A stretch of DNA of 64,000 nucleotides, taken from assembly GCA_030055595.1 (NCBI GenBank), contig JASFYH010000006.1:1-64000 (forward strand), written 5' to 3'. Source of the DNA: Archaeoglobales archaeon (GTDB lineage: Archaea > Halobacteriota > Archaeoglobi > Archaeoglobales > Archaeoglobaceae). Under the pieces are notes generated by a model. That model saw only the letters and a program-made list of their open reading frames with translations, had not been told where the DNA came from and made no database searches. Of the stretch, positions 1 through 64,000 are shown one piece after another (positions within the stretch are counted from its first letter, which is position 1; each line of letters starts with the position of its first letter). Position numbers and translations under genes: made by a program.

Positions 1-509
1 CCGTTGCTATCTATTGTGCAATTCTTTATTGTGTTATTTTCCGAGGAATAGGAATATATGCCAGTAATTTCGTTGTTTGAGATCGTGCAGTTCTCTATGG
101 TGCTATCGTTGGAATCATCCAAAGTAAGACCATCACCGGTATTGTATACTACTAAACAGTCTTTTATTATGCTGTCATTTGAAGATTGTAGGTAGATGCC
201 GTAATAATAGCCCGAAACGCTCACATTAATTATCGTAACGTTGTTCGCTTGAACGCGGATCCCCACTCCGCTCTGATCACCTGTTATCGAAAATCCTTGT
301 CCATCTAAAAAAACGTCGTCTGCAAAGATTCCTATGCAGTAATTCTGACCGCTTAAAAGCCCTGAAATGCTTTGATTAAGCCTGTAATTCCCGCTTTGAG
401 TTATGTTCATGCACTCGCTTACGTTTGTAAAATCCTCAGCGAATGCTGGAAAGATACTCCAGACTAAGAATAACACTGCTAAGATTCCTATTATTGACTT
501 AATTCTCAT
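1..509 (-). CDS. Secreted right-handed beta-helix (NosD-like) protein, C-terminus cut by window edge
   Basis: About 169 N-terminal residues are present and the frame is still open at base 1. The start ATG at 509 is followed by a signal peptide (basic MRIKS, then a hydrophobic run ending near FPAFAE). After it come imperfect repeats of the NDSTIENCTISNN type, with regular Asn and Ile spacing, as in NosD and pectate-lyase-like parallel beta-helices. Such proteins are exported and often bind or modify surface polysaccharide, or form part of the cell envelope; the substrate cannot be told here. A TATA-like AAATTTAAAAG lies at about 520-532 and a GGGGGTG ribosome site just before the ATG, so this is the true 5' end. 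Confidence 0.75.
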   Translation of the reverse strand, partial: MRIKSIIGILAVLFLVWSIFPAFAEDFTNVSECMNITQSGNYRLNQSISGLLSGQNYCIGIFADDVFLDGQGFSITGDQSGVGIRVQANNVTIINVSVSGYYYGIYLQSSNDSIIKDCLVVYNTGDGLTLDDSNDSTIENCTISNNEITGIYSYSSENNTIKNCTIDSN

Positions 510-519
510 ATACACCCCC

Positions 520-532
520 TTTTAAATTTTTG
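520..532 (-). promoter_or_regulatory. TATA box of the beta-helix protein gene
   Basis: Read leftward, AAATTTAAAAG precedes a GGGGGTG ribosome site and the ATG at 509. The short distance fits a transcript with a brief leader. Nothing else recognisable is seen in the rest of the 510-730 intergenic stretch. Confidence 0.5.
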
Positions 533-730
533 TGGTAAAATAGCTCTACAAAGCTACCGAAATTTGCTTCAGCAGTTTTGCAGGACTATCTTACCAAATA
601 ATATTATTCGAAATGACACTAAATAAACCTTTCGAAGAATTCTCAAATACTAAGAATTCATTGGCGTGAGAATGTCAAGCATGGAAAGCTCATAATCGGG
701 CAAATTTGTTTTTTAATGTCCAAGTTTAAA

Positions 731-1513
731 TCAAAAAGCTCCGATAATTCCATTCAAAACAAACCTTAAAGCTATGTAAAGAAACAAAAAGCCAAAAATA
801 AGTCTAATGAGCCAAGAAGGAGTGGAGCTTAAAATTCTTACTCCCATTTGTGCTCCGAACAGTGCTCCCAAGCCAAGAAAAAGCACCGCCATTAGATCAA
901 CAAATCCCTCATAGAGTTTGAATACTGAGCTCACAATCGCCATACTCAAAAATGAAGCCAAAGAAGTCCCGACCGCAAGCTTTATTGTAGAACCAAAAAT
1001 GTAAACAAAGCTGGGAACCAGAGCAAATCCGCCACCTATTCCGAATATGCCGACGAGCGATCCAACAAATAATCCTACTAAGACTTTTGCTCTATTGGAG
1101 CCGGGAATTTCCTCATTTTTAATCCCTGGAAGCTCTCTTTTCAGACCCTCGTAGATCATTCTAAGGCTTGTAAATAGAAATATAATTCCCAAAAGGAGGC
1201 TGAGAAGCCAAACTTTATCGCATAGAGGAAAGAAAGCTAATGAGCCAGTAATTGCTCCCGCCACTCCACTGATCGAGACAAGCTTTGCAGTCCTGAGATC
1301 AACATTCCTCATTTTCAAATGCCCGAAGGCTCCAGAAATGGCGGTAAAGATAATTGCGGTAATCGTAGTGCCTATTGCGATTGCCAGTGGATAACCAAAG
1401 AGAAAAGAAAGAGCGGGGAGCATTATAAAACCGCCACCAACACCAAGGAACCCTCCAAATGTTCCTGCGATTATTCCAGTAAGAAAAAGCAATACTGAAG
1501 TTAGGGTCTCCAC
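731..1513 (-). CDS. TauE/SafE family membrane permease
   Basis: This 260-residue polytopic membrane protein has the two-half layout of the TauE/SafE (DUF81) family. Each half begins with a glycine-rich membrane segment: GFLGVGGGFIMLPAL near residue 21 and GIFGIGGGFALVPSF near residue 155. Family members export sulfite, sulfoacetate or other organosulfur anions, or take up small organic acids. A sulfur substrate is plausible in an Archaeoglobales-type organism but is not shown by the sequence. The start is GTG. The gene is divergent from the MBL-fold gene, with about 50 bp between the two starts. Confidence 0.85.
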   Translation of the reverse strand: METLTSVLLFLTGIIAGTFGGFLGVGGGFIMLPALSFLFGYPLAIAIGTTITAIIFTAISGAFGHLKMRNVDLRTAKLVSISGVAGAITGSLAFFPLCDKVWLLSLLLGIIFLFTSLRMIYEGLKRELPGIKNEEIPGSNRAKVLVGLFVGSLVGIFGIGGGFALVPSFVYIFGSTIKLAVGTSLASFLSMAIVSSVFKLYEGFVDLMAVLFLGLGALFGAQMGVRILSSTPSWLIRLIFGFLFLYIALRFVLNGIIGAF

Positions 1514-1563
1514 CGGATTGGAAACTTGGATAAGAGTTATAAATATTCCGAAAAAACAATTTC

Positions 1564-2445
1564 GTGAATTCCTTAGATATTGCGGAGAGATTTGGTTTTC
1601 TTGTCTATAAAAGAAAATCCTTTCCGCATTTATCCCTCAGATTCAAAGGAATTGATCTTCACGTCGACTCAACTCCCGGAGACGGTTTTAATCTGATCAC
1701 CCATGCGCACTCAGACCACTATGGCCACAAAAATGTTGAGAACCCAAAGGCAATAGCAAGTATTGAGACCGCAAAGATCCTTAAGACTGTTAGCAATAAA
1801 GAATTTTCGGGAGTAATTTTTAAAATTGGCGACTCCTTCAGACTTGGAGAGCTCAAAATCGAAACTTATCCCACGAAGCATATCCATGGAGCAACCGCTT
1901 TCTATATTAAGGAGATTGGGGCATTAATAACTGGGGACGTCAAGCACTGGGAGTGTTTGCCGAGATGCAAAGTTTTGATCACCGAAGCAACCTATGGTCA
2001 TCCTTCTTTTGTCTTTGAGGACGAAATAGACAGGCTTTTGAGCGTTGCAAAAAGCAATATAGCCCTTGGTGCTTACCCAATCGGAAAAGCACAGAGAGTT
2101 GCTGAAATTCTAAACAGCGAAGGATATGAGTTCACAGCGGAAGATAAAATCAAGAAGATCTGTTCTGCTCTTGGAATAGAAGTCGGAAATTCTGGATCCC
2201 GCATAGTTTCGCCGAGAAATCTCAAAGACGGCTATATCTTAACCGCCCAAAGGTATTACAGGCGTCCAAGAATAGTTATAAGCGATCACATGGACTATAG
2301 GGGAATAATTGCAATGGTTGAGCACTGTAAACCCGAGCATGTGCTCTTCTACCACGGAAAACCTTCAGAAAAGTTGAAAAAAGAGCTTTCAGATATGAGT
2401 ATAACCTGCTCAACTCTCAGAGACGTAGACATCACCCTTCCTTAG
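1564..2445 (+). CDS. MBL-fold metallo-hydrolase, exonuclease/mRNA 3'-processing-factor type
   Basis: The 293-residue protein carries the metallo-beta-lactamase signature HAHSDHYGH near residue 47, further metal-ligand positions at TGDVKHWE and a late ISDHMDYRG segment. The order resembles the archaeal COG1236-like exonuclease branch (Ysh1/CPSF-related) rather than glyoxalases. Such proteins act as nucleases on RNA or DNA; substrate and polarity are not deducible. The start is GTG. Its 3' end overlaps the convergent HMG-CoA reductase gene by 14 bases (2432-2445). Confidence 0.75.
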   Translation: MNSLDIAERFGFLVYKRKSFPHLSLRFKGIDLHVDSTPGDGFNLITHAHSDHYGHKNVENPKAIASIETAKILKTVSNKEFSGVIFKIGDSFRLGELKIETYPTKHIHGATAFYIKEIGALITGDVKHWECLPRCKVLITEATYGHPSFVFEDEIDRLLSVAKSNIALGAYPIGKAQRVAEILNSEGYEFTAEDKIKKICSALGIEVGNSGSRIVSPRNLKDGYILTAQRYYRRPRIVISDHMDYRGIIAMVEHCKPEHVLFYHGKPSEKLKKELSDMSITCSTLRDVDITLP

Positions 2446-3691
2446 CTCTTAGCTTCGTAAGAATCTCTTTTGCAAAGTCCATTCTAATCTTGCCTTCTTT
2501 AACCATGATCTCCGCAACTCTGTCGATCTCGCTTCCCCTTGCACCCGCCATTATTGCGATGTTTCTTGCATGAAGTTCCATATGACCCCGCTGAATGCCT
2601 TCTGTAGCCAAAGCTCGCAGTGCTGCGAAGTTCTGGGCTAATCCAAGAGCAGCGGAGACTCTTGCGAGCTCTTCCGAGCTTTTGACTCCAAGGATCTTAA
2701 GGCAGATCTTTGCCAGCGGATTCACCTGCGTAGCTCCGCCAATTATGCCCGCGGAGATCGGGATCTCGATCGTTCCAACAAGATCGCCGTTATCATTGAT
2801 CTCGTATTTCGTAAGAGGTTTGTAGCCCTTTATTGCTGAGTAACCATGAGCTCCCGCCTCTATTGCTCTGAAATCGTTACCCGTTGCGATCATCAAAGCA
2901 GAAATGCCGTTCATTATTCCCTTGTTGTGCGTCGCACATCTGAAGGGATCCGCTTCCGCAAAGGCGTAGGCTTTCATAACTCCATCGACAACTTCTTCGC
3001 CTCCAATGACTTCTTTTTTAAACAAAGCCTTTGCCCTCGCAATTCTGTAAACCGCAAGATTTGAAAGTATTCGAAGGAGAGGTCTACCGCCCGATAGTCT
3101 GCCAACAATAGGGGCAACCTTTTCACACATCGTATTCACCGCATTCGCCCCCATTGCATCCCTTACATCGACAAGCAAATGAACAACAACCATCTTGCCG
3201 TAGATGGAGTCTATGATCCTAACCTCAAGATCCTTGCAACCTCCTCCAAGCTTTACAAGGATCGGATCGCACTCGTTAGCCTTTTCAATGATCTCCGCCT
3301 TGTTCCTAAGGATCTCAAACCTTGCACTTTCGGGATTTTTTACGTCAACGAGCTGGATCTGCCCGATCATTACTGGAGCAGTGAAGTCTGTGAAAAATCC
3401 CCCGCCTTCTCTTGCCATTCTTGCCGCGTTGCTCGCTGCAGCAACCACGCTCGGCTCTTCAATGACCATCGGAATTAAATAGTCTTTGCCGTCGATCAGA
3501 AAGTTAGTTGCTACTCCAAGCGGAAGCTCAAAAGTGCCTATAACATTTTCAATCATGCGATCAGCAACCTCGATCGGTAGAGTCCCCGAAGAGATCAACA
3601 TACCGCTCTCCTCTGGACTCAAACCTACGATTTCTGCCACTTTTCGCAATCTTTCCTCAACGCTGAGCTTGTAGAATCCCGAGAGTCTCAT
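2432..3691 (-). CDS. mvaA: Hydroxymethylglutaryl-CoA reductase, class II
   Basis: The 419-residue enzyme interconverts HMG-CoA and mevalonate. Class II features are visible: ENVIGTFELPLG near residue 48, the dinucleotide-binding DAMGANAVN segment, HNKGIMNG and a conserved His region near the C-terminus (GHMELHARN). Most archaea use class I; a class II enzyme in the biosynthetic direction is characteristic of Archaeoglobales, probably by ancient transfer from bacteria, and supports the taxonomic guess. It would supply mevalonate for isoprenoid ether lipids. A TATA-like AAATAATTTATG lies about 25 bp upstream on the same strand. No other mevalonate genes are adjacent. Confidence 0.93.
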   Translation of the reverse strand: MRLSGFYKLSVEERLRKVAEIVGLSPEESGMLISSGTLPIEVADRMIENVIGTFELPLGVATNFLIDGKDYLIPMVIEEPSVVAAASNAARMAREGGGFFTDFTAPVMIGQIQLVDVKNPESARFEILRNKAEIIEKANECDPILVKLGGGCKDLEVRIIDSIYGKMVVVHLLVDVRDAMGANAVNTMCEKVAPIVGRLSGGRPLLRILSNLAVYRIARAKALFKKEVIGGEEVVDGVMKAYAFAEADPFRCATHNKGIMNGISALMIATGNDFRAIEAGAHGYSAIKGYKPLTKYEINDNGDLVGTIEIPISAGIIGGATQVNPLAKICLKILGVKSSEELARVSAALGLAQNFAALRALATEGIQRGHMELHARNIAIMAGARGSEIDRVAEIMVKEGKIRMDFAKEILTKLRAKEG

Positions 3692-3785
3692 GAAGTTAGT
3701 ATTGAGATTGCATAAATTATTTTTGTGTGATTACAATATCAAAAAACTTAAAATCCCTCTAACAAACTTTAAAAAGGTGAGGATC

Positions 3786-4325
3786 ATGCACTCAGACATA
3801 CCAGTGAAGGAAATAATGACAAGAGATGTCTGCAAGGCAAACGTAGATGAAAATATCCATTCGATCGCTAAGAAAATGGTGGAATACGGCGTTGGAAGTG
3901 CGGTGATCATGGACGGAAACAAACCCGTGGGGATCGTTACCGAGAAAGACCTGATTGCAAAGGTGGTTGCAAAGAATAAATCACCATCTTCGGTGAGTGT
4001 TAAAGAAGTTATGAGCTCTCCCCTAATTACGATCAAACCAATAACAAGTGTGCGAGAGGCAGCAAATATAATGACAAAGAGAGGAATTAGAAGGCTACCT
4101 GTGGTTAACGATTCTGGGGAGCTTGTCGGTATAATAACAGATAACGATATTCTGGGCATATCACTTGATCTTGGTGAATTTGCCTCACTTGTCACAGAAC
4201 ACTCTTCGGGGTTTACTGAAGAGATGAGTGGAGGGATTTGCGAAAGATGTGGAAGATATGTAGATACCCTCTACGAGGTAGAAGGACTCAATCTTTGCGA
4301 ATACTGTGCGGAACGTGAAAGGTGA
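3786..4325 (+). CDS. CBS-domain pair protein with C-terminal zinc ribbon
   Basis: The 179-residue protein has two CBS motifs (VKEIMTRDV near residue 6 and VKEVMSSPL near residue 70), each ending in a G(I/V)IT-type strand. A short C-terminal module with CERC and CEYC follows, likely binding one zinc ion. CBS pairs bind adenine nucleotides or S-adenosylmethionine and act as energy or ligand sensors. The ATG at 3786 is chosen over a TTG/ATG further upstream because GGTGA sits just ahead of it. It is the first of four genes with overlapping or near-overlapping ends, leading to an RNA ligase, which hints at nucleotide-dependent control. Confidence 0.82.
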   Translation: MHSDIPVKEIMTRDVCKANVDENIHSIAKKMVEYGVGSAVIMDGNKPVGIVTEKDLIAKVVAKNKSPSSVSVKEVMSSPLITIKPITSVREAANIMTKRGIRRLPVVNDSGELVGIITDNDILGISLDLGEFASLVTEHSSGFTEEMSGGICERCGRYVDTLYEVEGLNLCEYCAERER

Positions 4326-4330
4326 AATTG

Positions 4331-5191
4331 ATGAATATAATGGAGATCGCAACCGCAGAAGTTCAAACACTGCCCCAGACATCCACGATAATGAATGCAC
4401 TGAAATTCATTCTAAAAAAGAACTTCAGAAGAATTCCGATAACCGACGCGGGAACGAAAAAGTTGAAGGGGATTATAACAGCAACAGACTTCATAAACTT
4501 CTTTGGTGGTGGCAAAAAGCACGGAATTGTTAGAAATCGCTATAATGGGAATTTGGCTTCAGCGGTTAATGCTGAAATCAAGGAGATCATGGAAAGAAAT
4601 GTGATTTGTCTTTCGTCAAAAGACTCGTTAGAGAGCGCTGTGGAGCTTATGTTTGAAAAGAAAGTCGGTGGATGTCCAATTGTGGATAAAGATGATGTTG
4701 TTGTTGGTATAATTACTGAGAGAGACATTCTGGAATATTTAGCGACTAAAAAGACCGTGGATGGTGTGGCTGAAGACTACATGACAAAAAATGTTGTCAC
4801 CCTCAGACCGAAGGACACCATAGAGACCGCAATGAAGACCATGATCAGCAAAAGATTCAGAAGATTGCCTGTAATCGAAGACGGAATCCTATTGGGATTG
4901 ATAACCGCAAGAGAGATCCTTGCATACTTTGGAAAAGGAGAGGCTTTCAAAATGCTTGAAATTGGAGACATAAGCGAGGCTATAAAAAAGCCCGTGACAG
5001 CGATCCTTGGAAACAACGATCTGCTCATGTATAAAGAGATCCCAATGTTTCCGAAAGATGCAATGATCTCGCAAATAGTAGCCGAGTTGATCGAAAAAGG
5101 ACATGGAGCGGTTTTAATAGTGGAGAACGGAAAATTGGAGGGAATTCTAACGGAAAGAGATTTGGTTAATTTTCTCTATCAGCATTCATGA
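4331..5191 (+). CDS. Four-CBS-domain protein
   Basis: About 286 residues hold four CBS repeats, recognisable from IMNALKFILKKNFRRIPI, IKEIMERNVICL, YMTKNVVTL and the last around SQIVAELIEKGHGAV, each followed by a G(I/L)IT(A/E)RD motif. Tandem CBS pairs form ligand-binding Bateman modules; no catalytic domain is attached, so this is probably a regulatory protein that binds nucleotide. The ATG at 4331 follows GGTGA at 4321-4325 with proper spacing; a GTG at 4322 is also in frame and would overlap the previous stop. Its stop overlaps the RNA ligase start (ATGA at 5188-5191), which suggests translational coupling. Confidence 0.8.
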   Translation: MNIMEIATAEVQTLPQTSTIMNALKFILKKNFRRIPITDAGTKKLKGIITATDFINFFGGGKKHGIVRNRYNGNLASAVNAEIKEIMERNVICLSSKDSLESAVELMFEKKVGGCPIVDKDDVVVGIITERDILEYLATKKTVDGVAEDYMTKNVVTLRPKDTIETAMKTMISKRFRRLPVIEDGILLGLITAREILAYFGKGEAFKMLEIGDISEAIKKPVTAILGNNDLLMYKEIPMFPKDAMISQIVAELIEKGHGAVLIVENGKLEGILTERDLVNFLYQHS

Positions 5192-6321
5192 ATTTCGTTT
5201 CTGAAGCCCTTAATCTCTCAAAATTTTCTACTGAGAGGTTAGAGGAAAGGGGAATTCTGAGAATAGCTTTTGTAAAGCATCCATTTTTTAGTGACGTAGT
5301 CGATGCGGTTAGAATTGAAAAGAAATTTGGAATTTATGAAGAAGGCACGGTAATTGTAAAGGGAAAAGACCGCTTGAGAGTTTTTAGAGGTTTTCCCAAG
5401 ATCAAGAGAATCCTCTACTTGGAATCTGGACTAAAGAAGCATTTTGGGAGCACGAAAATAGCCCTTGAAGAAAAAATGAATGGTTACAATGTTCGAATTG
5501 GCAAGATCGGAGATGAGATCTATGCCATAACTCGCAGAGGGTTAATATGCCCCTACACAACAGAAAAAGCGAGGGAAAAAATACCAAAGGACTTCTTTGA
5601 AGAATATCCCGAGCACATGCTTTGTTGTGAAGCTCTTGGCAAAGCTTCACCATATGTTCCAGATTATTACGGGATTGAGGGTTTAGAATTCTTCCTTTTT
5701 GATATCAGGGAAAGTAAAACGAATAAAGCCCTAAGTATCCATGAGAAAGAAGAAATAGCAGAAAGATACGATCTGAGAATGGTGAATATTCTGCTTAAGA
5801 CTTCTGCGGAGGACATTGAGAACATAAAAAGAGTTTTAGAGGAGCTAAATGACAAGAGTAGAGAGGGGGTTGTTTTCAAAGACCTCGAAATGAATTTGCC
5901 TCCGTTAAAATACACGACCAGTTTTTCGAATTGTGGAGATCTGAGCTACGCTTTCAAGAACTTTGAAGAATATGGAAGGGATTTCATGCTCGCGAGAATT
6001 GTTAGGGAGGCTTTCCAAACTTTCGAATTCCAAGACAACATCGATAATAGAGCATATAGGCTTGGGAAGGCTATACTTGATTCTGCAGTTGAGAGTATCA
6101 AAAAGGTGAAAGAAGGTAAAGAAGTTACAGAAGAGCTAAACCTAACATTTTCTTCTGAAGAAGTTCTAGAGCTATTCAAGATGCATTTGAAACTACTTGG
6201 CATAACTTTTCGGGAGATCGAAAGGAAGAAAAGAAATGACAAGATCGAGGCAAAATTTGAGAGGGTGATGAGGGCAACGACTGACAAAATAAAGAGCCTT
6301 CTGGAGGGTAATCCATGGTAA
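5188..6321 (+). CDS. ATP-dependent RNA ligase, Rnl3 (archaeal Pab1020) family
   Basis: The 377-residue nucleotidyltransferase has motif I EEKMNGYNVR, with Lys96 as the predicted AMP-accepting lysine, preceded by about 90 N-terminal residues. Motif III-like ALGKASPYV, motif IV-like REGVVFKD and motif V-like LKYTT follow, then a helical C-terminal dimerisation region. Family members from Pyrococcus and Methanothermobacter are homodimers that join 5'-phosphate and 3'-hydroxyl RNA ends and can circularise RNA. The start overlaps the CBS gene stop by four bases, and the end overlaps the DUF1464 gene by seven. The natural substrate in cells is not established for this family. Confidence 0.92.
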   Translation: MNFVSEALNLSKFSTERLEERGILRIAFVKHPFFSDVVDAVRIEKKFGIYEEGTVIVKGKDRLRVFRGFPKIKRILYLESGLKKHFGSTKIALEEKMNGYNVRIGKIGDEIYAITRRGLICPYTTEKAREKIPKDFFEEYPEHMLCCEALGKASPYVPDYYGIEGLEFFLFDIRESKTNKALSIHEKEEIAERYDLRMVNILLKTSAEDIENIKRVLEELNDKSREGVVFKDLEMNLPPLKYTTSFSNCGDLSYAFKNFEEYGRDFMLARIVREAFQTFEFQDNIDNRAYRLGKAILDSAVESIKKVKEGKEVTEELNLTFSSEEVLELFKMHLKLLGITFREIERKKRNDKIEAKFERVMRATTDKIKSLLEGNPW

Positions 6322-7325
6322 GATCAGCAGGAGTTGATGCGGGCACTAACTCCTACGATATATTTGTAATTAAAAATGGAGATTTCTTTAGCGAGAGTTT
6401 TAAAAGCGAGAAGGTCAGAGAAGACCCAAGTTCTGTTGTAGAAGCAATTGAGTCTTACGAAGCGGACATTTATGCGGGGCTTTCGGGCTATGGGATCCCG
6501 ATAAAAAGGTTTTCTCAGTTGAAAGATTATGAATTGTTTCTCATGACCTTAAATCTCGACGCTGAGAAGAGCATTGGACTAAGATCAATAATTGAAATGA
6601 TCAGAGAGAGAGATCTGAATTTTTACACGATCCCAGGAATAATCCACTTGCCAACTGTGCCAAATTGGAGAAAGTTCAACAAGATCGACATTGGGACCTA
6701 TGATAAACTTTGTTCAGCGGTTTTGGCGGTTTTACAACTTTCAGAAGAAATTCCAATTGAGAGACAGTGCTTTATACTCGCCGAAATTGGTTATGGTTTT
6801 TCTTCCTTCATCGCGGTTAAAAATGGAAAGATCGTTGACAGCATTGGAGGGACTTCAGGCTTTCCGGGTTATACCTCAATTGGTTCGATGGATGCGGAAT
6901 TGGCTTATCTGGTTGAAAGCTTTCCGAAAAAAATGATCTTCAGTGGAGGGATTAGAAGTTTTGTTGAAGAGTGCGGTGGAAAAGAACTTGACATTCTATC
7001 TGAATTTGTCCTAAAGGGACTGAAAGCGGTGGAAGTTGGCATCGAGAGGGCGGAATACTGCATTCTATCGGGTAAATTTGCAAAGGATCTTGAAAAAGTG
7101 ATCAGTGAACACTACAATACAGAGATCCTTAAGGGCTTTGGAAAGGGAAAACAATCCGCTCAAGGAGCGGGAGTGATTGCAAACGCTATTGCGGGTGGAG
7201 AATTTGAACCGATCGTGAGACACATGGAGATCTTCTCAGCAAAAGGCACCGTTCTTGACTACTTGTCCTCGGATTTCAAAAGCAGAGTTTTAGAGAAGTT
7301 AAATTTATATTTCCGCAGTAATTAG
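6315..7325 (+). CDS. DUF1464 family protein, ASKHA (acetate/butyrate kinase-like) fold
   Basis: This 336-residue protein begins SAGVDAGTNSYDIFV, a phosphate-1-type loop of the actin-like ATPase superfamily. It has a second glycine-rich stretch GGTSGFPGYTSIG and an adenosine-type loop FSGGIRSF near residue 205. It matches the archaeal DUF1464 family, which is described only as related to acyl kinases; the substrate is unknown. It overlaps the end of the RNA ligase gene by seven bases and is followed after 10 bp by rpo7. The coupling with an RNA ligase suggests a shared process, but this is inference. Confidence 0.8.
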   Translation: MVRSAGVDAGTNSYDIFVIKNGDFFSESFKSEKVREDPSSVVEAIESYEADIYAGLSGYGIPIKRFSQLKDYELFLMTLNLDAEKSIGLRSIIEMIRERDLNFYTIPGIIHLPTVPNWRKFNKIDIGTYDKLCSAVLAVLQLSEEIPIERQCFILAEIGYGFSSFIAVKNGKIVDSIGGTSGFPGYTSIGSMDAELAYLVESFPKKMIFSGGIRSFVEECGGKELDILSEFVLKGLKAVEVGIERAEYCILSGKFAKDLEKVISEHYNTEILKGFGKGKQSAQGAGVIANAIAGGEFEPIVRHMEIFSAKGTVLDYLSSDFKSRVLEKLNLYFRSN

Positions 7326-7335
7326 CTTTTGCGTT

Positions 7336-7905
7336 ATGTATGCCCGAATAAAGTTACGAGACACCGTTCGAGTCCCTCCTGCTAAAATCGGAGAAAATTT
7401 GGAGGAGACGATTGAATCACTACTCTGGGAGCAGTTTGAGGGTAGATTGGATAGAGAGTATGGAATGATCATAGGAATTGAAAGTATTGAGGAGATCGGG
7501 GAGGGACGAATTATAGAAGGGGATGGAGCGATCTACTTTGACGTTGTTTTCAATGCGATCTGCTTTAAACCAACTCTCCAAGAAGTTGTCGAAGGGGAGG
7601 TTGTAGAAGTCGTCGAGTTCGGTTGCTTCGTCTCCATAGGACCATTTGACGCTCTTTTGCATACAAGCCAGATCACAGACGACTATATGGTTTTTGATGA
7701 GAAGAACAAGAGACTTGTTGGAAAGGAGACAAAGAGAGCGATTACTGAAGGTGAGTTGGTCAGGGCAAGGATCGTTTCACTCAGTCTTAAAGAAAGAGAA
7801 CCAGAAAAAAGTAGAATTGGACTTACTATGCGTCAACCATGGCTCGGAGCTCTGAAATGGCTCGAAGAAGAGATCGCTAAAACAAGAGGTGAAAAAGTTG
7901 GCTGA
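7336..7905 (+). CDS. rpo7: DNA-directed RNA polymerase subunit Rpo7 (E')
   Basis: The 189-residue protein has the N-terminal RNP-like domain beginning MYARIKLRDTVRVPP and, from about residue 80, an S1/OB RNA-binding domain (GEVVEVVEFGCFVSIGPFDALLH). With Rpo4 it forms the stalk of archaeal RNA polymerase, which helps open-complex formation and binds the nascent transcript. The length is normal for the family. Its end overlaps the Spt4 gene slightly, the standard archaeal arrangement. Confidence 0.96.
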   Translation: MYARIKLRDTVRVPPAKIGENLEETIESLLWEQFEGRLDREYGMIIGIESIEEIGEGRIIEGDGAIYFDVVFNAICFKPTLQEVVEGEVVEVVEFGCFVSIGPFDALLHTSQITDDYMVFDEKNKRLVGKETKRAITEGELVRARIVSLSLKEREPEKSRIGLTMRQPWLGALKWLEEEIAKTRGEKVG

Positions 7906-8086
7906 GTTGGCTTGTAGAAACTGTAAATATGTGAATGTGGACGCTATAATTTGCAAAAACTGCGGATCGTCTGATCTGACAAAGGAATGGTATGGCTACC
8001 TGATCGTCATTGATCCAGAAAAAAGTGAGATCGCAAAAAATCTCGGGATAAAAAATCCAGGGAAGTATGCTTTGAGGGTAGACTAA
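7898..8086 (+). CDS. spt4: Transcription elongation factor Spt4 (RpoE'')
   Basis: About 62 residues with CRNCKYV and CKNC, a four-cysteine zinc ribbon, then the Spt5-binding segment PEKSEIAKNLGIKNPGKYAL. Spt4 pairs with Spt5 (NusG-like) as the processivity factor of archaeal RNA polymerase. I place the start at TTG 7898: it gives the family-typical (M)AELACRNC beginning and lies five bases after GAGGTGA (7886-7892). The GTG at 7889 overlaps that ribosome site. The stop TAA/ATG junction at 8084-8088 joins it directly to the next gene. Confidence 0.93.
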   Translation: MAELACRNCKYVNVDAIICKNCGSSDLTKEWYGYLIVIDPEKSEIAKNLGIKNPGKYALRVD

Positions 8087-8634
8087 TGCTAAGACTGCCC
8101 GAGAAACTACGCGCTGAACTCGCAAAACCATATGGAAAGCTATATAGAGATGGAGAGAGAGTTCTTGAGAAGGTTGAGGAGATAAAAAATTCGAAAATCT
8201 TGGCTGTTGTTGGCGATTTTGTAGCTTACTGTGCCTTTAAGGTCAGAATTCTTCCACATATTGTAATAATAGATGGTAAAACGCTTAGAGAGAGAAACTT
8301 AGAACTTGAAGTTCCGGAAGAATATGAAAGAGTTGAAGTTAAAAATCCCCCCGCATTCATCACTCCCGAGCTCGTCAGAGCCATTGAAATAGCTGTGAAA
8401 AAAGCTAAAGAGGGGGGAAAGAGTTTGATCTTTGTTATTGGTGAAGAAGATCTTGCTGTAATGCCCCTTGGGATTCTTTTACCCGAGAGATCGCTTATTC
8501 TCTACGGACAGCCAAAAGAGGGTGTAGTAGCATTCACGATTGATCAGGAGAAAAAGCTTCTAATACTCAAACTTCTTAAACAGATGGAAATAGTTGAGAG
8601 GAGTGAAGAACTGAGAAAATTGGGGGTGATCTGA
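8086..8634 (+). CDS. GTP-dependent dephospho-CoA kinase (DUF359 family)
   Basis: The 182-residue protein carries the family signatures GDFVAYC, IIDGKTLRE and GEEDLAVMP, as in the Thermococcus enzyme that phosphorylates dephospho-CoA with GTP, the last step of archaeal coenzyme A synthesis. It replaces bacterial CoaE. Its position between Spt4 and S24e is widely conserved in euryarchaea. The ATG overlaps the Spt4 stop by one base, and its own TGA directly precedes the S24e start. Confidence 0.9.
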   Translation: MLRLPEKLRAELAKPYGKLYRDGERVLEKVEEIKNSKILAVVGDFVAYCAFKVRILPHIVIIDGKTLRERNLELEVPEEYERVEVKNPPAFITPELVRAIEIAVKKAKEGGKSLIFVIGEEDLAVMPLGILLPERSLILYGQPKEGVVAFTIDQEKKLLILKLLKQMEIVERSEELRKLGVI

Positions 8635-8970
8635 TTGGAGATCCGAGTTGAATCCGAGAGATACAATCCACTGCTGAAAAGAAAAGAAGTGCACCTTAAA
8701 GTTGCCTTTAACGGTAGAACGCCTTCAAGAGCGGAAATCAGAGAGAAAGTAGCGAGTATTATGAATTCTGAGCCGAGTAGAATTGTTCTGGATCACATAA
8801 AGACTGAATTTGGAAAGAGGGAAGCAAAGGTCTATGTGAAGATCTATGATTCTCCAGAAGCTTTAAAGACAATTGAAGAGAGACATATAATTGAAAGAAA
8901 CTTCCCAGAGCTAAGAGAAGAGAAGAAAGAAGTTGAAGCAAAGGAAGAACAACCAAAACAGGAGGGTTAG
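8635..8970 (+). CDS. rps24e: Small ribosomal subunit protein eS24
   Basis: The 111-residue protein begins (M)[18 protein letters not shown] and contains the S24e body with [21 protein letters not shown] lysine/glutamate-rich tail follows ([16 protein letters not shown]), common in archaeal members. The start is TTG at 8635 directly after the previous TGA, with GGGGGTGAT upstream as ribosome site. It is part of the archaeal/eukaryal small subunit. Confidence 0.95.
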
Positions 8971-8971
8971 C

Positions 8972-9130
8972 ATGGTGGAAGTCGTAAGTGGATTTTATGA
9001 GATAAAAGGAGAGAAACTTGTAAGAAAGAGAAAGTTCTGCCCTCGATGTGGTGAAGGGGTTTTCTTAGCAGAACACAAAGATCGCTTTACTTGCGGAAAA
9101 TGTGGCTATACTGAGTTCAAAAAGAAATGA
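8972..9130 (+). CDS. rps27ae: Small ribosomal subunit protein eS31 (S27ae)
   Basis: About 52 residues with [13 protein letters not shown] and CGKCGY, the four-cysteine zinc ribbon of S27ae; the eukaryotic ubiquitin fusion is absent, as in all archaea. The ATG at 8972 sits seven bases after GGAGG and one base after the eS24 stop. Its TGA overlaps the Kae1 ATG (ATGA at 9127-9130). Confidence 0.95.
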
Positions 9131-10092
9131 ATGTTCTTGGCATCGAGGGAACCGCTTGGAACCTCAGCGTAGCTATTGTAAACGAGGAAGAAGTAGTTGC
9201 AATTGTAAATGATCCCTATTCCCCCAAGGAAGGGGGAATTCATCCAAGAGAAGCTTCTCAACATCATGCAGAAAAAATGCCTTCTCTCATAAAGGCTATT
9301 TTTGAAAGATTTCCGAAGGAAAAGATCGATGCGATCGCTTTTTCTCAAGGTCCGGGATTGGGACCGTGCCTGAGAGTTGTTGCAACCGCCAGCAGGCTCT
9401 TATCACTGAAGCTTAATAAACCACTAATAGGCGTGAATCACTGCCTCGCTCATGTTGAAGTCGGAAGGTGGAAAACCAAAGCAGAAAATCCTGTTGCACT
9501 TTATGTTAGCGGGGGTAATAGTCAGATCATTGCAAGAAGGGGTAATCGTTATAGGGTTTTTGGCGAGACACTCGACATAGGCATCGGAAACGCTCTCGAC
9601 AAGCTTGCGAGAAGTTTTGGGCTCTCACACCCTGGAGGTCCAAAGATCGAGAAGCTTGCAAAGGAGGGCAAAAAATATTATCCATTGCCCTACGTTGTTA
9701 AAGGAATGGACTTTTCATTCAGCGGAATGGTTACAGCTGCACAGAAGTTAAAAAACAAGGCTAAAATTGAAGACATTGCCTTCAGCTTTCAGGAAACCGC
9801 ATTTGCGATGTTAACTGAAGTAACTGAAAGAGCTCTTGCATATCTTGGATACAACGAGGTGCTCTTAGTCGGAGGAGTTGGAGTGAATAAGAGACTCCAA
9901 GAGATGATTGATAAAATGTGTGAAGATCGAGGGGCGAGGCTATATGTTCCACCTTCAGAGCTGATGGGGGACAATGGAGCTATGATCGCTTATACCGGAC
10001 TTTTAATGCTAAAACACGACTATAGAACATCCATAGATGAGTCCCATGTAAGATCTAATTTCAGAATAGAAGAAGTAGAAGTAAGATGGTAA
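9127..10092 (+). CDS. kae1: KEOPS complex catalytic subunit Kae1 (tRNA threonylcarbamoyltransferase)
   Basis: The 321-residue ASKHA protein transfers threonylcarbamoyl from TC-AMP to A37 of ANN-decoding tRNAs. Visible features are the opening [13 protein letters not shown], the metal-binding HxxxH in HCLAHVE near residue 107, the [14 protein letters not shown] loop and the late metal-ligand segment MGDNGAM. The protein ends after this domain, so Bud32 kinase is not fused here, unlike in several methanogens; a separate bud32 should be elsewhere. The gene is coupled to eS31 upstream and overlaps the PHP gene by seven bases. Confidence 0.95.
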
Positions 10093-10715
10093 AAATGCTG
10101 AAAGCGGAGCTTCATGTTCACTCCAACTTCAGTGACGGAAAAGACAGCGTGGAGAGAATTTTAAAGACTGCGGTTGAGAAGAAGATCGACGTGATCTCTA
10201 TAACGGATCACGACACGATCGACGGATCTCTTAGTGCGATCGAGTTTGTTTCCACGGAAAAACTGCCTCTGATCGTGATCCCGGGGATCGAGATCTCAAC
10301 GAGAAGTGGGCATCTCCTTGCATATGGGATCTTAAAGGACGTTGAAAGTGGACTTGATATGAGGGAGACTTGCGAGATCGTTAAAAGAGAGGGTGGCATC
10401 ACGGTGCTTGCACATCCTTTTGATTTTCTTCGCAAAGGAAGTATGAAAGTGGGTAATTTCAAATTTGTTGACTGCGTCGAGATCTTTAACGCAAAGAGCT
10501 ACTTTAATTTCCTCGCGAAGAGATATGCAAAGAGATTCAGCAAGACAGGTATAGGAGGGAGCGATGCCCATACAGCTGATCAAGTTGGAATCGTTATAAA
10601 TTTCCTAAAAACCCCTGAAAAGAGTTCTATACTCGAAGCCTACTACAATGGCAGAAAACAAACGCTCAGGGAGAGATTATCTTTTCTGCTATCTCAGACA
10701 AATCCAAAATCCTGA
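10086..10715 (+). CDS. PHP-domain metal-dependent phosphoesterase
   Basis: The 209-residue protein shows the four PHP motifs: LHVHSNFSDG, ITDHDTIDG, AHPFDF and GGSDAH, which would hold a cluster of two or three metals. Related stand-alone PHP proteins hydrolyse nucleotide 3',5'-bisphosphates or short oligonucleotides, so a nucleic-acid or nucleotide salvage role is likely. It is the last gene of the Rpo7-Kae1 run. Its final 50 bases (10666-10715) lie antisense to the end of the Fe-S protein gene. Confidence 0.83.
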   Translation: MVKMLKAELHVHSNFSDGKDSVERILKTAVEKKIDVISITDHDTIDGSLSAIEFVSTEKLPLIVIPGIEISTRSGHLLAYGILKDVESGLDMRETCEIVKREGGITVLAHPFDFLRKGSMKVGNFKFVDCVEIFNAKSYFNFLAKRYAKRFSKTGIGGSDAHTADQVGIVINFLKTPEKSSILEAYYNGRKQTLRERLSFLLSQTNPKS

Positions 10716-11739
10716 CTCTGCTCCCACCAACTCTTGAGAGATTGTATTCACAAAATGGGCATGAAGTTATGATCACGTTTGTTCCAGTAGCTAGTGCTTC
10801 TTTTATCCTTTCTTCAGCAATTGCTATGGCTATCTCCTTAAACTGTGTCCTTAAACCTCCCCCTGCACCACAACAAAGCGAAAATTCCCGAATTCTCTCC
10901 ATTTCTACCAGTTTAATCCCAGATCTTCTTATAACATCTCTTGGAGCCTCATAGATACCCATATGCCTACCAAGATGGCATGGATCGTGATAAGTAGCAA
11001 TAAGATCAATACTGCCTGTTTTTTTAATCTCCTCTGCAAAAACAGTAGAGACGTGCTTGACCTCTAAGTTGAACTCAATTTTCGATTCTTCAGCAAATTT
11101 CGGATAATCCTCCTTAATAGTCTTATAGCAACCGGGACAGGATGTAATGATCTCTTCTATTCCCTCTCTTTGCCAAGTCTTGATGTTCTTTGTGAATAGC
11201 ATTTTTGCTATGTCCTTTTGTCCCGTGCGTAGGAAAGGGGAACCACAGCAGAACTCTTGTGCCCCCATTACAGTAAATTCAACTCCTAAATTCCTTAGAG
11301 AATTTGCTGTAGCCTTTGCAATGTTCTGAGCTTTAAAACTTGCTGTGCATCCCGCAAAATAGAGAGTTCTGGATTTTCCAACACTAAAATTGAGCCACTC
11401 AGCTCTTTTTTGCTGGTCTCCTCCATAGGGGTTGAATTCCCTGTAAGTTATGTCTCTCACCTTTCTATGAACCGGTAATGGAGCGATCTTTTTATTTACC
11501 AATTCTTCCCGAACATTCTCCCAGAAAGTCACCAGATCTAAATTCGAAGGACAGACTTCACTGCAGATCCCGCAAACAGAACATTTGTATAGCTCTTTAG
11601 TTATTCTTACATCTAATTTTATTGCTCCCCTCTTAATCTCGCTCAAAAGGATCAGCTTGCCCCTTGGCGAAGCGGACTCTAATTTTTCGACTTTAAAAAC
11701 AGGACATACATTGCAAAGACCGCATTTTATACAGTCCAT
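10666..11739 (-). CDS. Fe-S oxidoreductase with two 4Fe-4S sites and two CCG domains (GlcF/LldE/HdrD-like)
   Basis: The 357-residue protein starts with two ferredoxin motifs (CIKCGLCNVCP and CSVCGICSEVCP). Two cysteine-rich CCG-type domains follow, with EFCCGSP, SCPGCY, HDPCH, SLCCGAGGG and SCPFC. This architecture belongs to electron-transfer partners of flavin 2-hydroxyacid dehydrogenases and to HdrD. The adjacent FAD protein overlaps it by 13 bases, so the pair probably oxidises D-lactate or glycolate and passes electrons to the membrane quinone pool. Substrate is inferred from context only. Confidence 0.85.
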   Translation of the reverse strand: MDCIKCGLCNVCPVFKVEKLESASPRGKLILLSEIKRGAIKLDVRITKELYKCSVCGICSEVCPSNLDLVTFWENVREELVNKKIAPLPVHRKVRDITYREFNPYGGDQQKRAEWLNFSVGKSRTLYFAGCTASFKAQNIAKATANSLRNLGVEFTVMGAQEFCCGSPFLRTGQKDIAKMLFTKNIKTWQREGIEEIITSCPGCYKTIKEDYPKFAEESKIEFNLEVKHVSTVFAEEIKKTGSIDLIATYHDPCHLGRHMGIYEAPRDVIRRSGIKLVEMERIREFSLCCGAGGGLRTQFKEIAIAIAEERIKEALATGTNVIITSCPFCEYNLSRVGGSRVRILDLSEIAEKIISP

Positions 11740-12932
11740 AAGAATCTCTCCCCTATTTTCATGATCTTCGAAAAAGCATTATTCTGGAAAGCTTTATTTG
11801 GATTTAGCAAACCCTCTGGATCTACCGAATTCTTGTATTCTTTGAGTTCTCTTTTAGCTTTGTTTTTGTGTGGAAATAGCATTCCCGTTGTGTAAACGCC
11901 ACCTCCAAGGTTTTCAGCTATTTTTACGAATTTTAAAGCCTTTAAATACTGTTTCAGATTTCTTCCAAAAAGACCCAAGAAAATAACGCAATTAGAAGCA
12001 AATATCGCCTCTAAACCAAGAGAGATCTCTTTCGCCTTTTTATAAAACTCAAATGCATTTTCATATGGAACTACAGCCTCGGAGTAAATTTTATCTGTTG
12101 TTAAAGCTTTTAGCGGTCTCAATCTTCTTCCCCATAGGATTTCTCCGAGTTCTGAACTTTCTCCCTCTCCCTCATAACTAACAAGTAGAACGTCCCCATC
12201 CCCAAGCCTTTCAAATTTCATATGACAACGATCTTTAAAATTTGCATGATAGGCACCATCTATTTTTCTCAGAGCTTCTTCAAAACTGCATTCAAATGTG
12301 GAGCTTCTTATAGGTGTGGCTTCTCTCAACCTTATACAAGCCCTAAGAATTATGCCGGTCGTTCCAAATGCTCCTATGTAATATTTAAGCTTATCTCCCT
12401 TAATGAGCTTTATCCCATTATAGTCCGCAACTTCTAACCACTCTACGTTCTCCCCAATGCTTCCGAACTTCAAACTTCCAATTCCATATCCATTTTGAGC
12501 GATCCAGCCACCAACCGTTGAAACTGTGGCACTCGTAGGATATACCCTGAGAGCTTTTCCGAATTTGTTCGCATAACTCTCCACGTCTAACCAAATGGCT
12601 CCACTTTCCACGACTGCAGTATGGTCTTGAATTACGACCCTATTGAAATTCTTCATGTCAACTATAATGCATCTTTCTAAGGGAACGCATCCGCCATAGC
12701 CAGAAGTTCCAGTTCCACGCGTTATCACTGGAATTCCGAATCTTTCAGAGATCTCAAGAATTTTCACGACTTCTTCATCATTCTTGGGCTGAACAACGCA
12801 AATTGGGGTTTTTACAAATCTCAACAATCGTTTTGGAATGGCTAAAAAGTCGTATTTATATATACTCAGAATTCCGGGATGAGTTTCAAGTTTACTCACT
12901 CCCGACAGTGCGGTGTAGATCGGATCATGCAC
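11727..12932 (-). CDS. FAD-linked oxidase, D-lactate dehydrogenase/glycolate oxidase (GlcD) type
   Basis: The 401-residue protein has the PCMH (VAO-type) FAD-binding fold: QPKNDEEVVKILEISERFGIPVITRGTGTSGYGGCVPLE, with TSATVSTVGGWIAQNGYGIGSLKFGSI as the second flavin segment, and a C-terminal DPEGLLNPNKAF typical of the D-lactate dehydrogenase/GlcD group. It is somewhat shorter than bacterial GlcD. The start GTG at 12932 lies about 20 bases after a TATTTAAATAAG box, so the message is probably leaderless. It precedes the Fe-S partner in one operon. Confidence 0.87.
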   Translation of the reverse strand: MHDPIYTALSGVSKLETHPGILSIYKYDFLAIPKRLLRFVKTPICVVQPKNDEEVVKILEISERFGIPVITRGTGTSGYGGCVPLERCIIVDMKNFNRVVIQDHTAVVESGAIWLDVESYANKFGKALRVYPTSATVSTVGGWIAQNGYGIGSLKFGSIGENVEWLEVADYNGIKLIKGDKLKYYIGAFGTTGIILRACIRLREATPIRSSTFECSFEEALRKIDGAYHANFKDRCHMKFERLGDGDVLLVSYEGEGESSELGEILWGRRLRPLKALTTDKIYSEAVVPYENAFEFYKKAKEISLGLEAIFASNCVIFLGLFGRNLKQYLKALKFVKIAENLGGGVYTTGMLFPHKNKAKRELKEYKNSVDPEGLLNPNKAFQNNAFSKIMKIGERFLWTV

Positions 12933-12949
12933 GAAACGATCTTCTAAAA

Positions 12950-13012
12950 CTTATTTAAATACCTTTTTATATAACTATCAATTGTTCTTTTCTCGGAGAG
13001 TAGTTTTATATG
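12950..13012. promoter_or_regulatory. Divergent promoter region between the lactate dehydrogenase operon and pdxST
   Basis: Leftward, a GTATTTAAATAAG box at 12950-12962 stands about 20-30 bases before the GTG at 12932. Rightward, TTTTATATG at 13004-13012 stands about 23-30 bases before the pdxS start. A further TTTTTATATAAC at about 12964-12975 could serve either direction. Both transcripts would have almost no leader. Confidence 0.6.
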
Positions 13013-13034
13013 CATCGAGCTCAGAAAAAAAGTG

Positions 13035-14039
13035 ATGAAGTTCGACCTTGAAAAGCTCAGATTTGGCACTGAACTCGTAAAAAGGGGATTTGCCAAGATG
13101 CAGAAAGGAGGAGTAATAATGGATGTGACAAACGCAGAACAAGCGGTGATCGCTGAGGAAGCGGGAGCGGTAGCGGTAATGGCATTGCATAAAGTTCCCG
13201 CAGACATAAGGGCAAGTGGAGGAGTTGCAAGGATGGCGGATCCAAAGAAGATCCAAGAGATCATGGATGCGGTAACAATTCCAGTCATGGCTAAATGCAG
13301 AATTGGTCATATTGCTGAGGCAAGAGCTCTTGAAGCATTAGGAGTTGACATGATCGATGAAAGCGAAGTTCTAACGCCTGCTGATACATTCTTCCATATA
13401 TACAAGAAGAATTTTACTGTCCCATTTGTCTGTGGAGCAAGAAGCCTTGGAGAAGCTGTTCGAAGGATCTGGGAAGGGGCTGCGATGATCAGAACAAAGG
13501 GGGAAGCCGGAACTGGCAATGTAGTTGAAGCGGTGAAGCACATGAGACTGATCGATCAGGCAATTTACATGCTGAGGGTGATCCCAGAAGAGAGTGTTTA
13601 TGGGGTTGCATTAAAGTATGCATCAAGATATGCTGAACTTTCTAAACAGGTAAAGGAAGAAATGAATGTTGTTCTCGAAAATGAAGTAGTTTATGAGAAT
13701 TTAACTCTGAATGAGATCGTTGAGGGAATTCATGAGATCCTGCTCGAAATAAGAGAAATTGGCAGATTGCCTGTGGTTAATTTTGCAGCAGGTGGTATAG
13801 CAACTCCTGCGGACGCTGCACTCATGATGAAGCTTGGTGCGGATGGGGTTTTTGTAGGCTCCGGAATTTTCAAGTCTTCGAATCCCGCAAAGTTCGCAAG
13901 AGCCATAGTTGAAGCGGTAGAGCATTACGATCAGCCAGAGATCGTTGCAGAAGTTTCCAAGGAGCTTGGAGAGGCTATGAGAGGGTTGGAAGTCTCAAAA
14001 TTGAGCGAAGGGGAGCTTTTGCAGACACGCGGAGCATGA
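13035..14039 (+). CDS. pdxS: Pyridoxal 5'-phosphate synthase, PdxS lyase subunit
   Basis: The 334-residue TIM barrel makes PLP from ribose 5-phosphate, glyceraldehyde 3-phosphate and ammonia. Family signatures are [20 protein letters not shown], the Schiff-base lysine region [10 protein letters not shown] (Lys near 88), [12 protein letters not shown] and [19 protein letters not shown] 13035 is preferred over the adjacent GTG 13032; no ribosome site is visible, but a TATA box lies about 25 bases upstream, as in leaderless genes. Its TGA overlaps the pdxT ATG by four bases. Confidence 0.96.
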
Positions 14040-14617
14040 AGGTCGGAGTGATTGGGGTTCAGGGAGACGTTGAAGAGCACATATTGGCTACGAAAAATGC
14101 TCTAAGAAACCTTCAGATCGAGGGGGAAGTAGTAGCAATTAGAAAAACCGGGATCGTGCCTGATTGCGATGCTCTTATAATTCCCGGCGGGGAGAGCACG
14201 ACGATCAGCAAACTCATTTTTGCAAACTCCATTGCAGAGGAGATCTTAGAGTTTGCGAGAGGTAATGGAAAGATCATGGGCACCTGTGCCGGGCTTATTG
14301 TGCTGGCAAAACAAGGCGATGAACAAGTTGCTAAAACTAAGACAAAGCTTTTGGGTTTGCTTGACGTGAAGGTAAAGCGAAATGCATTTGGAAGGCAAAG
14401 AGAAAGCTTTCAGACAAAACTTGATATGAAATACGTCGGAGAAATTGATGCGATCTTCATAAGAGCTCCGATCATCGAAAGTGTTGGGAAAAACGTAGAA
14501 GTGCTCGCGAAATTTGAAGACAAAATTGTTGCGGTAAAACAGAACAATATTCTCGGCTTGGCATTCCATCCTGAGCTTTCCTCTACGAAAGTTCACGAAT
14601 TCTTTCTTAAATTTTGA
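14036..14617 (+). CDS. pdxT: Pyridoxal 5'-phosphate synthase, PdxT glutaminase subunit
   Basis: The 193-residue class I glutaminase shows PGGESTT, the nucleophile loop GTCAGL and the catalytic His/Glu near the end (AFHPEL). It hydrolyses glutamine and channels ammonia into PdxS. Overlap with pdxS (ATGA) is consistent with equimolar production. Confidence 0.95.
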
Positions 14618-14619
14618 TC

Positions 14620-15009
14620 CTAAAGATAGCCAAATTCCGCTAAATAATAGTAGATCTCCGCCAGAAAGTAATTCAGAGAACCAAATGGAACGATTATACA
14701 GCCCTCGTGGAAATAAATGTTGTCGTCAATGAACGAGATAATGATTGGCACCGCTCTTTTGCCAACAAGCTTAGAAAACCTTTTGCATCTCTCTGCATGC
14801 TTCTCAGCTTCTTTTTTAAGCTGAGAAACTCTATAGCGGTGCCCTGAGTAAAGCTTTGCATCAAGACATAGCAGAATGTTGCCCCTTTCAGCAACAACGT
14901 CAATTTCCGCTCTGCCAAGTTCGTCCTTGAAAAAATGGTGAAAAGAAGTCTTGAAGCGGTGCTCTTCGCAGATCTTCTTCACTTCAGCCTCAAGATCCTG
15001 CCATCTCAT
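14620..15009 (-). CDS. Small PD-(D/E)XK-like nuclease, uncharacterised
   Basis: The 129-residue protein contains E-IDVVAERGNILLCLDAKLY, with Glu/Asp spacing and the D-x-K pair expected for the core of PD-(D/E)XK nucleases (metal-binding Asp, then Asp-Ala-Lys). A helix with charged residues follows (QLKKEAEKHAERCKRFSKLVG). Relatives of this size include Mrr-like and Holliday-junction-resolvase-like proteins, but no specific family is clear. It lies convergent to pdxT, with only two bases between, and just downstream of mch on the same strand (6 bp), so may be cotranscribed with it. Activity is inferred from the motif alone. Confidence 0.55.
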   Translation of the reverse strand: MRWQDLEAEVKKICEEHRFKTSFHHFFKDELGRAEIDVVAERGNILLCLDAKLYSGHRYRVSQLKKEAEKHAERCKRFSKLVGKRAVPIIISFIDDNIYFHEGCIIVPFGSLNYFLAEIYYYLAEFGYL

Positions 15010-15015
15010 TAAAAA

Positions 15016-15960
15016 TTAAAGAACGAGCTGATAGGACTGGAATAGCACGTCCGCATTCAGCTTGCCATGCACGAAAGTCTTGCCAGTTGAGAGATCATTG
15101 ACTGCGATCTGAGCGGGAGCAAACAGATTTGGATCGATCTTGTAGAAATCGTAGTTCGCAGCCTTAAAGATCTCGTAGAACGGCTTTCCGTAGTCTTTGC
15201 TCGTGCAGCTCGGCACATTCTTAAGAATTTCGTCATACTTTTTGACAGTCAGGAAAACACTGCCGTAATACATCATGCTATCATTCGTCGCCCCCATTGC
15301 CTTAAGATCGTTCTCAAGAATTGGAGCAATTGGACATCTCCCCGCTCCGCTCACGATCAGCTTTGGATCGTAGCCAATCTCTGTCATCTTGTAGATCGCG
15401 GTCTCAACAATTCTGCCCGAGATCTGAACGCTCCCAACGATTGAAGCGGTTGGAGCAACGACCGCGTAGACATCTTCAGGCTCCACATCGCATTCCTTTG
15501 CGATGAACTCAATGACTTTCTCGTCTGGAAGTTTGTTTGCCTCAAGCGCAATGATCGCAACATCCGCATCATCCTCGTAGCCAATCTTCTCATAAGTCTT
15601 CTTAGGCTTCAAAGCCAACGCTCTCGCAGGACCACTTCCCATTGCGAAGTATTTTTCAACCTTAACCGCCCAGCCCGCCTTCTGGCTACCAAGACAGGCA
15701 ATTGCGGGATGATCTGTGTATTCTGTTATGAATGCAAACGGAACATCCCTTATTGTGTCAACAACTATGTTCACATCCGCAAGTCCACCCATGCAGATCT
15801 GCGTGTATAGTATTCCCGCCTCATAGCTTCCCGGCACATTTACTCCACAGTCTACGACTGTAGCATCGTTTTCAAGTCTCTTTGATTGAATCCTGAGCTC
15901 TTCCTCATAATCGAGCATTGTTTCAACAATCTCAAGTGCAATCTCATTCACACTCAGCAT
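15016..15960 (-). CDS. mch: Methenyltetrahydromethanopterin cyclohydrolase
   Basis: The 314-residue cytoplasmic enzyme interconverts N5,N10-methenyl-H4MPT and N5-formyl-H4MPT in the C1 branch of methanogenesis or its reverse. The full-length family pattern is visible from [24 protein letters not shown] through [27 protein letters not shown] and [15 protein letters not shown]. In Archaeoglobus this pathway runs oxidatively from acetyl-CoA (via CODH/ACS) to CO2; cdhAB occurs elsewhere in this window. GGTGG precedes the start on the minus strand. Confidence 0.96.
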
Positions 15961-16012
15961 GTCCCCACCTCAACTCTCGTGAATTTCCAAGTTTTTATTT
16001 TTTGCCTTTCTA

Positions 16013-16702
16013 TCAAAACTCCTCGCTCTCAGTTTCATCTTCAATGGGAGCTACAGTTGTTTCTTTTACACCCATAAGAGCAAGATACTCTTTCAGCATC
16101 CTCGGAAACTTTGAAGCTTCAACAAATCTAAGTCCAAGCCTTTCACTCCACTTCTTGATGCCTATATCACTGCTAACCACGCCCGCTTCAAGCTCCTTTG
16201 CGAGAAGCAAAACATCGAGATCTGGAGCACTGTCAAGCAACCCCTGACGCATCACCGTGCGAAATCTGTCCCTGAATTTCGAAATGAGGTTTCCTATGTC
16301 TTCCTCAAGCTTCTCAGAAGCTCTTGAGATCGCAGAAGATTCAAGAATAAAGTCCTCCGCGAGTCTTCTGCCACGGTTCATTTTCTGCCTGACTGAGATT
16401 ATGTATTCGTAAAAGATCGCTGCGGGAATCTTTACTTCATATCTGTTCGGTGTCTTCTTTACAAGCCAAGTGTCGAGCTTCACAAATGTGCTTTCATTGC
16501 ACTCGTTTCTTCGCAAAAAGCTCGAAAGCTCTGAATAAACTGAAGGATAGGGAATATAACAGCTTATTTCAAGTTTTAGCCTTGCAAGAGCAATTAGGTC
16601 GAGAATCTCGTTGGCAGATTCGCAAAGAGAAGCGTAGCTCTCTTTCTCCCTCATTCCCGCATCTGTGATCGCGGTTGTGTCGAGCACAAATCTTTGACGC
16701 AT
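16013..16702 (-). CDS. HARP-type PIN-domain RNase (homologue of Aquifex protein-only RNase P; 'RNA ligase partner' family)
   Basis: The 229-residue protein starts FVLDTTAITD (Asp8, Asp14) and has the late PIN acidic cluster SAPDLDVLLLAKELEAGVVSSDIGIKKW (Asp161, Asp163, Glu170, Asp179). A helical insert lies between, as in UPF0278/PF08745. Members were first called RNA ligase partner because they sit beside Rnl3 ligases in some genomes. They were later recognised as relatives of Aquifex Aq_880, an RNA-free RNase P that trims tRNA 5' leaders. Here the Rnl3 gene is 10 kb away. A TATA-like GATATTTATTTC lies about 25 bases upstream. Confidence 0.85.
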   Translation of the reverse strand: MRQRFVLDTTAITDAGMREKESYASLCESANEILDLIALARLKLEISCYIPYPSVYSELSSFLRRNECNESTFVKLDTWLVKKTPNRYEVKIPAAIFYEYIISVRQKMNRGRRLAEDFILESSAISRASEKLEEDIGNLISKFRDRFRTVMRQGLLDSAPDLDVLLLAKELEAGVVSSDIGIKKWSERLGLRFVEASKFPRMLKEYLALMGVKETTVAPIEDETESEEF

Positions 16703-16777
16703 TTAAATTGTTTTAGCATGAAGAAATAAATATCTTTCGAATGGGAAACTAATTATAACTTCAGACTAATTCAATCT

Positions 16778-17916
<1,139 letters not shown>

Positions 17917-17944
17917 TTATTTTTTTTGCTTTCTCTACTCTGCA

Positions 17945-19282
17945 CTACATTCCGAGCATCTTCTCTTCCCATTTCTTCAGATATGCCGAACTCTGGCTCA
18001 CATCGCTGAATATACTCTCCGCTCTCTCGATGTCTTGTAAATCAATCTTTCCAGAATTTCTCAGCTTTGCAAACTCGTTTGCTGGAGCCAATAACTGCAC
18101 CGCATATCTGAGGCTCATTCTCTCGCCAATGTCCGTTAGCCTCTCGATTGCTTTCTCATCCAAGATTACGCCCATCTCAACCGCCCTTATGTCGATTATA
18201 GTTTTTATTTCATCCCTTGTGTAAGGCTCAGTCGTTATTATAAGCAATCTGTCCAAAAGATCGAGAGGGATGCCATGAGGGGCGACTATGTCGGTGCCTC
18301 TGATCCTTGAAAATCCCCGATTTGAAGCAAGGATTATGATCGGCGACATCTCCGACTCCATTGCCCGATTCATAAAGGCGAATAGCTCAATGTCCATCAA
18401 ATGTGTCTCGTCTATGAACATCACTCCCGGCAATAGCTCCGCTCTGCCCTCCTCGATCAACCTTCGCACCTGCTCATCCACTTCATGACGAACCTCGTTG
18501 TCGATCTCCCTGCTTCCACCGCCGAATAGGCTGAAAATGCTCCCACGTCTTGCATTTGCCTCATCAAAATCATGAAGGGTGACCACATACGTGAATTCCC
18601 TTTCTTTCTCAACTTTACCGCTCGGCAGTGGCACAAGATCTTCATCGCCGATGTCGTATTTCTTCTTAGCCTTCTCGCTTCTTCCGAGCTTGCTAACTCT
18701 CCCAGTCTCCTTGTCTAAGATTATCACGTCTCCAAGCCCAATTCCTTGCGAAACAAACTGCATTGCAATTCTACTGCCAACGCTGAAGCTTCTCTTCTCG
18801 TCAGTTGTCGCAAGCGTCAAATTTGCGGACTCAGGGATCTTTTGAGTCGGGTTGTAAGGATTTGGAACCATGTTGTAGTCTAAGCCAACAACTTCTCCCT
18901 CAAGCACGATCCTTCGCTCCCTTATACGCACTCCTATGGCTTTTCTCATGCTCTGGATCAAGGCTTCGGTTTTCTTCATTTCCGCACTGTAAAATTCGCT
19001 TGCAGAAACGTGCACGAACGGAAGGTCTTTGCCCAATTCCTTGCTTATAGCAACCGCTATTGCGGTTTTTCCGGTGCCCGGTGGACCCGCAAGCAAAATT
19101 CCTCTGCCTGCCATTTTTCCAGACTTTATAAGCTTTACAATTACTCCTGCAGCCTCTCTTGCCTTTTTTTGCCCCACAAGACCATCAGCAACATCTTTAG
19201 CCCTTAAATTCTCATCAAGTCCGAGCCCGCGGATGTGCGAATGGGCACTGATCCTCTCAAATCTCCCGAGCTCGCGTATCAT
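17945..19282 (-). CDS. TIP49/RuvB-like AAA+ ATPase
   Basis: The 445-residue protein matches eukaryotic RuvBL1/2. Features are IRGLGLDENL near the start, Walker A GPPGTGKTA (about 66-73), an OB-like insertion (domain II, VRIRERRIVLEGEVVGLDY), Walker B MFIDETHLMD, sensor ASNRGF and C-terminal helical lid. Archaeal members are hexameric ATPases presumed to act in chromatin, snoRNP-like or transcription complexes; the eukaryotic name comes from TBP interaction. Length is normal. Nearest upstream neighbour on the strand is the NifR3-related protein, 21 bp away. Confidence 0.92.
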   Translation of the reverse strand: MIRELGRFERISAHSHIRGLGLDENLRAKDVADGLVGQKKAREAAGVIVKLIKSGKMAGRGILLAGPPGTGKTAIAVAISKELGKDLPFVHVSASEFYSAEMKKTEALIQSMRKAIGVRIRERRIVLEGEVVGLDYNMVPNPYNPTQKIPESANLTLATTDEKRSFSVGSRIAMQFVSQGIGLGDVIILDKETGRVSKLGRSEKAKKKYDIGDEDLVPLPSGKVEKEREFTYVVTLHDFDEANARRGSIFSLFGGGSREIDNEVRHEVDEQVRRLIEEGRAELLPGVMFIDETHLMDIELFAFMNRAMESEMSPIIILASNRGFSRIRGTDIVAPHGIPLDLLDRLLIITTEPYTRDEIKTIIDIRAVEMGVILDEKAIERLTDIGERMSLRYAVQLLAPANEFAKLRNSGKIDLQDIERAESIFSDVSQSSAYLKKWEEKMLGM

Positions 19283-19303
19283 AAGATCGGTGGAAATAAA
19301 CTG

Positions 19304-20059
19304 CTATATGAAATTAACTCTACTGAGCTCAACGGGCTCTGACAAAATCACACTTTTTAGCATCTTTTCAAAAAAATTTCTGTCCTTGAGCACCGCTCTC
19401 GCAGCAGAAACCATTTTAGCTCCCGCTTTAATCATGTTCTCGCCAGATCTTATGTCTACAAAGGAGTTGTTTCCGATTGTAAAGCCGTGCTTGGAGACCT
19501 TCTGGATCAGCGACAGATCGCAACCTCCCCCAGGAGTCATTGCATCAACGTGCAAAATTTCACAACCCTTTTCAAAGAGTTTCGCGGATAGCTTTTCATA
19601 ATCGAGTTCATAACCTCCACGGATCTTGACCGCAGTTATTGTGATCTTTGAAACCTCTTCGACAGTTTTAAAAAGCTCATAAGGGTTAAAGAGGAGCCAT
19701 TCTCCACATCTTGCTGAAATGAATTCCGGCTGTCTACAATGGGCATTTATTTCTAAAATACCTCCATAGCTTTCCACAAGCCTTGAGGTCTCAATGTAGC
19801 CCTCAAGAGTTGAAGAGCGGACATTTACAGCAAATTTTCTTCCTTTGATCTTTCTGAGCTCTTTCTCAATTCCCTCAAGCGGATCCTCGAATATGAATTC
19901 CTTTCTACCTCTCTCAGCGACTTTCTTACCCGCTTCCATAGCCCCTTTGTCAGCGTTAAAACCGCCAAGAATCACAAGAGAGGCTTTTTGGGTTTTACAA
20001 AACTCTGCATTGTTTATACCCGCCATTGCTGAAAGCACTAAGCGATCTTCAAATCTCAT
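19304..20059 (-). CDS. NifR3/Dus-related archaeal TIM-barrel protein
   Basis: The 251-residue protein is shorter than true tRNA-dihydrouridine synthases but has their barrel pattern: LSAMAGINNAEFC at the start, KFAVNVRSSTLEGY, NAHCRQPEF, AVKIRGG and IGNNSFVDIRSGENMIKAGAKMVSAARAVL near the phosphate-binding end. It fits the archaeal NifR3-related putative TIM-barrel family. The reaction is unknown; flavin binding is possible. Its start overlaps the dapF stop region by 11 bases, so the two are coupled. Confidence 0.7.
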   Translation of the reverse strand: MRFEDRLVLSAMAGINNAEFCKTQKASLVILGGFNADKGAMEAGKKVAERGRKEFIFEDPLEGIEKELRKIKGRKFAVNVRSSTLEGYIETSRLVESYGGILEINAHCRQPEFISARCGEWLLFNPYELFKTVEEVSKITITAVKIRGGYELDYEKLSAKLFEKGCEILHVDAMTPGGGCDLSLIQKVSKHGFTIGNNSFVDIRSGENMIKAGAKMVSAARAVLKDRNFFEKMLKSVILSEPVELSRVNFI

Positions 20060-20867
20060 ACTCTACGAGCTCAGCATCAAAAACTCTTGTAGCTGAGCCT
20101 GTCATAAATGCACTTTCACCGATCTCAATTTTCAAAATTCCACCTTTTGTAACAACTTCCGCCTTATCCGTAATTCCAAGTCTCTTTGCAACCGCAACAA
20201 CTGCAACGCTTCCAGTTCCACAGCTCAGCGTTTCGTTTTCAACTCCTCTCTCGTATGTTCTTACGTAAAATCTCGATCCATCGTATTTAGCAAAATTCAC
20301 ATTGGTGCCCTCGGGAAAAACCTCAAGGAATCTGATCTTTCTTCCGATGCTTACGACGTTGAAGTCAAACTCATCAACAAAAATAACGGCATGCGGAACA
20401 CCTGTATTTACAGCGTAAATTTTTAATTTCCTCCCTTCGACTTCAAGTTCCTCTCCCCAAATATTTTTCTTAGCCGGAATCTTCCCCGCCTCAAACTCTG
20501 GTTTACCCATGTCCACTTTTACCCACCATTTTCCATCAAAGCTTACTTCAAGCTCCTTGATACCTGCAAGTGTTTCTGCTTTCAGCTTCCTACCCGCATA
20601 GCCCTCTTCAACTAAGTAGCGTGAAAAACATCTAATTCCATTCCCGCACATCTTCGCTTCGCTCCCATCAGGGTTGAAAAATCTGAATTTAGCATCTGCA
20701 ACCTCTGATCGCTGGACAAAAATAACTCCGTCCGCACCAACCGCAAAGTTCCTATTGCAGATCCACTTGGCAAATTTAGCCTTCTTTTCTTCGGGAACCA
20801 AAATTCTATGAAATTCGTCGATTAAGACGAAGTCATTCCCATTTCCATGCATTTTTGAGAACTTCAT
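20049..20867 (-). CDS. dapF: Diaminopimelate epimerase
   Basis: The 272-residue cofactor-free racemase converts LL- to meso-diaminopimelate for lysine synthesis. Both catalytic cysteines are seen in KMCGNGIRCFSRYL and SCGTGSVAVVAVAK, and HGNGNDFVLID marks the start. A gene for LL-diaminopimelate aminotransferase (DapL) lies at 44124-45278, so the organism likely uses the DapL route. Confidence 0.96.
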   Translation of the reverse strand: MKFSKMHGNGNDFVLIDEFHRILVPEEKKAKFAKWICNRNFAVGADGVIFVQRSEVADAKFRFFNPDGSEAKMCGNGIRCFSRYLVEEGYAGRKLKAETLAGIKELEVSFDGKWWVKVDMGKPEFEAGKIPAKKNIWGEELEVEGRKLKIYAVNTGVPHAVIFVDEFDFNVVSIGRKIRFLEVFPEGTNVNFAKYDGSRFYVRTYERGVENETLSCGTGSVAVVAVAKRLGITDKAEVVTKGGILKIEIGESAFMTGSATRVFDAELVEYEI

Positions 20868-20870
20868 ATA

Positions 20871-22367
20871 TCACTTTCTTCTTCTCATTAGGAGCATATA
20901 GTTTACCGCATTGATCACCGCATCGAAAGAAGCCATTACTATGTCCTGAGCTGCCCCTCTGGAAGTGAAAACGTTTCCATTATCATCTTCAACAGTAACA
21001 TAAACTTCTGCAATTGCATCACTTCCACCGCTGATCGCATCGAGCTTGAATTCCCTTATATGCACACCTCCGCCGACTAACTGCATAACCGCCTTCAGTG
21101 AAGCATCCACCGGACCAACGCCGATCGCTGAAGCGACTTTCTTTTCTCCAAAAACTTCCGCATTTATCACCGCAGTTGGAGTGATCTTGTTTCCTGTTAT
21201 TACCGTGATCTCATCAACGGAAACTACTTTCTCCTCTTTCTTCAGTTCACCAAGTATTATCTCAGTTATTGTGAAAAGATCTCGATCCGTCACCCTTTTG
21301 CCACGATCTCCCATTTCCTTGACTTTCTCAAAGATCTTGTTCAAAGTATCATCATCTACAACATAACCCGCATCTTCAAGGATCTTCTTGAGCTGGAATC
21401 TGCCCGCATGCTTTCCAATTACGATCCTTCTGCGATGTCCAACCATTTCAGGTTTTAGCACGCCCGGTTCAAAAGTAGAGGACTCTTTTATGACTCCATG
21501 AGCATGAATTCCGCTCTCGTGGCTAAATGCATTCTCCCCGATTATTGGCATGTTAGGTGGCATTTTCACACCTGTTAGCCTCTCTACAAGCTTTGACGTG
21601 TCAAAGAGCAGTTCTGTCTTGATATTCGTCTTGATCCCCTCAATTGAGTGAAGGATCATCACCACCTGCTCTAAACTTGCATTCCCCGCTCTTTCGCCTA
21701 TTCCATTTACTGTAACTTGAACTTCATCCGCTCCCGCAAGAACTGCGGAATAGCTATTTGCCACGGCTAAACCGAAGTCGTTGTGACAATGAACGTCTAT
21801 TAAAACTTTCAATTCCTCTTTGAGCTTTTTAACGAGCTCGTAAAATTTAAAGGGTGTTGCGACACCAACCGTATCAGGGACATTAATGATGTCCACTCCC
21901 GCCTTTTCAACAGCTTTGTAGGTCTGTAATAGATAATCCAATTCGGTTCTTGTTGCATCCATTGCTGAGAACATGCATTTAAGTCCATGAGCTTTAACGT
22001 ATTCCACGCATTCAACGGATCTCTTCACGATCTCCTCCCTGCTGATCTTTAAAGTGTGCTCCACTTGTATTCTCGAAGTCGGAGTAAAAACGTGAACCAT
22101 ATCCACTCCCGCGTTTATCGCCGAATCTATGTCTTCTTTTACAATTCTCGCAAGCCCACAAACTTCAGCTTTCAGATCCAGTGCGGAAATTTCCTTTACT
22201 GCATCAAATTCTCCCTTAGAGATCGCTGGAAAACCCGCTTCGATAACATCTACTCCCAATCTGTCGAGAGCCTTAGCGATCTGCACTTTATAGACCGGTG
22301 GCAGAGAGACCCCCGGCATTTGCTCTCCATCTCGCAGAGTTGTGTCAAAGATCCTTATGAGTCTCAT
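20871..22367 (-). CDS. 2-isopropylmalate synthase / (R)-citramalate synthase family
   Basis: The 498-residue protein has the DRE-TIM metallolyase barrel (FDTTLRDGEQMPGV, VHCHNDFGLAVANS, GIGERAGNASLEQVVM) and a C-terminal LeuA allosteric dimer domain from about residue 370. Either acyl-CoA plus 2-oxoisovalerate (leucine route) or acetyl-CoA plus pyruvate (citramalate route to isoleucine) could be the substrates; archaea often have one of each, and I cannot separate them by eye. Feedback inhibition through the C-terminal domain is expected. dapF follows after three bases. Confidence 0.9.
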   Translation of the reverse strand: MRLIRIFDTTLRDGEQMPGVSLPPVYKVQIAKALDRLGVDVIEAGFPAISKGEFDAVKEISALDLKAEVCGLARIVKEDIDSAINAGVDMVHVFTPTSRIQVEHTLKISREEIVKRSVECVEYVKAHGLKCMFSAMDATRTELDYLLQTYKAVEKAGVDIINVPDTVGVATPFKFYELVKKLKEELKVLIDVHCHNDFGLAVANSYSAVLAGADEVQVTVNGIGERAGNASLEQVVMILHSIEGIKTNIKTELLFDTSKLVERLTGVKMPPNMPIIGENAFSHESGIHAHGVIKESSTFEPGVLKPEMVGHRRRIVIGKHAGRFQLKKILEDAGYVVDDDTLNKIFEKVKEMGDRGKRVTDRDLFTITEIILGELKKEEKVVSVDEITVITGNKITPTAVINAEVFGEKKVASAIGVGPVDASLKAVMQLVGGGVHIREFKLDAISGGSDAIAEVYVTVEDDNGNVFTSRGAAQDIVMASFDAVINAVNYMLLMRRRK

Positions 22368-22517
22368 CGCCTACCCTTAGAAGGAATGATGTAAATCGTT
22401 TTCGGTTGTTAAATTAATAAACCTTATAGAATTTTTCAAAAGAAATACAAAGAAAATACGTATTTAGAGGCAAAAGTTTGGCTAATTCTGTATTTTATCG
22501 CTCTTTTTTGAAGAAAA

Positions 22518-22528
22518 ATTTAAAAATC
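22518..22528 (+). promoter_or_regulatory. BRE/TATA of the biotin carboxylase gene
   Basis: GAAAAATTTAAAAATC lies about 25-30 bases before the ATG at 22550, giving a near-leaderless transcript. The rest of the 182 bp gap to the divergent leuA-family gene is AT-rich with no other clear signal. Confidence 0.5.
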
Positions 22529-22549
22529 TTCCCTATTTCTTAAAACTAG

Positions 22550-24046
22550 ATGTTCCAAAAAATTCTCGTGGCTAACAGAGGAGAGGTAGCAGTAAGAGTG
22601 ATGAGAGCGTGTAGAGAGTTGGGGATAAAGAGTGTAGCGGTTTATAGCTCAGCGGATCGTAGAGCATTTCATCGAGTATACGCCGACGAGGCATACTACA
22701 TTGGGAGGGCGGAAGCAAAAAACAGTTATTTGAACATTGATCGGATTATAGAGATCGCAAAGAAGGCAAAGGCTGAAGCAATTCACCCGGGCTATGGATT
22801 CCTTGCTGAAAATGCGGAATTCGCTGAGAGATGCATCGAGAGCGGTATAGACTTCATCGGACCATCTCCAGAAGTCATGAGAATCGCTGGATCTAAGATC
22901 ATATCAAGAGAGAAGATGCAAGAAGCCGGTTTACCAGTCATTCCGGGCTCTTCAGAGCTGAAAAGCTTAGATGAAGCTTTGAAATTTGCAGAAAAGATCG
23001 GATACCCCGTGGTGGTAAAAGCCTCAGGTGGTGGAGGGGGGATTGGGATCTCTGTTGCAAGAAAGCCTGAAGAACTTGAAGAAGCTTTTTACAGATCCAA
23101 AAAATTGGGAGAAAACTATTTCAGAGACTCTTCGGTTTACATAGAGAAGTATCTTTCGAAGCCAAGGCATATAGAAGTTCAGATCCTTGGAGATGAGTAT
23201 GGTAACGTAATCCACCTTTACGAAAGGGAGTGTAGCATTCAGAGAAGACATCAGAAGCTAATAGAAGAGACCCCTTCACCCGCTTTGAGCAAAGAAGAAA
23301 GGAGGAGGCTTGGTGAATTAGCAGTTAAGGGTGCTAAGAGTATAGGCTATACTAATGCGGGCACTTTCGAATTTCTGTATGAGGATCGAAAGATCTACTT
23401 TCTGGAAATAAACTCGAGACTGCAGGTAGAGCACACGATTACAGAAGTCGTTACAGGCATCGATATAGTAAAGAACCAGATCTTAATAGCTTCAGGAGAA
23501 GAACTCAGATATGAACAAGAAGACATTAAGCCCAGAGGACATGCTTTCGAGTGCAGAATAAATGCGGAAGATCCGATCAACTTTTTCCCGACTACCGGTA
23601 GGATCCTTCACTATCGCAGTCCCGGAGGAGTGGGAATAAGAGTTGACAGTGGAATTCATCAGGGCTACAAGATCCCAGAGGAATACGACTCGATGATCTC
23701 AAAGCTCGTTGCCTTTGGAGAAAGCAGAGAAGAAGCAATTGCAAGAATGAGAAGGGCTCTATACGAATACATAATCGAAGGGGTTGAGACAAACATTCCA
23801 TTTCATCTTGCGGTTTTCTACGATGAAGAATTCGCAAAGGGAAATATTCACACAAGATTTGTTGAAGAAAGAGGGATCATTGAGAGAGTTAAGGAATTTA
23901 TCTCGATCTCAAAGAAAATCAAAGAAAAACTCGACGAGATCTTCAGAGAAACCGAGTATACTGAGATGCTCAGCGAAAGACAGACTGAGGTAAAAGGAAA
24001 CGGAAATGATGAAAAGATCTGGAGAGTAATCTCTCAGCTTTACTGA
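22550..24046 (+). CDS. pycA: Biotin carboxylase subunit (pyruvate or acetyl-CoA carboxylase subunit A)
   Basis: The 498-residue ATP-grasp enzyme carboxylates biotin on a partner protein. It shows the N-terminal [24 protein letters not shown] loop [11 protein letters not shown], catalytic [17 protein letters not shown] and [11 protein letters not shown]. The stand-alone form is typical of archaeal pyruvate carboxylase (PycA with separate PycB) but acetyl/propionyl-CoA carboxylases use the same subunit, so the symbol is tentative. No carboxyltransferase or biotin protein gene adjoins it. Its end overlaps the convergent pncB gene by seven bases. Confidence 0.9.
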
Positions 24047-25194
24047 TCTTCAATAAATTCTTTCTCTCTTTTCAATTCTCTTATCAGCTCCATTTGTTTC
24101 AATACAAGCTCTCTTGCTTTTACTATATCGGTCTTTTCAAGGATCTTTCCTTTTTCCATGACTTTTCTAAGCATTGGCTCCTTGTTCGCTGGTGGTGCTT
24201 CTTTAAATAGTCTCATTTCATCTTCAAGTTTGTTCCAATCTCTATAAACTTGCTTCATTCCGCTTCTTTTTCCTCTTTTTGCACAAAAAATGCCGTCCTT
24301 TTCTACTATGTCCATTGCGAAGTCGATCGGCTTTGCAGCACTGATTGAAGTCCCGACTCCAAATGCATCAGCAAGATCTCTCAAAGCGATCACATCAGAA
24401 AGCTTCAGACCACCGCTTAAGAAGATCCTAACATCTTTTCGTCCACGAATGTTCAGTTCCCATCTGACTTCTTCAACGATCTTTCTGAAGTTTCCCTTTC
24501 TCGATGAGGGGGTATCAAGACGAACAGCATCAACCCTGCGAACGTTTTCGATCGCCATGATCGACTCTGTTTTCTCATCGAAATAGGTGTCGACAAGCAT
24601 AGTTCTCGGCACCTTTTCGTCAACGATCTCATCAAAGGATTTCCATGCAGACACCTGATCACCAAAGCAGATGATCATGGCATGTGGCATTGTTCCGACG
24701 CTTTCAAAGCCAAAATATTTTTCAGCAATAAAGTTGCTAACCCCGTCCACACCACCGATAAACGCAGATCTTTCGATCATCGCGGAGATCGCAGGATGAG
24801 CTCTGCGGGTCCCAAATGAGAAGATCTTCTTATCCCCTGCTGCGAGCTTAAATTTAAAAGCCTGGGTGGCTATTCCACTTGCATGGCATAGAAATCCAAG
24901 TAGAGCGGTTTCAAATCTTGCAAAATCCAAGTATCTCCCAATAACTGTCAGAACTGGCTGATGCGGAAAGAAAATAGAACCTTCCGACATAGCATAAACA
25001 TCAACAGGAACACCCTCAAGAAGAGCTAATACATCGTTCAAACCAGCAAAAACACCCCACTCCGAAGTCGTAACTTCCATCACCACTTTTGGATTGACAT
25101 TCTTCGCCTTCAAAACCTTTTCAGTCCATATAAAATATTTGTCTGTCACAGATCCAGTTTTTATGTCTTCTTCGCTAGCGATCGTGAATTTCAT
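24040..25194 (-). CDS. pncB: Nicotinate phosphoribosyltransferase
   Basis: The 384-residue enzyme makes nicotinate mononucleotide from nicotinate and PRPP in NAD salvage. Family features are [32 protein letters not shown] (with the His that is phosphorylated in family members lying in this region), [11 protein letters not shown] and [17 protein letters not shown]. It overlaps mazG by four bases (ATGA), at the end of an operon that includes hisF. Confidence 0.92.
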
Positions 25195-25475
25195 ATCGTA
25201 TCACACTCACAAGGCTTTTTTCTACATCGTGAGCAAAAGTAAGGATACTTTTTAAGACTTTCCTTCTCGAGATCTACACCGCAAAGATTTGCCAAGCTCA
25301 CAAGCCATGCGAATACGTCCGCTATTTCTTCCCCTATATTTTCTCCTTTCCTAACCGCTTCGGCAAGTTCTCCAACCTCTTCAACGATCCACAGCATCGT
25401 CTTTTCAACTCCTCTTTCCCGATCTCTGTGAAAGTAGATCTCGCCGATCATTCTCTGGAATTCACTTATTTCCAT
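25191..25475 (-). CDS. MazG-like nucleotide pyrophosphohydrolase
   Basis: The 94-residue protein is a single all-alpha NTP pyrophosphatase module. [10 protein letters not shown] and EEIADVFAW supply the metal-binding EExxE and ExxD motifs. A C-terminal [11 protein letters not shown] may bind zinc, an extension seen in some archaeal members. It would hydrolyse non-canonical or excess nucleoside triphosphates. It overlaps hisF and pncB at its two ends. Confidence 0.87.
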
Positions 25476-26284
25476 CTAACCTTCACCCCTCTTGCGGACA
25501 AATACTCCTTAACCTGTGCAATCGTGAGTTCTCTGTAGTGGAATATGCCCGCAGCAAGACATGCATCAGCTTTTCCCCTAACAAACCCCTCGTAGAAATG
25601 TTCAAGCTTTCCCGCTCCGCCAGAAGCTATGATCGGAATGCTGAGCTCCTCGCTCATAGCCCTCGTGATCGGAATGTCGTATCCGTCTTTAGTCCCGTCT
25701 CGATCCATCGAAGTGAGCAAGATCTCGCCCGCTCCGAGTTCCTCAACCTTTTTAGCCCACCATAACGCATCTATGCCGGTAGCTTGCCTCCCACCATAGA
25801 TATAAACCTCATACCAAGCCCTTCTATCATCCTCAAGCTCCAATATGTTTTTGCCCTTATCGAGCTCGAAATTTCGCTTGCAATCGATCGCAACAACTAT
25901 GCACTGGCTACCAAAGATCTGGGCTGATCTTCGAATGAGATCTGGATCTTTAACCGCTGAGGTATTTATAGAAACTTTATCCGCCCCCGCAGAGAGAAGT
26001 GTGTTTATGTCCTCTATGTTCCTTATTCCGCCTCCAACTGTAAAGGGAATGAATACATTTTCAGCGGTTCTTTCGACGATATCCGCCATCGTTTTTCTGC
26101 CCTCTGGTGAGGCGGTTATATCAAGAAAAACAAGCTCATCCGCCCCTTCTGCGTCGTATCTCTTAGCCAGTTCCACAGGATCTCCCGCATCACGCAAATT
26201 AACGAACTCTACTCCCTTCACAACCATTGCTTTTCCGTTTCTATAGGTAACATCTAAACAAGGAATGATCCTTTTTGCGAGCAT
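25466..26284 (-). CDS. hisF: Imidazole glycerol phosphate synthase, cyclase subunit HisF
   Basis: The 272-residue half-barrel-repeat TIM protein has catalytic Asp in [11 protein letters not shown] and in [15 protein letters not shown], plus phosphate loops [10 protein letters not shown] and [13 protein letters not shown]. With HisH it uses ammonia to make imidazole glycerol phosphate and AICAR. hisH is not in the window. AGGTGAGGAG precedes the start on the minus strand. The start overlaps the acylphosphatase stop by one base. Confidence 0.96.
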
Positions 26285-26553
26285 TATCTCCTCACCTCAA
26301 ACCTCTCAAATTCTTTAATTTCCGCATTCTTTACTTCCACATCCCTGACGATTGCAAGAGGGGGTCCATAACGGACATTGGATATGAACTTCTCCAAAGA
26401 ACTCTCTTCCCCTACAGCGTAAATATAAACTCTACCATCAGCCAAATTTTTGACAAAACCTCTTATACCAAGTTCTTTTGCGATCCTTGTTGTATAATAT
26501 CGGAAGCCAACCCCTTGGACTACACCACTCACATAGATCTCCACTGCTTTCAT
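26284..26553 (-). CDS. acyP: Acylphosphatase
   Basis: About 89 residues with [18 protein letters not shown] (catalytic Arg in GFRYY), then [21 protein letters not shown] holding the catalytic Asn. It hydrolyses carboxyl-phosphate bonds such as acyl and carbamoyl phosphates. The ATG at 26553 gives the family-typical start; an upstream ATG at 26598 would add 15 unlikely residues. Confidence 0.93.
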
Positions 26554-26594
26554 CAAACCAGAAAATATGTTGAAAGTATAAAGTTTTAATCTTT

Positions 26595-27107
26595 TCACTC
26601 CCGAAACTCTAAATCCTTCCTGATCTCCTCATAAAACCGCTTCAAAAATTCGTGCCTTCTTTCAGCCAATTTTCTCGCGGTCTCGGTGTAAAGCAAGTCT
26701 TTTAGTTTCAAAAGCTTCTCTTCAAAATGTTTTATCGTCTCTTCTATGTTCCGACCTTTCTCACCAGCAACCATGAATGCTCTCGCAACTCCGATTGCTC
26801 CGAGAGCGTCGAGTTTGTCTGCGTCGCTCAAAACCTTTGCTTCAAGAGTTCTTGGCTTAATTCCCGCTGAAAAAGAGTGGGCTTCGATTGCATGAGCCAC
26901 CGCCTCAACAAAATCCTCGCTACAGCCCTGAACTTTTAGAATTTCTCTTGCAAGCTTTGCAGACTCAATTGCGTGGTTATCCTTGTCTCTGGCACAGTCA
27001 TGAAGTTCTGCAGACTTTAAAACAATCTCCAGATTTGCCCCCTCTCTTTCTGCAATGAGTTTTGCAAGTTTCACAACTCGTTGCACATGATCATTGCTGT
27101 GAGCCAC
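26595..27107 (-). CDS. HD-domain phosphohydrolase
   Basis: The 170-residue protein has the HD metal ligands: His in NDHVQRV, HDCARD, HAIEAHS and SDADKLDALGAIG. It fits the YedJ-like group of predicted nucleotide or metabolite phosphohydrolases. The GTG start at 27107 lies only a few codons before the first ligand, so the N-terminus is shorter than usual; a TTTTAAACCCC box 20-29 bases upstream supports this start as leaderless. Divergent from the RelE-like gene. Confidence 0.8.
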   Translation of the reverse strand: MAHSNDHVQRVVKLAKLIAEREGANLEIVLKSAELHDCARDKDNHAIESAKLAREILKVQGCSEDFVEAVAHAIEAHSFSAGIKPRTLEAKVLSDADKLDALGAIGVARAFMVAGEKGRNIEETIKHFEEKLLKLKDLLYTETARKLAERRHEFLKRFYEEIRKDLEFRE

Positions 27108-27133
27108 AGTTTTTGTTGCTTTTGGGGTTTAAA

Positions 27134-27352
27134 ATGTTCTCGTTAGCGCTGAGTTCAGTGGATAGAGAACTCATAAAAGATAGAATCTCAAAGCTCGCAT
27201 TCTTTCCGCTTGTTCGCCTCGATGTGAAGAAACTTAAAGGCTTTGAGAAGACTTATAGGCTAAGAGTTGGCGATTACAGAGTGATCTTTGAATTTGAGAA
27301 AGACGAGTATACTTGTCTGTTTCAAGTAAACAATTTAATGTTATCGCTCTAA
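27134..27352 (+). CDS. RelE/ParE-superfamily toxin-like protein, apparently shortened
   Basis: The 72-residue product contains the RelE core: RISKLAFFPLVRLDVKKLKGFEKTYRLRVGDYRVIFEF. This is the ribosome-dependent mRNA interferase fold. The normal C-terminal strand with basic residues (typically ending like VxxRREVY) is replaced after VNN by LMLSL and a stop, and the N-terminus is some ten residues short. No antitoxin gene adjoins it. It may be an inactive remnant or a fused end from a rearrangement at about 27336-27345. Confidence 0.65.
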   Translation: MFSLALSSVDRELIKDRISKLAFFPLVRLDVKKLKGFEKTYRLRVGDYRVIFEFEKDEYTCLFQVNNLMLSL

Positions 27353-27452
27353 CCGTAGAATTTGTTTGCCAGGTATTTGGATTCTCGAATTCTTTTAACT
27401 CTACATTTGCCATTCCATTAGCAATCACTGGAGTCGCTAAACTGCCGAGCAT
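27234..27452 (-). pseudogene. Possible 5' remnant of an unidentified gene
   Basis: Leftward from 27452 an ATG follows GGTGAG at proper distance, and a TATA-like ACTTATATACT lies 30-40 bases further up (about 27485-27495), so promoter, ribosome site and start are all present. About 37 codons read as plausible protein (LATPVIANGMANVELKEFENP). The frame then runs antisense into the 3' part of the RelE-like gene and stops. This looks like a gene whose body was lost. I do not recognise the protein. Confidence 0.35.
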
Positions 27453-27624
27453 GCTCTCACCAGTCAAAGATAAGCACAAGCAGTATATAAGTTTTGCTAC
27501 TTGCTGACATATATGTAAAAGGAGGTTTTTGATTTGAGATAAAATTCTTAAAATTAGTTAAAAAGTCCAGATTTGTATTTAGTTTCAAGAAGTGGTTGAG
27601 CTATAAAAATAAAAAATAGTTGGC

Positions 27625-30600
27625 TTACTTTCTCATTCCCACATAGAACACGATAACTGCTAAGACGACGATCAGTATTGCAATAAACGGAGTTGCAGAG
27701 ACTTCAAAGCTTTGCAACTGCTTTTCAGCTACTTCCATCTTGTATCCCGCAATTTCCTCATTCTGCTCCTTTTGCTCAGCCTTTGGAATTGATTGCTCAA
27801 ACCCAACGCCAGCGGTTTGGTTTCCGCTCTGTGAGGTTTGAGAAGGTGTCAAAGCCGTTGATTTGGAAACCCCTCTCCCCGAGCTTCTATAACTCGATTT
27901 TTGCTCGACGACTTCCTTCTTTTCTTCTTTTGTCTCCTTTTGCTCGATCAGCGAACTAAGTATTCCCGTTTTAAAATCGAGCAGTTCTATGTTCCCGCAA
28001 GTGTGATGGCAACAAGTGAAGCCGTATTCCTTCTGCAGTCTGTCCAATTCCTTTGCGAGCTGAACTTTAACTTCTTCGGGGGCATTCCAGTAATCTTTCC
28101 TTATCGCTTCAAGCATTCTCGCAACTATGGACTGCAAGGCATAAGGATTGTTCTTTTCAAAGAATTCTTTCAGCCCGAGATCATACTTGTCTTTCACATA
28201 GATTTCGTAGAAGTTCTGCCATGTTTTGTCTGAGATCAGGCTCGGCATCATCACATCCCAGCCCCAGAGGTTCTCCACAATTTCAGCCATAAGCCTTGCT
28301 CCGGCGTAGTCGTTCTCCATAACTCCTTCGATCCACTTCGGATTGAAGTATCTCGTCAAAATCTCGCTTGCAATGAACTCTTTAAGCGTTATAGCCTTCG
28401 GATCGTTAACGTTGCGAACGTCGAAGATGTAGGTTTCGGGATCGCTACCAGTTAAATGCCTTACAGCCAAAGCAATGCCACCGAGGTATTGGAAAACGTC
28501 GTCATTGTCCAAGGCTGCAAATATATTCGTTGATCTTGAATGCACAGCGAGATCTACATTCTTTAGAGCTCCAGCGAATACGTCTTTTGCAGAAATTCCC
28601 CAGAAATCCTGCCCATAACCAAATCCAACTCTGCTCAAAAATAGCTCAGCAAGCTTTCCGTCGCTTTGCCATGTATTGCTTGCCTTTACAGCTTCAGACA
28701 AACCAGTTCCGTAATTTCCAGGACTTTCAGAGAAAATCCTAAGCTTTGCAAACTTCTCAGCCTCTTCTTCGCTGTAACCTTTACTCTTTAAGTTTTCCTT
28801 TATCTCTAAGTAGTGCTTTCTAACATAGTTCAAGCTCGGATCTTCATTCGCGTTGATGCAAAGCTTCACCGCTTTGTCGAGCAATAGCATAAGCGAGGAA
28901 AAGGTGTCCCTATGAAGTCCGGAGCTCACAACGACCACATCTATTCTTGGTCTTTGGATTTCTTTTCCATCAGACAGCCTTAGCTTTAAATCGCTCAGTG
29001 GAATCAGGCTAACGTCTTTCACTCTCCCAGCTGAATCCCACTCAATTTTAACGCCCATCGTGTAAAGTACCGCTGCCTGCATGACGCCATAGTTGCGCAT
29101 CGTTTCAGTAGCCCAGAGAACATAAGCGATACTTTCTGGAAACTCTCCTTTCTCCTCATAGTATTTTCTAAGCAAATCGTCAACGAGCTTTACTGCGACG
29201 TTCCAAGCTTCTTTTGTAGGAATTGTTCTCGGATCAAAGCTGTAGAAGTTGTTTCCAGTTGGCAATGCTTCTGGCTTTCTTATTGGATCTCCCCCAATCC
29301 TTGGTAGGATGTATTGCCCATCCAAAGCCTGCAAGATCCTTGGAACCTCGATCGTGCAATTCATTAGATCGTAGTAGTATTTCAAAGCTTTTTCGAGTTC
29401 TTGACTTATCGATTCATTTACGCCGCCAAGTAATTTCTGCTGAGCCTCTTCTAAGCTACTTCCATTGAAGAGAACTTCCCTGAGCAAATCGTTTAAGATC
29501 TGCTCGTCCTCAGGCTCATTAATTGGCTTGACTTTGCTAACCTTTTCCTTGAAATCCTTTCCAAGCATCGCCTTCACGAATTCAAGCGTGATTTCATCGT
29601 TCCTGACAAATCCAAGAATGTGCAGACCATAGGGCATTACAGTGTTTGAAAGCTCGTGCAAGTGCTCGTGAAGCTTCGTTTGCAGGAAGTTCTCGAATTC
29701 TTCCTTGCTTAACTCTGAAATGTTTCCAAGGAATTCAAGCTCCAATTCTTTGTAAAGCTCTTCGATCGTTTTTCTAAGCTCAGCCTTTACAGCTTCGTCT
29801 TGAGCCTCAAAATACTGGTGGATCTTCTCGTGCAAAAGCGATAGGTTGCCATAGAGATCGCTTTCGATCAATGGAGGGGTTAGATGATCCACTATCACCG
29901 CCTGACCCCTTCTCTTTGCCTGTGTCCCTTCGCCAACGTTGTCCATTATGTATGGATAAACTACTGGCAGATCTTGAATGAGCAAAGCAGGCCAGCAGTC
30001 TTTTGCTGATAAACCGCTCTCCTTTCCAGGTAGCCATTCCTGAGTTCCATGTGTGCCAAAGTGAACAATTGCGTCTGCTTTAAATTCCTTGCTCAGCCAC
30101 AAGTAGAATGCGATGTATTGATGGTGAGGGGGCAACGATTTATCGTGGTATAGGATCGTTGAATTCTCGAGCCAGCCTCGAGAAGGCTGGGGAGCTAAGA
30201 TCACGTTACCCAAATTGATTAGTGGAATAACGATGAACTTACCGCTTTCATTTTCAAAAACCATCACTTCTCCAGGTGGTTCTCCCCAATGCTTGATGAC
30301 TTCCCGCCTTTTGTTATCTGGAAGCTCGTTGAACCACTGCAAATACTTCTCAGCCGGAATTAGAACCGCGGTTTTCGTCAAATTCTCAAGCTCATCTTTC
30401 TTCCAGCTTCCTATGTTAATTCCCTGAGTTATCAATAGCTTCGTAAGCAGTTTCTTGTCAAAGCTCGTCTCGAGAGTGTAGCCTTTTTCTTTCATGGCTT
30501 TAAGCAAAATTTCGAGGCTTGCTGGAACATCTAAATAGCTCGCACCAATGTTGTCTTTGCCACCGTTATGGTTGTAGTAAATTATTGCAACTTTTTTCTC

Positions 30601-32526
30601 GCCATTTTGCTTTCTGTGAAGCTCCGCCCATTTTAAAGCCCTTTTCGCAATCCATTCAATCTGTTCGTCGATCGGATCATAGTCCTTCGTCGTCTTGTTC
30701 TTCGCACCAGCGATTATGAATTCTGTAAGCCCATCAAGCTCTGGCAATGCGATTTGCCAAGCTATGGATTGCGGGTTTAAGCCGTGAAGGCTTTCCCATT
30801 CGCTTATGTTGTAGTAATACTCCATTATAGCCTTGATTGGCGTAACGTTCAGTTCTTGGAGGTATTTTAATCCCACATCCTCGCTGCCTGAATGGCTCCA
30901 AAGCCTAAAGGATGTGAGCGTTATTAGAACATCAACCCTCGCCTTACCCTCTTTTATTAGCCACTTCGTTGAATTTTGATCGCGATAGGTGAATGAGGAG
31001 AAGACGACATTAGCTCCAAGCTCTTCAAGTTTAAAGATCAGCTCATCAATCACAGGGTAAGTTGAGGGATCATTCACGTAGTAGTAGTGAATTCCGACGA
31101 CTGGAGCATTTTCCTTGAATCCATTGTGTTTATACCAGTTCATGTATTCTTCAAAGCTTAAAAATATCCCCATTCCTCCATAGCCGTTGCCAATAGCCCT
31201 TGGGTGATAAATTCCGTATGGCGGAATTTCGATCGGATTTGGAACTTCAGTTAGACCAAATTCTTCAACAGCTATATTGCATAGCTTAACTCCAATGAAG
31301 ATCATGAGCCTTTTGAAGTTTTCCGAGCCTCCGTAATTCCAGTAAAGCGTTATGTTGCTATACTCCGTTTCGCTGAGATTAACGTTTGTAATGCTGTGCA
31401 GATCTGTAAAGCCGAGGCCAAGGATCTTCGCTTTTTGCTTTAAAGGTAAAAGGTAATCCTTCAAGAGATCCTGAGCGGGATAGCCGAGCATGTAAAGGAA
31501 GAAGACGCTGAAATCGTTCAGATCCAACTTCTCTATTTCTTCTTTCAGATCCTCAACGTTGGAGTAGCCAAGCACTTTTACTTCGAGGTTCTTTTCAACA
31601 TAGGGCTCTTTACTCGCATTCAGGATCAATGGAACCTGCTTCGAGTCTTTGTCGAGGATGAAAAGGATCTTTGCCCTATTTTCGGGAGCCTTTGGAGGAT
31701 CATAGCTAATTTGCAAATCGAAGAATTTAGCTCTCAAATAATTCACAAGATTGAGCAAGTTCTCTTTTCCACCGTAAACCCAGTATCTTGCGATCTTTTC
31801 ATCGCTATAGCCAGTTGATGAGTTGAATGAAACGATCACCGCATTCGTAGCGTTTGCGATCTCACTTGAAAGACTTTCATTGAGATTTGCTAAAAATATA
31901 AGGCTTTTGTTTGCAAAATCGACCTCATCTCCTATTCGGAAGACTTCTATAAGCGCCGTTTCATTTTCGATCTCCTTTAAAGTTTCGTAGTTCTCGTTGT
32001 TTCCAAGGCAGAAGGTGATCAGATCCCTGAACAAAGCGATCTCTATTTCATACCTGTCCAATTCGATCGACTTCGCGACATAGCCTTCTTTGCTAATTAA
32101 AACCTCAAAGCCGAGAGCTGTGGTGTTAAGAGTCGTCTTTCCTTCTTCATTTGTGAGCTTTTCAACTCCTTTAGCCTTTATCAACGCATTCTCAATTGGA
32201 TCTCTCAAATGGTTAAAAACTTCGATCAAAACGAGTTTGCAATTTAGTTCTATTGTAATTCTTGAGCTTTCATTCAGCTCTATGAAAGTTTCGTTGTGAC
32301 ATAGCTCATAACTTGCATTGACCGTGTAACCTCCTTCAGAAAGCTCAAAAATTGCAGAACCGCTGGAAGTGAGCTTCTGAGCGATCGATCCGGTCTCGTT
32401 GTAAATGGCAACGGTGACATTCTCAAGTGCGTTGCCGTTAATTAGCACTTCAACTCTCAACTCGTAACCAGAAGCTACAAAGCTCATTGAGACCATGAGC
32501 AACAAGAAAAGCTCTTTTTTAAGCAC
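27625..32526 (-). CDS. CobN/BchH-family chelatase-like protein with signal peptide and C-terminal membrane anchor
   Basis: The 1633-residue protein starts at GTG (GGAGGTGG upstream) with a signal peptide (MLKKELFLLLMVSMSFVASG). Two beta-sandwich carboxypeptidase-regulatory-like repeats follow (about 22-90 and 94-165). The CobN/BchH body runs from about 290 to 1530; it includes the hallmark HFGTHGTQEWLPGK (His822, His826), PYIMDNVGEGTQAKRRG and a late CCHHTC (1505-1510). A Lys/Glu/Ser/Thr/Gln-rich linker and a membrane helix (1614-1631) ending RK close it. CobN is the large subunit of cobaltochelatase, normally cytoplasmic and ATP-driven with CobS/CobT-like partners; none is nearby. The topology puts this homologue outside the cell. 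Its substrate (corrinoid, porphyrin or metal) is unknown. Confidence 0.88.
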   Translation of the reverse strand: MLKKELFLLLMVSMSFVASGYELRVEVLINGNALENVTVAIYNETGSIAQKLTSSGSAIFELSEGGYTVNASYELCHNETFIELNESSRITIELNCKLVLIEVFNHLRDPIENALIKAKGVEKLTNEEGKTTLNTTALGFEVLISKEGYVAKSIELDRYEIEIALFRDLITFCLGNNENYETLKEIENETALIEVFRIGDEVDFANKSLIFLANLNESLSSEIANATNAVIVSFNSSTGYSDEKIARYWVYGGKENLLNLVNYLRAKFFDLQISYDPPKAPENRAKILFILDKDSKQVPLILNASKEPYVEKNLEVKVLGYSNVEDLKEEIEKLDLNDFSVFFLYMLGYPAQDLLKDYLLPLKQKAKILGLGFTDLHSITNVNLSETEYSNITLYWNYGGSENFKRLMIFIGVKLCNIAVEEFGLTEVPNPIEIPPYGIYHPRAIGNGYGGMGIFLSFEEYMNWYKHNGFKENAPVVGIHYYYVNDPSTYPVIDELIFKLEELGANVVFSSFTYRDQNSTKWLIKEGKARVDVLITLTSFRLWSHSGSEDVGLKYLQELNVTPIKAIMEYYYNISEWESLHGLNPQSIAWQIALPELDGLTEFIIAGAKNKTTKDYDPIDEQIEWIAKRALKWAELHRKQNGEKKVAIIYYNHNGGKDNIGASYLDVPASLEILLKAMKEKGYTLETSFDKKLLTKLLITQGINIGSWKKDELENLTKTAVLIPAEKYLQWFNELPDNKRREVIKHWGEPPGEVMVFENESGKFIVIPLINLGNVILAPQPSRGWLENSTILYHDKSLPPHHQYIAFYLWLSKEFKADAIVHFGTHGTQEWLPGKESGLSAKDCWPALLIQDLPVVYPYIMDNVGEGTQAKRRGQAVIVDHLTPPLIESDLYGNLSLLHEKIHQYFEAQDEAVKAELRKTIEELYKELELEFLGNISELSKEEFENFLQTKLHEHLHELSNTVMPYGLHILGFVRNDEITLEFVKAMLGKDFKEKVSKVKPINEPEDEQILNDLLREVLFNGSSLEEAQQKLLGGVNESISQELEKALKYYYDLMNCTIEVPRILQALDGQYILPRIGGDPIRKPEALPTGNNFYSFDPRTIPTKEAWNVAVKLVDDLLRKYYEEKGEFPESIAYVLWATETMRNYGVMQAAVLYTMGVKIEWDSAGRVKDVSLIPLSDLKLRLSDGKEIQRPRIDVVVVSSGLHRDTFSSLMLLLDKAVKLCINANEDPSLNYVRKHYLEIKENLKSKGYSEEEAEKFAKLRIFSESPGNYGTGLSEAVKASNTWQSDGKLAELFLSRVGFGYGQDFWGISAKDVFAGALKNVDLAVHSRSTNIFAALDNDDVFQYLGGIALAVRHLTGSDPETYIFDVRNVNDPKAITLKEFIASEILTRYFNPKWIEGVMENDYAGARLMAEIVENLWGWDVMMPSLISDKTWQNFYEIYVKDKYDLGLKEFFEKNNPYALQSIVARMLEAIRKDYWNAPEEVKVQLAKELDRLQKEYGFTCCHHTCGNIELLDFKTGILSSLIEQKETKEEKKEVVEQKSSYRSSGRGVSKSTALTPSQTSQSGNQTAGVGFEQSIPKAEQKEQNEEIAGYKMEVAEKQLQSFEVSATPFIAILIVVLAVIVFYVGMRK

Positions 32527-32529
32527 TTT

Positions 32530-32577
32530 TCCACCTCCAGTTTGTTTGATTTAGAGTAAAGCTAAATTGTATTTAAG
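32530..32577 (-). promoter_or_regulatory. Promoter and ribosome site of the CobN-like gene
   Basis: Read leftward, CTTAAATAC at 32569-32577 is the likely TATA box and GGAGGTGG at 32530-32537 the ribosome site, four to five bases before the GTG start. The remaining intergenic sequence up to 32710 is AT-rich; I see nothing else certain in it. Confidence 0.55.
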
Positions 32578-32710
32578 AATTTCCATTTTACTTTACTTCA
32601 AGAAAAAATTTTTTGACATTCATTCGAAGCATAATGGTGTTCAGCAGTCAAAAGAGAGGTTTTAAAGTTGAATACAATAAAGCAGAAAAGCTAAAAATAG
32701 AAATTAAAGT

Positions 32711-33232
32711 TTAAAGATCCGCTACGATCTCGTCGAGCAAAGCCAAGTAGTCTTCTTCCTTCCTCCAGAGGTTTCCAAAGCTCATCGCTGCATTCGGGTG
32801 ATAGTAGCGGTCTATGGCAATCGCCCTTACGTGCGGGGCAAAGTTCTTGATCGCCGCAAGCATTTGCGAGCCATGATAGTAGATCGTGCCGAGCATGAGC
32901 ACAACGTCGTAGTTTCCTTTGCCGTCAAAGCCTTTCCAGTTCGGATCGAGCAAGAACTGGGTAAGCTCATGCAAAACAGCGTATTTCGCATTGATTCCCG
33001 CTTGAGCGAGCTTGCTTATCGCATTGCCAGTTGCAACAATCGTCACACCTTTCTCAGCGAACTTCTTCACCCTTTCGATCATCGCGGGGGTTATGTCAGG
33101 ACCAACGATCAGCAACGGATGCTTTGCCTTCTTCACTGCCATCGAAACTGGCTTCCCCTTCTCAAGGAGCATTGCCATCTTTGGTCCGGGAATGTTTGCC
33201 GCATCAAATGGCTGTTCATACGTCTTGGGCAT
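32711..33232 (-). CDS. cdhB: CODH/acetyl-CoA synthase epsilon subunit
   Basis: About 173 residues with the DHS-like/Rossmann fold of Cdh[51 protein letters not shown]. It binds CdhA in the alpha2-epsilon2 CO dehydrogenase component. The ATG at 33232 gives (M)[15 protein letters not shown] and follows GGTGGTGA; an upstream ATG within cdhA is less likely. cdhC, cdhD and cdhE are not adjacent, so this is an isolated cdhAB pair. Confidence 0.93.
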
Positions 33233-33242
33233 TTTCACCACC

Positions 33243-35645
33243 TCACTTCTTTGCAAGGCTTGAGAATCCCTGCTTGAAGAGTCTCTCTACAACAGTGGGG
33301 TTGAATCCCGCATGGTATGGCCTTATTGGCCCTTCGAGGATCTTCTTTCTGCTCCAGTCGATCTTCCAGCCATGCTTCTCCTCAAGCTCCTTCAGAAGTT
33401 CTTCTCTCTTCGCCAACGGCAGATCGCTTTCTGTTCTGACGTATAGATGCCAGTCGTCTGGCATTCTGCCCAAATACTTCAGGCTCAGATCGATGTAGTG
33501 CGTCAGCTTAATAGCTCTGCCCTTATCCGTATCGTTTGGTCTGAAGCATAGCTTCGCAATCAGCGGTATTGCCTCTTCAACTGTCTCTGCTGCGACGAGC
33601 AAGTCCTGTGGAGCGGGCTCAACACGGACTTTTTGACCACTCCTAACATCGTAGACCATCCAGTCCTCGTCGTTATACGGGCGACCAAGGAATGCTCTGC
33701 GGTATTTGCTTCCATGAGGCCCAACGACTACCGGCACTCCAAGGCGATTAACGCCAGTAGCAATGCTTGCAGCCTTCTGGCTGTAAGCACCCCAAGCAAC
33801 TCCGCAAGCACCTACGCGGTTGAGGATGTAGTCCGCGATTTCTTCAAAATTCGCCCTTATGTTTCTCATTGCGAAGATCCTTGCAACCTTTATCGCAGCT
33901 CCATGGATATGGGCGTTGCTCACACAACTGCCAAGGTTTGCAACGCAACCGCCATTGAAATCGTCGGGATACTTCTCGTAGACAGTCTTTCCTTCCTCAT
34001 CCTTGTAAAGTCCAGCGTCCATCGCCATGCATCCAGTAGTTACGACAATGAAATTGCGTGAGGCAAATTCGTTCATTATTGTGTAGGCATCCCTTGTTCC
34101 ATTCGGATAATTGCTACAACCAACGATTGCAATAACTCCAGGGATAGTTCCGAGAACAATTGGAGCTCCAACGTTGCGAATCTCTGAATCCCTGACTGGA
34201 CCTCTGCCCCTTCTTACCTTGCCCTTCTCGTTCAGCATTCTGTTCCATGCTGCGTAGTTATACATGTCTATGATCGGGATCTTCTTTGGGCAAACCTGTT
34301 CACATCTTCCACAGGCAATGCAGACGTCCCATTTCTCTTCGAGCTCTTTTCTGTTGCCCTTCTCTGCAGCTTCCATCGCTTCGCCTATGCGAATCTTCTC
34401 TGGGCATGCAATCGTGCAGGTTCCACATTGCGTGCAGGATTTTGCATAATTCATGAACTGCTCTTCGGTAAGCACTGGCTTTATGTCTTCTCTCTTTTTC
34501 CTTCTCGCTCTTGCAACCTCAACCGCAATCTCGCCAACTTTAAGCGGATCAAGCACAACTGCACCAGGATTTCCATCGAGCAGGTATTTGATCACTTCCT
34601 TTGGATCTCTCTTTGTCATGTCGGGCAATCCATGCATCGCCTTTGCATTTGTGCATAGCACTGGAATTCCCATTTTTCCAGCATGGTATAGTATATCCGC
34701 TCTGATGCACTGCTCATCTATAACGATAACGTCCGCAATTCCTGCTCTAACGACTTTCAGCTGTCTGCCCAAGGAGCCTGCGATCTTAGCCTTTGGCCAG
34801 TATCTGCTCGTGTCGTGAGCGGTGCAGCAGATTCCAGCGAGCTCAACTTCATCGCCAAGCTTGTTCTGCTCTATGTAGTCTGCGATGTTGAACGCTGGAG
34901 GAGCGTGATGACCGATAACGATCACTATGGCTTTGTTTCTGTCGAGAGTTCCCATACCTACCTCGATCAATGGTTGATTGCTTTCCCCTTTTGGCAGATT
35001 AAATGCGCAGATCTGTGCAATGTCCGCAATTTCTTTGCCGAGAGCATCCATCATTCCGAGATGGAAAGCTTTTGACTCAAAATCGAGATAACTACCTTCC
35101 TGTCCCGTGTGCACCGCATCCATTACCTGAGTTATTTGCTCCTCAACATAATTCAAAGCTCTCTCCAGATCTGCGAGCGTCTTCGGCTTTATTCCAGTGA
35201 TCAGCTGAGTTAGCGGAGCAACTTCGCTGATCTCTGGACCAAGATCCACAGGGATCTCTTCAAGCTTCTTTCTAGTTGTGTGCTCTATATCGTGAAGCAT
35301 GTGCCTTGCATGCCCAGTATGGCATGCGGTTCCTATTGCCACCGCTATATCAACAATTCTGCCAGTCTGAGCTTCAAGGCTTATTCCACAGGCTCCGCGC
35401 TTGTTCTCAGTCAGATCGCATTTGCCCATTGTGCAAAGGCAACACATGTCGCAATAAGGAGCGTAGAACGGTTTGTAGCGCTTTAGTAAGGTGAAATCCC
35501 AGTCCCTGAGAGTTTCGATCTGTGGAAACGGCGTTGGACCCATTGGTGCCCATTCTTCCTCTTCCTCGGTTATTTCTCCAATCTTTATAGTAACGTTCCT
35601 TAGCTCATCTACAAACATTGCCCCCTTTCTAAATTCGAGAACCAT
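33243..35645 (-). CDS. cdhA: CODH/acetyl-CoA synthase alpha subunit (carbon monoxide dehydrogenase)
   Basis: The 800-residue Ni-Fe-S enzyme oxidises CO or reduces CO2 within the acetyl-CoA decarbonylase/synthase complex. Cluster-binding motifs are [14 protein letters not shown] near residue 68, [12 protein letters not shown] and [12 protein letters not shown] near 400-450, and the C-cluster region with [24 protein letters not shown] and CGVAWGAY. Length matches archaeal CdhA. It precedes cdhB with a 10-base gap. A GCTTATATG box about 30-40 bases upstream is the likely promoter. Confidence 0.95.
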
Positions 35646-35777
35646 CTTACCACCACTTCAAGTTTTCTCAGATCACATATAAGCTTTTTTAAAGTTAATA
35701 TCAGCATTTTTTATAACAAAATAGAATATGATTTAGCTGAACAAATTTAGCAAATAGTGCTATTTATTCAATAATTC

Positions 35778-36782
35778 TTATTGCTGTTGTATACATGGAA
35801 TTCGTAATTCGAATACTACGCCCTTCGGAGCGTTATCGTAAACTCTGATGCTCCCTTCGAAAATATTTACAATTCTCTTGGTTATTAGAAGCCCTAATCC
35901 ACTCCCTTTTCTCGTTGAGACCCTCTCTTTAAAAATTTTCTCTTTCAATTCATCGCTTATACCCACACCATTGTCGGAGATCTTTATAACACATTCCTCA
36001 CGGTCCCTGAAAACCTCAACTTCTATATCCACGTGTGATGGGTTGTGGATTATTGCGTTGCCTATGATATTCTCAATAGCGGATTTTAATGATTCATCTA
36101 CCCTCGCGAGAACTTTTTCTGAGTGAAAGTTAATGTTGGCATCTCTTTTATATTTCTCAACTACAGAATAAGCCAGATCTGCAACGTTCAGAGTTTTTAG
36201 TTCACCCATCTCATCTTCAAGCTTTTTAACGTCTGAGATCTTTTCCTCCATACTTGATACTCTCTCCAAAGCTCTCTCGAGTAGTTCTTCGTCTCTTAAT
36301 TCAAGTGCAGCGCTTATTATGGTCAAGTCGTTGAGGAGATCGTGTCTTAGAAGACTGGAAAGATGTTTGAGTAGTTCATTCTTTTTCTTAAGTTCCTCGC
36401 CCAGCTTGATCATGGGAGTCGTATCCATTGCATTAACCGCAACCGCCGGTTTACCTCTGTAAATAACACCGAAAGCTCTCGCGGTGATCCACCGAAGATC
36501 TCCATCTTTCCTAATGAGCCTGAAGCTGTAGGTTTCATCGTCTTCAATTCCATTCACCCTCACAATGTATTTCTGATATACAATTTCCCTGTCTTCCTGA
36601 TGAACAAGTTCGAATGGATTGAGATTCAAGAGTTCCTCAAAGTTGTATCCGGTTATATTTTCAACTGACTCGTTGAAGTATACAAATTTTTCATCCTGAA
36701 TTATAAAATTTCCGACAAGAGACTTCCTTAGGAGAATTTCATTCAGCTCCTCCTGATTCCCAAATTGATTATATAAGTTCAT
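35778..36782 (-). CDS. PAS-domain sensor histidine kinase
   Basis: About 334 residues with one PAS/PAC sensor (FIIQDEKFVYFNESVENITGYNFEELL to about residue 125), the phosphoacceptor region LSSLLRHDLLNDLTII with its His, then the HATPase domain: N box NIIGNAIIHN, G1 DNGVGI, G2 GSGLGL. It is soluble, with no membrane helix, so senses an internal signal. No response regulator is adjacent. ATG 36782 is preferred over TTG 36797 because a TTTATATATATC box (about 36803-36815) then lies at the leaderless distance. Confidence 0.9.
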   Translation of the reverse strand: MNLYNQFGNQEELNEILLRKSLVGNFIIQDEKFVYFNESVENITGYNFEELLNLNPFELVHQEDREIVYQKYIVRVNGIEDDETYSFRLIRKDGDLRWITARAFGVIYRGKPAVAVNAMDTTPMIKLGEELKKKNELLKHLSSLLRHDLLNDLTIISAALELRDEELLERALERVSSMEEKISDVKKLEDEMGELKTLNVADLAYSVVEKYKRDANINFHSEKVLARVDESLKSAIENIIGNAIIHNPSHVDIEVEVFRDREECVIKISDNGVGISDELKEKIFKERVSTRKGSGLGLLITKRIVNIFEGSIRVYDNAPKGVVFELRIPCIQQQ

Positions 36783-36881
36783 AACACTTATTGTCAATTA
36801 AGATATATATAAAGATATCGGGTTTTTCTAAAGACTATAATTTCCCAAAAGTATGATCAAAAAATAGAACTCGGGAAAGAT

Positions 36882-39128
36882 CTATCCACACTTGGTAAAA
36901 CCGCAAAATCTACATGTCGCACAACCTTCGCCGTATTCAAGCACATTGCCACATTCAGGGCAAACTCCACCGATCATCTTCGTCTTTCCTTCTTCCTCAA
37001 CGATCTCTCCCGCGAACTCCGTTAGAGGCTTTATTCCTTCAACTTCAAACTTGATCTTCCTGTATTCCCCCTTAAGCCACTTCTCAAGCACCTTTGCAAC
37101 TCCGTCCGCACAGCTCGTTATTATTTCGCCGTTGTCGAAGCCTATTGAGGGACAGCGAATTCCCTTCAACTGTTTGATCAGCACTTCTGGATTGATCCAG
37201 CTCCGCAATGAGACACTCAAAAGCCTTCCAATCGCTTCAGTCTGAGACGCTGAGCATCCACCGCTTTTTCCAAGCTGAACAAATACCTCTGCAATTCCTT
37301 CGCTGTCCTCATTGATCGTAACATAAAGCGATCCACAGCCCGTCTTGGTTTCAATCGTTCTCCCTTCAGTGACTCTCGGTCTTGGACGTGGCTCTATGAA
37401 CTTTGAAGGTCTTCGAACCTTCTCCTTTTCCTTTTCAGCTTTCTTGAGCATTAGCACCTGCTCTTCTCTGCTTCCATCTCTATAAACGGTTATACCCTTG
37501 CATTTTAGCTCATAGGCGAGCAAAAATGCCTTTTCAACGTCCGAACGAGTTGCAGAATTTGGCAAATTGATCGTCTTGCTGACCGCATTGTCGGTATACT
37601 TTTGAAAAGCTGCCTGCATCCTTACATGCCACTCCGGAGCTATTTCAAGTGCACATTTGAAAACTCTCTTGGCTTCTTCAGGCAGATCGAGCTTTTGAAT
37701 ACTACCCGTTTCCGCCACTTTCTCGATCAATTCTTGGCTGTATAGTCTATTTTCTTTCAAAAATGCTTCAAAGATCGTGTTTACCTCAAAAAATTCTTCT
37801 CCATCGAGAATGTTTGCTCTCTTATAAGCTAAAGCAAATACTGGCTCAATTCCACTACTACAGTTCGCTATTATGCTTATAGTCCCAGTGGGAGCAATCG
37901 TGGTGGTTGTGGCATTTCTCATCTTTATGCCCCTCTTCTCCCACACGCTACCTTTCCAGTTCGGAAAAACTCCACGTTCCTCAGCTAAAGCTTGCGAAGC
38001 TTTGTGGCTTTCGCTCTGAATGAACTTCATGACTTTCTCAGCCAATTCTATCGCAGTTTCGCTGTCGTAAGGGATCCCGAGCATGAACAGTGCATCAGCC
38101 CAGCCCATCACGCCCAAGCCAATCTTTCTGTTCGCCTTTGTCATTTTTTCGATCTCTGGAATTGGATACCCATTTATATCTATCACGTCATCTAAAAATC
38201 TTGTAGTTGCCCAGACCGCTTCTTTAAGCCTATCCCAGTCAAAATCTTTGCCTTTGACAAATTTTGCGAGATTTATACTTCCGAGATTGCAGGACTCATA
38301 TGGAAGCAAAGGCTGTTCTCCGCATGGATTCGTAGATTCGATCATTCCGACATGCGGAGTCGGATTATGGCGATTTACTTCGTCGATAAACACGATCCCG
38401 GGTTCTCCATTTCTCCATGCCCCCTCTACAATGAGATTGAAGATCTTTCTCGCAGAAACTTTCTTCGCAACTTCCCCCGTTCTTGGGTTAACAAGCTCAT
38501 ATTCCTCGTCTTTCTTCAAAGCGGAGATGAATTTGTCTGTTACTGCAACGCTTATGTTGAAGTTTCTGAGCACTCCCTCCTCCCACTTTGCCTTTATGAA
38601 TTCCTCAATGTCAGGATGATCGCAACGCAGAATTCCCATGTTTGCGCCCCTTCTTCGCCCCCCTTGCTTGATCTGCTCAGTAGCTGAGTCGAAGATCTTC
38701 ATGAAACTAACAGGACCACTTGCAACACCCATTGTGCTCTTAACAAGATCTCCCTTGGGGCGAAGCCTTGAAAAACTGAATCCAGTGCCACCACCGCTCT
38801 TCTGAACTTTTGCCATATCCCAAAGAGCCTTAAAAATCCCATCTATGCTGTCTTCAACGGGCAAAACGAAGCACGCAGAGAGTTGCCCAAGTGGAGTTCC
38901 AGCGTTCATTAGGGTTGGAGAATTAGGCATAAATTCCTGATTCCAGATTAGATCGAAAAACTTCTTAGCCCAATGCTTAGAATTGCCACCATAATTTTCT
39001 TCAGCACTTGCAACCGCATTTGCAACCCTCCAGCACATCTGCTCTGGAGTCTCAATAACTTCCCCTTCCTCATTTTTAAGCAGATATCTCTTCCTGAGCA
39101 CAGTCTCAGCGGTTCTTCCAAGAATCAT
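36882..39128 (-). CDS. nrdJ: Adenosylcobalamin-dependent ribonucleotide reductase (class II)
   Basis: The 748-residue enzyme reduces ribonucleotides using adenosyl-B12. Class II features are NSPTLMNAG, GQLSACFVLPVEDS (first active cysteine), KSGGGTGFSFSRLRP, NPCGEQPLLPYESCNLGSINL, the APTGTIS loop and a C-terminal zinc-type CPECG...CRFCGFTKCG tail carrying redox cysteines. Oxygen is not needed or harmful. Demand for B12 links it in function to the corrinoid-related genes around it. A TTTTATATG box lies at about 39207-39215. Confidence 0.94.
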   Translation of the reverse strand: MILGRTAETVLRKRYLLKNEEGEVIETPEQMCWRVANAVASAEENYGGNSKHWAKKFFDLIWNQEFMPNSPTLMNAGTPLGQLSACFVLPVEDSIDGIFKALWDMAKVQKSGGGTGFSFSRLRPKGDLVKSTMGVASGPVSFMKIFDSATEQIKQGGRRRGANMGILRCDHPDIEEFIKAKWEEGVLRNFNISVAVTDKFISALKKDEEYELVNPRTGEVAKKVSARKIFNLIVEGAWRNGEPGIVFIDEVNRHNPTPHVGMIESTNPCGEQPLLPYESCNLGSINLAKFVKGKDFDWDRLKEAVWATTRFLDDVIDINGYPIPEIEKMTKANRKIGLGVMGWADALFMLGIPYDSETAIELAEKVMKFIQSESHKASQALAEERGVFPNWKGSVWEKRGIKMRNATTTTIAPTGTISIIANCSSGIEPVFALAYKRANILDGEEFFEVNTIFEAFLKENRLYSQELIEKVAETGSIQKLDLPEEAKRVFKCALEIAPEWHVRMQAAFQKYTDNAVSKTINLPNSATRSDVEKAFLLAYELKCKGITVYRDGSREEQVLMLKKAEKEKEKVRRPSKFIEPRPRPRVTEGRTIETKTGCGSLYVTINEDSEGIAEVFVQLGKSGGCSASQTEAIGRLLSVSLRSWINPEVLIKQLKGIRCPSIGFDNGEIITSCADGVAKVLEKWLKGEYRKIKFEVEGIKPLTEFAGEIVEEEGKTKMIGGVCPECGNVLEYGEGCATCRFCGFTKCG

Positions 39129-39245
39129 TAAACCACCAGAATTAAGTTCGCTTCTTTTACAAAAAGCTTACGCCAGCATTGCGATTGAAGCCATTGAAAA
39201 AAGGAATTTGCATATAAAATTTGCTTTACTTGAAATCAAGAAAAT

Positions 39246-40244
39246 TTAAATATTTTGATCGAGCTTTTTAGCCACGATCACCCTATAAGTTTCACCAAAA
39301 AGATCTAAGATCTGGAAACCGTTCTCCACGAGTTTATCTATATACTCTTCAAAGCTCAGATCTCCTTCAAATGTATATGCTTTGAAACCCTTTTTCAAGC
39401 CTTCAAATCCCCACAAATTCCATTCTAAGTCTTCAATTGTAAAAAATTCTCGAGGAAAATACTGCCGGTTAACATAGATGCCTCCGATTTTAAGAGCTCT
39501 ATGGATCTTGGGGATCAATTCCGCACGCTTTCCACCGGGATTGAATGATGAAAACACGAGATCGTATCCAGAGCCAAGATCGTCTTTAAAGAAGTTACCA
39601 TCCACAAAGTGAACCCTTTCAGGGCTAAATGGTTTAAGAAAGTCTCTTGCAGTTCTTACAACTTCGGGGAGGTCAAAAACAGTTGCTTCAAGTTTTCCAT
39701 TTAACAATGTAAAAGCGTAAGCGTAAAGCCCATGTCCGCCACCAAGATCGAGCAATTTTTCTGCATTTCTGAATTCCTCGTATTCTGAGATTTTGAATAC
39801 GATCTTCAGATCTTTTAGAAGTGCAAGCTTCGCAAGATAAATGATCCTTTTTTTGAAAAATTCACTCTCTTTTCTTAAAATTTCTCCTTTTAGGGCTCTA
39901 TCGATGTTTAACCAATTTTCGATCTCCTCTTCTTTCATTTCAAAGAGATCCAGTAAAGAAAAGGGTGAAGATCTACTGAAAAAAGTTCTTGAAATCTCAG
40001 AAGGCATAAATCTACCCCCCTCCTCCTCCAGAAATCCTTTCGATTTAAAGAATTCGCAAATAGCTTTAACGATCCTGGAATTTAGATTCAACGAATTTGA
40101 GATCTCCTCAACCGCTTTAGGACTTTCAAGAATGTCAAAAAATCCAATTTTTATGCATTTGTCTAATATAACAAATGTTTTAAAGTCTTCAAGCATCAAG
40201 CACTCTCGTAGCCACTCTACATCTAAATTTAACACATTGAGCAT
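39246..40244 (-). CDS. SAM-dependent O-methyltransferase-like protein (Methyltransf_2 type)
   Basis: The 332-residue protein has an N-terminal winged-helix dimerisation domain (ILDKCIKIGFFDILESPKAVEEISNSLNLN) and a C-terminal Rossmann methyltransferase. Motif I is KLLDLGGGHGLYAYAF, followed by ATVFDLPEVV and DLVFSSFNPGG. The layout is that of plant/bacterial O-methyltransferases and hydroxyindole O-methyltransferases. The substrate cannot be told; the typical catalytic His is not obvious, so N- or C-methylation is possible. Divergent from icd. Confidence 0.75.
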   Translation of the reverse strand: MLNVLNLDVEWLRECLMLEDFKTFVILDKCIKIGFFDILESPKAVEEISNSLNLNSRIVKAICEFFKSKGFLEEEGGRFMPSEISRTFFSRSSPFSLLDLFEMKEEEIENWLNIDRALKGEILRKESEFFKKRIIYLAKLALLKDLKIVFKISEYEEFRNAEKLLDLGGGHGLYAYAFTLLNGKLEATVFDLPEVVRTARDFLKPFSPERVHFVDGNFFKDDLGSGYDLVFSSFNPGGKRAELIPKIHRALKIGGIYVNRQYFPREFFTIEDLEWNLWGFEGLKKGFKAYTFEGDLSFEEYIDKLVENGFQILDLFGETYRVIVAKKLDQNI

Positions 40245-40337
40245 ACCTTAAGTTAATTTAAGATTAAAAAGTTTACTCAAATCAACGTCGCATGAACATT
40301 TGTGAAAGGCTTTTATTCAAAGGTTCAAAGTTCCTGT

Positions 40338-41573
40338 ATGTTTCAAAAGCTAAAGCCCCCTAAAGAGGGAGAGAAGATCGAATTTGTTGCCGGAAAGTTA
40401 ATGGTGCCAGATAATCCAATAATACCTTTTTTCAAGGGAGATGGCATTGGATTGGATGTTGTGCCCGCGGCAATAAAAGTTCTTGAGCGGGCTGCAGAAT
40501 TGATTGGAAAAAGCATCACATGGTTCGAGATCTATGCGGGAGAAGAAGCCTACAAGCTATACGGAAATCATTTGCCTGAGGATACGCTCAACGCAATAAG
40601 GGAGTTTAGAGTTGCTCTCAAAGGTCCCCTAACAACACCAGTGGGAGGGGGATATAGAAGTCTCAACGTTACGATCAGACAAGTCTTGGATCTTTATGCA
40701 AACGTCCGCCCGATCTACTATCTCAGGGGTGTTCCAAGTCCAGTGAAAGAGCCTGAGAAAGTCAACTTTGTGATCTTTAGGGAGAACACTGAAGATGTAT
40801 ATGCGGGCATTGAATGGCAAAGAGGCGGTAAAGAGACTTTAAAACTAATTGAGATACTTGAGAAAGAGTTTGGAACGAAGATTAGGAGAGATTCAGGAAT
40901 AGGTATCAAGATCATTAGCGAGTTTGCAACAAAAAGACTTGTAAGACTTGCAATTAAATTTGCGATCGAAAATAAAAGGAGGAGCATAACCCTTGTGCAT
41001 AAGGGTAACATTATGAAATTTACAGAGGGAGCTTTTAGAGACTGGGGCTATGAGGTTGCAAAACAGGAATTCGGGGAATTTTGTATAACAGAAGATGAAT
41101 TGATCTCCAAATTCGAAGGAAAAAATCCGGAAGGAAAAATAGTAGTCAAAGATCGGCTCGCAGACAACATGTTCCAGCAAATAATACTCAGAAGTGAAGA
41201 ATACGACGTAATCGCTCTTCCAAATCTAAATGGAGACTACTTAAGCGATGCTGCTGCAGCACTTGTTGGTGGTCTCGGAATTGCACCAGGAAGCGATATA
41301 GGTGATGGGATTGCAGTTTTTGAACCTATTCACGGCTCGGCTCCAAAATATGCGGGACAAAACAAAGTTAATCCAAGTGCACAGATCCTCTCTGGAGCGT
41401 TAATGTTCGAATGGCTTGGCTGGAAAAAAGCAAGCGAAATGATCAAGAAAGCGGTTGAAATGACGATCCAACAGAAAACCGTCACATACGACCTGCACCG
41501 ACAGATCGGAGGAAAGATCGTCGGAACTATGGAGTTTGCTGAGGAGGTAATTAAAAACCTCGAAACACTCTAA
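40338..41573 (+). CDS. icd: Isocitrate dehydrogenase (NADP-type)
   Basis: The 411-residue enzyme oxidises isocitrate to 2-oxoglutarate. Signatures are the start (M)FQKLKPPKEGEKIEF, PFFKGDGIGLDVVPAA, SLNVTIRQVLDLYANVRP, FRENTEDVYAGIEW, DRLADNMFQQII, NLNGDYLSDAAAALVGGLG and the NADP-selecting late region GSAPKYAGQNKVNPSA. ATG 40338 is preferred; CTTTTATTC about 25 bases upstream is a good TATA box. The cytoplasmic TCA branch supplies glutamate. Confidence 0.95.
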   Translation: MFQKLKPPKEGEKIEFVAGKLMVPDNPIIPFFKGDGIGLDVVPAAIKVLERAAELIGKSITWFEIYAGEEAYKLYGNHLPEDTLNAIREFRVALKGPLTTPVGGGYRSLNVTIRQVLDLYANVRPIYYLRGVPSPVKEPEKVNFVIFRENTEDVYAGIEWQRGGKETLKLIEILEKEFGTKIRRDSGIGIKIISEFATKRLVRLAIKFAIENKRRSITLVHKGNIMKFTEGAFRDWGYEVAKQEFGEFCITEDELISKFEGKNPEGKIVVKDRLADNMFQQIILRSEEYDVIALPNLNGDYLSDAAAALVGGLGIAPGSDIGDGIAVFEPIHGSAPKYAGQNKVNPSAQILSGALMFEWLGWKKASEMIKKAVEMTIQQKTVTYDLHRQIGGKIVGTMEFAEEVIKNLETL

Positions 41574-41579
41574 TTTACC

Positions 41580-42290
41580 ATGAAAAAGTTCAATTTCTCA
41601 TATAAAGAAACGATCACCACAATTATAACCGATAACGAAGATTTCTATGAGATCGCAGTAAAAGCGATCTTGGATGCAAGAAGCGAGATTGAGGAGTATA
41701 TCTCACTTAACCCTTATTTTTTAATTAGTTATGAGCCTTTAAATTGCGGTTCTTGCTCAGGAAGAGAGATCGTGAGAAAAATGTGCTATTCCGCGAAACT
41801 TGCAAACGTCGGACCTATGGCTTCTGTTGCGGGAGCAATAGCACAATTCGCTGTGGATAAAATGGTTGAAGCGGGAGCAAATGTTGCGGTGGTTGATAAC
41901 GGAGGGGATATAGCCATTCACACGGATCGAGAGATAAAAGTTGGGATCTATCCCTCAAAAATAGCACTTTTGATTCCTCCCACAGACAAAATAGCGATTT
42001 GCACCTCAAGCGGAAAGATTGGTCCCTCTGTTAGCTTTGGTTGGGCTGATGCTGCCACGATCGTCGCAGATGATGCTTGCATTGCGGATGCGTTTGCCAC
42101 AGCACTGGGGAATATCATAGAGGGTTCTAATAGGGATGAGATCGAAAAGAGATTGGCTGAATTCTATTCAAAAAACAGGACGTTTATTAAAGGAGCGGTT
42201 GTCGTAAAAGATGAGATCATAGCTATTTCCGGAAAAATTCCAAAGCTTCTTATAGCGGATTTTAGTGAAGATCTGATCACAAAGATTTAA
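41580..42290 (+). CDS. UPF0280 family protein (ApbE-like)
   Basis: The 236-residue protein matches the archaeal UPF0280 family, distantly related to the flavin transferase ApbE: SVAGAIAQFAVDKMVEAGANVAVVDNGGDIAIHT, CTSSGKIGPSVSFGWADAATIVADDACIADAFATALGN. These stretches resemble ApbE motifs for FAD and metal binding. The biochemical role is unproven. It follows icd after six bases and is probably cotranscribed with it. Confidence 0.82.
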   Translation: MKKFNFSYKETITTIITDNEDFYEIAVKAILDARSEIEEYISLNPYFLISYEPLNCGSCSGREIVRKMCYSAKLANVGPMASVAGAIAQFAVDKMVEAGANVAVVDNGGDIAIHTDREIKVGIYPSKIALLIPPTDKIAICTSSGKIGPSVSFGWADAATIVADDACIADAFATALGNIIEGSNRDEIEKRLAEFYSKNRTFIKGAVVVKDEIIAISGKIPKLLIADFSEDLITKI

Positions 42291-42310
42291 TTCCAAAGAG
42301 TTTAAAGCGC

Positions 42311-42322
42311 AAAATTTAAATT
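42311..42322 (+). promoter_or_regulatory. TATA box of the acidic zinc-ribbon gene
   Basis: AAAATTTAAATT stands about 25-35 bases before the ATG at 42347, which has no ribosome site; the transcript is probably leaderless. Confidence 0.55.
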
Positions 42323-42346
42323 TGAAGCAAAGCTTAAGCTTACTCT

Positions 42347-42592
42347 ATGGCGGTGAAGATCATTTTCTGCCCTTCTTGCGGAGAAGAAGTTGAAATTGCA
42401 GACTTATATGAGGGCGTAGAGATCAACTGCAAATCCTGCGGCTGTGTAATGATCTACCAAGAAGGTAAATTGCTCCTATTGGACACAAACGAGGAATTTA
42501 GCCTCGAAGACCTCGAAAGTTATGAGGAAGAGGAAGAAATAGAAGAGGACGAAGAAGAAGAGGAGGAATTCTATTACGACGAAGAGTATTGA
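42347..42592 (+). CDS. Small zinc-ribbon protein with acidic tail (LysW-like N-terminus)
   Basis: The 81-residue protein opens with CPSCGEEVEIADLYEGVEINCKSCGC, a four-cysteine ribbon as in LysW and small archaeal zinc proteins. From about residue 53 it is almost only Glu, Asp and Tyr, ending FYYDEEY. LysW carriers end in EDWGE with a conjugated C-terminal Glu, which is absent here, so an amino-group carrier role is not supported. An acidic tail suggests binding to a basic protein or nucleic-acid mimicry. Its last 19 bases overlap the convergent kptA gene. Confidence 0.7.
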   Translation: MAVKIIFCPSCGEEVEIADLYEGVEINCKSCGCVMIYQEGKLLLLDTNEEFSLEDLESYEEEEEIEEDEEEEEEFYYDEEY

Positions 42593-43224
42593 TGAACTTT
42601 TTTAATGTATTTGGCGGGTATTTCTTTTGCAAGAGCAATTGAATCGTTTGCTTTTAAGATCCTTATACCATCGATTTTTGCCTGTTTTGCGTCTATTTCG
42701 AAAATTATTGGCTTCTTCGTCCTCAAACCCGCAACTTCGAGACTTCTTTCGATTTTAGTAGAGAGGTGAACATAAGTCTGATTTACTGGCTTTATGCCGA
42801 TCTCAAGCATCCTATTCGCCTCCTCCTCACTTGTCCCATAATAAAGAACATCTTCACTTGCTTCAGGCATATCATTGAGCTTTACATCAATACTGTGCCC
42901 ATATCTTGCCCTGATCTTGTCGCCTTTCAGCTCATATCTTTTCTTTTCGTCGCTATAGACCATTGCCTTCAGCACCCATCTATTCGCCCAGCGGTATTTC
43001 CTTTGGACGATCTTAACCAATGCTTCAAAGCTAACCCAACCATTCTCGTCGATCTCCAAATCAAATTTGTCTGGAAAATGTCTCAAAATGCCAGAGACGA
43101 ATTTGCCCAACTTTTCGACTCTTTCTTTGCTAAGCACGACTTCTCCTTTCACACCACATGAGCACGTTTCTCCACGGTAAAACCCATGAGAGGGGCAAAA
43201 TCTTATTTCCTCCATTTTTACCAC
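42574..43224 (-). CDS. kptA: RNA 2'-phosphotransferase KptA/Tpt1 with N-terminal zinc module
   Basis: The 216-residue protein transfers an internal RNA 2'-phosphate to NAD, giving ADP-ribose 1'',2''-cyclic phosphate. The KptA body begins KLGKFVSGILRHFPDKFDLEIDENGWVS, then RYGHSIDV, LYYGTSEE, YVHLST, with the conserved Arg, His and Arg/Ser positions for NAD. A leading CPSHGFYRGETCSCG module of about 30 residues may bind zinc, as in many archaeal members. In yeast the enzyme finishes tRNA splicing; archaea splice differently, so its substrate is open. It overlaps the upstream unknown gene by seven bases. Confidence 0.9.
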   Translation of the reverse strand: MVKMEEIRFCPSHGFYRGETCSCGVKGEVVLSKERVEKLGKFVSGILRHFPDKFDLEIDENGWVSFEALVKIVQRKYRWANRWVLKAMVYSDEKKRYELKGDKIRARYGHSIDVKLNDMPEASEDVLYYGTSEEEANRMLEIGIKPVNQTYVHLSTKIERSLEVAGLRTKKPIIFEIDAKQAKIDGIRILKANDSIALAKEIPAKYIKKVHQYSSS

Positions 43225-44042
43225 TGCCTTTTTCTCATTTTTATCTTCTTTCCTGAAATGCGAACAATTCCGGACTTTTCCAATGCCTTAACTATTAGAT
43301 CAAATACTTCTCCGCAGTTCACCATCACTTCACGATCTTCATCCTCAATGATCCCACTACACATCTCCATAAGCTTATCCAGATCTTCTATTTTTTCAAG
43401 GTTTACCAAAATGTTCGAAATTACGCCCAATATTGGGGCGATCTCCTCATTCTCTACATCCTCACCAATGAGGCTCAGAACGTCAACGTATAGCTCCCAT
43501 ACGGGGAAGTATTCTACAGTTATTAGCTTTTTACTGCCTTCTACAGGCTCTTTTAGAGTTATAATAACTTCAGGATCTTCTGGCAAACTTCCCTTCAAAT
43601 TTTCACCAATTTCAAAACCGTTTTTCAGCAAAAAATAGTCAACTTCTTCGAGAGTAGTTTTAAACTCTATAAATCTTCCCGCGGAGTTCACAACCTCTTC
43701 AACGTCAACCTGCCCATTCATAAACCTTTTAGCAAATTCAAAACCTTCAGGGTCTTCCTGATTCAAAAAATTCTCTAAAAAATCCTCGTATTTAATATTT
43801 TGCTCTTTAAGTGCTTCTCTCAAAATCTTGATCCTTTTCTCCCACTTTTCAATTTTCTTTTCCAACTCTTTGTGATCCTTGAACCTTCTAATCTCACTCA
43901 ATTTTCCTTTCAAAACGAATTGTTCTTCCCGCTCAAACTCAACTAATTCCCTGATCTCAACCTTGGCACTCATTTTTCTAAGCTCAGAAGCCATCTCAAG
44001 CAATCCAGTTTTATCTTCTGAAGAGCACAATCTAAGCCACAC
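43218..44042 (-). CDS. Unknown protein, charged helical/coiled-coil N-terminal half
   Basis: I do not recognise this 274-residue protein. The first 95 residues are highly charged with a probable coiled coil (HKELEKKIEKWEKRIKILREALKEQNIKYEDFLENFLNQ). The second half is acidic with alternating strands and helices and ends with a basic tail KKIKMRKRQW. There are no signal peptide, membrane helix or metal motifs. It starts at GTG and overlaps kptA by seven bases, so the two are coupled; a link to RNA processing is inference. Confidence 0.7.
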   Translation of the reverse strand: MWLRLCSSEDKTGLLEMASELRKMSAKVEIRELVEFEREEQFVLKGKLSEIRRFKDHKELEKKIEKWEKRIKILREALKEQNIKYEDFLENFLNQEDPEGFEFAKRFMNGQVDVEEVVNSAGRFIEFKTTLEEVDYFLLKNGFEIGENLKGSLPEDPEVIITLKEPVEGSKKLITVEYFPVWELYVDVLSLIGEDVENEEIAPILGVISNILVNLEKIEDLDKLMEMCSGIIEDEDREVMVNCGEVFDLIVKALEKSGIVRISGKKIKMRKRQW

Positions 44043-44123
44043 AGCTTAACTTTTGTGAGGTAATTTTAAATTTTTTGCTTTTACAAAGAAAAGAAAATAT
44101 AGCAGATCTGAATATTGGCGTCT

Positions 44124-45278
44124 ATGTTTGAGGTCTCTGATAGAATGAAGAAGATCCCGCCATATCTTTTCGCAGAAATAGATGCGATGAAGAAGAAGAA
44201 AATTTCGGAAGGGGTTAAGATTATAGATCTTGGAATTGGAGATCCAGACCTGCCGACACCGAAGCACATTGTTTCTGCATTGCAGAAGACGGTTGAAAAG
44301 GTAGAAAGGCAGAAATATCCGAGTTACGAGGGCATGCTGGAGTTCCGAGAAAGTGTTGCTGAGTTTTATAAGAGAAGAAAAGGCGTAAAATTAGATCCGC
44401 AAAGAGAAATAATAGCTCTTATCGGTTCAAAAGAGGGGATTGCTCATCTTCCACTGGCTTTTGTAAACGAAGGCGATTTTGTTCTTGTGCCTGATCCTGG
44501 TTATCCTGTGTATTATGCCTCGACAGTAATGGCTGGGGGAAAGCCTTTTTACCTACCACTAAAGGCTGAAAACGATTTTCTTCCAGAACTCGAATCATTG
44601 CCGGAAGAAGTTATTAGAAAGACTAAGATCCTATTTCTGAATTACCCAAACAATCCGACATCAGCTGTCGCAAACGATGAATTTATAAGATCTGCGATCG
44701 ACTTTTGCATAGATAACAAGATCATCTTAGCTCATGATTACGCTTATGGAGAGATCGGACTTGATGGTTATCGACCAAAGAGTTTTTTAGAGTTTAAAAA
44801 TGCTTTGGAAGTGACGATCGAGTTCAATTCTCTCTCGAAGACTTACAACATGACTGGCTGGCGTATCGGCTTTGCCTGCGGAAACGAGGAGATTTTAAAG
44901 GGTTTACTGAAAGTTAAGACGAATGTTGACAGCGGAGTCTTCGAGGCGGTGCAAGAAGCGGGAATCACCGCTTTAAGAGGTGACGATAAAGTTATTGAGG
45001 AGAACTGCAAGATCTATACAGAAAGGAGAGATGTTCTTGTAAATGGACTTAAAAACCTTGGTTTTGAAGTTAAAAAACCAAAAGCGACATTTTACGTGTG
45101 GTGTAGAGTCGGTGAGAGCAGTATAGAGTTCGTTAAAAGGATCTTAGATCTCGCGGGCATCGTTGCAACTCCCGGGATCGGTTTTGGTGCAAATGGTGAA
45201 GGCTATGTTAGATTTGCGTTAACAAGGAGTAAGGAAACGATCATGGAGGCGGTTAAAAGATTGGAAAAATTATTTTAA
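44124..45278 (+). CDS. dapL: LL-diaminopimelate aminotransferase-type class I aminotransferase
   Basis: The 384-residue PLP enzyme shows IIDLGIGDPDLPTPKHIV, SYEGMLEFRESVAEFYKRR, NYPNNPTSAVA, HDYAYGEIGLDGY and the PLP lysine in FNSLSKTYNMTGWRIGFACGN. This profile fits the DapL/LL-DAP aminotransferase group, which turns tetrahydrodipicolinate directly into LL-DAP. dapF in the same window supports that pathway; a broader aminotransferase specificity cannot be excluded. ATG 44124 is chosen over TTG 44115; AAAATATA lies 24-31 bases upstream. Confidence 0.85.
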   Translation: MFEVSDRMKKIPPYLFAEIDAMKKKKISEGVKIIDLGIGDPDLPTPKHIVSALQKTVEKVERQKYPSYEGMLEFRESVAEFYKRRKGVKLDPQREIIALIGSKEGIAHLPLAFVNEGDFVLVPDPGYPVYYASTVMAGGKPFYLPLKAENDFLPELESLPEEVIRKTKILFLNYPNNPTSAVANDEFIRSAIDFCIDNKIILAHDYAYGEIGLDGYRPKSFLEFKNALEVTIEFNSLSKTYNMTGWRIGFACGNEEILKGLLKVKTNVDSGVFEAVQEAGITALRGDDKVIEENCKIYTERRDVLVNGLKNLGFEVKKPKATFYVWCRVGESSIEFVKRILDLAGIVATPGIGFGANGEGYVRFALTRSKETIMEAVKRLEKLF

Positions 45279-45299
45279 AATGAATTATATTTGATAAAA

Positions 45300-45455
45300 A
45301 AGTTTAAATTCTATATCTTTTACGCTTCAACATTCGCTCAGGTGAAGAGGATCGGGGCTACCATAGAACTATAAAATTCCCCAGAAATAACTTAGATCTC
45401 GCGAAAATCAAGTTAGAAATGTCCTTATGGTAAGGATAAAACTCGAGGTGACTAA
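45300..45455 (+). other. Long leader with short hairpins ahead of the PAS protein gene
   Basis: A GTTTAAAT box at about 45301-45310 would start transcription near 45335, leaving some 120 bases of leader, unlike most genes here. It contains a perfect 6 bp stem with three-base loop (TCCTTA TGG TAAGGA, 45422-45436) ending nine bases before the GAGGTGA ribosome site, and further up CTTCA...TGAAG and GGGG...CCCC pairings. A regulatory role is only a possibility; I recognise no known riboswitch. Confidence 0.3.
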
Positions 45456-47252
45456 ATGTCCCATAAGGAGGAAATAAAAGCCAGGGAATTTCTAAATGAG
45501 CTTGAAAAAAATAGTGAAACATACAAAACGATCTTGGATGCGTTTCCAGACTTTATGGGCATAATAGACTCTGAAGGAAAGATTCTCAGTGTAAACAGAA
45601 GCTTTATCCAAGCCTCAGGAATGAAGGAAGAGGAAATCATTGGTGTCCCTATAATCTCCTTCGTTCATCCAGAAGACCTTGAAAAAGCTATAAAGCTATT
45701 CGAAGATATGCTTAAGGGCAATAAGGTCATCAGAGGAGAATTAAGAGCGATCATTGGTAAGAAAGAATACTTACTCGATGTTTCTGGCAGATTTATTGAA
45801 TTTAAAAATTACAAATTTGGGATCGTTGTCTCTAAGGACATAACGGAGAAAGTGAGGCTTGAAAAGAGGTTCAGAGAAAGAGAAGAATTTTATAGAAAGG
45901 TAATAGACTGCTCGATTTCAGGCTTTCTTTTGCTTGAAAGAGACAAGATCGTTTTTGTGAACAAAACTGCGGAGGAGATCACAAAATACTCCGCAGAAGA
46001 ACTTGAAGGGCGGAGTATTGAGATCTTGTTTGATCAAAAGCTCGCTAACAATGTAAAAAGAGCGATTGAAAGGCTTTTAAATGGAGAAAGCTTAGAGCTA
46101 ATCACTAGATTTTTGAGAAAAGACGGGGTAAATAGATATGCAAGGGTTGTGGCAAACCTGATCGAAAAAGATCGGGGATTGATTCTGGTAAGTTTTGATG
46201 ATCTAACTGAAAAAAGAGAGTCTGAAAAGAAGCTTGAAGAAAGAGAAATTCTTTACAGAACACTTGTCGAAAGCTCCCATACAGGTATATTTATTATTCA
46301 GAACAATAAGATCGTTTACGCCAACAATAAAGTTTACGAGATGCTTGGATACTCACAAGAAGAGCTAAGCAAACTGTTTCATCCATATGACATAATCTCT
46401 CCAGACTTCAGAGAGATAACAAAGCAGAGATATTGGGCAAGAGAGGGGGGATCAGAAGTTCCAGAGAGCTATGAAATAAAGGTTAGAACCAAAGATGGGA
46501 CGGAGAAGTGGCTGAAAGTTCTTGCGAAGAGGATCAAGTATAAAGGAAAGCCCGCAGTAATGGTCAACATTGCGGACATAACAAAATTAAAAGAGGATGA
46601 AGAAGCTTTGAGAAGAATGAACGATCTTTTGAGGGTTGCAAGCGAGATCAAGGGCATGCTGCTCCATGAGAGTTCAGAGTTCAGGATCTTGAGTAATTTA
46701 AAAAGAAGTTTTGAAAAATTAAACGCAGAAATTGGTGTTTATTTACTCGAAAATGATTTTAAGCCAATTTCAGATTCTTTGAAACTTAAGAATTTCGAAT
46801 TTTTAAATGAGAAAAAGAATTTAGATTGCATTCTTCAGGAATTTAGAGATGATAAGTGGTTTACTTTCATTCCAATCCACGAAGACGGTCTCTGGAGTTT
46901 ATTGGTTATTTTGAGAAATGAGAGCTTTACAGAAGAAGAGCTTAGAATAATCTCCACGATCTCCCATGATGTTTCAATGCGTCTAAAATTCCTAAAAATT
47001 GAGAAAGAAAAGGAAATGGCTTTGAAAGTGATCGTGGAGAATTTAAGACAATTTGAGGAGTTAGCGGACAAATTAAGAAATCCACTCGCGGTGATTAAGG
47101 GCTACTTGGAGATCAAAAATGAAGTCTCTGAGGAGGAATTTATAGATCGAATAGTTGAGCACGTTGATAAGATCGAAATGATCCTTGATGAACTGAGATA
47201 TAGAGAGCTTGCGACCTATGAAATGAAAAAATTACTCGAAAAAGAGAGTTAA
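45456..47252 (+). CDS. Triple-PAS sensor protein with degenerate histidine-kinase dimer domain
   Basis: The 598-residue soluble protein has three PAS/PAC units (about 20-135, 140-260 and 265-390), a GAF-like region (about 400-520) and a C-terminal HisKA-like helix pair. The usual phosphoacceptor motif (S-H-D/E-L-R-N-P-L) reads ADKLRNPLAVIKGYLEI, with no His in position. The protein ends at residue 598 without a HATPase domain. It therefore cannot autophosphorylate by itself and may be a scaffold, dominant partner or sensor that dimerises with another kinase. GAGGTGA precedes the ATG. Confidence 0.85.
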   Translation: MSHKEEIKAREFLNELEKNSETYKTILDAFPDFMGIIDSEGKILSVNRSFIQASGMKEEEIIGVPIISFVHPEDLEKAIKLFEDMLKGNKVIRGELRAIIGKKEYLLDVSGRFIEFKNYKFGIVVSKDITEKVRLEKRFREREEFYRKVIDCSISGFLLLERDKIVFVNKTAEEITKYSAEELEGRSIEILFDQKLANNVKRAIERLLNGESLELITRFLRKDGVNRYARVVANLIEKDRGLILVSFDDLTEKRESEKKLEEREILYRTLVESSHTGIFIIQNNKIVYANNKVYEMLGYSQEELSKLFHPYDIISPDFREITKQRYWAREGGSEVPESYEIKVRTKDGTEKWLKVLAKRIKYKGKPAVMVNIADITKLKEDEEALRRMNDLLRVASEIKGMLLHESSEFRILSNLKRSFEKLNAEIGVYLLENDFKPISDSLKLKNFEFLNEKKNLDCILQEFRDDKWFTFIPIHEDGLWSLLVILRNESFTEEELRIISTISHDVSMRLKFLKIEKEKEMALKVIVENLRQFEELADKLRNPLAVIKGYLEIKNEVSEEEFIDRIVEHVDKIEMILDELRYRELATYEMKKLLEKES

Positions 47253-48031
47253 CTAAAAAATAGATCATTTAGGGATTGAAGAACGTAATCTGGAAGAACT
47301 TTGGCTCCATTCAGATCTTCTTTTTTTGTCACACCAGTTAAAACAAGTAGCGTCTCAGCACCAATGTTTTTTCCAGCAACAACATCCACTTCGATCTGAT
47401 CCCCTACCACAACAACGTCTTCAACTTTTAAATTGAGTCTTTCGAGGGCTTCGAGCATTATGATCTTTGAGGGTTTTCCAACGATCACATCCGGCATTCT
47501 ACCCGTCATCCAATAAAGAGCTCCAATTATTAGCCCAGTCCCGGGAGTTGGTCCGTCCTCCGAAGGGAAGATCTTGTCTGGGTTAGTGGCGATATATCTA
47601 ACTCCCAGAAAACAACATCTCAGAGCCCTTGTCATCAGATCATAGTCTAAATTTCTGTTAGAACCAACTACGAGGTATTCTGCATCTCTGTAGTCTACAA
47701 GTTTAAGATTCGCATTTATCAACTCCTCCTGCAGTCCAGTTTCGCCAGTTGTAAAAACTTTTGCCCCTTTTTTCTCCTTTGCAATGAAACTCGCAGTTGC
47801 ATGTGTCGCTGAAATTATATCCTTCTCCTCAGCAGAGACACCAAAGGATTTTAGTCTCTCGAGGAGAATCCTCCTGCTCCTTGTAGAGTTATTTGAAACA
47901 AAAACAACTCGCTTACCAATCTCAAGAAGTTTTTGAACTCCTTTAACACCTTCTTCGATTGGTTCAACGCTTTTTCCAATAACTCCGTCTATGTCTATGA
48001 TAAAACCTTTTTTCTTAAGCAAAGGATGCAT
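47249..48031 (-). CDS. HAD-superfamily (subclass IIA, NagD-like) phosphatase
   Basis: The 260-residue protein has HAD motif I FIIDIDGVIG (nucleophile Asp), motif II VFVSNNSTRS, motif III lysine in VGKPSKIIMLEAL and motif IV VVVGDQIEVDVVAG. The cap domain between II and III is of type IIA. Such enzymes dephosphorylate small sugars, nucleotides or 4-nitrophenyl phosphate in vitro; the true substrate is unknown. It overlaps tbp by one base and the convergent PAS gene by four. Confidence 0.87.
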   Translation of the reverse strand: MHPLLKKKGFIIDIDGVIGKSVEPIEEGVKGVQKLLEIGKRVVFVSNNSTRSRRILLERLKSFGVSAEEKDIISATHATASFIAKEKKGAKVFTTGETGLQEELINANLKLVDYRDAEYLVVGSNRNLDYDLMTRALRCCFLGVRYIATNPDKIFPSEDGPTPGTGLIIGALYWMTGRMPDVIVGKPSKIIMLEALERLNLKVEDVVVVGDQIEVDVVAGKNIGAETLLVLTGVTKKEDLNGAKVLPDYVLQSLNDLFFS

Positions 48032-48579
48032 TACATCAATCCAAGCATCTTCAGCTCGCTTGAAATCTTTCCAACTGCTTTTTGTGCATCTTCGGGACTC
48101 TTACCGCCCGTTACAACCATCTTTCCTGAACCGAATATTAGCACAACCACCCTTGGATCCGTAAGCCTGTAAACAAGTCCTGGAAACTGTTCAGGTTCAT
48201 ATTCTACATTTTCAAGTCCCAAACCTACTGCTATTGCATTCAGATTTAGATCTGTGCCAAGATCTGCAGAAGCGACTATATTCTGAACCTTAACATCGGG
48301 CTCATCAATAACAGATATGCCTATCCCCTTGAGCATTTTAACGATCTGCTTAACCGCCCTTCTTGCATCTTCAACTGACTTCGAACCTGTGCAAACAATT
48401 TTACCGCTTCTGAAAACAAGAGCTGCTGCCTTTGGCTCATTTGTTCTCAAAACGAGTCCGGGAAATTGCTTTGGTTTGTATTCAGAATCTTTGATCTCCT
48501 TTGCGATCTTTGTTAGATCTATATTTTCTCCAATTTGCGTCGAAGCAACGACGTTTTCGATCTTTATTGTGTATTCCAT
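48031..48579 (-). CDS. tbp: TATA-box-binding protein
   Basis: The 182-residue protein is the typical two-fold TBP saddle: repeat one from [20 protein letters not shown] with [30 protein letters not shown], repeat two from [20 protein letters not shown] with [30 protein letters not shown]. It bends promoter DNA and recruits TFB and RNA polymerase. It is followed at once by the HAD phosphatase gene. Confidence 0.97.
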
Positions 48580-48599
48580 AATAAACCCCTATGCTGGTA

Positions 48600-48617
48600 G
48601 TATATAAAGTATATAAA
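48600..48617 (-). promoter_or_regulatory. Perfect tandem TATA box of the tbp gene
   Basis: The plus strand reads GTATATAAA twice without a gap (48600-48608 and 48609-48617); leftward this is TTTATATAC twice. The copies end 21 and 30 bases before the tbp ATG at 48579, so either could set a near-leaderless start. No other promoter seen here is doubled like this. Confidence 0.65.
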
Positions 48618-48677
48618 TGCTTCTACGAAGTGTCAAAGTGAAACAAAATTTTTAAATTGCAATTCACAGCTTAAAAC

Positions 48678-49250
48678 ATGAATGAAGAGCCTTTTGTTTT
48701 ATTCATAAGTAAGAAGTTCTTGGATAAAGCGTCAAAGGTCTTTGGATTGGGTTTTTTAGCAAGAAAGCCCGCATTGGATATTTTTAAAAAGCTTGGTGTT
48801 CAATTAACAGAACTCGATAGAGATCAGGCAAAAAATGCAATCGAAAAAGTTGGAGAATCAAAAGGAATTAACATATCAACTGCACAGCTTATAAAAGGTT
48901 TGGCTTTAGCCTTCTTTCTGCCCACAGGTATATTTCTTGCAACATTAAAGAAGGTCCACTATCGCTCAGGATTTGAAACGGACGATTTCATTCTTGTTGA
49001 GCTTCTTGCAGAGATCCCAAGGGCTTTTAAAACGACTCTATTCTACGATATCTGGCTTTTTGTGTCTAAAAGCGAAAAAGGAGGAGAAAAGGTGAAAGAA
49101 TTGATTAAAGAAGTCTTTGGCAAAGTTGGAGAGGTGCCTTTGAGCAATGAGGACTGGGAGAACCTGAAGCCAATCAGAGAAAAACTATCTGGAAAGTTGG
49201 AAATAAAAGGACTATACGAAAATTTATGGAAAACGATCCTGAAAGGCTAG
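48678..49250 (+). CDS. Unknown protein preceding the DNA methyltransferase
   Basis: I do not recognise this 190-residue protein. It has a central hydrophobic helix (QLIKGLALAFFLPTGIFLATL, about 75-95) that could be membrane-associated or buried, flanked by charged helices, and a C-terminus KLEIKGLYENLWKTILKG. No metal or nuclease motif is seen. A TTTTTAAATTG box about 25 bases upstream and ATG 48678 mark its start. It ends immediately before the methyltransferase start, so the two genes are probably one transcript. Confidence 0.65.
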   Translation: MNEEPFVLFISKKFLDKASKVFGLGFLARKPALDIFKKLGVQLTELDRDQAKNAIEKVGESKGINISTAQLIKGLALAFFLPTGIFLATLKKVHYRSGFETDDFILVELLAEIPRAFKTTLFYDIWLFVSKSEKGGEKVKELIKEVFGKVGEVPLSNEDWENLKPIREKLSGKLEIKGLYENLWKTILKG

Positions 49251-50582
49251 TTGAGAGCTTTAGTTATGAATGAGCTTGAAAGAAAGATCACAAAGACAGA
49301 AAGTAACATGGAGAGTATGGGATTAATGGAGAAGAAGGACAAATTGACTCGAGGTTTTATCTTCACTTGCACAAATAAAACTGAAGCGGAATGCTTTGAA
49401 AAGCTTTTATTGGGCACAGAAAGAGTGTATGGTCCAGTAGTTATTAGAATTAGAAGAGGCGATCTACTTTTTTTAGTTAACACAGACAAAGATGTTATGT
49501 ATGGCGTTTTCAGAGCGATCACAGAAGGCGGGTTTAAAATTATGCCAGATGCTTGGAAAGGTAGATATCCATACCAAGTGAAGTTCGAGATCTTAGGAGA
49601 AACAATAGAAATAAAAGACGCAAATGAAAAGTTAAGAAGATTGGGTGTTAAAAGAAATACCCCTTTATACGGTAAAAAGTTGTTGGATTTCTTAGATTTA
49701 TTCGCTCCAGAGTCCACTTTACCAACTCTGGAGCTCGAAAATAAAAATGCTGAATCTACTCGCTTAATTCTCCAAGAAAAGAAAAAAATAAAGGAGCATA
49801 TTAACGAAAGGGATATAGAAGACGAAATACCCCTTATCGAAAGCACAACCTTTTGGGATTTTCCAAGACAAAGCTATGGTCTCACTCCGAAGGGGGATAA
49901 CAAATATCCGGGTGTTACCCCAGCATTGGTGATATATAATATGGTATGGAGGTATACAGAACCCGGAGATCTTGTAGTAGATCCTATGGCGGGAAGTGGC
50001 ACGACGCTTGACGTTTGCAGAGAGGAGAAACGCAGATGTATATGCTACGACATATCTCCTACAAGATCGGAGATCATTCAAAACGATGCAAGAAAAATCC
50101 CCTTAGAGGACAACTCAGTTGATATGATCTTCATTGACTCTCCCTACGGAGACAACATCAGATACAATGATCATCCAGATTGCATAGGCAAGATCTCCGC
50201 CGAGTCTGAGAAATTCTATGAGGAGCTGGAAAAAGTTATGAGAGAATGTCACAGGATTTTAAAGCCGGGTAAGGTATTGGGCTGGTTAATCGGCGATCAA
50301 TGGGTTAAAAACAAATTTACACCTGTTGGATTCAGAGTATATGAACTTTTATGCAAATATTTTGAACCTGTAGACATCATTTGTGTAGCTCGGCGAGGAC
50401 AGGCGTCACACACAGACTTATGGCATAACAGAGCGCGGAGATTTAATTTTTATTTACGGGGATTCAAATATTTGATAATTGTAAGAAAACCTACACAAGA
50501 AGGGAAAAAAACCGCCAAGGGTAGAAGGATCGAATGGAATTACTATGAAAGGGGTAGAAATTCAAATAATAGAAGTGAATAG
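49251..50582 (+). CDS. DNA (N4/N6-amino) methyltransferase with N-terminal DCD-like domain
   Basis: The 443-residue protein (TTG 49251; ATG 49266 is an alternative start) has two parts. Residues 35-115 read GFIFTCTNKTEAECFEKLLLG, DLLFLVNTDKDVMYGVFRA and DAWKGRYPYQVKFEI, a pattern I know from the plant DCD (development and cell death) domain, a PUA/EVE-like fold. Residues 195-425 form an amino-methyltransferase: FWDFPRQS, motif I DPMAGSGTT (244-252), motif IV IDSPYGDN (295-302), in gamma-type order. No restriction gene adjoins. It could modify DNA or, less likely, RNA. Confidence 0.78.
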   Translation: MRALVMNELERKITKTESNMESMGLMEKKDKLTRGFIFTCTNKTEAECFEKLLLGTERVYGPVVIRIRRGDLLFLVNTDKDVMYGVFRAITEGGFKIMPDAWKGRYPYQVKFEILGETIEIKDANEKLRRLGVKRNTPLYGKKLLDFLDLFAPESTLPTLELENKNAESTRLILQEKKKIKEHINERDIEDEIPLIESTTFWDFPRQSYGLTPKGDNKYPGVTPALVIYNMVWRYTEPGDLVVDPMAGSGTTLDVCREEKRRCICYDISPTRSEIIQNDARKIPLEDNSVDMIFIDSPYGDNIRYNDHPDCIGKISAESEKFYEELEKVMRECHRILKPGKVLGWLIGDQWVKNKFTPVGFRVYELLCKYFEPVDIICVARRGQASHTDLWHNRARRFNFYLRGFKYLIIVRKPTQEGKKTAKGRRIEWNYYERGRNSNNRSE

Positions 50583-50611
50583 AGATGAAATTCGAATCGC
50601 CATAGTTAAAA

Positions 50612-51019
50612 CTACTTGTCGAGCCTCCTCCTTAGCCACCTCTCAGCCTCTCTAAGATCCTCGATCCTCTCGAAGTAGAGCGTTTTAACTCCAAGGATCC
50701 CTTTTTTATCCAGCTTTATGACTAAATTGCCCTCATCAACCTTGAATCCCCGAATATCGCTTATTTTGGTCTTGAATGGTTTGTAAATTATTAAGTCCTC
50801 GTCTAAAAGGTAGTATCGGGGTTTGCCGAGAGTTATTATTGCGTAAAGGAATATGAATAAAGAAAAGAGTGTCATGAGCAAAGCTATGCGAATGACATTC
50901 CCTTCAGTAATAATTCTGTATAGACCATAGCCAAATATCACTAAGACCAGTGATGAGATAAAATAAAGCCATTTTCTTCTCGCCAAAGGATTCTTTATGG
51001 CTCTGTAGCTCCAGATCAT
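50612..51019 (-). CDS. Small membrane protein with two helices and PH-like domain
   Basis: The 135-residue protein has two transmembrane helices (about 17-36 and 44-65) followed by a cytoplasmic beta-rich part ([26 protein letters not shown]...) like the bacterial PH domain that follows membrane helices in YdbS/DUF-type proteins. Function unknown. The ATG overlaps the SAHH stop by four bases; it is the last gene of the mfnA operon. Confidence 0.65.
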
Positions 51020-52221
51020 GTCCCGCTCCTCCAGTCGCTGAGGTATTTTATCTGCTCCTCTGTAAGCTTGTCGATCTTAACACCCATAGTTTCAAGCTTT
51101 AGCCTTGCAACTTTTCTGTCAAGCTCTTCTGGCAATCTGTAAACCCTCTTTTCGAGCTTCTCCCAGTTCTCAGCAATGTATCTGACCGCTAAAGCCTGAT
51201 CTGAGAAGCTCATGTCCATAACCTCTATCGGATGCCCGTCTCCAGCGACAAGATTCACAAGCCTGCCTTCCGCAAGCAAATAGACTTTTTTATTGCCCAA
51301 GTCGTATTCTTTGACATTCTTCCTGACTTCTCGAATATTCTTTGCAACCTTTTCGAGAGTGTTCACATCGACTTCGACATTGAAATGCCCAGCGTTTGCC
51401 AGAATTGCCCCGTCTTTCATCTTTCTAATATGCTCAAGTCTTACAACGTCTCTGTTGCCCGTAGCGGTTATGAAAACGTCCCCGATTTCGCTTGCTGAGT
51501 CCATGTCCATAACGGTAAAGCCGTCCATCAAAGCTTCCAATGCTCTGACCTCGTCAACTTCTGTAACTATAACATTGGCTCCCATTCCCCTGCATCGCAT
51601 CGCAATTCCCCGCCCACACCAACCATAGCCAGCAACAACAACTCTTTTTCCAGCCAAGAGCATGTTCGTTGCTCTCATTATTCCGTCTACCGTTGACTGT
51701 CCAGTTCCATAGCGGTTGTCGAAAAGAAACTTCGTTAAAGCATCGTTCACCGCAATTACTGGGAACTGCAATGCCCCCTCTTTTTCCATAGCCCTTAGCC
51801 TTAGAACTCCTGTAGTTGTTTCTTCACTTGCGCCTTTAACTCTTTGTTCCCGTTTATGTAGCTCAAAGATCAGATCCGCACCGTCGTCAACGACTATGTC
51901 TGGCTTGAAGTCCGCCACCTTTGAAATTGCGGTGTAGTATTCTTCAACGCTCATTCCTCGCTTTGCATAGCACTTTATACCAAGAGACCTCAACGCATCC
52001 GCCACGTCGTCTTGGGAACTCATCGGATTGCAACCCGTGATCGCAACTTCCGCACCCGCATCGATCAGGGTTTTAACAAGCACAGCGGTTTTTGCCTCAA
52101 CATGGAGTGCCATTCCTACCTTCAAACCTTCTAAGGGCTTCTCCCTCTTCATTTCTTCTCTGATCTTTGCCAGCACCTTCATGTTCTTTTCCGCCCAAGC
52201 GATCTTATTAAACCCCTCCAT
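51016..52221 (-). CDS. ahcY: S-adenosylhomocysteine (or S-inosylhomocysteine) hydrolase
   Basis: The 401-residue NAD-dependent enzyme removes the product inhibitor of SAM methyltransferases. Signatures are [53 protein letters not shown] (Rossmann loop) and [10 protein letters not shown]. It lacks the long bacterial insert, as archaeal forms do; some archaeal homologues prefer S-inosylhomocysteine, which cannot be judged here. ATG 52221 has GGAGG at the right distance; the longer reading from 52251 does not. It overlaps the AK6 gene by 14 bases. Confidence 0.94.
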
Positions 52222-52732
52222 ATCTCGTAACCTCCTCAATACGATCTTCAAGTTTGGAGATCCAATCTACCTTTCCCGGTTCAAAATTCTCATTTTTACC
52301 TCTTAGAATTTCTTCAACGATGTTTGCAACTTCTTCAACGCTAAGCTCTGTTGTGTCGATCTCGTAAACTCTCTCGCAGTTCTGCAAAGCCTCTACGAGG
52401 ATCACATCTATGAGCTCTGCCTCAACGTTTTCCATAACCTTGTTGTAATTCCAGCCACGCTCCATTAACCTTTTCTTAATCAAAATTGGATTGCAACGCA
52501 GAACAATTGCAATTTCAGGCTTTAAAAGGTGAGACAAGTGACCTTCAATGATCCCATCAAACTTAAACTTCGAAAGTTTTTCAATGTCCACAACAACTTC
52601 TTTTCCTTCAACTCTGGCACAACTATGCATTTCGGCAAATTCTTTAACCGAGATAACGTTGTAGCCTCTCTTTTTCAGTTCTTCTGCAACACTGCTCTTT
52701 CCACAGCCCGGTGTCCCAGTTAATGCGATCAT
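52208..52732 (-). CDS. AK6/Fap7-type adenylate kinase-like NTPase
   Basis: The 174-residue P-loop protein has Walker [10 protein letters not shown], the NMP-binding [11 protein letters not shown] and a lid segment [21 protein letters not shown], as in Fap7/AK6. The archaeal and yeast homologues take part in maturation of the small ribosomal subunit with uS11 and show adenylate kinase and ATPase activity. The ATG overlaps the hisC stop by four bases. Confidence 0.9.
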
Positions 52733-53754
52733 AAAACTTCCTTAAGCTTCTCTAAGAAGAATTCGTTTTCTTCAGGCTTTCCAACAGTGACACGGTATCC
52801 TGAGACTCCAAAACTTTTGCAATCCCTTATTATTACTCCCTTTCTCATCATATCTTCGGCTAACCCTTCTTTAGACTTGAAAAATATAAAGTTGGCTTGA
52901 GAGGGATAAGCTATTGTAAGCTTCTTCAGCTCTTTGAAAAGTCTTTCCCGCTCTCTTTTTATTTTCTCAACACAGTCTTTCATCCATTCAATGTCTTCGA
53001 GGGAAGCTATAGCGGTTTTTTCAGCCAAAGTTGAAACAGGAAACGGGGTTGAAGCAGATCTGTAGTAATTAACAAGCCATTCTGGTAGTCTTGCATATCC
53101 AATGCGGAGATTTGCCAGTCCAAATGCTTTTGACATTGTTCTCGCAATCACGATGTTGTCGAGATCTAAATCGACCCTTGAATCCGCAAATTCAACGTAG
53201 GCTTCGTCTATGAACACAATGCCTTTCGTTGATTCCGCAATCTCCTCAACAAGCCTTAAATCTTCGGTATTGCCAGTTGGATTGTTCGGGAATGGAATAA
53301 TTACGAGCTTGGTTCTCGGATTCAGAAATTCAAATATTCGCTCAGTAATTTGAAAATTCTCGTCTCTTTGCACTAAAACTTCTCGGGCGCAATGCAATCT
53401 CGCAAGGATGCCATAATATTGGAAAGTAGGCACAGGAATTACAACTTCATCGCCCTCATCGATTAAAATTTTGAATAAAGTCTCAAGAATGCCATCGATA
53501 CCCGCACCAATCACGATCCTCTCCGCATTCCAGCCAGTGTATTCTTCAAGCTTTCTCCTTAGCTCTCTGTATTCTGGATTAGGATACCTGTGCAACTCAG
53601 TGAAATTTCTAACCACTTCAATCGCCTTGGGGCTTGCTCCGTATGGATTCTCGTTTGAAGCAAGCTTTACAACTTTTTCAAGTCCATAGGCTTCCTTTAC
53701 TTCTTCTATGTTCTTTCCGGGAACGTAGGCTTCAAACTTTATGCACTTCCTCAT
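52729..53754 (-). CDS. hisC: Histidinol-phosphate aminotransferase
   Basis: The 341-residue PLP enzyme converts imidazole acetol phosphate to histidinol phosphate. Visible features are KLASNENPYGASPKAIEVV, YPNPEYRELRRKLEEY, PFPNNPTGN, FIDEAYVEF and the PLP lysine in ARTMSKAFGLANLRIGYA. The C-terminus ending with RVTVGKPEENEFFLEKL is typical. It overlaps AK6 and the small gene upstream by four bases each. Confidence 0.94.
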   Translation of the reverse strand: MRKCIKFEAYVPGKNIEEVKEAYGLEKVVKLASNENPYGASPKAIEVVRNFTELHRYPNPEYRELRRKLEEYTGWNAERIVIGAGIDGILETLFKILIDEGDEVVIPVPTFQYYGILARLHCAREVLVQRDENFQITERIFEFLNPRTKLVIIPFPNNPTGNTEDLRLVEEIAESTKGIVFIDEAYVEFADSRVDLDLDNIVIARTMSKAFGLANLRIGYARLPEWLVNYYRSASTPFPVSTLAEKTAIASLEDIEWMKDCVEKIKRERERLFKELKKLTIAYPSQANFIFFKSKEGLAEDMMRKGVIIRDCKSFGVSGYRVTVGKPEENEFFLEKLKEVL

Positions 53755-53903
53755 TTCACCACTTCTAACTCGATCCTCTTCCAGTTTTCCTCAACACCTT
53801 TAAGAGAAGTCGCTAACGCTTCAACAACCTTCCCAATGACTTTTACCACGAAAGGATTGAGTTCGATCTCTTCACCATCTACAACAAGTCTAACTTCCAT
53901 CAT
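53751..53903 (-). CDS. Small conserved archaeal protein of unknown function
   Basis: About 50 residues: MMEVRLVVDGEEIELNPFV, then a helix VVKVIGKVVEALATSLKGVE and a C-terminal strand WKRIELEVVK. It fits a small beta-alpha-beta unit. GGTGAT lies just before two successive ATG codons (53903 and 53900). The first overlaps the mfnA stop as ATGA; the second has better spacing from the ribosome site. Its four-base couplings to mfnA and hisC argue that it is a real gene. Confidence 0.75.
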   Translation of the reverse strand: MMEVRLVVDGEEIELNPFVVKVIGKVVEALATSLKGVEENWKRIELEVVK

Positions 53904-54997
53904 ATCACCTTCCTGAATTCCGCAATGAAATTCTTTATAACCTCTTCTGTAACATGTGGCATAACAACAAACCTTATTGCTCTCGGCTCCCTGATCGTTG
54001 AGATAACCCATTTTCGCCTGTATAACTCCTGCTTGAACTCTTCCGCTTTATCGGTTTTGAACGCAACGACATTCATCACGGGCTCAATTACGGGCTCAAA
54101 CCCAAGTTGAGCCATCTCCTCGACAAGCATTCGCGTGTTTCTTAAGCATCTCCTAACGATCTCCCTCATACCTTCAAAGCCAAGGCTCTTGAGAACCGCA
54201 TAGGCTGATGCAACGCCAGTTCCGGGGCGGGTGCCAGTAAGTGTGAATTGCATTTTTGAGGTTAGATAAGGTGTTTCGACTTCCAAAGCTTTCAAAAAGA
54301 TCTCATCTTTGAAAAGGATCCCTCCTGCGGGAATTGTAGCCATCCCCATCTTGTGCGGATCCAGCGTGATCGAAGTCACACCCTCGTTTGCAAAGTCAAA
54401 AGGATATGGATCTTCCATAAAGGGTATAACAAGACCACCAAAAGCCGCATCTATATGCAACGGAATTTCCCTCTCTTCAGCTAACTTTGAAAGCTCCAAG
54501 ATCGGATCGATCTGTCCAAGCTCCGTCGTGCCAGCGATTCCAACGATCGCTACTGTTTTCTCGTCTATAAGCCTTTCAACCTCCGCCAAGTCGACCTTGT
54601 AATCTTCGTCAACGCTAACTCTCCTCACTTCAACACAAAGGATGTCGCAGATCTTTTCGAAGGAGAAATGAGCGGTTTTTGGGATCACTATGTTCGGTTC
54701 CCTCTTCCGCATTACGTTTCTTGCAGCTCTTATGCCCTGAATGTTCGCTTCTGTTCCACCGGAGCAAATATAACCCGCACAGCTTTTATTGTGTAGCAGG
54801 TCTCCGAGCATCGCTATTAGCTTTTTTTCAAGCTCCACAGTTCCGGGAAAAATGCCAGGATCTCCAAGATTTGTTCCAATAAAAAGCTGATGAGCTTTAA
54901 CCGCCAATTCATGCGGAATTGTGCACATTGAGCTTAAAACTCTTGAATAAGGTAGATCTCTCTCCCTGAAGCTTCTGAGTTCCTCAAGCACATCCAT
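53900..54997 (-). CDS. mfnA: L-tyrosine/L-aspartate decarboxylase MfnA
   Basis: The 365-residue PLP group II decarboxylase makes tyramine for methanofuran (and, in some archaea, beta-alanine from aspartate for coenzyme A). Features are PHELAVKAHQLFIGTNLGDPGIFPGT, SGGTEANIQ, HIDAAFGG and the PLP lysine in TLDPHKMGMATIPAGG. ATG 54997 begins (M)DVLEELRSFRERDLPYS as in relatives; no ribosome site but a TATTTATTA box 20-30 bases upstream, so leaderless. The 41 extra upstream codons are rejected. First gene of a six-gene operon. Confidence 0.92.
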   Translation of the reverse strand: MDVLEELRSFRERDLPYSRVLSSMCTIPHELAVKAHQLFIGTNLGDPGIFPGTVELEKKLIAMLGDLLHNKSCAGYICSGGTEANIQGIRAARNVMRKREPNIVIPKTAHFSFEKICDILCVEVRRVSVDEDYKVDLAEVERLIDEKTVAIVGIAGTTELGQIDPILELSKLAEEREIPLHIDAAFGGLVIPFMEDPYPFDFANEGVTSITLDPHKMGMATIPAGGILFKDEIFLKALEVETPYLTSKMQFTLTGTRPGTGVASAYAVLKSLGFEGMREIVRRCLRNTRMLVEEMAQLGFEPVIEPVMNVVAFKTDKAEEFKQELYRRKWVISTIREPRAIRFVVMPHVTEEVIKNFIAEFRKVI

Positions 54998-55016
54998 GGC
55001 TAAAGTTGGAAAAAGG

Positions 55017-55028
55017 GTAATAAATAGG
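55017..55028. promoter_or_regulatory. Shared divergent TATA element of mfnA and mobA
   Basis: GTAATAAATAGG lies centrally in the 46 bp between mfnA (ATG 54997, leftward) and mobA (GTG 55044, rightward). It reads TAATAAATA in one direction and TATTTATTA in the other, at the distance expected for leaderless starts of both genes. There is no room for a second full promoter. Confidence 0.5.
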
Positions 55029-55043
55029 TAACTAAATTCCATT

Positions 55044-55646
55044 GTGAAGCTTGCAATACTAATGGGAGGCAAAGGCACAAGACTTGGAATGGAGAAAGCA
55101 GAAATTAAGATCTGTGGCAAAAAGCTAATTGAGATCGCAATAAACAGGTATTCGGATTATAACCCGATTTTTGTTTGCAGAGATCGGTTTCAGGCGGACA
55201 GATATTCCAAAGAATACGGGATCAAATGCGTTTACGACATATATCCAGATTTCGGGGCTCTTGCGGGCATACATTCCGCTTTAAAGCACAATGGAGACAC
55301 TGTTGTGGTTGCAATAGATATGCCATTCGTAAAAAAAGAACTTTTGGAGTTTATTTTTGATTTAGGAAAAAAAAGCAATTGCGATGCTTTGATACCCAAA
55401 CACGAGCACACTGAACCTTTACTTGCCTACTATTCCCTAAATGCGGTTCCAGAGATAGAAAAAGCAATAAAAAATGGGGAAAAGAGAATAATAATTCCCC
55501 TGAGTAGATTGCGGACTGTATTTTATCCAGCAGAAGAGCTCAGAAAGTTTGATAAGTCTTTGATCTCTTTTTTCAACATAAACACTCCAGAAGACCTTGC
55601 AAAAGCGGAGGAGATATGCTCACAGATCCTTTTGGGAGAACTGTAA
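55044..55646 (+). CDS. mobA: Molybdenum cofactor guanylyltransferase MobA
   Basis: The 200-residue nucleotidyltransferase starts (GTG) KLAILMGGKGTRLGMEKAEI, the GTP-binding loop of MobA; DFGALAGIHSAL and AIDMPFVKKELL are the substrate and Mg-binding segments. It attaches GMP to molybdopterin for bis-MGD enzymes, using molybdenum or tungsten. The 3' end overlaps moaA by 31 bases, so the two steps of the pathway are coexpressed. Confidence 0.9.
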   Translation: MKLAILMGGKGTRLGMEKAEIKICGKKLIEIAINRYSDYNPIFVCRDRFQADRYSKEYGIKCVYDIYPDFGALAGIHSALKHNGDTVVVAIDMPFVKKELLEFIFDLGKKSNCDALIPKHEHTEPLLAYYSLNAVPEIEKAIKNGEKRIIIPLSRLRTVFYPAEELRKFDKSLISFFNINTPEDLAKAEEICSQILLGEL

Positions 55647-56503
55647 AAAATCTAAGGATTGCTGTAACAAATAGATGCAATCTGAACTGTATCTACTGCC
55701 ATCAAGAAGGGGAAAACAATCCGGGAAAGGAGATGAGTCCTGAAAGAATTGCGGAGATTGCTAAGGCTTTCTATGATTTAGGAGTTAAAAAACTAAAACT
55801 AACAGGTGGAGAACCTTTGATTAGGAAGGACATCTGCGAGATTATCTCGATGATGCCAGAATTCGATGAGATCTCGCTAACCACCAACGGCATTCTTTTG
55901 AAGGGTCTTGCATTCGATCTCAAGGAAAGCGGTCTTGATAGAGTTAATATAAGCCTCGACACACTAAATCCTGAGATTTTCAAGTTTATTACAAATGGTG
56001 GAGATCTTAAACTGGTTCTTGAAGGGATCAGGAGTGCAGTTGAGGCAGATTTGACACCAATCAAGCTGAACATGGTTCTAATGAGAGGATTAAATGATTT
56101 GGAGGTTTTCAAAATGCTCGAATTCGCTAATTCATTCAATAGAGATAGAATAAAGGTGATCCTCCAGTTAATCGAGCTTATACCCAATTCCTTTACAAAA
56201 AACCTATACGTGGATCCTGAAGTATTCGAGGAGGAGTTTGCAAAAATTGCAACAACTGTTAAAATTAGGGATCTGCACAAAAGAAAACAATTTTTCACAC
56301 CTTTTGGCGTCGTAGAGATCGTAAAACCATTAGACAATACTGAATTCTGCATGCACTGCAACCGCATTAGAGTTACTTCAGACGGAAAAATAAAGCTCTG
56401 TCTAATGAGTGGTGAAACTTTTGATCTGTCTGAATTACATGGAGACGAGTTGAAAAAGGCAATAATTGAGACTATAAAACTAAGAAAGCCATTCTTCAAG
56501 TAG
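55616..56503 (+). CDS. moaA: GTP 3',8-cyclase MoaA
   Basis: The 295-residue radical SAM enzyme starts molybdopterin synthesis by rearranging GTP. It has the N-terminal cluster CNLNCIYCHQEG, TGGEPLIRKDI, SLDTL and a C-terminal substrate cluster FCMHCNRIRVTSDGKIKLCL. It is slightly shorter than bacterial MoaA and lacks the C-terminal GG, as is common in archaea. Its end overlaps the convergent BtpA-family gene by eight bases. Confidence 0.94.
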   Translation: MLTDPFGRTVKNLRIAVTNRCNLNCIYCHQEGENNPGKEMSPERIAEIAKAFYDLGVKKLKLTGGEPLIRKDICEIISMMPEFDEISLTTNGILLKGLAFDLKESGLDRVNISLDTLNPEIFKFITNGGDLKLVLEGIRSAVEADLTPIKLNMVLMRGLNDLEVFKMLEFANSFNRDRIKVILQLIELIPNSFTKNLYVDPEVFEEEFAKIATTVKIRDLHKRKQFFTPFGVVEIVKPLDNTEFCMHCNRIRVTSDGKIKLCLMSGETFDLSELHGDELKKAIIETIKLRKPFFK

Positions 56504-57239
56504 ATTTTACGGCATTAACGATCCTTCTAACTCTTTCCGGATCAATTTTTCCATGCCTCTTTATATAGCTCCCTACGATCACTCCATCGCAGAATTCTGC
56601 AATTTTCTCCGCATTCTCTTCATTGACACCGCTTCCCGCAAGAATTGGAGCTCTCAGATACTCTTTCGCAAGTCTTAGATCCTTAAGATTTACCTCCAAC
56701 CCCGTAGCTCTTCCGGTTATTATAAATGCATCTGCAAGGCTCCTTTCCGCATTTAAGAAGTAATCCTCAAGACTTGCAAAGTGAACCGCATGCTTTACGT
56801 TTAGATCTGCGAAGATCATCGCATTGCAGTTGATCGATTTTCTATATCTCATAACTTCGCCCGCTTCTGGAATAAGAAAGCCTTCTGGAGCAACTGAAGG
56901 GAAGAATAGCTGGTTCACTCTTATAAAATCTGCTTTAACAGCTTTTGCAATAGCCAAAGCAGAGATCGCATCGTTTCTGAGAACATTTATCCCCAGAGCC
57001 AAGTTAGTCGTTCTCCTGATCTCCCAAGCTATCACAGACATGCAAGCAACTGTTTCCTTGGTAGGGGACTTTAGAAACGGTCTGTCGCCGTAATTTTCCA
57101 CAATTACCGCATCAGCTCCACCCTCTTCTATAGCTTTTGCGTCTCTTATCGCATTTTCAAGCACTTCATCTAAATTCTCATGCAAGGGTGCACCGGGAAG
57201 AGGCTTAAGATGGACTACGCAGATCACCGTCTTTTCCAT
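56496..57239 (-). CDS. BtpA/SgcQ family TIM-barrel protein
   Basis: The 247-residue protein has the family opening VVHLKPLPGAPLH, GGADAVIVENYGDRPF, LGINVLRNDAISALAIAKAV, FIRVNQLFF and the C-terminal phosphate-type GSGVNEENAEKIAEFCDGVIVGSYIKRHG. BtpA in cyanobacteria affects photosystem I, but archaeal members have other, unknown roles; the fold suggests a sugar-phosphate or nucleoside-type substrate. Its start overlaps the MJ1316-domain gene by 16 bases. Confidence 0.85.
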   Translation of the reverse strand: MEKTVICVVHLKPLPGAPLHENLDEVLENAIRDAKAIEEGGADAVIVENYGDRPFLKSPTKETVACMSVIAWEIRRTTNLALGINVLRNDAISALAIAKAVKADFIRVNQLFFPSVAPEGFLIPEAGEVMRYRKSINCNAMIFADLNVKHAVHFASLEDYFLNAERSLADAFIITGRATGLEVNLKDLRLAKEYLRAPILAGSGVNEENAEKIAEFCDGVIVGSYIKRHGKIDPERVRRIVNAVKST

Positions 57240-57460
57240 ATGCTCTCGCCTCCGTATTTGATCTCCACGATTCTATGCTGTGGGATTGCGGTTCCACTTT
57301 TCAGGTAAATGAACTTATGCCCAATTTCTTGGATCTCATCACCGCCAAATTCCAAAAAACCTCGAAAGCGATCCAAATAAACAACTAAAACTCGTGAAAA
57401 ATCATATTGAGGGTGCCATCTCAGCTTGTTCAGCATCTCCCTTGCACTATATCTCTTCAT
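57224..57460 (-). CDS. MJ1316-domain (UPF0248/DUF504) protein, predicted RNA end-recognition
   Basis: About 78 residues: KRYSAREMLNKLRWHPQYD, VVYLDR, IYLKSGTAIPQHRIVEIKYGG, the conserved MJ1316 pattern. The domain is predicted to recognise RNA ends with cyclic phosphate and is found alone in archaea and fused to RNA repair enzymes elsewhere. ATG 57460 gives the usual start and overlaps the wHTH gene by 14 bases. Activity has not been shown for this protein; the role is from family knowledge. Confidence 0.85.
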   Translation of the reverse strand: MKRYSAREMLNKLRWHPQYDFSRVLVVYLDRFRGFLEFGGDEIQEIGHKFIYLKSGTAIPQHRIVEIKYGGESIWKRR

Positions 57461-57962
57461 CTTTTGCAAACTCAATTAGCTGTCCCTTAAGATTGAACTT
57501 AAGCGATTTCTTTACGATGGCTCGAACAAAAAGCGGATCGTAGTTTAGCGTCTTTATTATGTGCCCTACAGAGTTTCTTCCAAGCTCGACTTCTTTTTTG
57601 ATCTTCTGCACATGCTCCTCGATCTCGTCATCAGACATGAATATGATCTCCAAAATTCTGTTGAATTCCTTTAGGGAGACATAAAAATTAGCGGAAATAT
57701 GGGTATAGCTCACATGATATTCCTTTTCGGGCTTTCCAGCGGGATCTGAGGGCATCCTCCATCTCACTTCAAGCATTCCCGCATGCTTCAAGATCCTCAG
57801 GGTTTCCTCAAAATTGTCTCCAAAGTTCTTCCTGAGTTCGTCAATCGTTAACCAGCTATCAAGCAAAGCGGAGTATACTTTCCTATGATATTCCGAAGAG
57901 AGCAGTTGGAATATTGGGATTAATTCTACAATGTCGTTGACAAGCTTCGCCCTTCTCACCAT
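57447..57962 (-). CDS. ArsR-like winged-helix protein
   Basis: The 171-residue protein starts with a winged-helix DNA-binding fold (LLSSEYHRKVYSALLDSWLTIDELRKNFGDNFEETLRILKHAGMLEVRWRMP) with a wing rich in charged residues (GKPEKEYHVSYTHI). A helical C-terminal domain follows, perhaps for dimerisation. No metal-binding Cys cluster is seen. It may regulate its own operon with the MJ1316, BtpA and SumT genes; targets are unknown. Confidence 0.75.
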   Translation of the reverse strand: MVRRAKLVNDIVELIPIFQLLSSEYHRKVYSALLDSWLTIDELRKNFGDNFEETLRILKHAGMLEVRWRMPSDPAGKPEKEYHVSYTHISANFYVSLKEFNRILEIIFMSDDEIEEHVQKIKKEVELGRNSVGHIIKTLNYDPLFVRAIVKKSLKFNLKGQLIEFAKDEEI

Positions 57963-57972
57963 CTATATTATT

Positions 57973-58689
57973 TTAAATCTCAAGACAATTATACTTTTCC
58001 ACGAAGTGGACAACGTCTCCAACAACCATCAGTGCGGGACTTTCAAAGGATTTTTCTAAGGACGACAATTTGCCCAATGTGGAGACAAAGACTTTTTGAT
58101 CCTTCAAAGAACCCCTTTGGATAACTGCAACCTTCGTTTCTTCCTTAAAACCACTTTTGATCAGGTTTCTCGAGATCTCAGAAGCAGAAATTCCGCTCAT
58201 GAGAACAACCAAAGTCGAATTTCTTAAAGTTTCTTCATAATCCCCAACTTCTTTTCCACCAATAACGACGATCCCTCTTCCGTATTTTGGATGTGTCAGA
58301 GGAATTTTCGCACACGCAGGAACACCGTTTACAGAGCTTACCCCGGGAATGACCTCAAAGGGAATTTTATTAGCTTTAAGAAACTCGATCTCTTCCCATA
58401 GCCTTCCAAAAACTGTCGGATCTCCACCTTTAAGCCTTAAAACCTTTTTTCCCTCTTCTACAAACTTTTTCATCAGATTGTTTATCTCGATCTGCCTTTC
58501 TTTGCCCTTCCCATCTTTTCCAACGTAAATAGCAGTTTTTCCCAAACTCTGAACTAACTTTGTGATCTCTTCACCTACCAATCTGTCGTATAATATCACA
58601 TCCGCCTCTTTTAGCAATCTATAAGCTTTAAGTGTCAGCAGTTCAGGATCCCCCGGACCCGCACCGACTATGTAAACCTTGCCTTCCAC
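57973..58689 (-). CDS. cobA: Uroporphyrinogen-III C-methyltransferase (SumT/CobA)
   Basis: The 238-residue tetrapyrrole methyltransferase makes precorrin-2 with two SAM. Signatures are VYIVGAGPGDPELLTLKAYRLLKEADVILYDRLV, LKGGDPTVFGRLWEEIEFL, EVIPGVSS and LTHPKYGRGIVVIGG. It supplies both corrinoid and siroheme/heme pathways; sulfite reductase, B12-dependent NrdJ and the CODH/ACS corrinoid protein would all need its product. The domain stands alone, not fused with a dehydrogenase/ferrochelatase (CysG). Confidence 0.94.
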   Translation of the reverse strand: MEGKVYIVGAGPGDPELLTLKAYRLLKEADVILYDRLVGEEITKLVQSLGKTAIYVGKDGKGKERQIEINNLMKKFVEEGKKVLRLKGGDPTVFGRLWEEIEFLKANKIPFEVIPGVSSVNGVPACAKIPLTHPKYGRGIVVIGGKEVGDYEETLRNSTLVVLMSGISASEISRNLIKSGFKEETKVAVIQRGSLKDQKVFVSTLGKLSSLEKSFESPALMVVGDVVHFVEKYNCLEI

Positions 58690-58732
58690 GAAGCAGATTT
58701 ACAGAGAGACTTAAAGATTTTTTTAAAATCTC

Positions 58733-59731
58733 TCAAAGCACGATGTTCTGTCTATAACCACAGTTTGGACATTTGGTGTCCTTCAAGTTTACTCTACCGA
58801 TGTAAAAACCTCTTCTTTCAATCAAAAGCTCACCACAATTTGGGCAAAAGGTGTTCTCAAATTTGTGCCCCCAGACGTTGCCGACATAGACGTATTCAAC
58901 TCCCGCACCCTTTGCAATTTCAAAAGCTTGCTCCAAAGTAGCAATAGGAGTTGCAATTTTGTCAGTCATCTTGAAATCTGGGTGAAATCTCGAAAAATGA
59001 ACTGGGATCCTTTTATCCACTGAAACAACCCAGTTAGCAAACTCTTTTATCTCTTCCTTTCCGTCATTCTCTCCGGGGATTACTAAATAGGTGATTTCAA
59101 CAAAAATTCCCTTTTTGTGCATGTATTCAACAGTTTTGAGCACATTCTCAAGCTTTGCCTTGCAAATTTTGCTGTAGAAGCGCTGGCTGAATGCCTTAAC
59201 GTCCACATTTGCAGCATCAAGCCATTTGAACTGCTCTATAGCCTCAGGACTCATGTAGCCGTTCGTGACATAAACGATAAAATACCCATTCTCTTTGGCT
59301 ATTTTTGACACGTCGAGAGCGAATTCATGCCAGATCGCTGGTTCATTGTAAGTCCAAGCAATCCCATCCGCTTTTCTGTCTTTACAAAGCCTTAAAACTT
59401 CTTCTGGTTTTAGCTCCCTTAGGTAGGGATAGCTGAGATCAGCAAATGAGATCTCAAAGTTCTGACAGTGATCGCATCTGAAATTACAACTAACACTTCC
59501 GAATGAGAGAACCTTCGAGCCGGGTTTGTAGTTGTGCAAAGGTTTCTTTTCTATCGGATCCAGTGCTATGGAAGATGCGAGTCCGTAGTTGTAAACCATC
59601 AGCTTTCCATTTTCGTTCTTTCTCACCCTGCAAATTCCCCACTGCTGATCCTTTAGCTTGCAGTTGTGCCAACAGGTCTTGCAGATCACGAATCCATTAA
59701 CTTTTTCGTAGAGATAGGACTCGATCACCAT
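58733..59731 (-). CDS. AmmeMemoRadiSam-type radical SAM enzyme
   Basis: The 332-residue protein has an N-terminal zinc-type CKTCWHNCKL...CRV, the radical cluster CNFRCDHCQN near residue 83, the pyruvate-formate-lyase-activase-like WTYNEP and KAFSQRFY segments, and a C-terminal ribbon CPNCGEL...CPNCGY. It belongs to the family that co-occurs with AMMECR1 and Memo proteins. Those partners are not in this window. The modified substrate is unknown. It overlaps the GalT-like gene by seven bases. Confidence 0.87.
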   Translation of the reverse strand: MVIESYLYEKVNGFVICKTCWHNCKLKDQQWGICRVRKNENGKLMVYNYGLASSIALDPIEKKPLHNYKPGSKVLSFGSVSCNFRCDHCQNFEISFADLSYPYLRELKPEEVLRLCKDRKADGIAWTYNEPAIWHEFALDVSKIAKENGYFIVYVTNGYMSPEAIEQFKWLDAANVDVKAFSQRFYSKICKAKLENVLKTVEYMHKKGIFVEITYLVIPGENDGKEEIKEFANWVVSVDKRIPVHFSRFHPDFKMTDKIATPIATLEQAFEIAKGAGVEYVYVGNVWGHKFENTFCPNCGELLIERRGFYIGRVNLKDTKCPNCGYRQNIVL

Positions 59732-60708
59732 AAACTCTTCAACTCATTTGCATACTCTTCAGGAGTGAAGAAACTTATGCTCTCATCATGGAATAGCTTG
59801 GAGAAGAATACATCGTTCCAGTAATACTTCGAGAAGGGTGTGCGAGCAACGATATGAAAATTGGTTCTGAAATGATTTCCAAGCTTATCACCGCAGAAGA
59901 ACGTGAAGTTGAATGCATTGAATCCTTTGATTTCATAAAATTTCAGAATTTTTACAATCCCTTCGGAAAAGCCTGAGAGCTGTTCATCACTCATTTCTGC
60001 AAACTCTCTCTCTTCAGGAATTCCGATTATGTGTAAAAATCCTTTTGGAGCAAATGCAGAGAGCCAATCAGTCTTTTTTGTCCTTCCGATATATCTCTCT
60101 CCATCTTTTTCTTTCTCTACAAGTGCGGACCAAAAATCTCTATTATTTAGTTCCATGAACTCAAAGGCACTCCAGTCAAGTCTGGCAAAGAAATCCGTTG
60201 AGTTTTCAGAGACTACAAGCTGTATGTGGGGATGCATAACACTACTGCCAGCAGACTTCAAATAATTCATACCTATGGAGATATAGAACTTCTGGGTTGG
60301 CAGTTTTCTTAAGTAATCCTGAATCAACTTGAATGCATCAAAAAAATGAAATGACTTGAACTCTGAAAGGCGTAAATAATGAGCATCAGCAATTCTTAAA
60401 ATTAAAGAATACTTCGAATAAGGTAAAATGTTCGAAAAGGCAATACATTCTCCTCTTTTCCAGAGTTTTCCATTCATAATTTCTGGATCCCTTGCAGCCA
60501 ATTCCTCAATTCTCTCATTGCAAAAAGGACACGAGCTTTTTGAATTCATGATCTCTTCTTCAAAATCGCCTAATGCTAATGGAATTCGTTTTTTCACGAT
60601 CCTGCTCGTTTGAAGAGTAAGGGGATCATATCTTATTTCAACAATACTCTCGTCCACTTTCCCTCCGATTAAGATCTTTGAAGTCTCCATCTCCTTTCTG
60701 AATTCCAT
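59725..60708 (-). CDS. Galactose-1-phosphate uridylyltransferase-like (GalT/HIT superfamily) protein
   Basis: The 327-residue protein has the two-fold HIT layout of GalT: a zinc-type CPFCNERIEEL early, the active loop SSVMHPHIQLVV (HPHxQ, with the nucleophilic His) in the middle, and late NHFRTNFHIVAR. It may transfer nucleotidyl groups between UDP-sugars and sugar phosphates, or be a related phosphorylase. No gal pathway neighbours are seen. Instead it overlaps a radical SAM gene, so its role may lie outside galactose metabolism. Confidence 0.75.
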   Translation of the reverse strand: MEFRKEMETSKILIGGKVDESIVEIRYDPLTLQTSRIVKKRIPLALGDFEEEIMNSKSSCPFCNERIEELAARDPEIMNGKLWKRGECIAFSNILPYSKYSLILRIADAHYLRLSEFKSFHFFDAFKLIQDYLRKLPTQKFYISIGMNYLKSAGSSVMHPHIQLVVSENSTDFFARLDWSAFEFMELNNRDFWSALVEKEKDGERYIGRTKKTDWLSAFAPKGFLHIIGIPEEREFAEMSDEQLSGFSEGIVKILKFYEIKGFNAFNFTFFCGDKLGNHFRTNFHIVARTPFSKYYWNDVFFSKLFHDESISFFTPEEYANELKSLW

Positions 60709-60775
60709 AAATTTAATAGCTCTGCACAGATTTAAGTTTTACGAGAAGTTTTTTATTCCAGTTCTTACTTCAGCT

Positions 60776-62017
60776 GTGAAGATCGAGAGACCTCGAGGGA
60801 CAAGAGACTTTCTACCAGAGGAAATGGAAAAAAGGAGAGCGGTAGAGAAGAAACTGAGAGAAATTGTTGAATCTTATGGCTATAGAGAGGTTGCAACTCC
60901 CACTTTTGAGCATTCAGAACTTTTTAAAATTAAATCAGGCGAGGGAATTGTGGAAGAGATGTATGTATTTGAGGATAAATCTGGAAGAGAACTTGCTTTA
61001 CGCCCCGAGCTTACCGCCCCTATCATGAGGTTTTTTGTAAACGATTGCAGTTCGTTGCCGAGACCAATTAGATTTTACTATTTTGGAAATTGCTTCCGCT
61101 ATGAGAGGCCACAGAAAGGGAGATATAGAGAATTCTGGCAGTTTGGAGTTGAGCTCATAGGCTCAGATTCTTATCTTGCGGATGCAGAAGTAATAAGCTT
61201 GGCGGATAAAATGCTAAAAAGCCTTAACATAGAATATGAGCTTCATATAGGTCATGTTGGAATTTTAAGATCCGCTTTGAGCTTATTGGGAGACAAAGCG
61301 TCAAAAGTTATGAGACTAATTGATAAAAGAGACGAAGAGGGACTAGAAAGCTATCTGAATGAGCTTGGCGTTGAAGAAGACTTGAAGGATAAAATAAAGG
61401 CAATTATGAACCTCAAAGGGGGTAGAGAGATCATAGAAGACGCAAAAAGGATTACAGATTACAATTTTCACTATATCGAGAAATTGCTCGACATAATCGA
61501 CTCACTCGGCATAAAATATACTCTAAACTTGGGAGTTGCAAGGGGACTGGATTATTACACTGGTATCGTTTTCGAGTTCTATGCAAAGGATCTTGGAGCC
61601 CAAAAGCAGATTTGCGGCGGAGGGAGCTATGAGCTTGCCCAGCTTTTTGGTGGTGTTAGAACACCAGCAACAGGCTTTGCGATTGGCTTTGACAGAGTCT
61701 GTGAACTCATTGAAGCCAAGACTAAGAGAAAAGCCGTGATTGTAGTAGTATACTTCAAAGGATTTGAAAAGATTGCTTTCGAAGTAGCTGAAGATTTAAG
61801 AAATTCTGGATTCATTGTGGTCGTTGACGTCATGGAGCGAAATCTGAAGAAACAGCTCAGCTATGCAAACGACATAAATGCGGATTTTGCACTCATAGTA
61901 GGAGAAGAGGAAATCAGAAAGGAAGAGTTTTCCGTTAAGGATCTCAGATCTGGAGAGCAGATCAGCATTCCAAAAGAAGATCTCACCACTTTCCTCCACG
62001 TAAGGTTGAAAAGATGA
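60776..62017 (+). CDS. hisS: Histidyl-tRNA synthetase
   Basis: The 413-residue class II synthetase shows RPRGTRDFLPEEM, motif 2 around FGNCFRYERPQKGRYREFWQFGVELIG, the His-specific VARGLDYYTGIVFEFY and motif 3 TGFAIGFDRV, then the anticodon-binding domain (AVIVVVYFKGFEKIAF...). The start is GTG. TTTTTTATT about 20-25 bases upstream is a likely TATA box. Its last 35 bases overlap the convergent trkH gene. Confidence 0.96.
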   Translation: MKIERPRGTRDFLPEEMEKRRAVEKKLREIVESYGYREVATPTFEHSELFKIKSGEGIVEEMYVFEDKSGRELALRPELTAPIMRFFVNDCSSLPRPIRFYYFGNCFRYERPQKGRYREFWQFGVELIGSDSYLADAEVISLADKMLKSLNIEYELHIGHVGILRSALSLLGDKASKVMRLIDKRDEEGLESYLNELGVEEDLKDKIKAIMNLKGGREIIEDAKRITDYNFHYIEKLLDIIDSLGIKYTLNLGVARGLDYYTGIVFEFYAKDLGAQKQICGGGSYELAQLFGGVRTPATGFAIGFDRVCELIEAKTKRKAVIVVVYFKGFEKIAFEVAEDLRNSGFIVVVDVMERNLKKQLSYANDINADFALIVGEEEIRKEEFSVKDLRSGEQISIPKEDLTTFLHVRLKR

Positions 62018-63413
62018 GCGTAAAAACTGGAAGGATCTCTAAACGACCGATCCACATGTTGATAATGAAGACGAATTTGGCTAAGGGGTTGAAATCCTCG
62101 TAAGTCTCGACCGCTCCAGCTAGCCCCATTCCCGGTCCAACGTTACTGATCGTTGCTATTGTAGCTGATAGAGACGTTTCAAGGTTGTAACCCGCAAAGG
62201 ATAAGATCAAAGAAGAAAACACGAAAACAAAAACGTAGATCACGAAGAAAGAAACGACTTCATTCATCTGTTTCTCACTTATAACTGTGTTTCCATATCT
62301 TACAACCCTCACGCCCCTCGGATCCACGAGCCTCAGGATCTGGTAGCTCACGTATTTAAATAAGATCACGACTCTGATCACCTTCAACCCAGAAGAGGTT
62401 GAACCACTACAACCGCCAATGAGCATCAAGAGCAATAGCACAATTTTTGCTGAATCGCTCCAAGTGTCATAGTCATAACTTGTATAACCAGTAGTTGTCG
62501 CCAAGGAAATCACCTGAAATGCGGAGTAGCGAAGCGATTCGAGGATATCAAGTTGGGATGAATTAAGGATCGCCAAGATCAAAATGCCAAATGAGACCAG
62601 CACAAGATAATTCTTAAACTCTACATCTGCTATAGCCCTTATCTGGCGTTGGGTTAATGCGTATAGCAGAGCAAAGTTTGTTCCGCCAATGAAGCAAAAG
62701 AGAGCTAAGACCGCTTCAACTCTGACATCATTGAAATAAGCTATGCTCTCAGAATGCGTTGAGAAACCTGCAGTCGATATAGACGTGAAACTATGCGTTA
62801 CCGCTTCGAACAAGTTCAATCCCAAGGCATAGAGAATTGCGATCTCCAAGATCGTTAGCAAGAGATACAATCTAAAAATTAAGATTGCCATATCTCTAAT
62901 TTTTGGGCGTATTTTAGGCAGAACTACCGCGGGATATTCTGCCTCAAATAGTGCGGAGCTTTTTCTTGCCTGAGGGAGAAAGATCAGGAAAACTACAACT
63001 ATGCCTATTCCACCAAGCCATTGTATAAAACTTCTCCAAAATAAAACAGAGTTTGGCAACTTTTCGGGGGTTAATACGGTCGCCCCAGTAGTAGTAAAAC
63101 CCGACATGGCTTCGAAGATCGAGTCCAAGGGACTAATTCCGCATAGAGCGAAGGGGATTGAACTTATGAGGGGTATAAGTAGCCATATAAGGGCGACCGC
63201 ACTGTAAACATCCCGATCCTCGATCTCTGTTTTTGAATATCCTCTTGAGTCAAAAAGAAAGAATGCGCTCAAGAAAACAGACACAAGAAGGGGAATTATA
63301 AAGAATTCGAGCCTCTCTCCACATGAGACCGCGATAATTGCTGGAAAGAGAAATGTAGCTGAAAAGACCATTAAAACTTGCCCAGTTATGCTCTCTATAT
63401 ATCGATAGTTCAT
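61983..63413 (-). CDS. trkH: TrkH-type potassium transport membrane subunit
   Basis: The 476-residue polytopic protein has four M1-P-M2 repeats. The pore loops are readable as TTTGATVL, STAGFSTH, TTTGYTSYD and SNVGPGMG, each with the conserved filter Gly. It forms the K+ (or Na+/K+) path in the cytoplasmic membrane. It overlaps the trkA stop by four bases; TrkA gates it by binding NAD(H) or ATP/ADP. Confidence 0.93.
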   Translation of the reverse strand: MNYRYIESITGQVLMVFSATFLFPAIIAVSCGERLEFFIIPLLVSVFLSAFFLFDSRGYSKTEIEDRDVYSAVALIWLLIPLISSIPFALCGISPLDSIFEAMSGFTTTGATVLTPEKLPNSVLFWRSFIQWLGGIGIVVVFLIFLPQARKSSALFEAEYPAVVLPKIRPKIRDMAILIFRLYLLLTILEIAILYALGLNLFEAVTHSFTSISTAGFSTHSESIAYFNDVRVEAVLALFCFIGGTNFALLYALTQRQIRAIADVEFKNYLVLVSFGILILAILNSSQLDILESLRYSAFQVISLATTTGYTSYDYDTWSDSAKIVLLLLMLIGGCSGSTSSGLKVIRVVILFKYVSYQILRLVDPRGVRVVRYGNTVISEKQMNEVVSFFVIYVFVFVFSSLILSFAGYNLETSLSATIATISNVGPGMGLAGAVETYEDFNPLAKFVFIINMWIGRLEILPVFTLIFSTLRGGKW

Positions 63414-64000
63414 CCGAAAAACTCACCTACTTTCTTAACCTTATCCCACGTCGTTCTAACTATCAATCGGTCTCCGAGTTCTAAATGAAGGTCTTCAGAT
63501 GGCGTTAAACATTTTTCATTCCTGATAACCGCCCAGATCGCAGAATTTTTTGGAAGCGAGATCTCCGCGAGTTTTTTATTATTTAACTTCTCATTTTCAA
63601 CCACGAGTTCCATAACCACCGCTCCTGAAAGATCCGCTATTGTTCTAACCTCCACTTTGTCCATCAAAAGGAGTTTTTGAACTTCCAAGATCGTCATCCT
63701 TTTTGGATTCAAGGCGTGATCAATGCCAACTTTTTCAAAGATCTTTGCATATTCCTCATGTTCAACCTTTACAATGGCTTTTTCCGCTCCGAGGCTTTTG
63801 GAGAGTAAAGAGAGCAACAAATTCCTTTCATCATTATCCGTCAAAGCCACAACCGCGTTTGACTTTCCTATTTCTTCTTTACTAAGAAAGTCGAGATCCA
63901 AGAAATCCCCGCAAGCAACCCTTATGCCTCGAAGTTTTTCACTTAGCTCCTCACAAGCTTTTTTGCTTGAACCTACCACTTTTACACTAACCTTGTTCCT
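63410..64000 (-). CDS. trkA: TrkA potassium regulatory subunit, N-terminus cut by window edge
   Basis: The last 197 codons are present and the frame is open at base 64000. One RCK_N Rossmann unit is seen (KVVGSSKKACEELSEKLRGIRVACGDFLDLDFL, then NAVVALTDNDERNLLLSLLSKSLG), followed by an RCK_C domain (GAVVMELVVENEKLNNKKLAEISLPKNSAIWAVIRNEKC...LELGDRLIVRT). The segment looks like the second half of a double TrkA, so the first RCK unit should lie outside the window. The gene precedes trkH in the same operon. Confidence 0.9.
   Translation of the reverse strand, partial: RNKVSVKVVGSSKKACEELSEKLRGIRVACGDFLDLDFLSKEEIGKSNAVVALTDNDERNLLLSLLSKSLGAEKAIVKVEHEEYAKIFEKVGIDHALNPKRMTILEVQKLLLMDKVEVRTIADLSGAVVMELVVENEKLNNKKLAEISLPKNSAIWAVIRNEKCLTPSEDLHLELGDRLIVRTTWDKVKKVGEFFG

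Follow-up and report, generated by a model that had tools for sequence, protein, structure and literature searches.

We propose that the sole CobN homologue of an Archaeoglobales genome is a (de)chelatase of the cell surface that is driven by an ion gradient, works together with DUF2162, ExbB and DUF2149 proteins and releases Co, Ni or Fe bound in tetrapyrroles, a reading to which we assign a probability of roughly 55%. The gene lies in the window analysed here, a stretch of 64,000 nucleotides (Table 1). In this model, for which we infer the direction of the reaction, the substrate and the mechanical coupling to the motor, the protein would belong to a surface-exposed, C-terminally anchored extracytoplasmic branch of the CobN/ChlH superfamily that also holds HmuS; the ExbB-DUF2149 pair would replace the ATP-driven ChlI/ChlD ring of cytosolic CobN, using an ion gradient to drive the chelatase outside the cell; and the reaction would most likely strip a captured tetrapyrrole, or a ligand like it, of its transition metal (Co, Ni or Fe), which would then enter via DUF2162 or via the cell's CbiMNQO/FeoB. 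Speculatively, DUF2162 could be a permease or a thiol/electron conduit that carries metal or reducing equivalents over the membrane. More tentatively, and at slightly short of even odds, we suggest that two different motors power the class I chelatase body: a cytosolic AAA+ ATP ring and an external, ion-driven ExbB-DUF2149 pair.

Exported CobN homologues as such are already known, namely HmuS, the NCBIfam family NF004645 and BtuS of M. barkeri; what we did not find in the searched literature is the archaeal DUF2162-ExbB-DUF2149-CobN module, the CCHHTC signature, the near-complete co-occurrence and the motor hypothesis. In the 2025 study of HmuS, the role of its many archaeal homologues was described as unclear, with those species lacking complete hmu operons (PMC12583661), whilst a 2026 study of P. 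gingivalis treats HmuTUV as uncharacterised and presumes heme transport (PMC13227078).

Protein layout and signature of the exported family

The gene encodes 1633 residues from a GTG start and is the sole PF02514 match in a genome of 1.55 Mb and 99% completeness; the match to Pfam CobN-Mg_chel covers positions 3–1089 of the 1090 in the profile. The original prediction of a single reading frame with signal sequence, CobN body, CCHHTC, polar linker and final helix followed by RK was confirmed by sequence, Pfam and hydropathy, and within the stretch claimed as the CobN hallmark (residues 822–835) we found HFGTHG at 822–827. The signal peptide was called by eye and from hydropathy; the C-terminal helix has a mean KD value of 2.87. 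Both elements support the export and anchoring that had been predicted, and from its sequence the protein thus appears to be anchored at the surface, with signal peptide, CobN body, CCHHTC and C-terminal helix in succession. This layout is far beyond chance and recurs in every long CobN examined. The two Ig-like/carboxypeptidase-regulatory-like repeats that had also been claimed for the N-terminal extension held up less well: the protein itself gave no Pfam match to them, and the same-genus orthologue gave one sub-threshold PF13620 match (E 4.5e-4, residues 102–154). A segment of the head domain, YWxYGGxEN, is repeated in this extension (blastp of one segment against the other, with two sequences in the search, E 3e-5).

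Table 1. Positions in the window of the exported CobN gene and of the elements of its product
Feature	Position	Strand	Evidence
Predicted exported CobN/HmuS-branch chelatase-like protein	27625..32526	-	ORF; Pfam CobN-Mg_chel, 1175 bits; only PF02514 match in genome
Shine-Dalgarno GGAGGTGG, strong, ahead of the GTG start	32531..32538	-	sequence
Putative signal sequence MLKKELFLLLMVSMSFVASG, residues 1–20	32467..32526	-	sequence; N-terminal hydrophobic segments in homologues with the same C-terminal motif
N-terminal extension, residues 21–290	31657..32466	-	weak Ig/CarboxypepD_reg-like part and short repeat of head-domain segment
CobN/Mg-chelatase body, residues 395–1486	28069..31344	-	Pfam; AlphaFold; best PDB folds 7c6o (CobN) and 9d26 (HmuS)
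HFGTHG, residues 822–827; His826 equivalent to HmuS His538	30046..30063	-	alignment to 9d26
Glu866, equivalent to HmuS Glu577	29929..29931	-	Glu in every aligned sequence
DDVFQ, residues 1342–1346; Asp1343 at HmuS His1209 position	28489..28503	-	alignment
CCHHTC, residues 1505–1510, diagnostic of exported clade	27997..28014	-	motif comparison, exported versus cytosolic
Polar Ser/Thr/Gln/Glu/Lys linker, residues 1520–1605	27712..27969	-	sequence
C-terminal membrane helix, residues 1609–1627, then short basic tail	27646..27702	-	hydropathy 2.87

In related genomes, long-layout CobN-like reading frames with a C-terminal helix, the first set of which was picked independently of the motif, carry TCCHHTC[GA]N just past the CobN body wherever the C-terminus is visible. 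The motif is found in none of the 15 or more cytosolic CobN proteins examined, and the C-terminal helix is present in 29 of 34 exported but 0 of 15 cytosolic forms. A scan of GTDB with the exported CobN as single protein returned no relative; a DNA pattern for CCHHTC, run over 84,980 genomes, gave at least 118 stretches, the matches listed being from Methanosarcinales, Methanothrix, ANME-1, ANME-2, Methanobacteriaceae, Methanoculleus and a few Bacillota. The architecture has a wide distribution, covering methanogens, ANME archaea and some bacteria; in Trichlorobacter lovleyi the exported CobN has CCDHTCNN at this site. NCBIfam NF004645, a long "cobaltochelatase subunit CobN" (1597 aa) from the same archaeal group, shows the same layout including the C-terminal anchor, although our protein scores 1204 bits against a cut-off of 1619; the family name rests on no tested function. 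Many methanogen proteins annotated as cobaltochelatase CobN are probably not enzymes of B12 biosynthesis.

Two variations of gene structure were also seen. Some Methanosarcinaceae-like genomes contain open frames of 3300–3400 aa with two tandem CobN bodies (G254:C79:4715-14488, L041; G087:C1:2508771-2518238), and the cytosolic CobN of one family (f1; L030 and relatives) is often encoded by two adjacent reading frames (~790 and ~497 aa), split at the same profile point, about 665/676.

Fold, active site and relation to HmuS

The protein is a member of the class I chelatases, the CobN/ChlH superfamily. For residues 316–1515, an AlphaFold model built on 74 homologues reached a pLDDT of 91.3 and a pTM of 0.90, and Foldseek matched it over nearly its full length to CobN (7c6o, TM 0.82) and HmuS (9d26, TM 0.83), with ChlH at 0.73; by sequence, HmuS ranks first in the PDB (517 bits), ahead of CobN and ChlH (452 bits each). 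In common with cytosolic CobN (7c6o, 9uk9) and ChlH/BchH, which are driven by CobS/CobT or ChlI/ChlD, the protein has the HxGxHG motif with the catalytic His826 and the downstream Glu866. Of 59 aligned superfamily members, 55 have His at the position of His826, and the H538A mutation abolishes turnover in HmuS (PMC12583661). As modelled, the fold and both catalytic residues are retained, making the metal stripping at the surface that had been predicted plausible.

An alternative is that the protein is no enzyme but captures corrinoids or porphyrins with its CobN body and passes them to a BtuCDF-like importer, the ExbB-DUF2149 pair energising this hand-over or a DUF2162 permease. The large tetrapyrrole cavity of CobN-fold proteins and the FecCD-type permeases of the genome would suit such a role, and in three exported paralogues Phe replaces the catalytic His, which suggests that non-enzymatic members exist. 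We nevertheless consider it unlikely for the present protein, given that His826 and Glu866 are retained, that a corrin pathway is encoded in the genome and that we recognised no btu genes in the conserved neighbourhood of exported CobN.

HmuS (BtuS) from the hmuYRSTUV operon of Bacteroidota is the closest characterised system: it is likewise an exported, membrane-anchored CobN homologue with no ATP motor, has a C-terminal helix, bears SCSGFVCDN, a related Cys motif, at the CCHHTC site, is linked to an ExbB-like protein (HmuU) and to DUF2149 (HmuV), and performs NADH-dependent demetallation of heme. The archaeal system differs in that HmuY, HmuR and the outer membrane are lacking and that DUF2162 fills the third slot in place of HmuT, without detectable similarity: the identification of HmuT with DUF2162 was rejected by profile comparison (hhalign probability 1.4%), which counts against our reading. 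The active sites also diverge. The HmuS motif LSLDHxxEFMGG (His1209, Glu1212) is replaced by LDNDDVFQYLGG, with Asp1343 and Gln1346; at this second metal-facing position, 26 of 34 exported forms of the archaeal type have Asp, as does M. tuberculosis CobN, and 3 of 3 HmuS have His. The heme ligands of HmuS at the head/neck interface (Met79/His254) are not kept: Ser539 stands at the His254 position, and residue 347, which probably corresponds to Met79, is L, F or I in most exported proteins of this type. A methionine-rich insertion was not found in the protein either (at most 4 Met per 60 residues, compared to 18 in Prevotella HmuS and 5–7 in the other two HmuS checked). With the heme site, the insertion and the second axial His all missing, the substrate need not be heme. 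This bears on a further alternative, namely that the protein is a heme de-chelatase in the strict sense of HmuS, taking iron from heme for nutrition: the higher sequence score to HmuS than to CobN and the shared ExbB and DUF2149 companions favour it, as does the fact that M. barkeri paralogues, whose proteome pattern tied them to iron and heme, were given the name BtuS (PMC10846266), but the missing ligands and the archaeal neighbourhoods, which point equally to cobalt or nickel, render it distinctly unlikely.

A tree built from 58 CobN bodies places the exported proteins of archaea on one branch (SH-aLRT 98) together with HmuS and further bacterial members, most of them with ExbB/DUF2149 genes alongside, and sets this branch apart from cytosolic CobN and BchH. 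A strictly monophyletic exported clade including HmuS is favoured by the best tree, yet could not be upheld, as moving HmuS alone to the cytosolic forms is not rejected (p-AU 0.14), a further point against our reading.

A proposed ion-channel module in place of the ATP motor

Clustering of neighbours in 20-kb loci gives a conserved gene order: DUF2162 (PF09930), MotA/TolQ/ExbB (PF01618), DUF2149 (PF09919) and exported CobN. In a same-genus genome (G007, L065) the three partner genes directly precede exported CobN. In the present genome, gene and module are unlinked on different contigs, which counts against the proposed coupling; the three partners are intact on contig C5 (41656-43274, L209), ~0.5 kb from the contig end. 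A dispersed repeat of ~130 bp, possibly a MITE-like element, adjoins the 3' end of the CobN gene (27415-27556) and has other copies on C5 (43428, just past DUF2149), C26, C16 and C18, as well as several in the same-genus genome: the copies by CobN and by DUF2149 may explain the separation of the two, unless contig joining is at fault.

DUF2162 crosses the membrane several times, and its PCPxC is invariant. The ExbB homologue has retained GLxGT, matches the TolQ, MotA and ExbB structures by profile and falls into Pfam MotA_ExbB like its counterparts in the ExbB-ExbD, TolQ-TolR and MotA-MotB motors, although the archaeal module has no TonB or flagellar partner. DUF2149 resembles ExbD in layout, consisting of a single transmembrane helix and a small outer domain, and the near-invariant Asp of the helix (LFDVAMVF; VDVMLVF in bacteria) has the same place and setting as the ion-carrying Asp of ExbD in the ExbB/ExbD pair. 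Since DUF2149 shows no detectable sequence similarity to ExbD in the PDB (0 matches) and its model is poor (pLDDT 61, again counting against our reading), we do not treat it as a proven ExbD homologue and limit the claim to topology and the Asp.

The association with exported CobN is close. DUF2149 is found in 34 of 39 exported-CobN regions and ChlI/ChlD in none, whereas 8 of 23 cytosolic-CobN loci have ChlI/ChlD and none has the DUF2162-ExbB-DUF2149 module, both being sought within 1.5-kb flanks for the cytosolic loci. Amongst the 393 genomes of the phylum, where a protein counted as exported CobN if it scored around 950 bits or more against NF004645, 96 contain exported CobN and DUF2149, 19 contain DUF2149 only and 1 contains exported CobN only (Fisher p 6e-71); this single case (G186) lies on a 7-kb contig. 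ChlI/ChlD is lacking (E<1e-40) in 22 of the 97 exported-CobN genomes including the present one, where the best hit is a generic AAA protein at 49.5 bits. G007, from the same genus, serves as an internal control in that both systems occur in it: its cytosolic CobN is next to ChlI/ChlD and its exported CobN next to ExbB/DUF2149.

That no ATP-driven chelatase partner is encoded agrees with the original prediction, but the conclusion drawn there, that an exported CobN without ATP cannot act as a standard chelatase, is not supported as a general one: HmuS takes iron out of heme without ATP (PMC12583661), and the family travels with an ExbB-type ion-channel pair. HmuS is also active in vitro without HmuTUV, which counts against the motor model in so far as the reaction can proceed without a motor. 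The data further bear on the possibility of an ordinary cobaltochelatase subunit for B12 synthesis that has wrongly been seen as exported. Such a role would fit the sole CobN homologue of a genome and the matches to NCBIfam CobN models, albeit below their cut-offs; it is highly improbable, however, as the C-terminal helix and the N-terminal hydrophobic segment recur across the clade, ChlI/ChlD is missing and CbiX is available for early cobalt insertion. Compared to canonical cobaltochelatases (CobNST or CobN-ChlID), the protein has no AAA+ partner and a predicted location outside the cytosol, and its genome encodes DUF2162, ExbB and DUF2149 as in the proposed exported clade.

In Bacteroidota, the ExbB-like and DUF2149 genes are hmuU and hmuV (PMC10434189), and their products have been read as TonB helpers (PMC12583661). 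In T. lovleyi, ExbB-DUF2149-CobN is followed by a separate ExbB/ExbD/TonB set, so that in this species the pair does not act as the TonB motor. Archaea, to our knowledge, have no TonB system at all and no outer membrane receptors. A TonB motor is hence disfavoured on both counts, and the pair would rather serve the chelatase or the permease. Pairs of ExbB and DUF2149 also lie beside giant surface proteins with CARDB domains (1966 and 3038 aa; L213:1137-8569, L217:3-10264), which gave no CobN domain match; with such unrelated neighbours, the pair may energise archaeal surface proteins in general, a point against our reading. Archaea thus carry the inner part of the hmu system (CobN, ExbB and DUF2149, plus DUF2162) and no outer-membrane part, in genomes with and without the ATP motor, making the role of HmuU/HmuV directly testable in genetically tractable Methanosarcina. 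If the reading of two motors is true, the archaeal set shows HmuU/HmuV of gut Bacteroidota to be the engine of a de-chelatase and not TonB helpers.

Metal context and genomic neighbourhood

The genome encodes tetrapyrrole methylases of the corrin pathway, CbiX, two CbiM, FecCD and FeoB, and within the window, 25 kb from CobN, a uroporphyrinogen-III C-methyltransferase (57973-58689; TIGR01469, above cut-off), the entry enzyme to corrin, siroheme and F430. With its own corrin pathway and CbiX, the organism does not need CobN for B12, and the B12 scavenging suggested originally is not required; entry routes for freed metal are not lacking, given CbiM, FecCD and FeoB. As to the transport genes looked for, CbiMNQO does lie beside some exported-CobN operons, together with tetrapyrrole methylases (L079, L080), whilst BtuCDF-type permeases are present in the genome but unlinked. 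The neighbourhoods point to several metals: to cobalt or nickel in these two operons, and also through a CobW-like gene next to one exported CobN (L231), HypC-HypD-HypE next to that of Runella and corrinoid genes next to that of T. lovleyi; and to iron through an iron ABC transporter near the Azospirillum gene. In a hydrogenotrophic methanogen, a CobN1 protein, be it exported or cytosolic, is abundant only under nickel limitation (PMC12350162); the level of M. barkeri BtuS shifts with the iron source (PMC10846266); and the cobN operon PA1922-1925 of P. aeruginosa is induced ~45-150-fold in a zinc-uptake mutant (PMC4542158), pointing to zinc.

The exported CobN gene lies 185 bp behind cdhA-cdhB, and neighbouring CODH and NrdJ had been taken to strengthen the idea of a corrinoid role. 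This support is weak, the conserved partners being DUF2162, ExbB and DUF2149 on another contig, and a conserved CODH/NrdJ linkage was discarded, as the immediate upstream neighbours differ in the same-genus orthologue. A loose link is possible, since exported CobN clusters near a CODH/ACS gene block in one methanogen genus (G050, G107; L069-L072). Beyond the repeat, a short reading frame (27062-27352) resembles, by eye, a fragment of a RelE-type toxin, and 148 bp of this stretch (27160-27307) recur with 97% identity in G007 at L065:2149-2296, some 5 kb away from the CobN orthologue.
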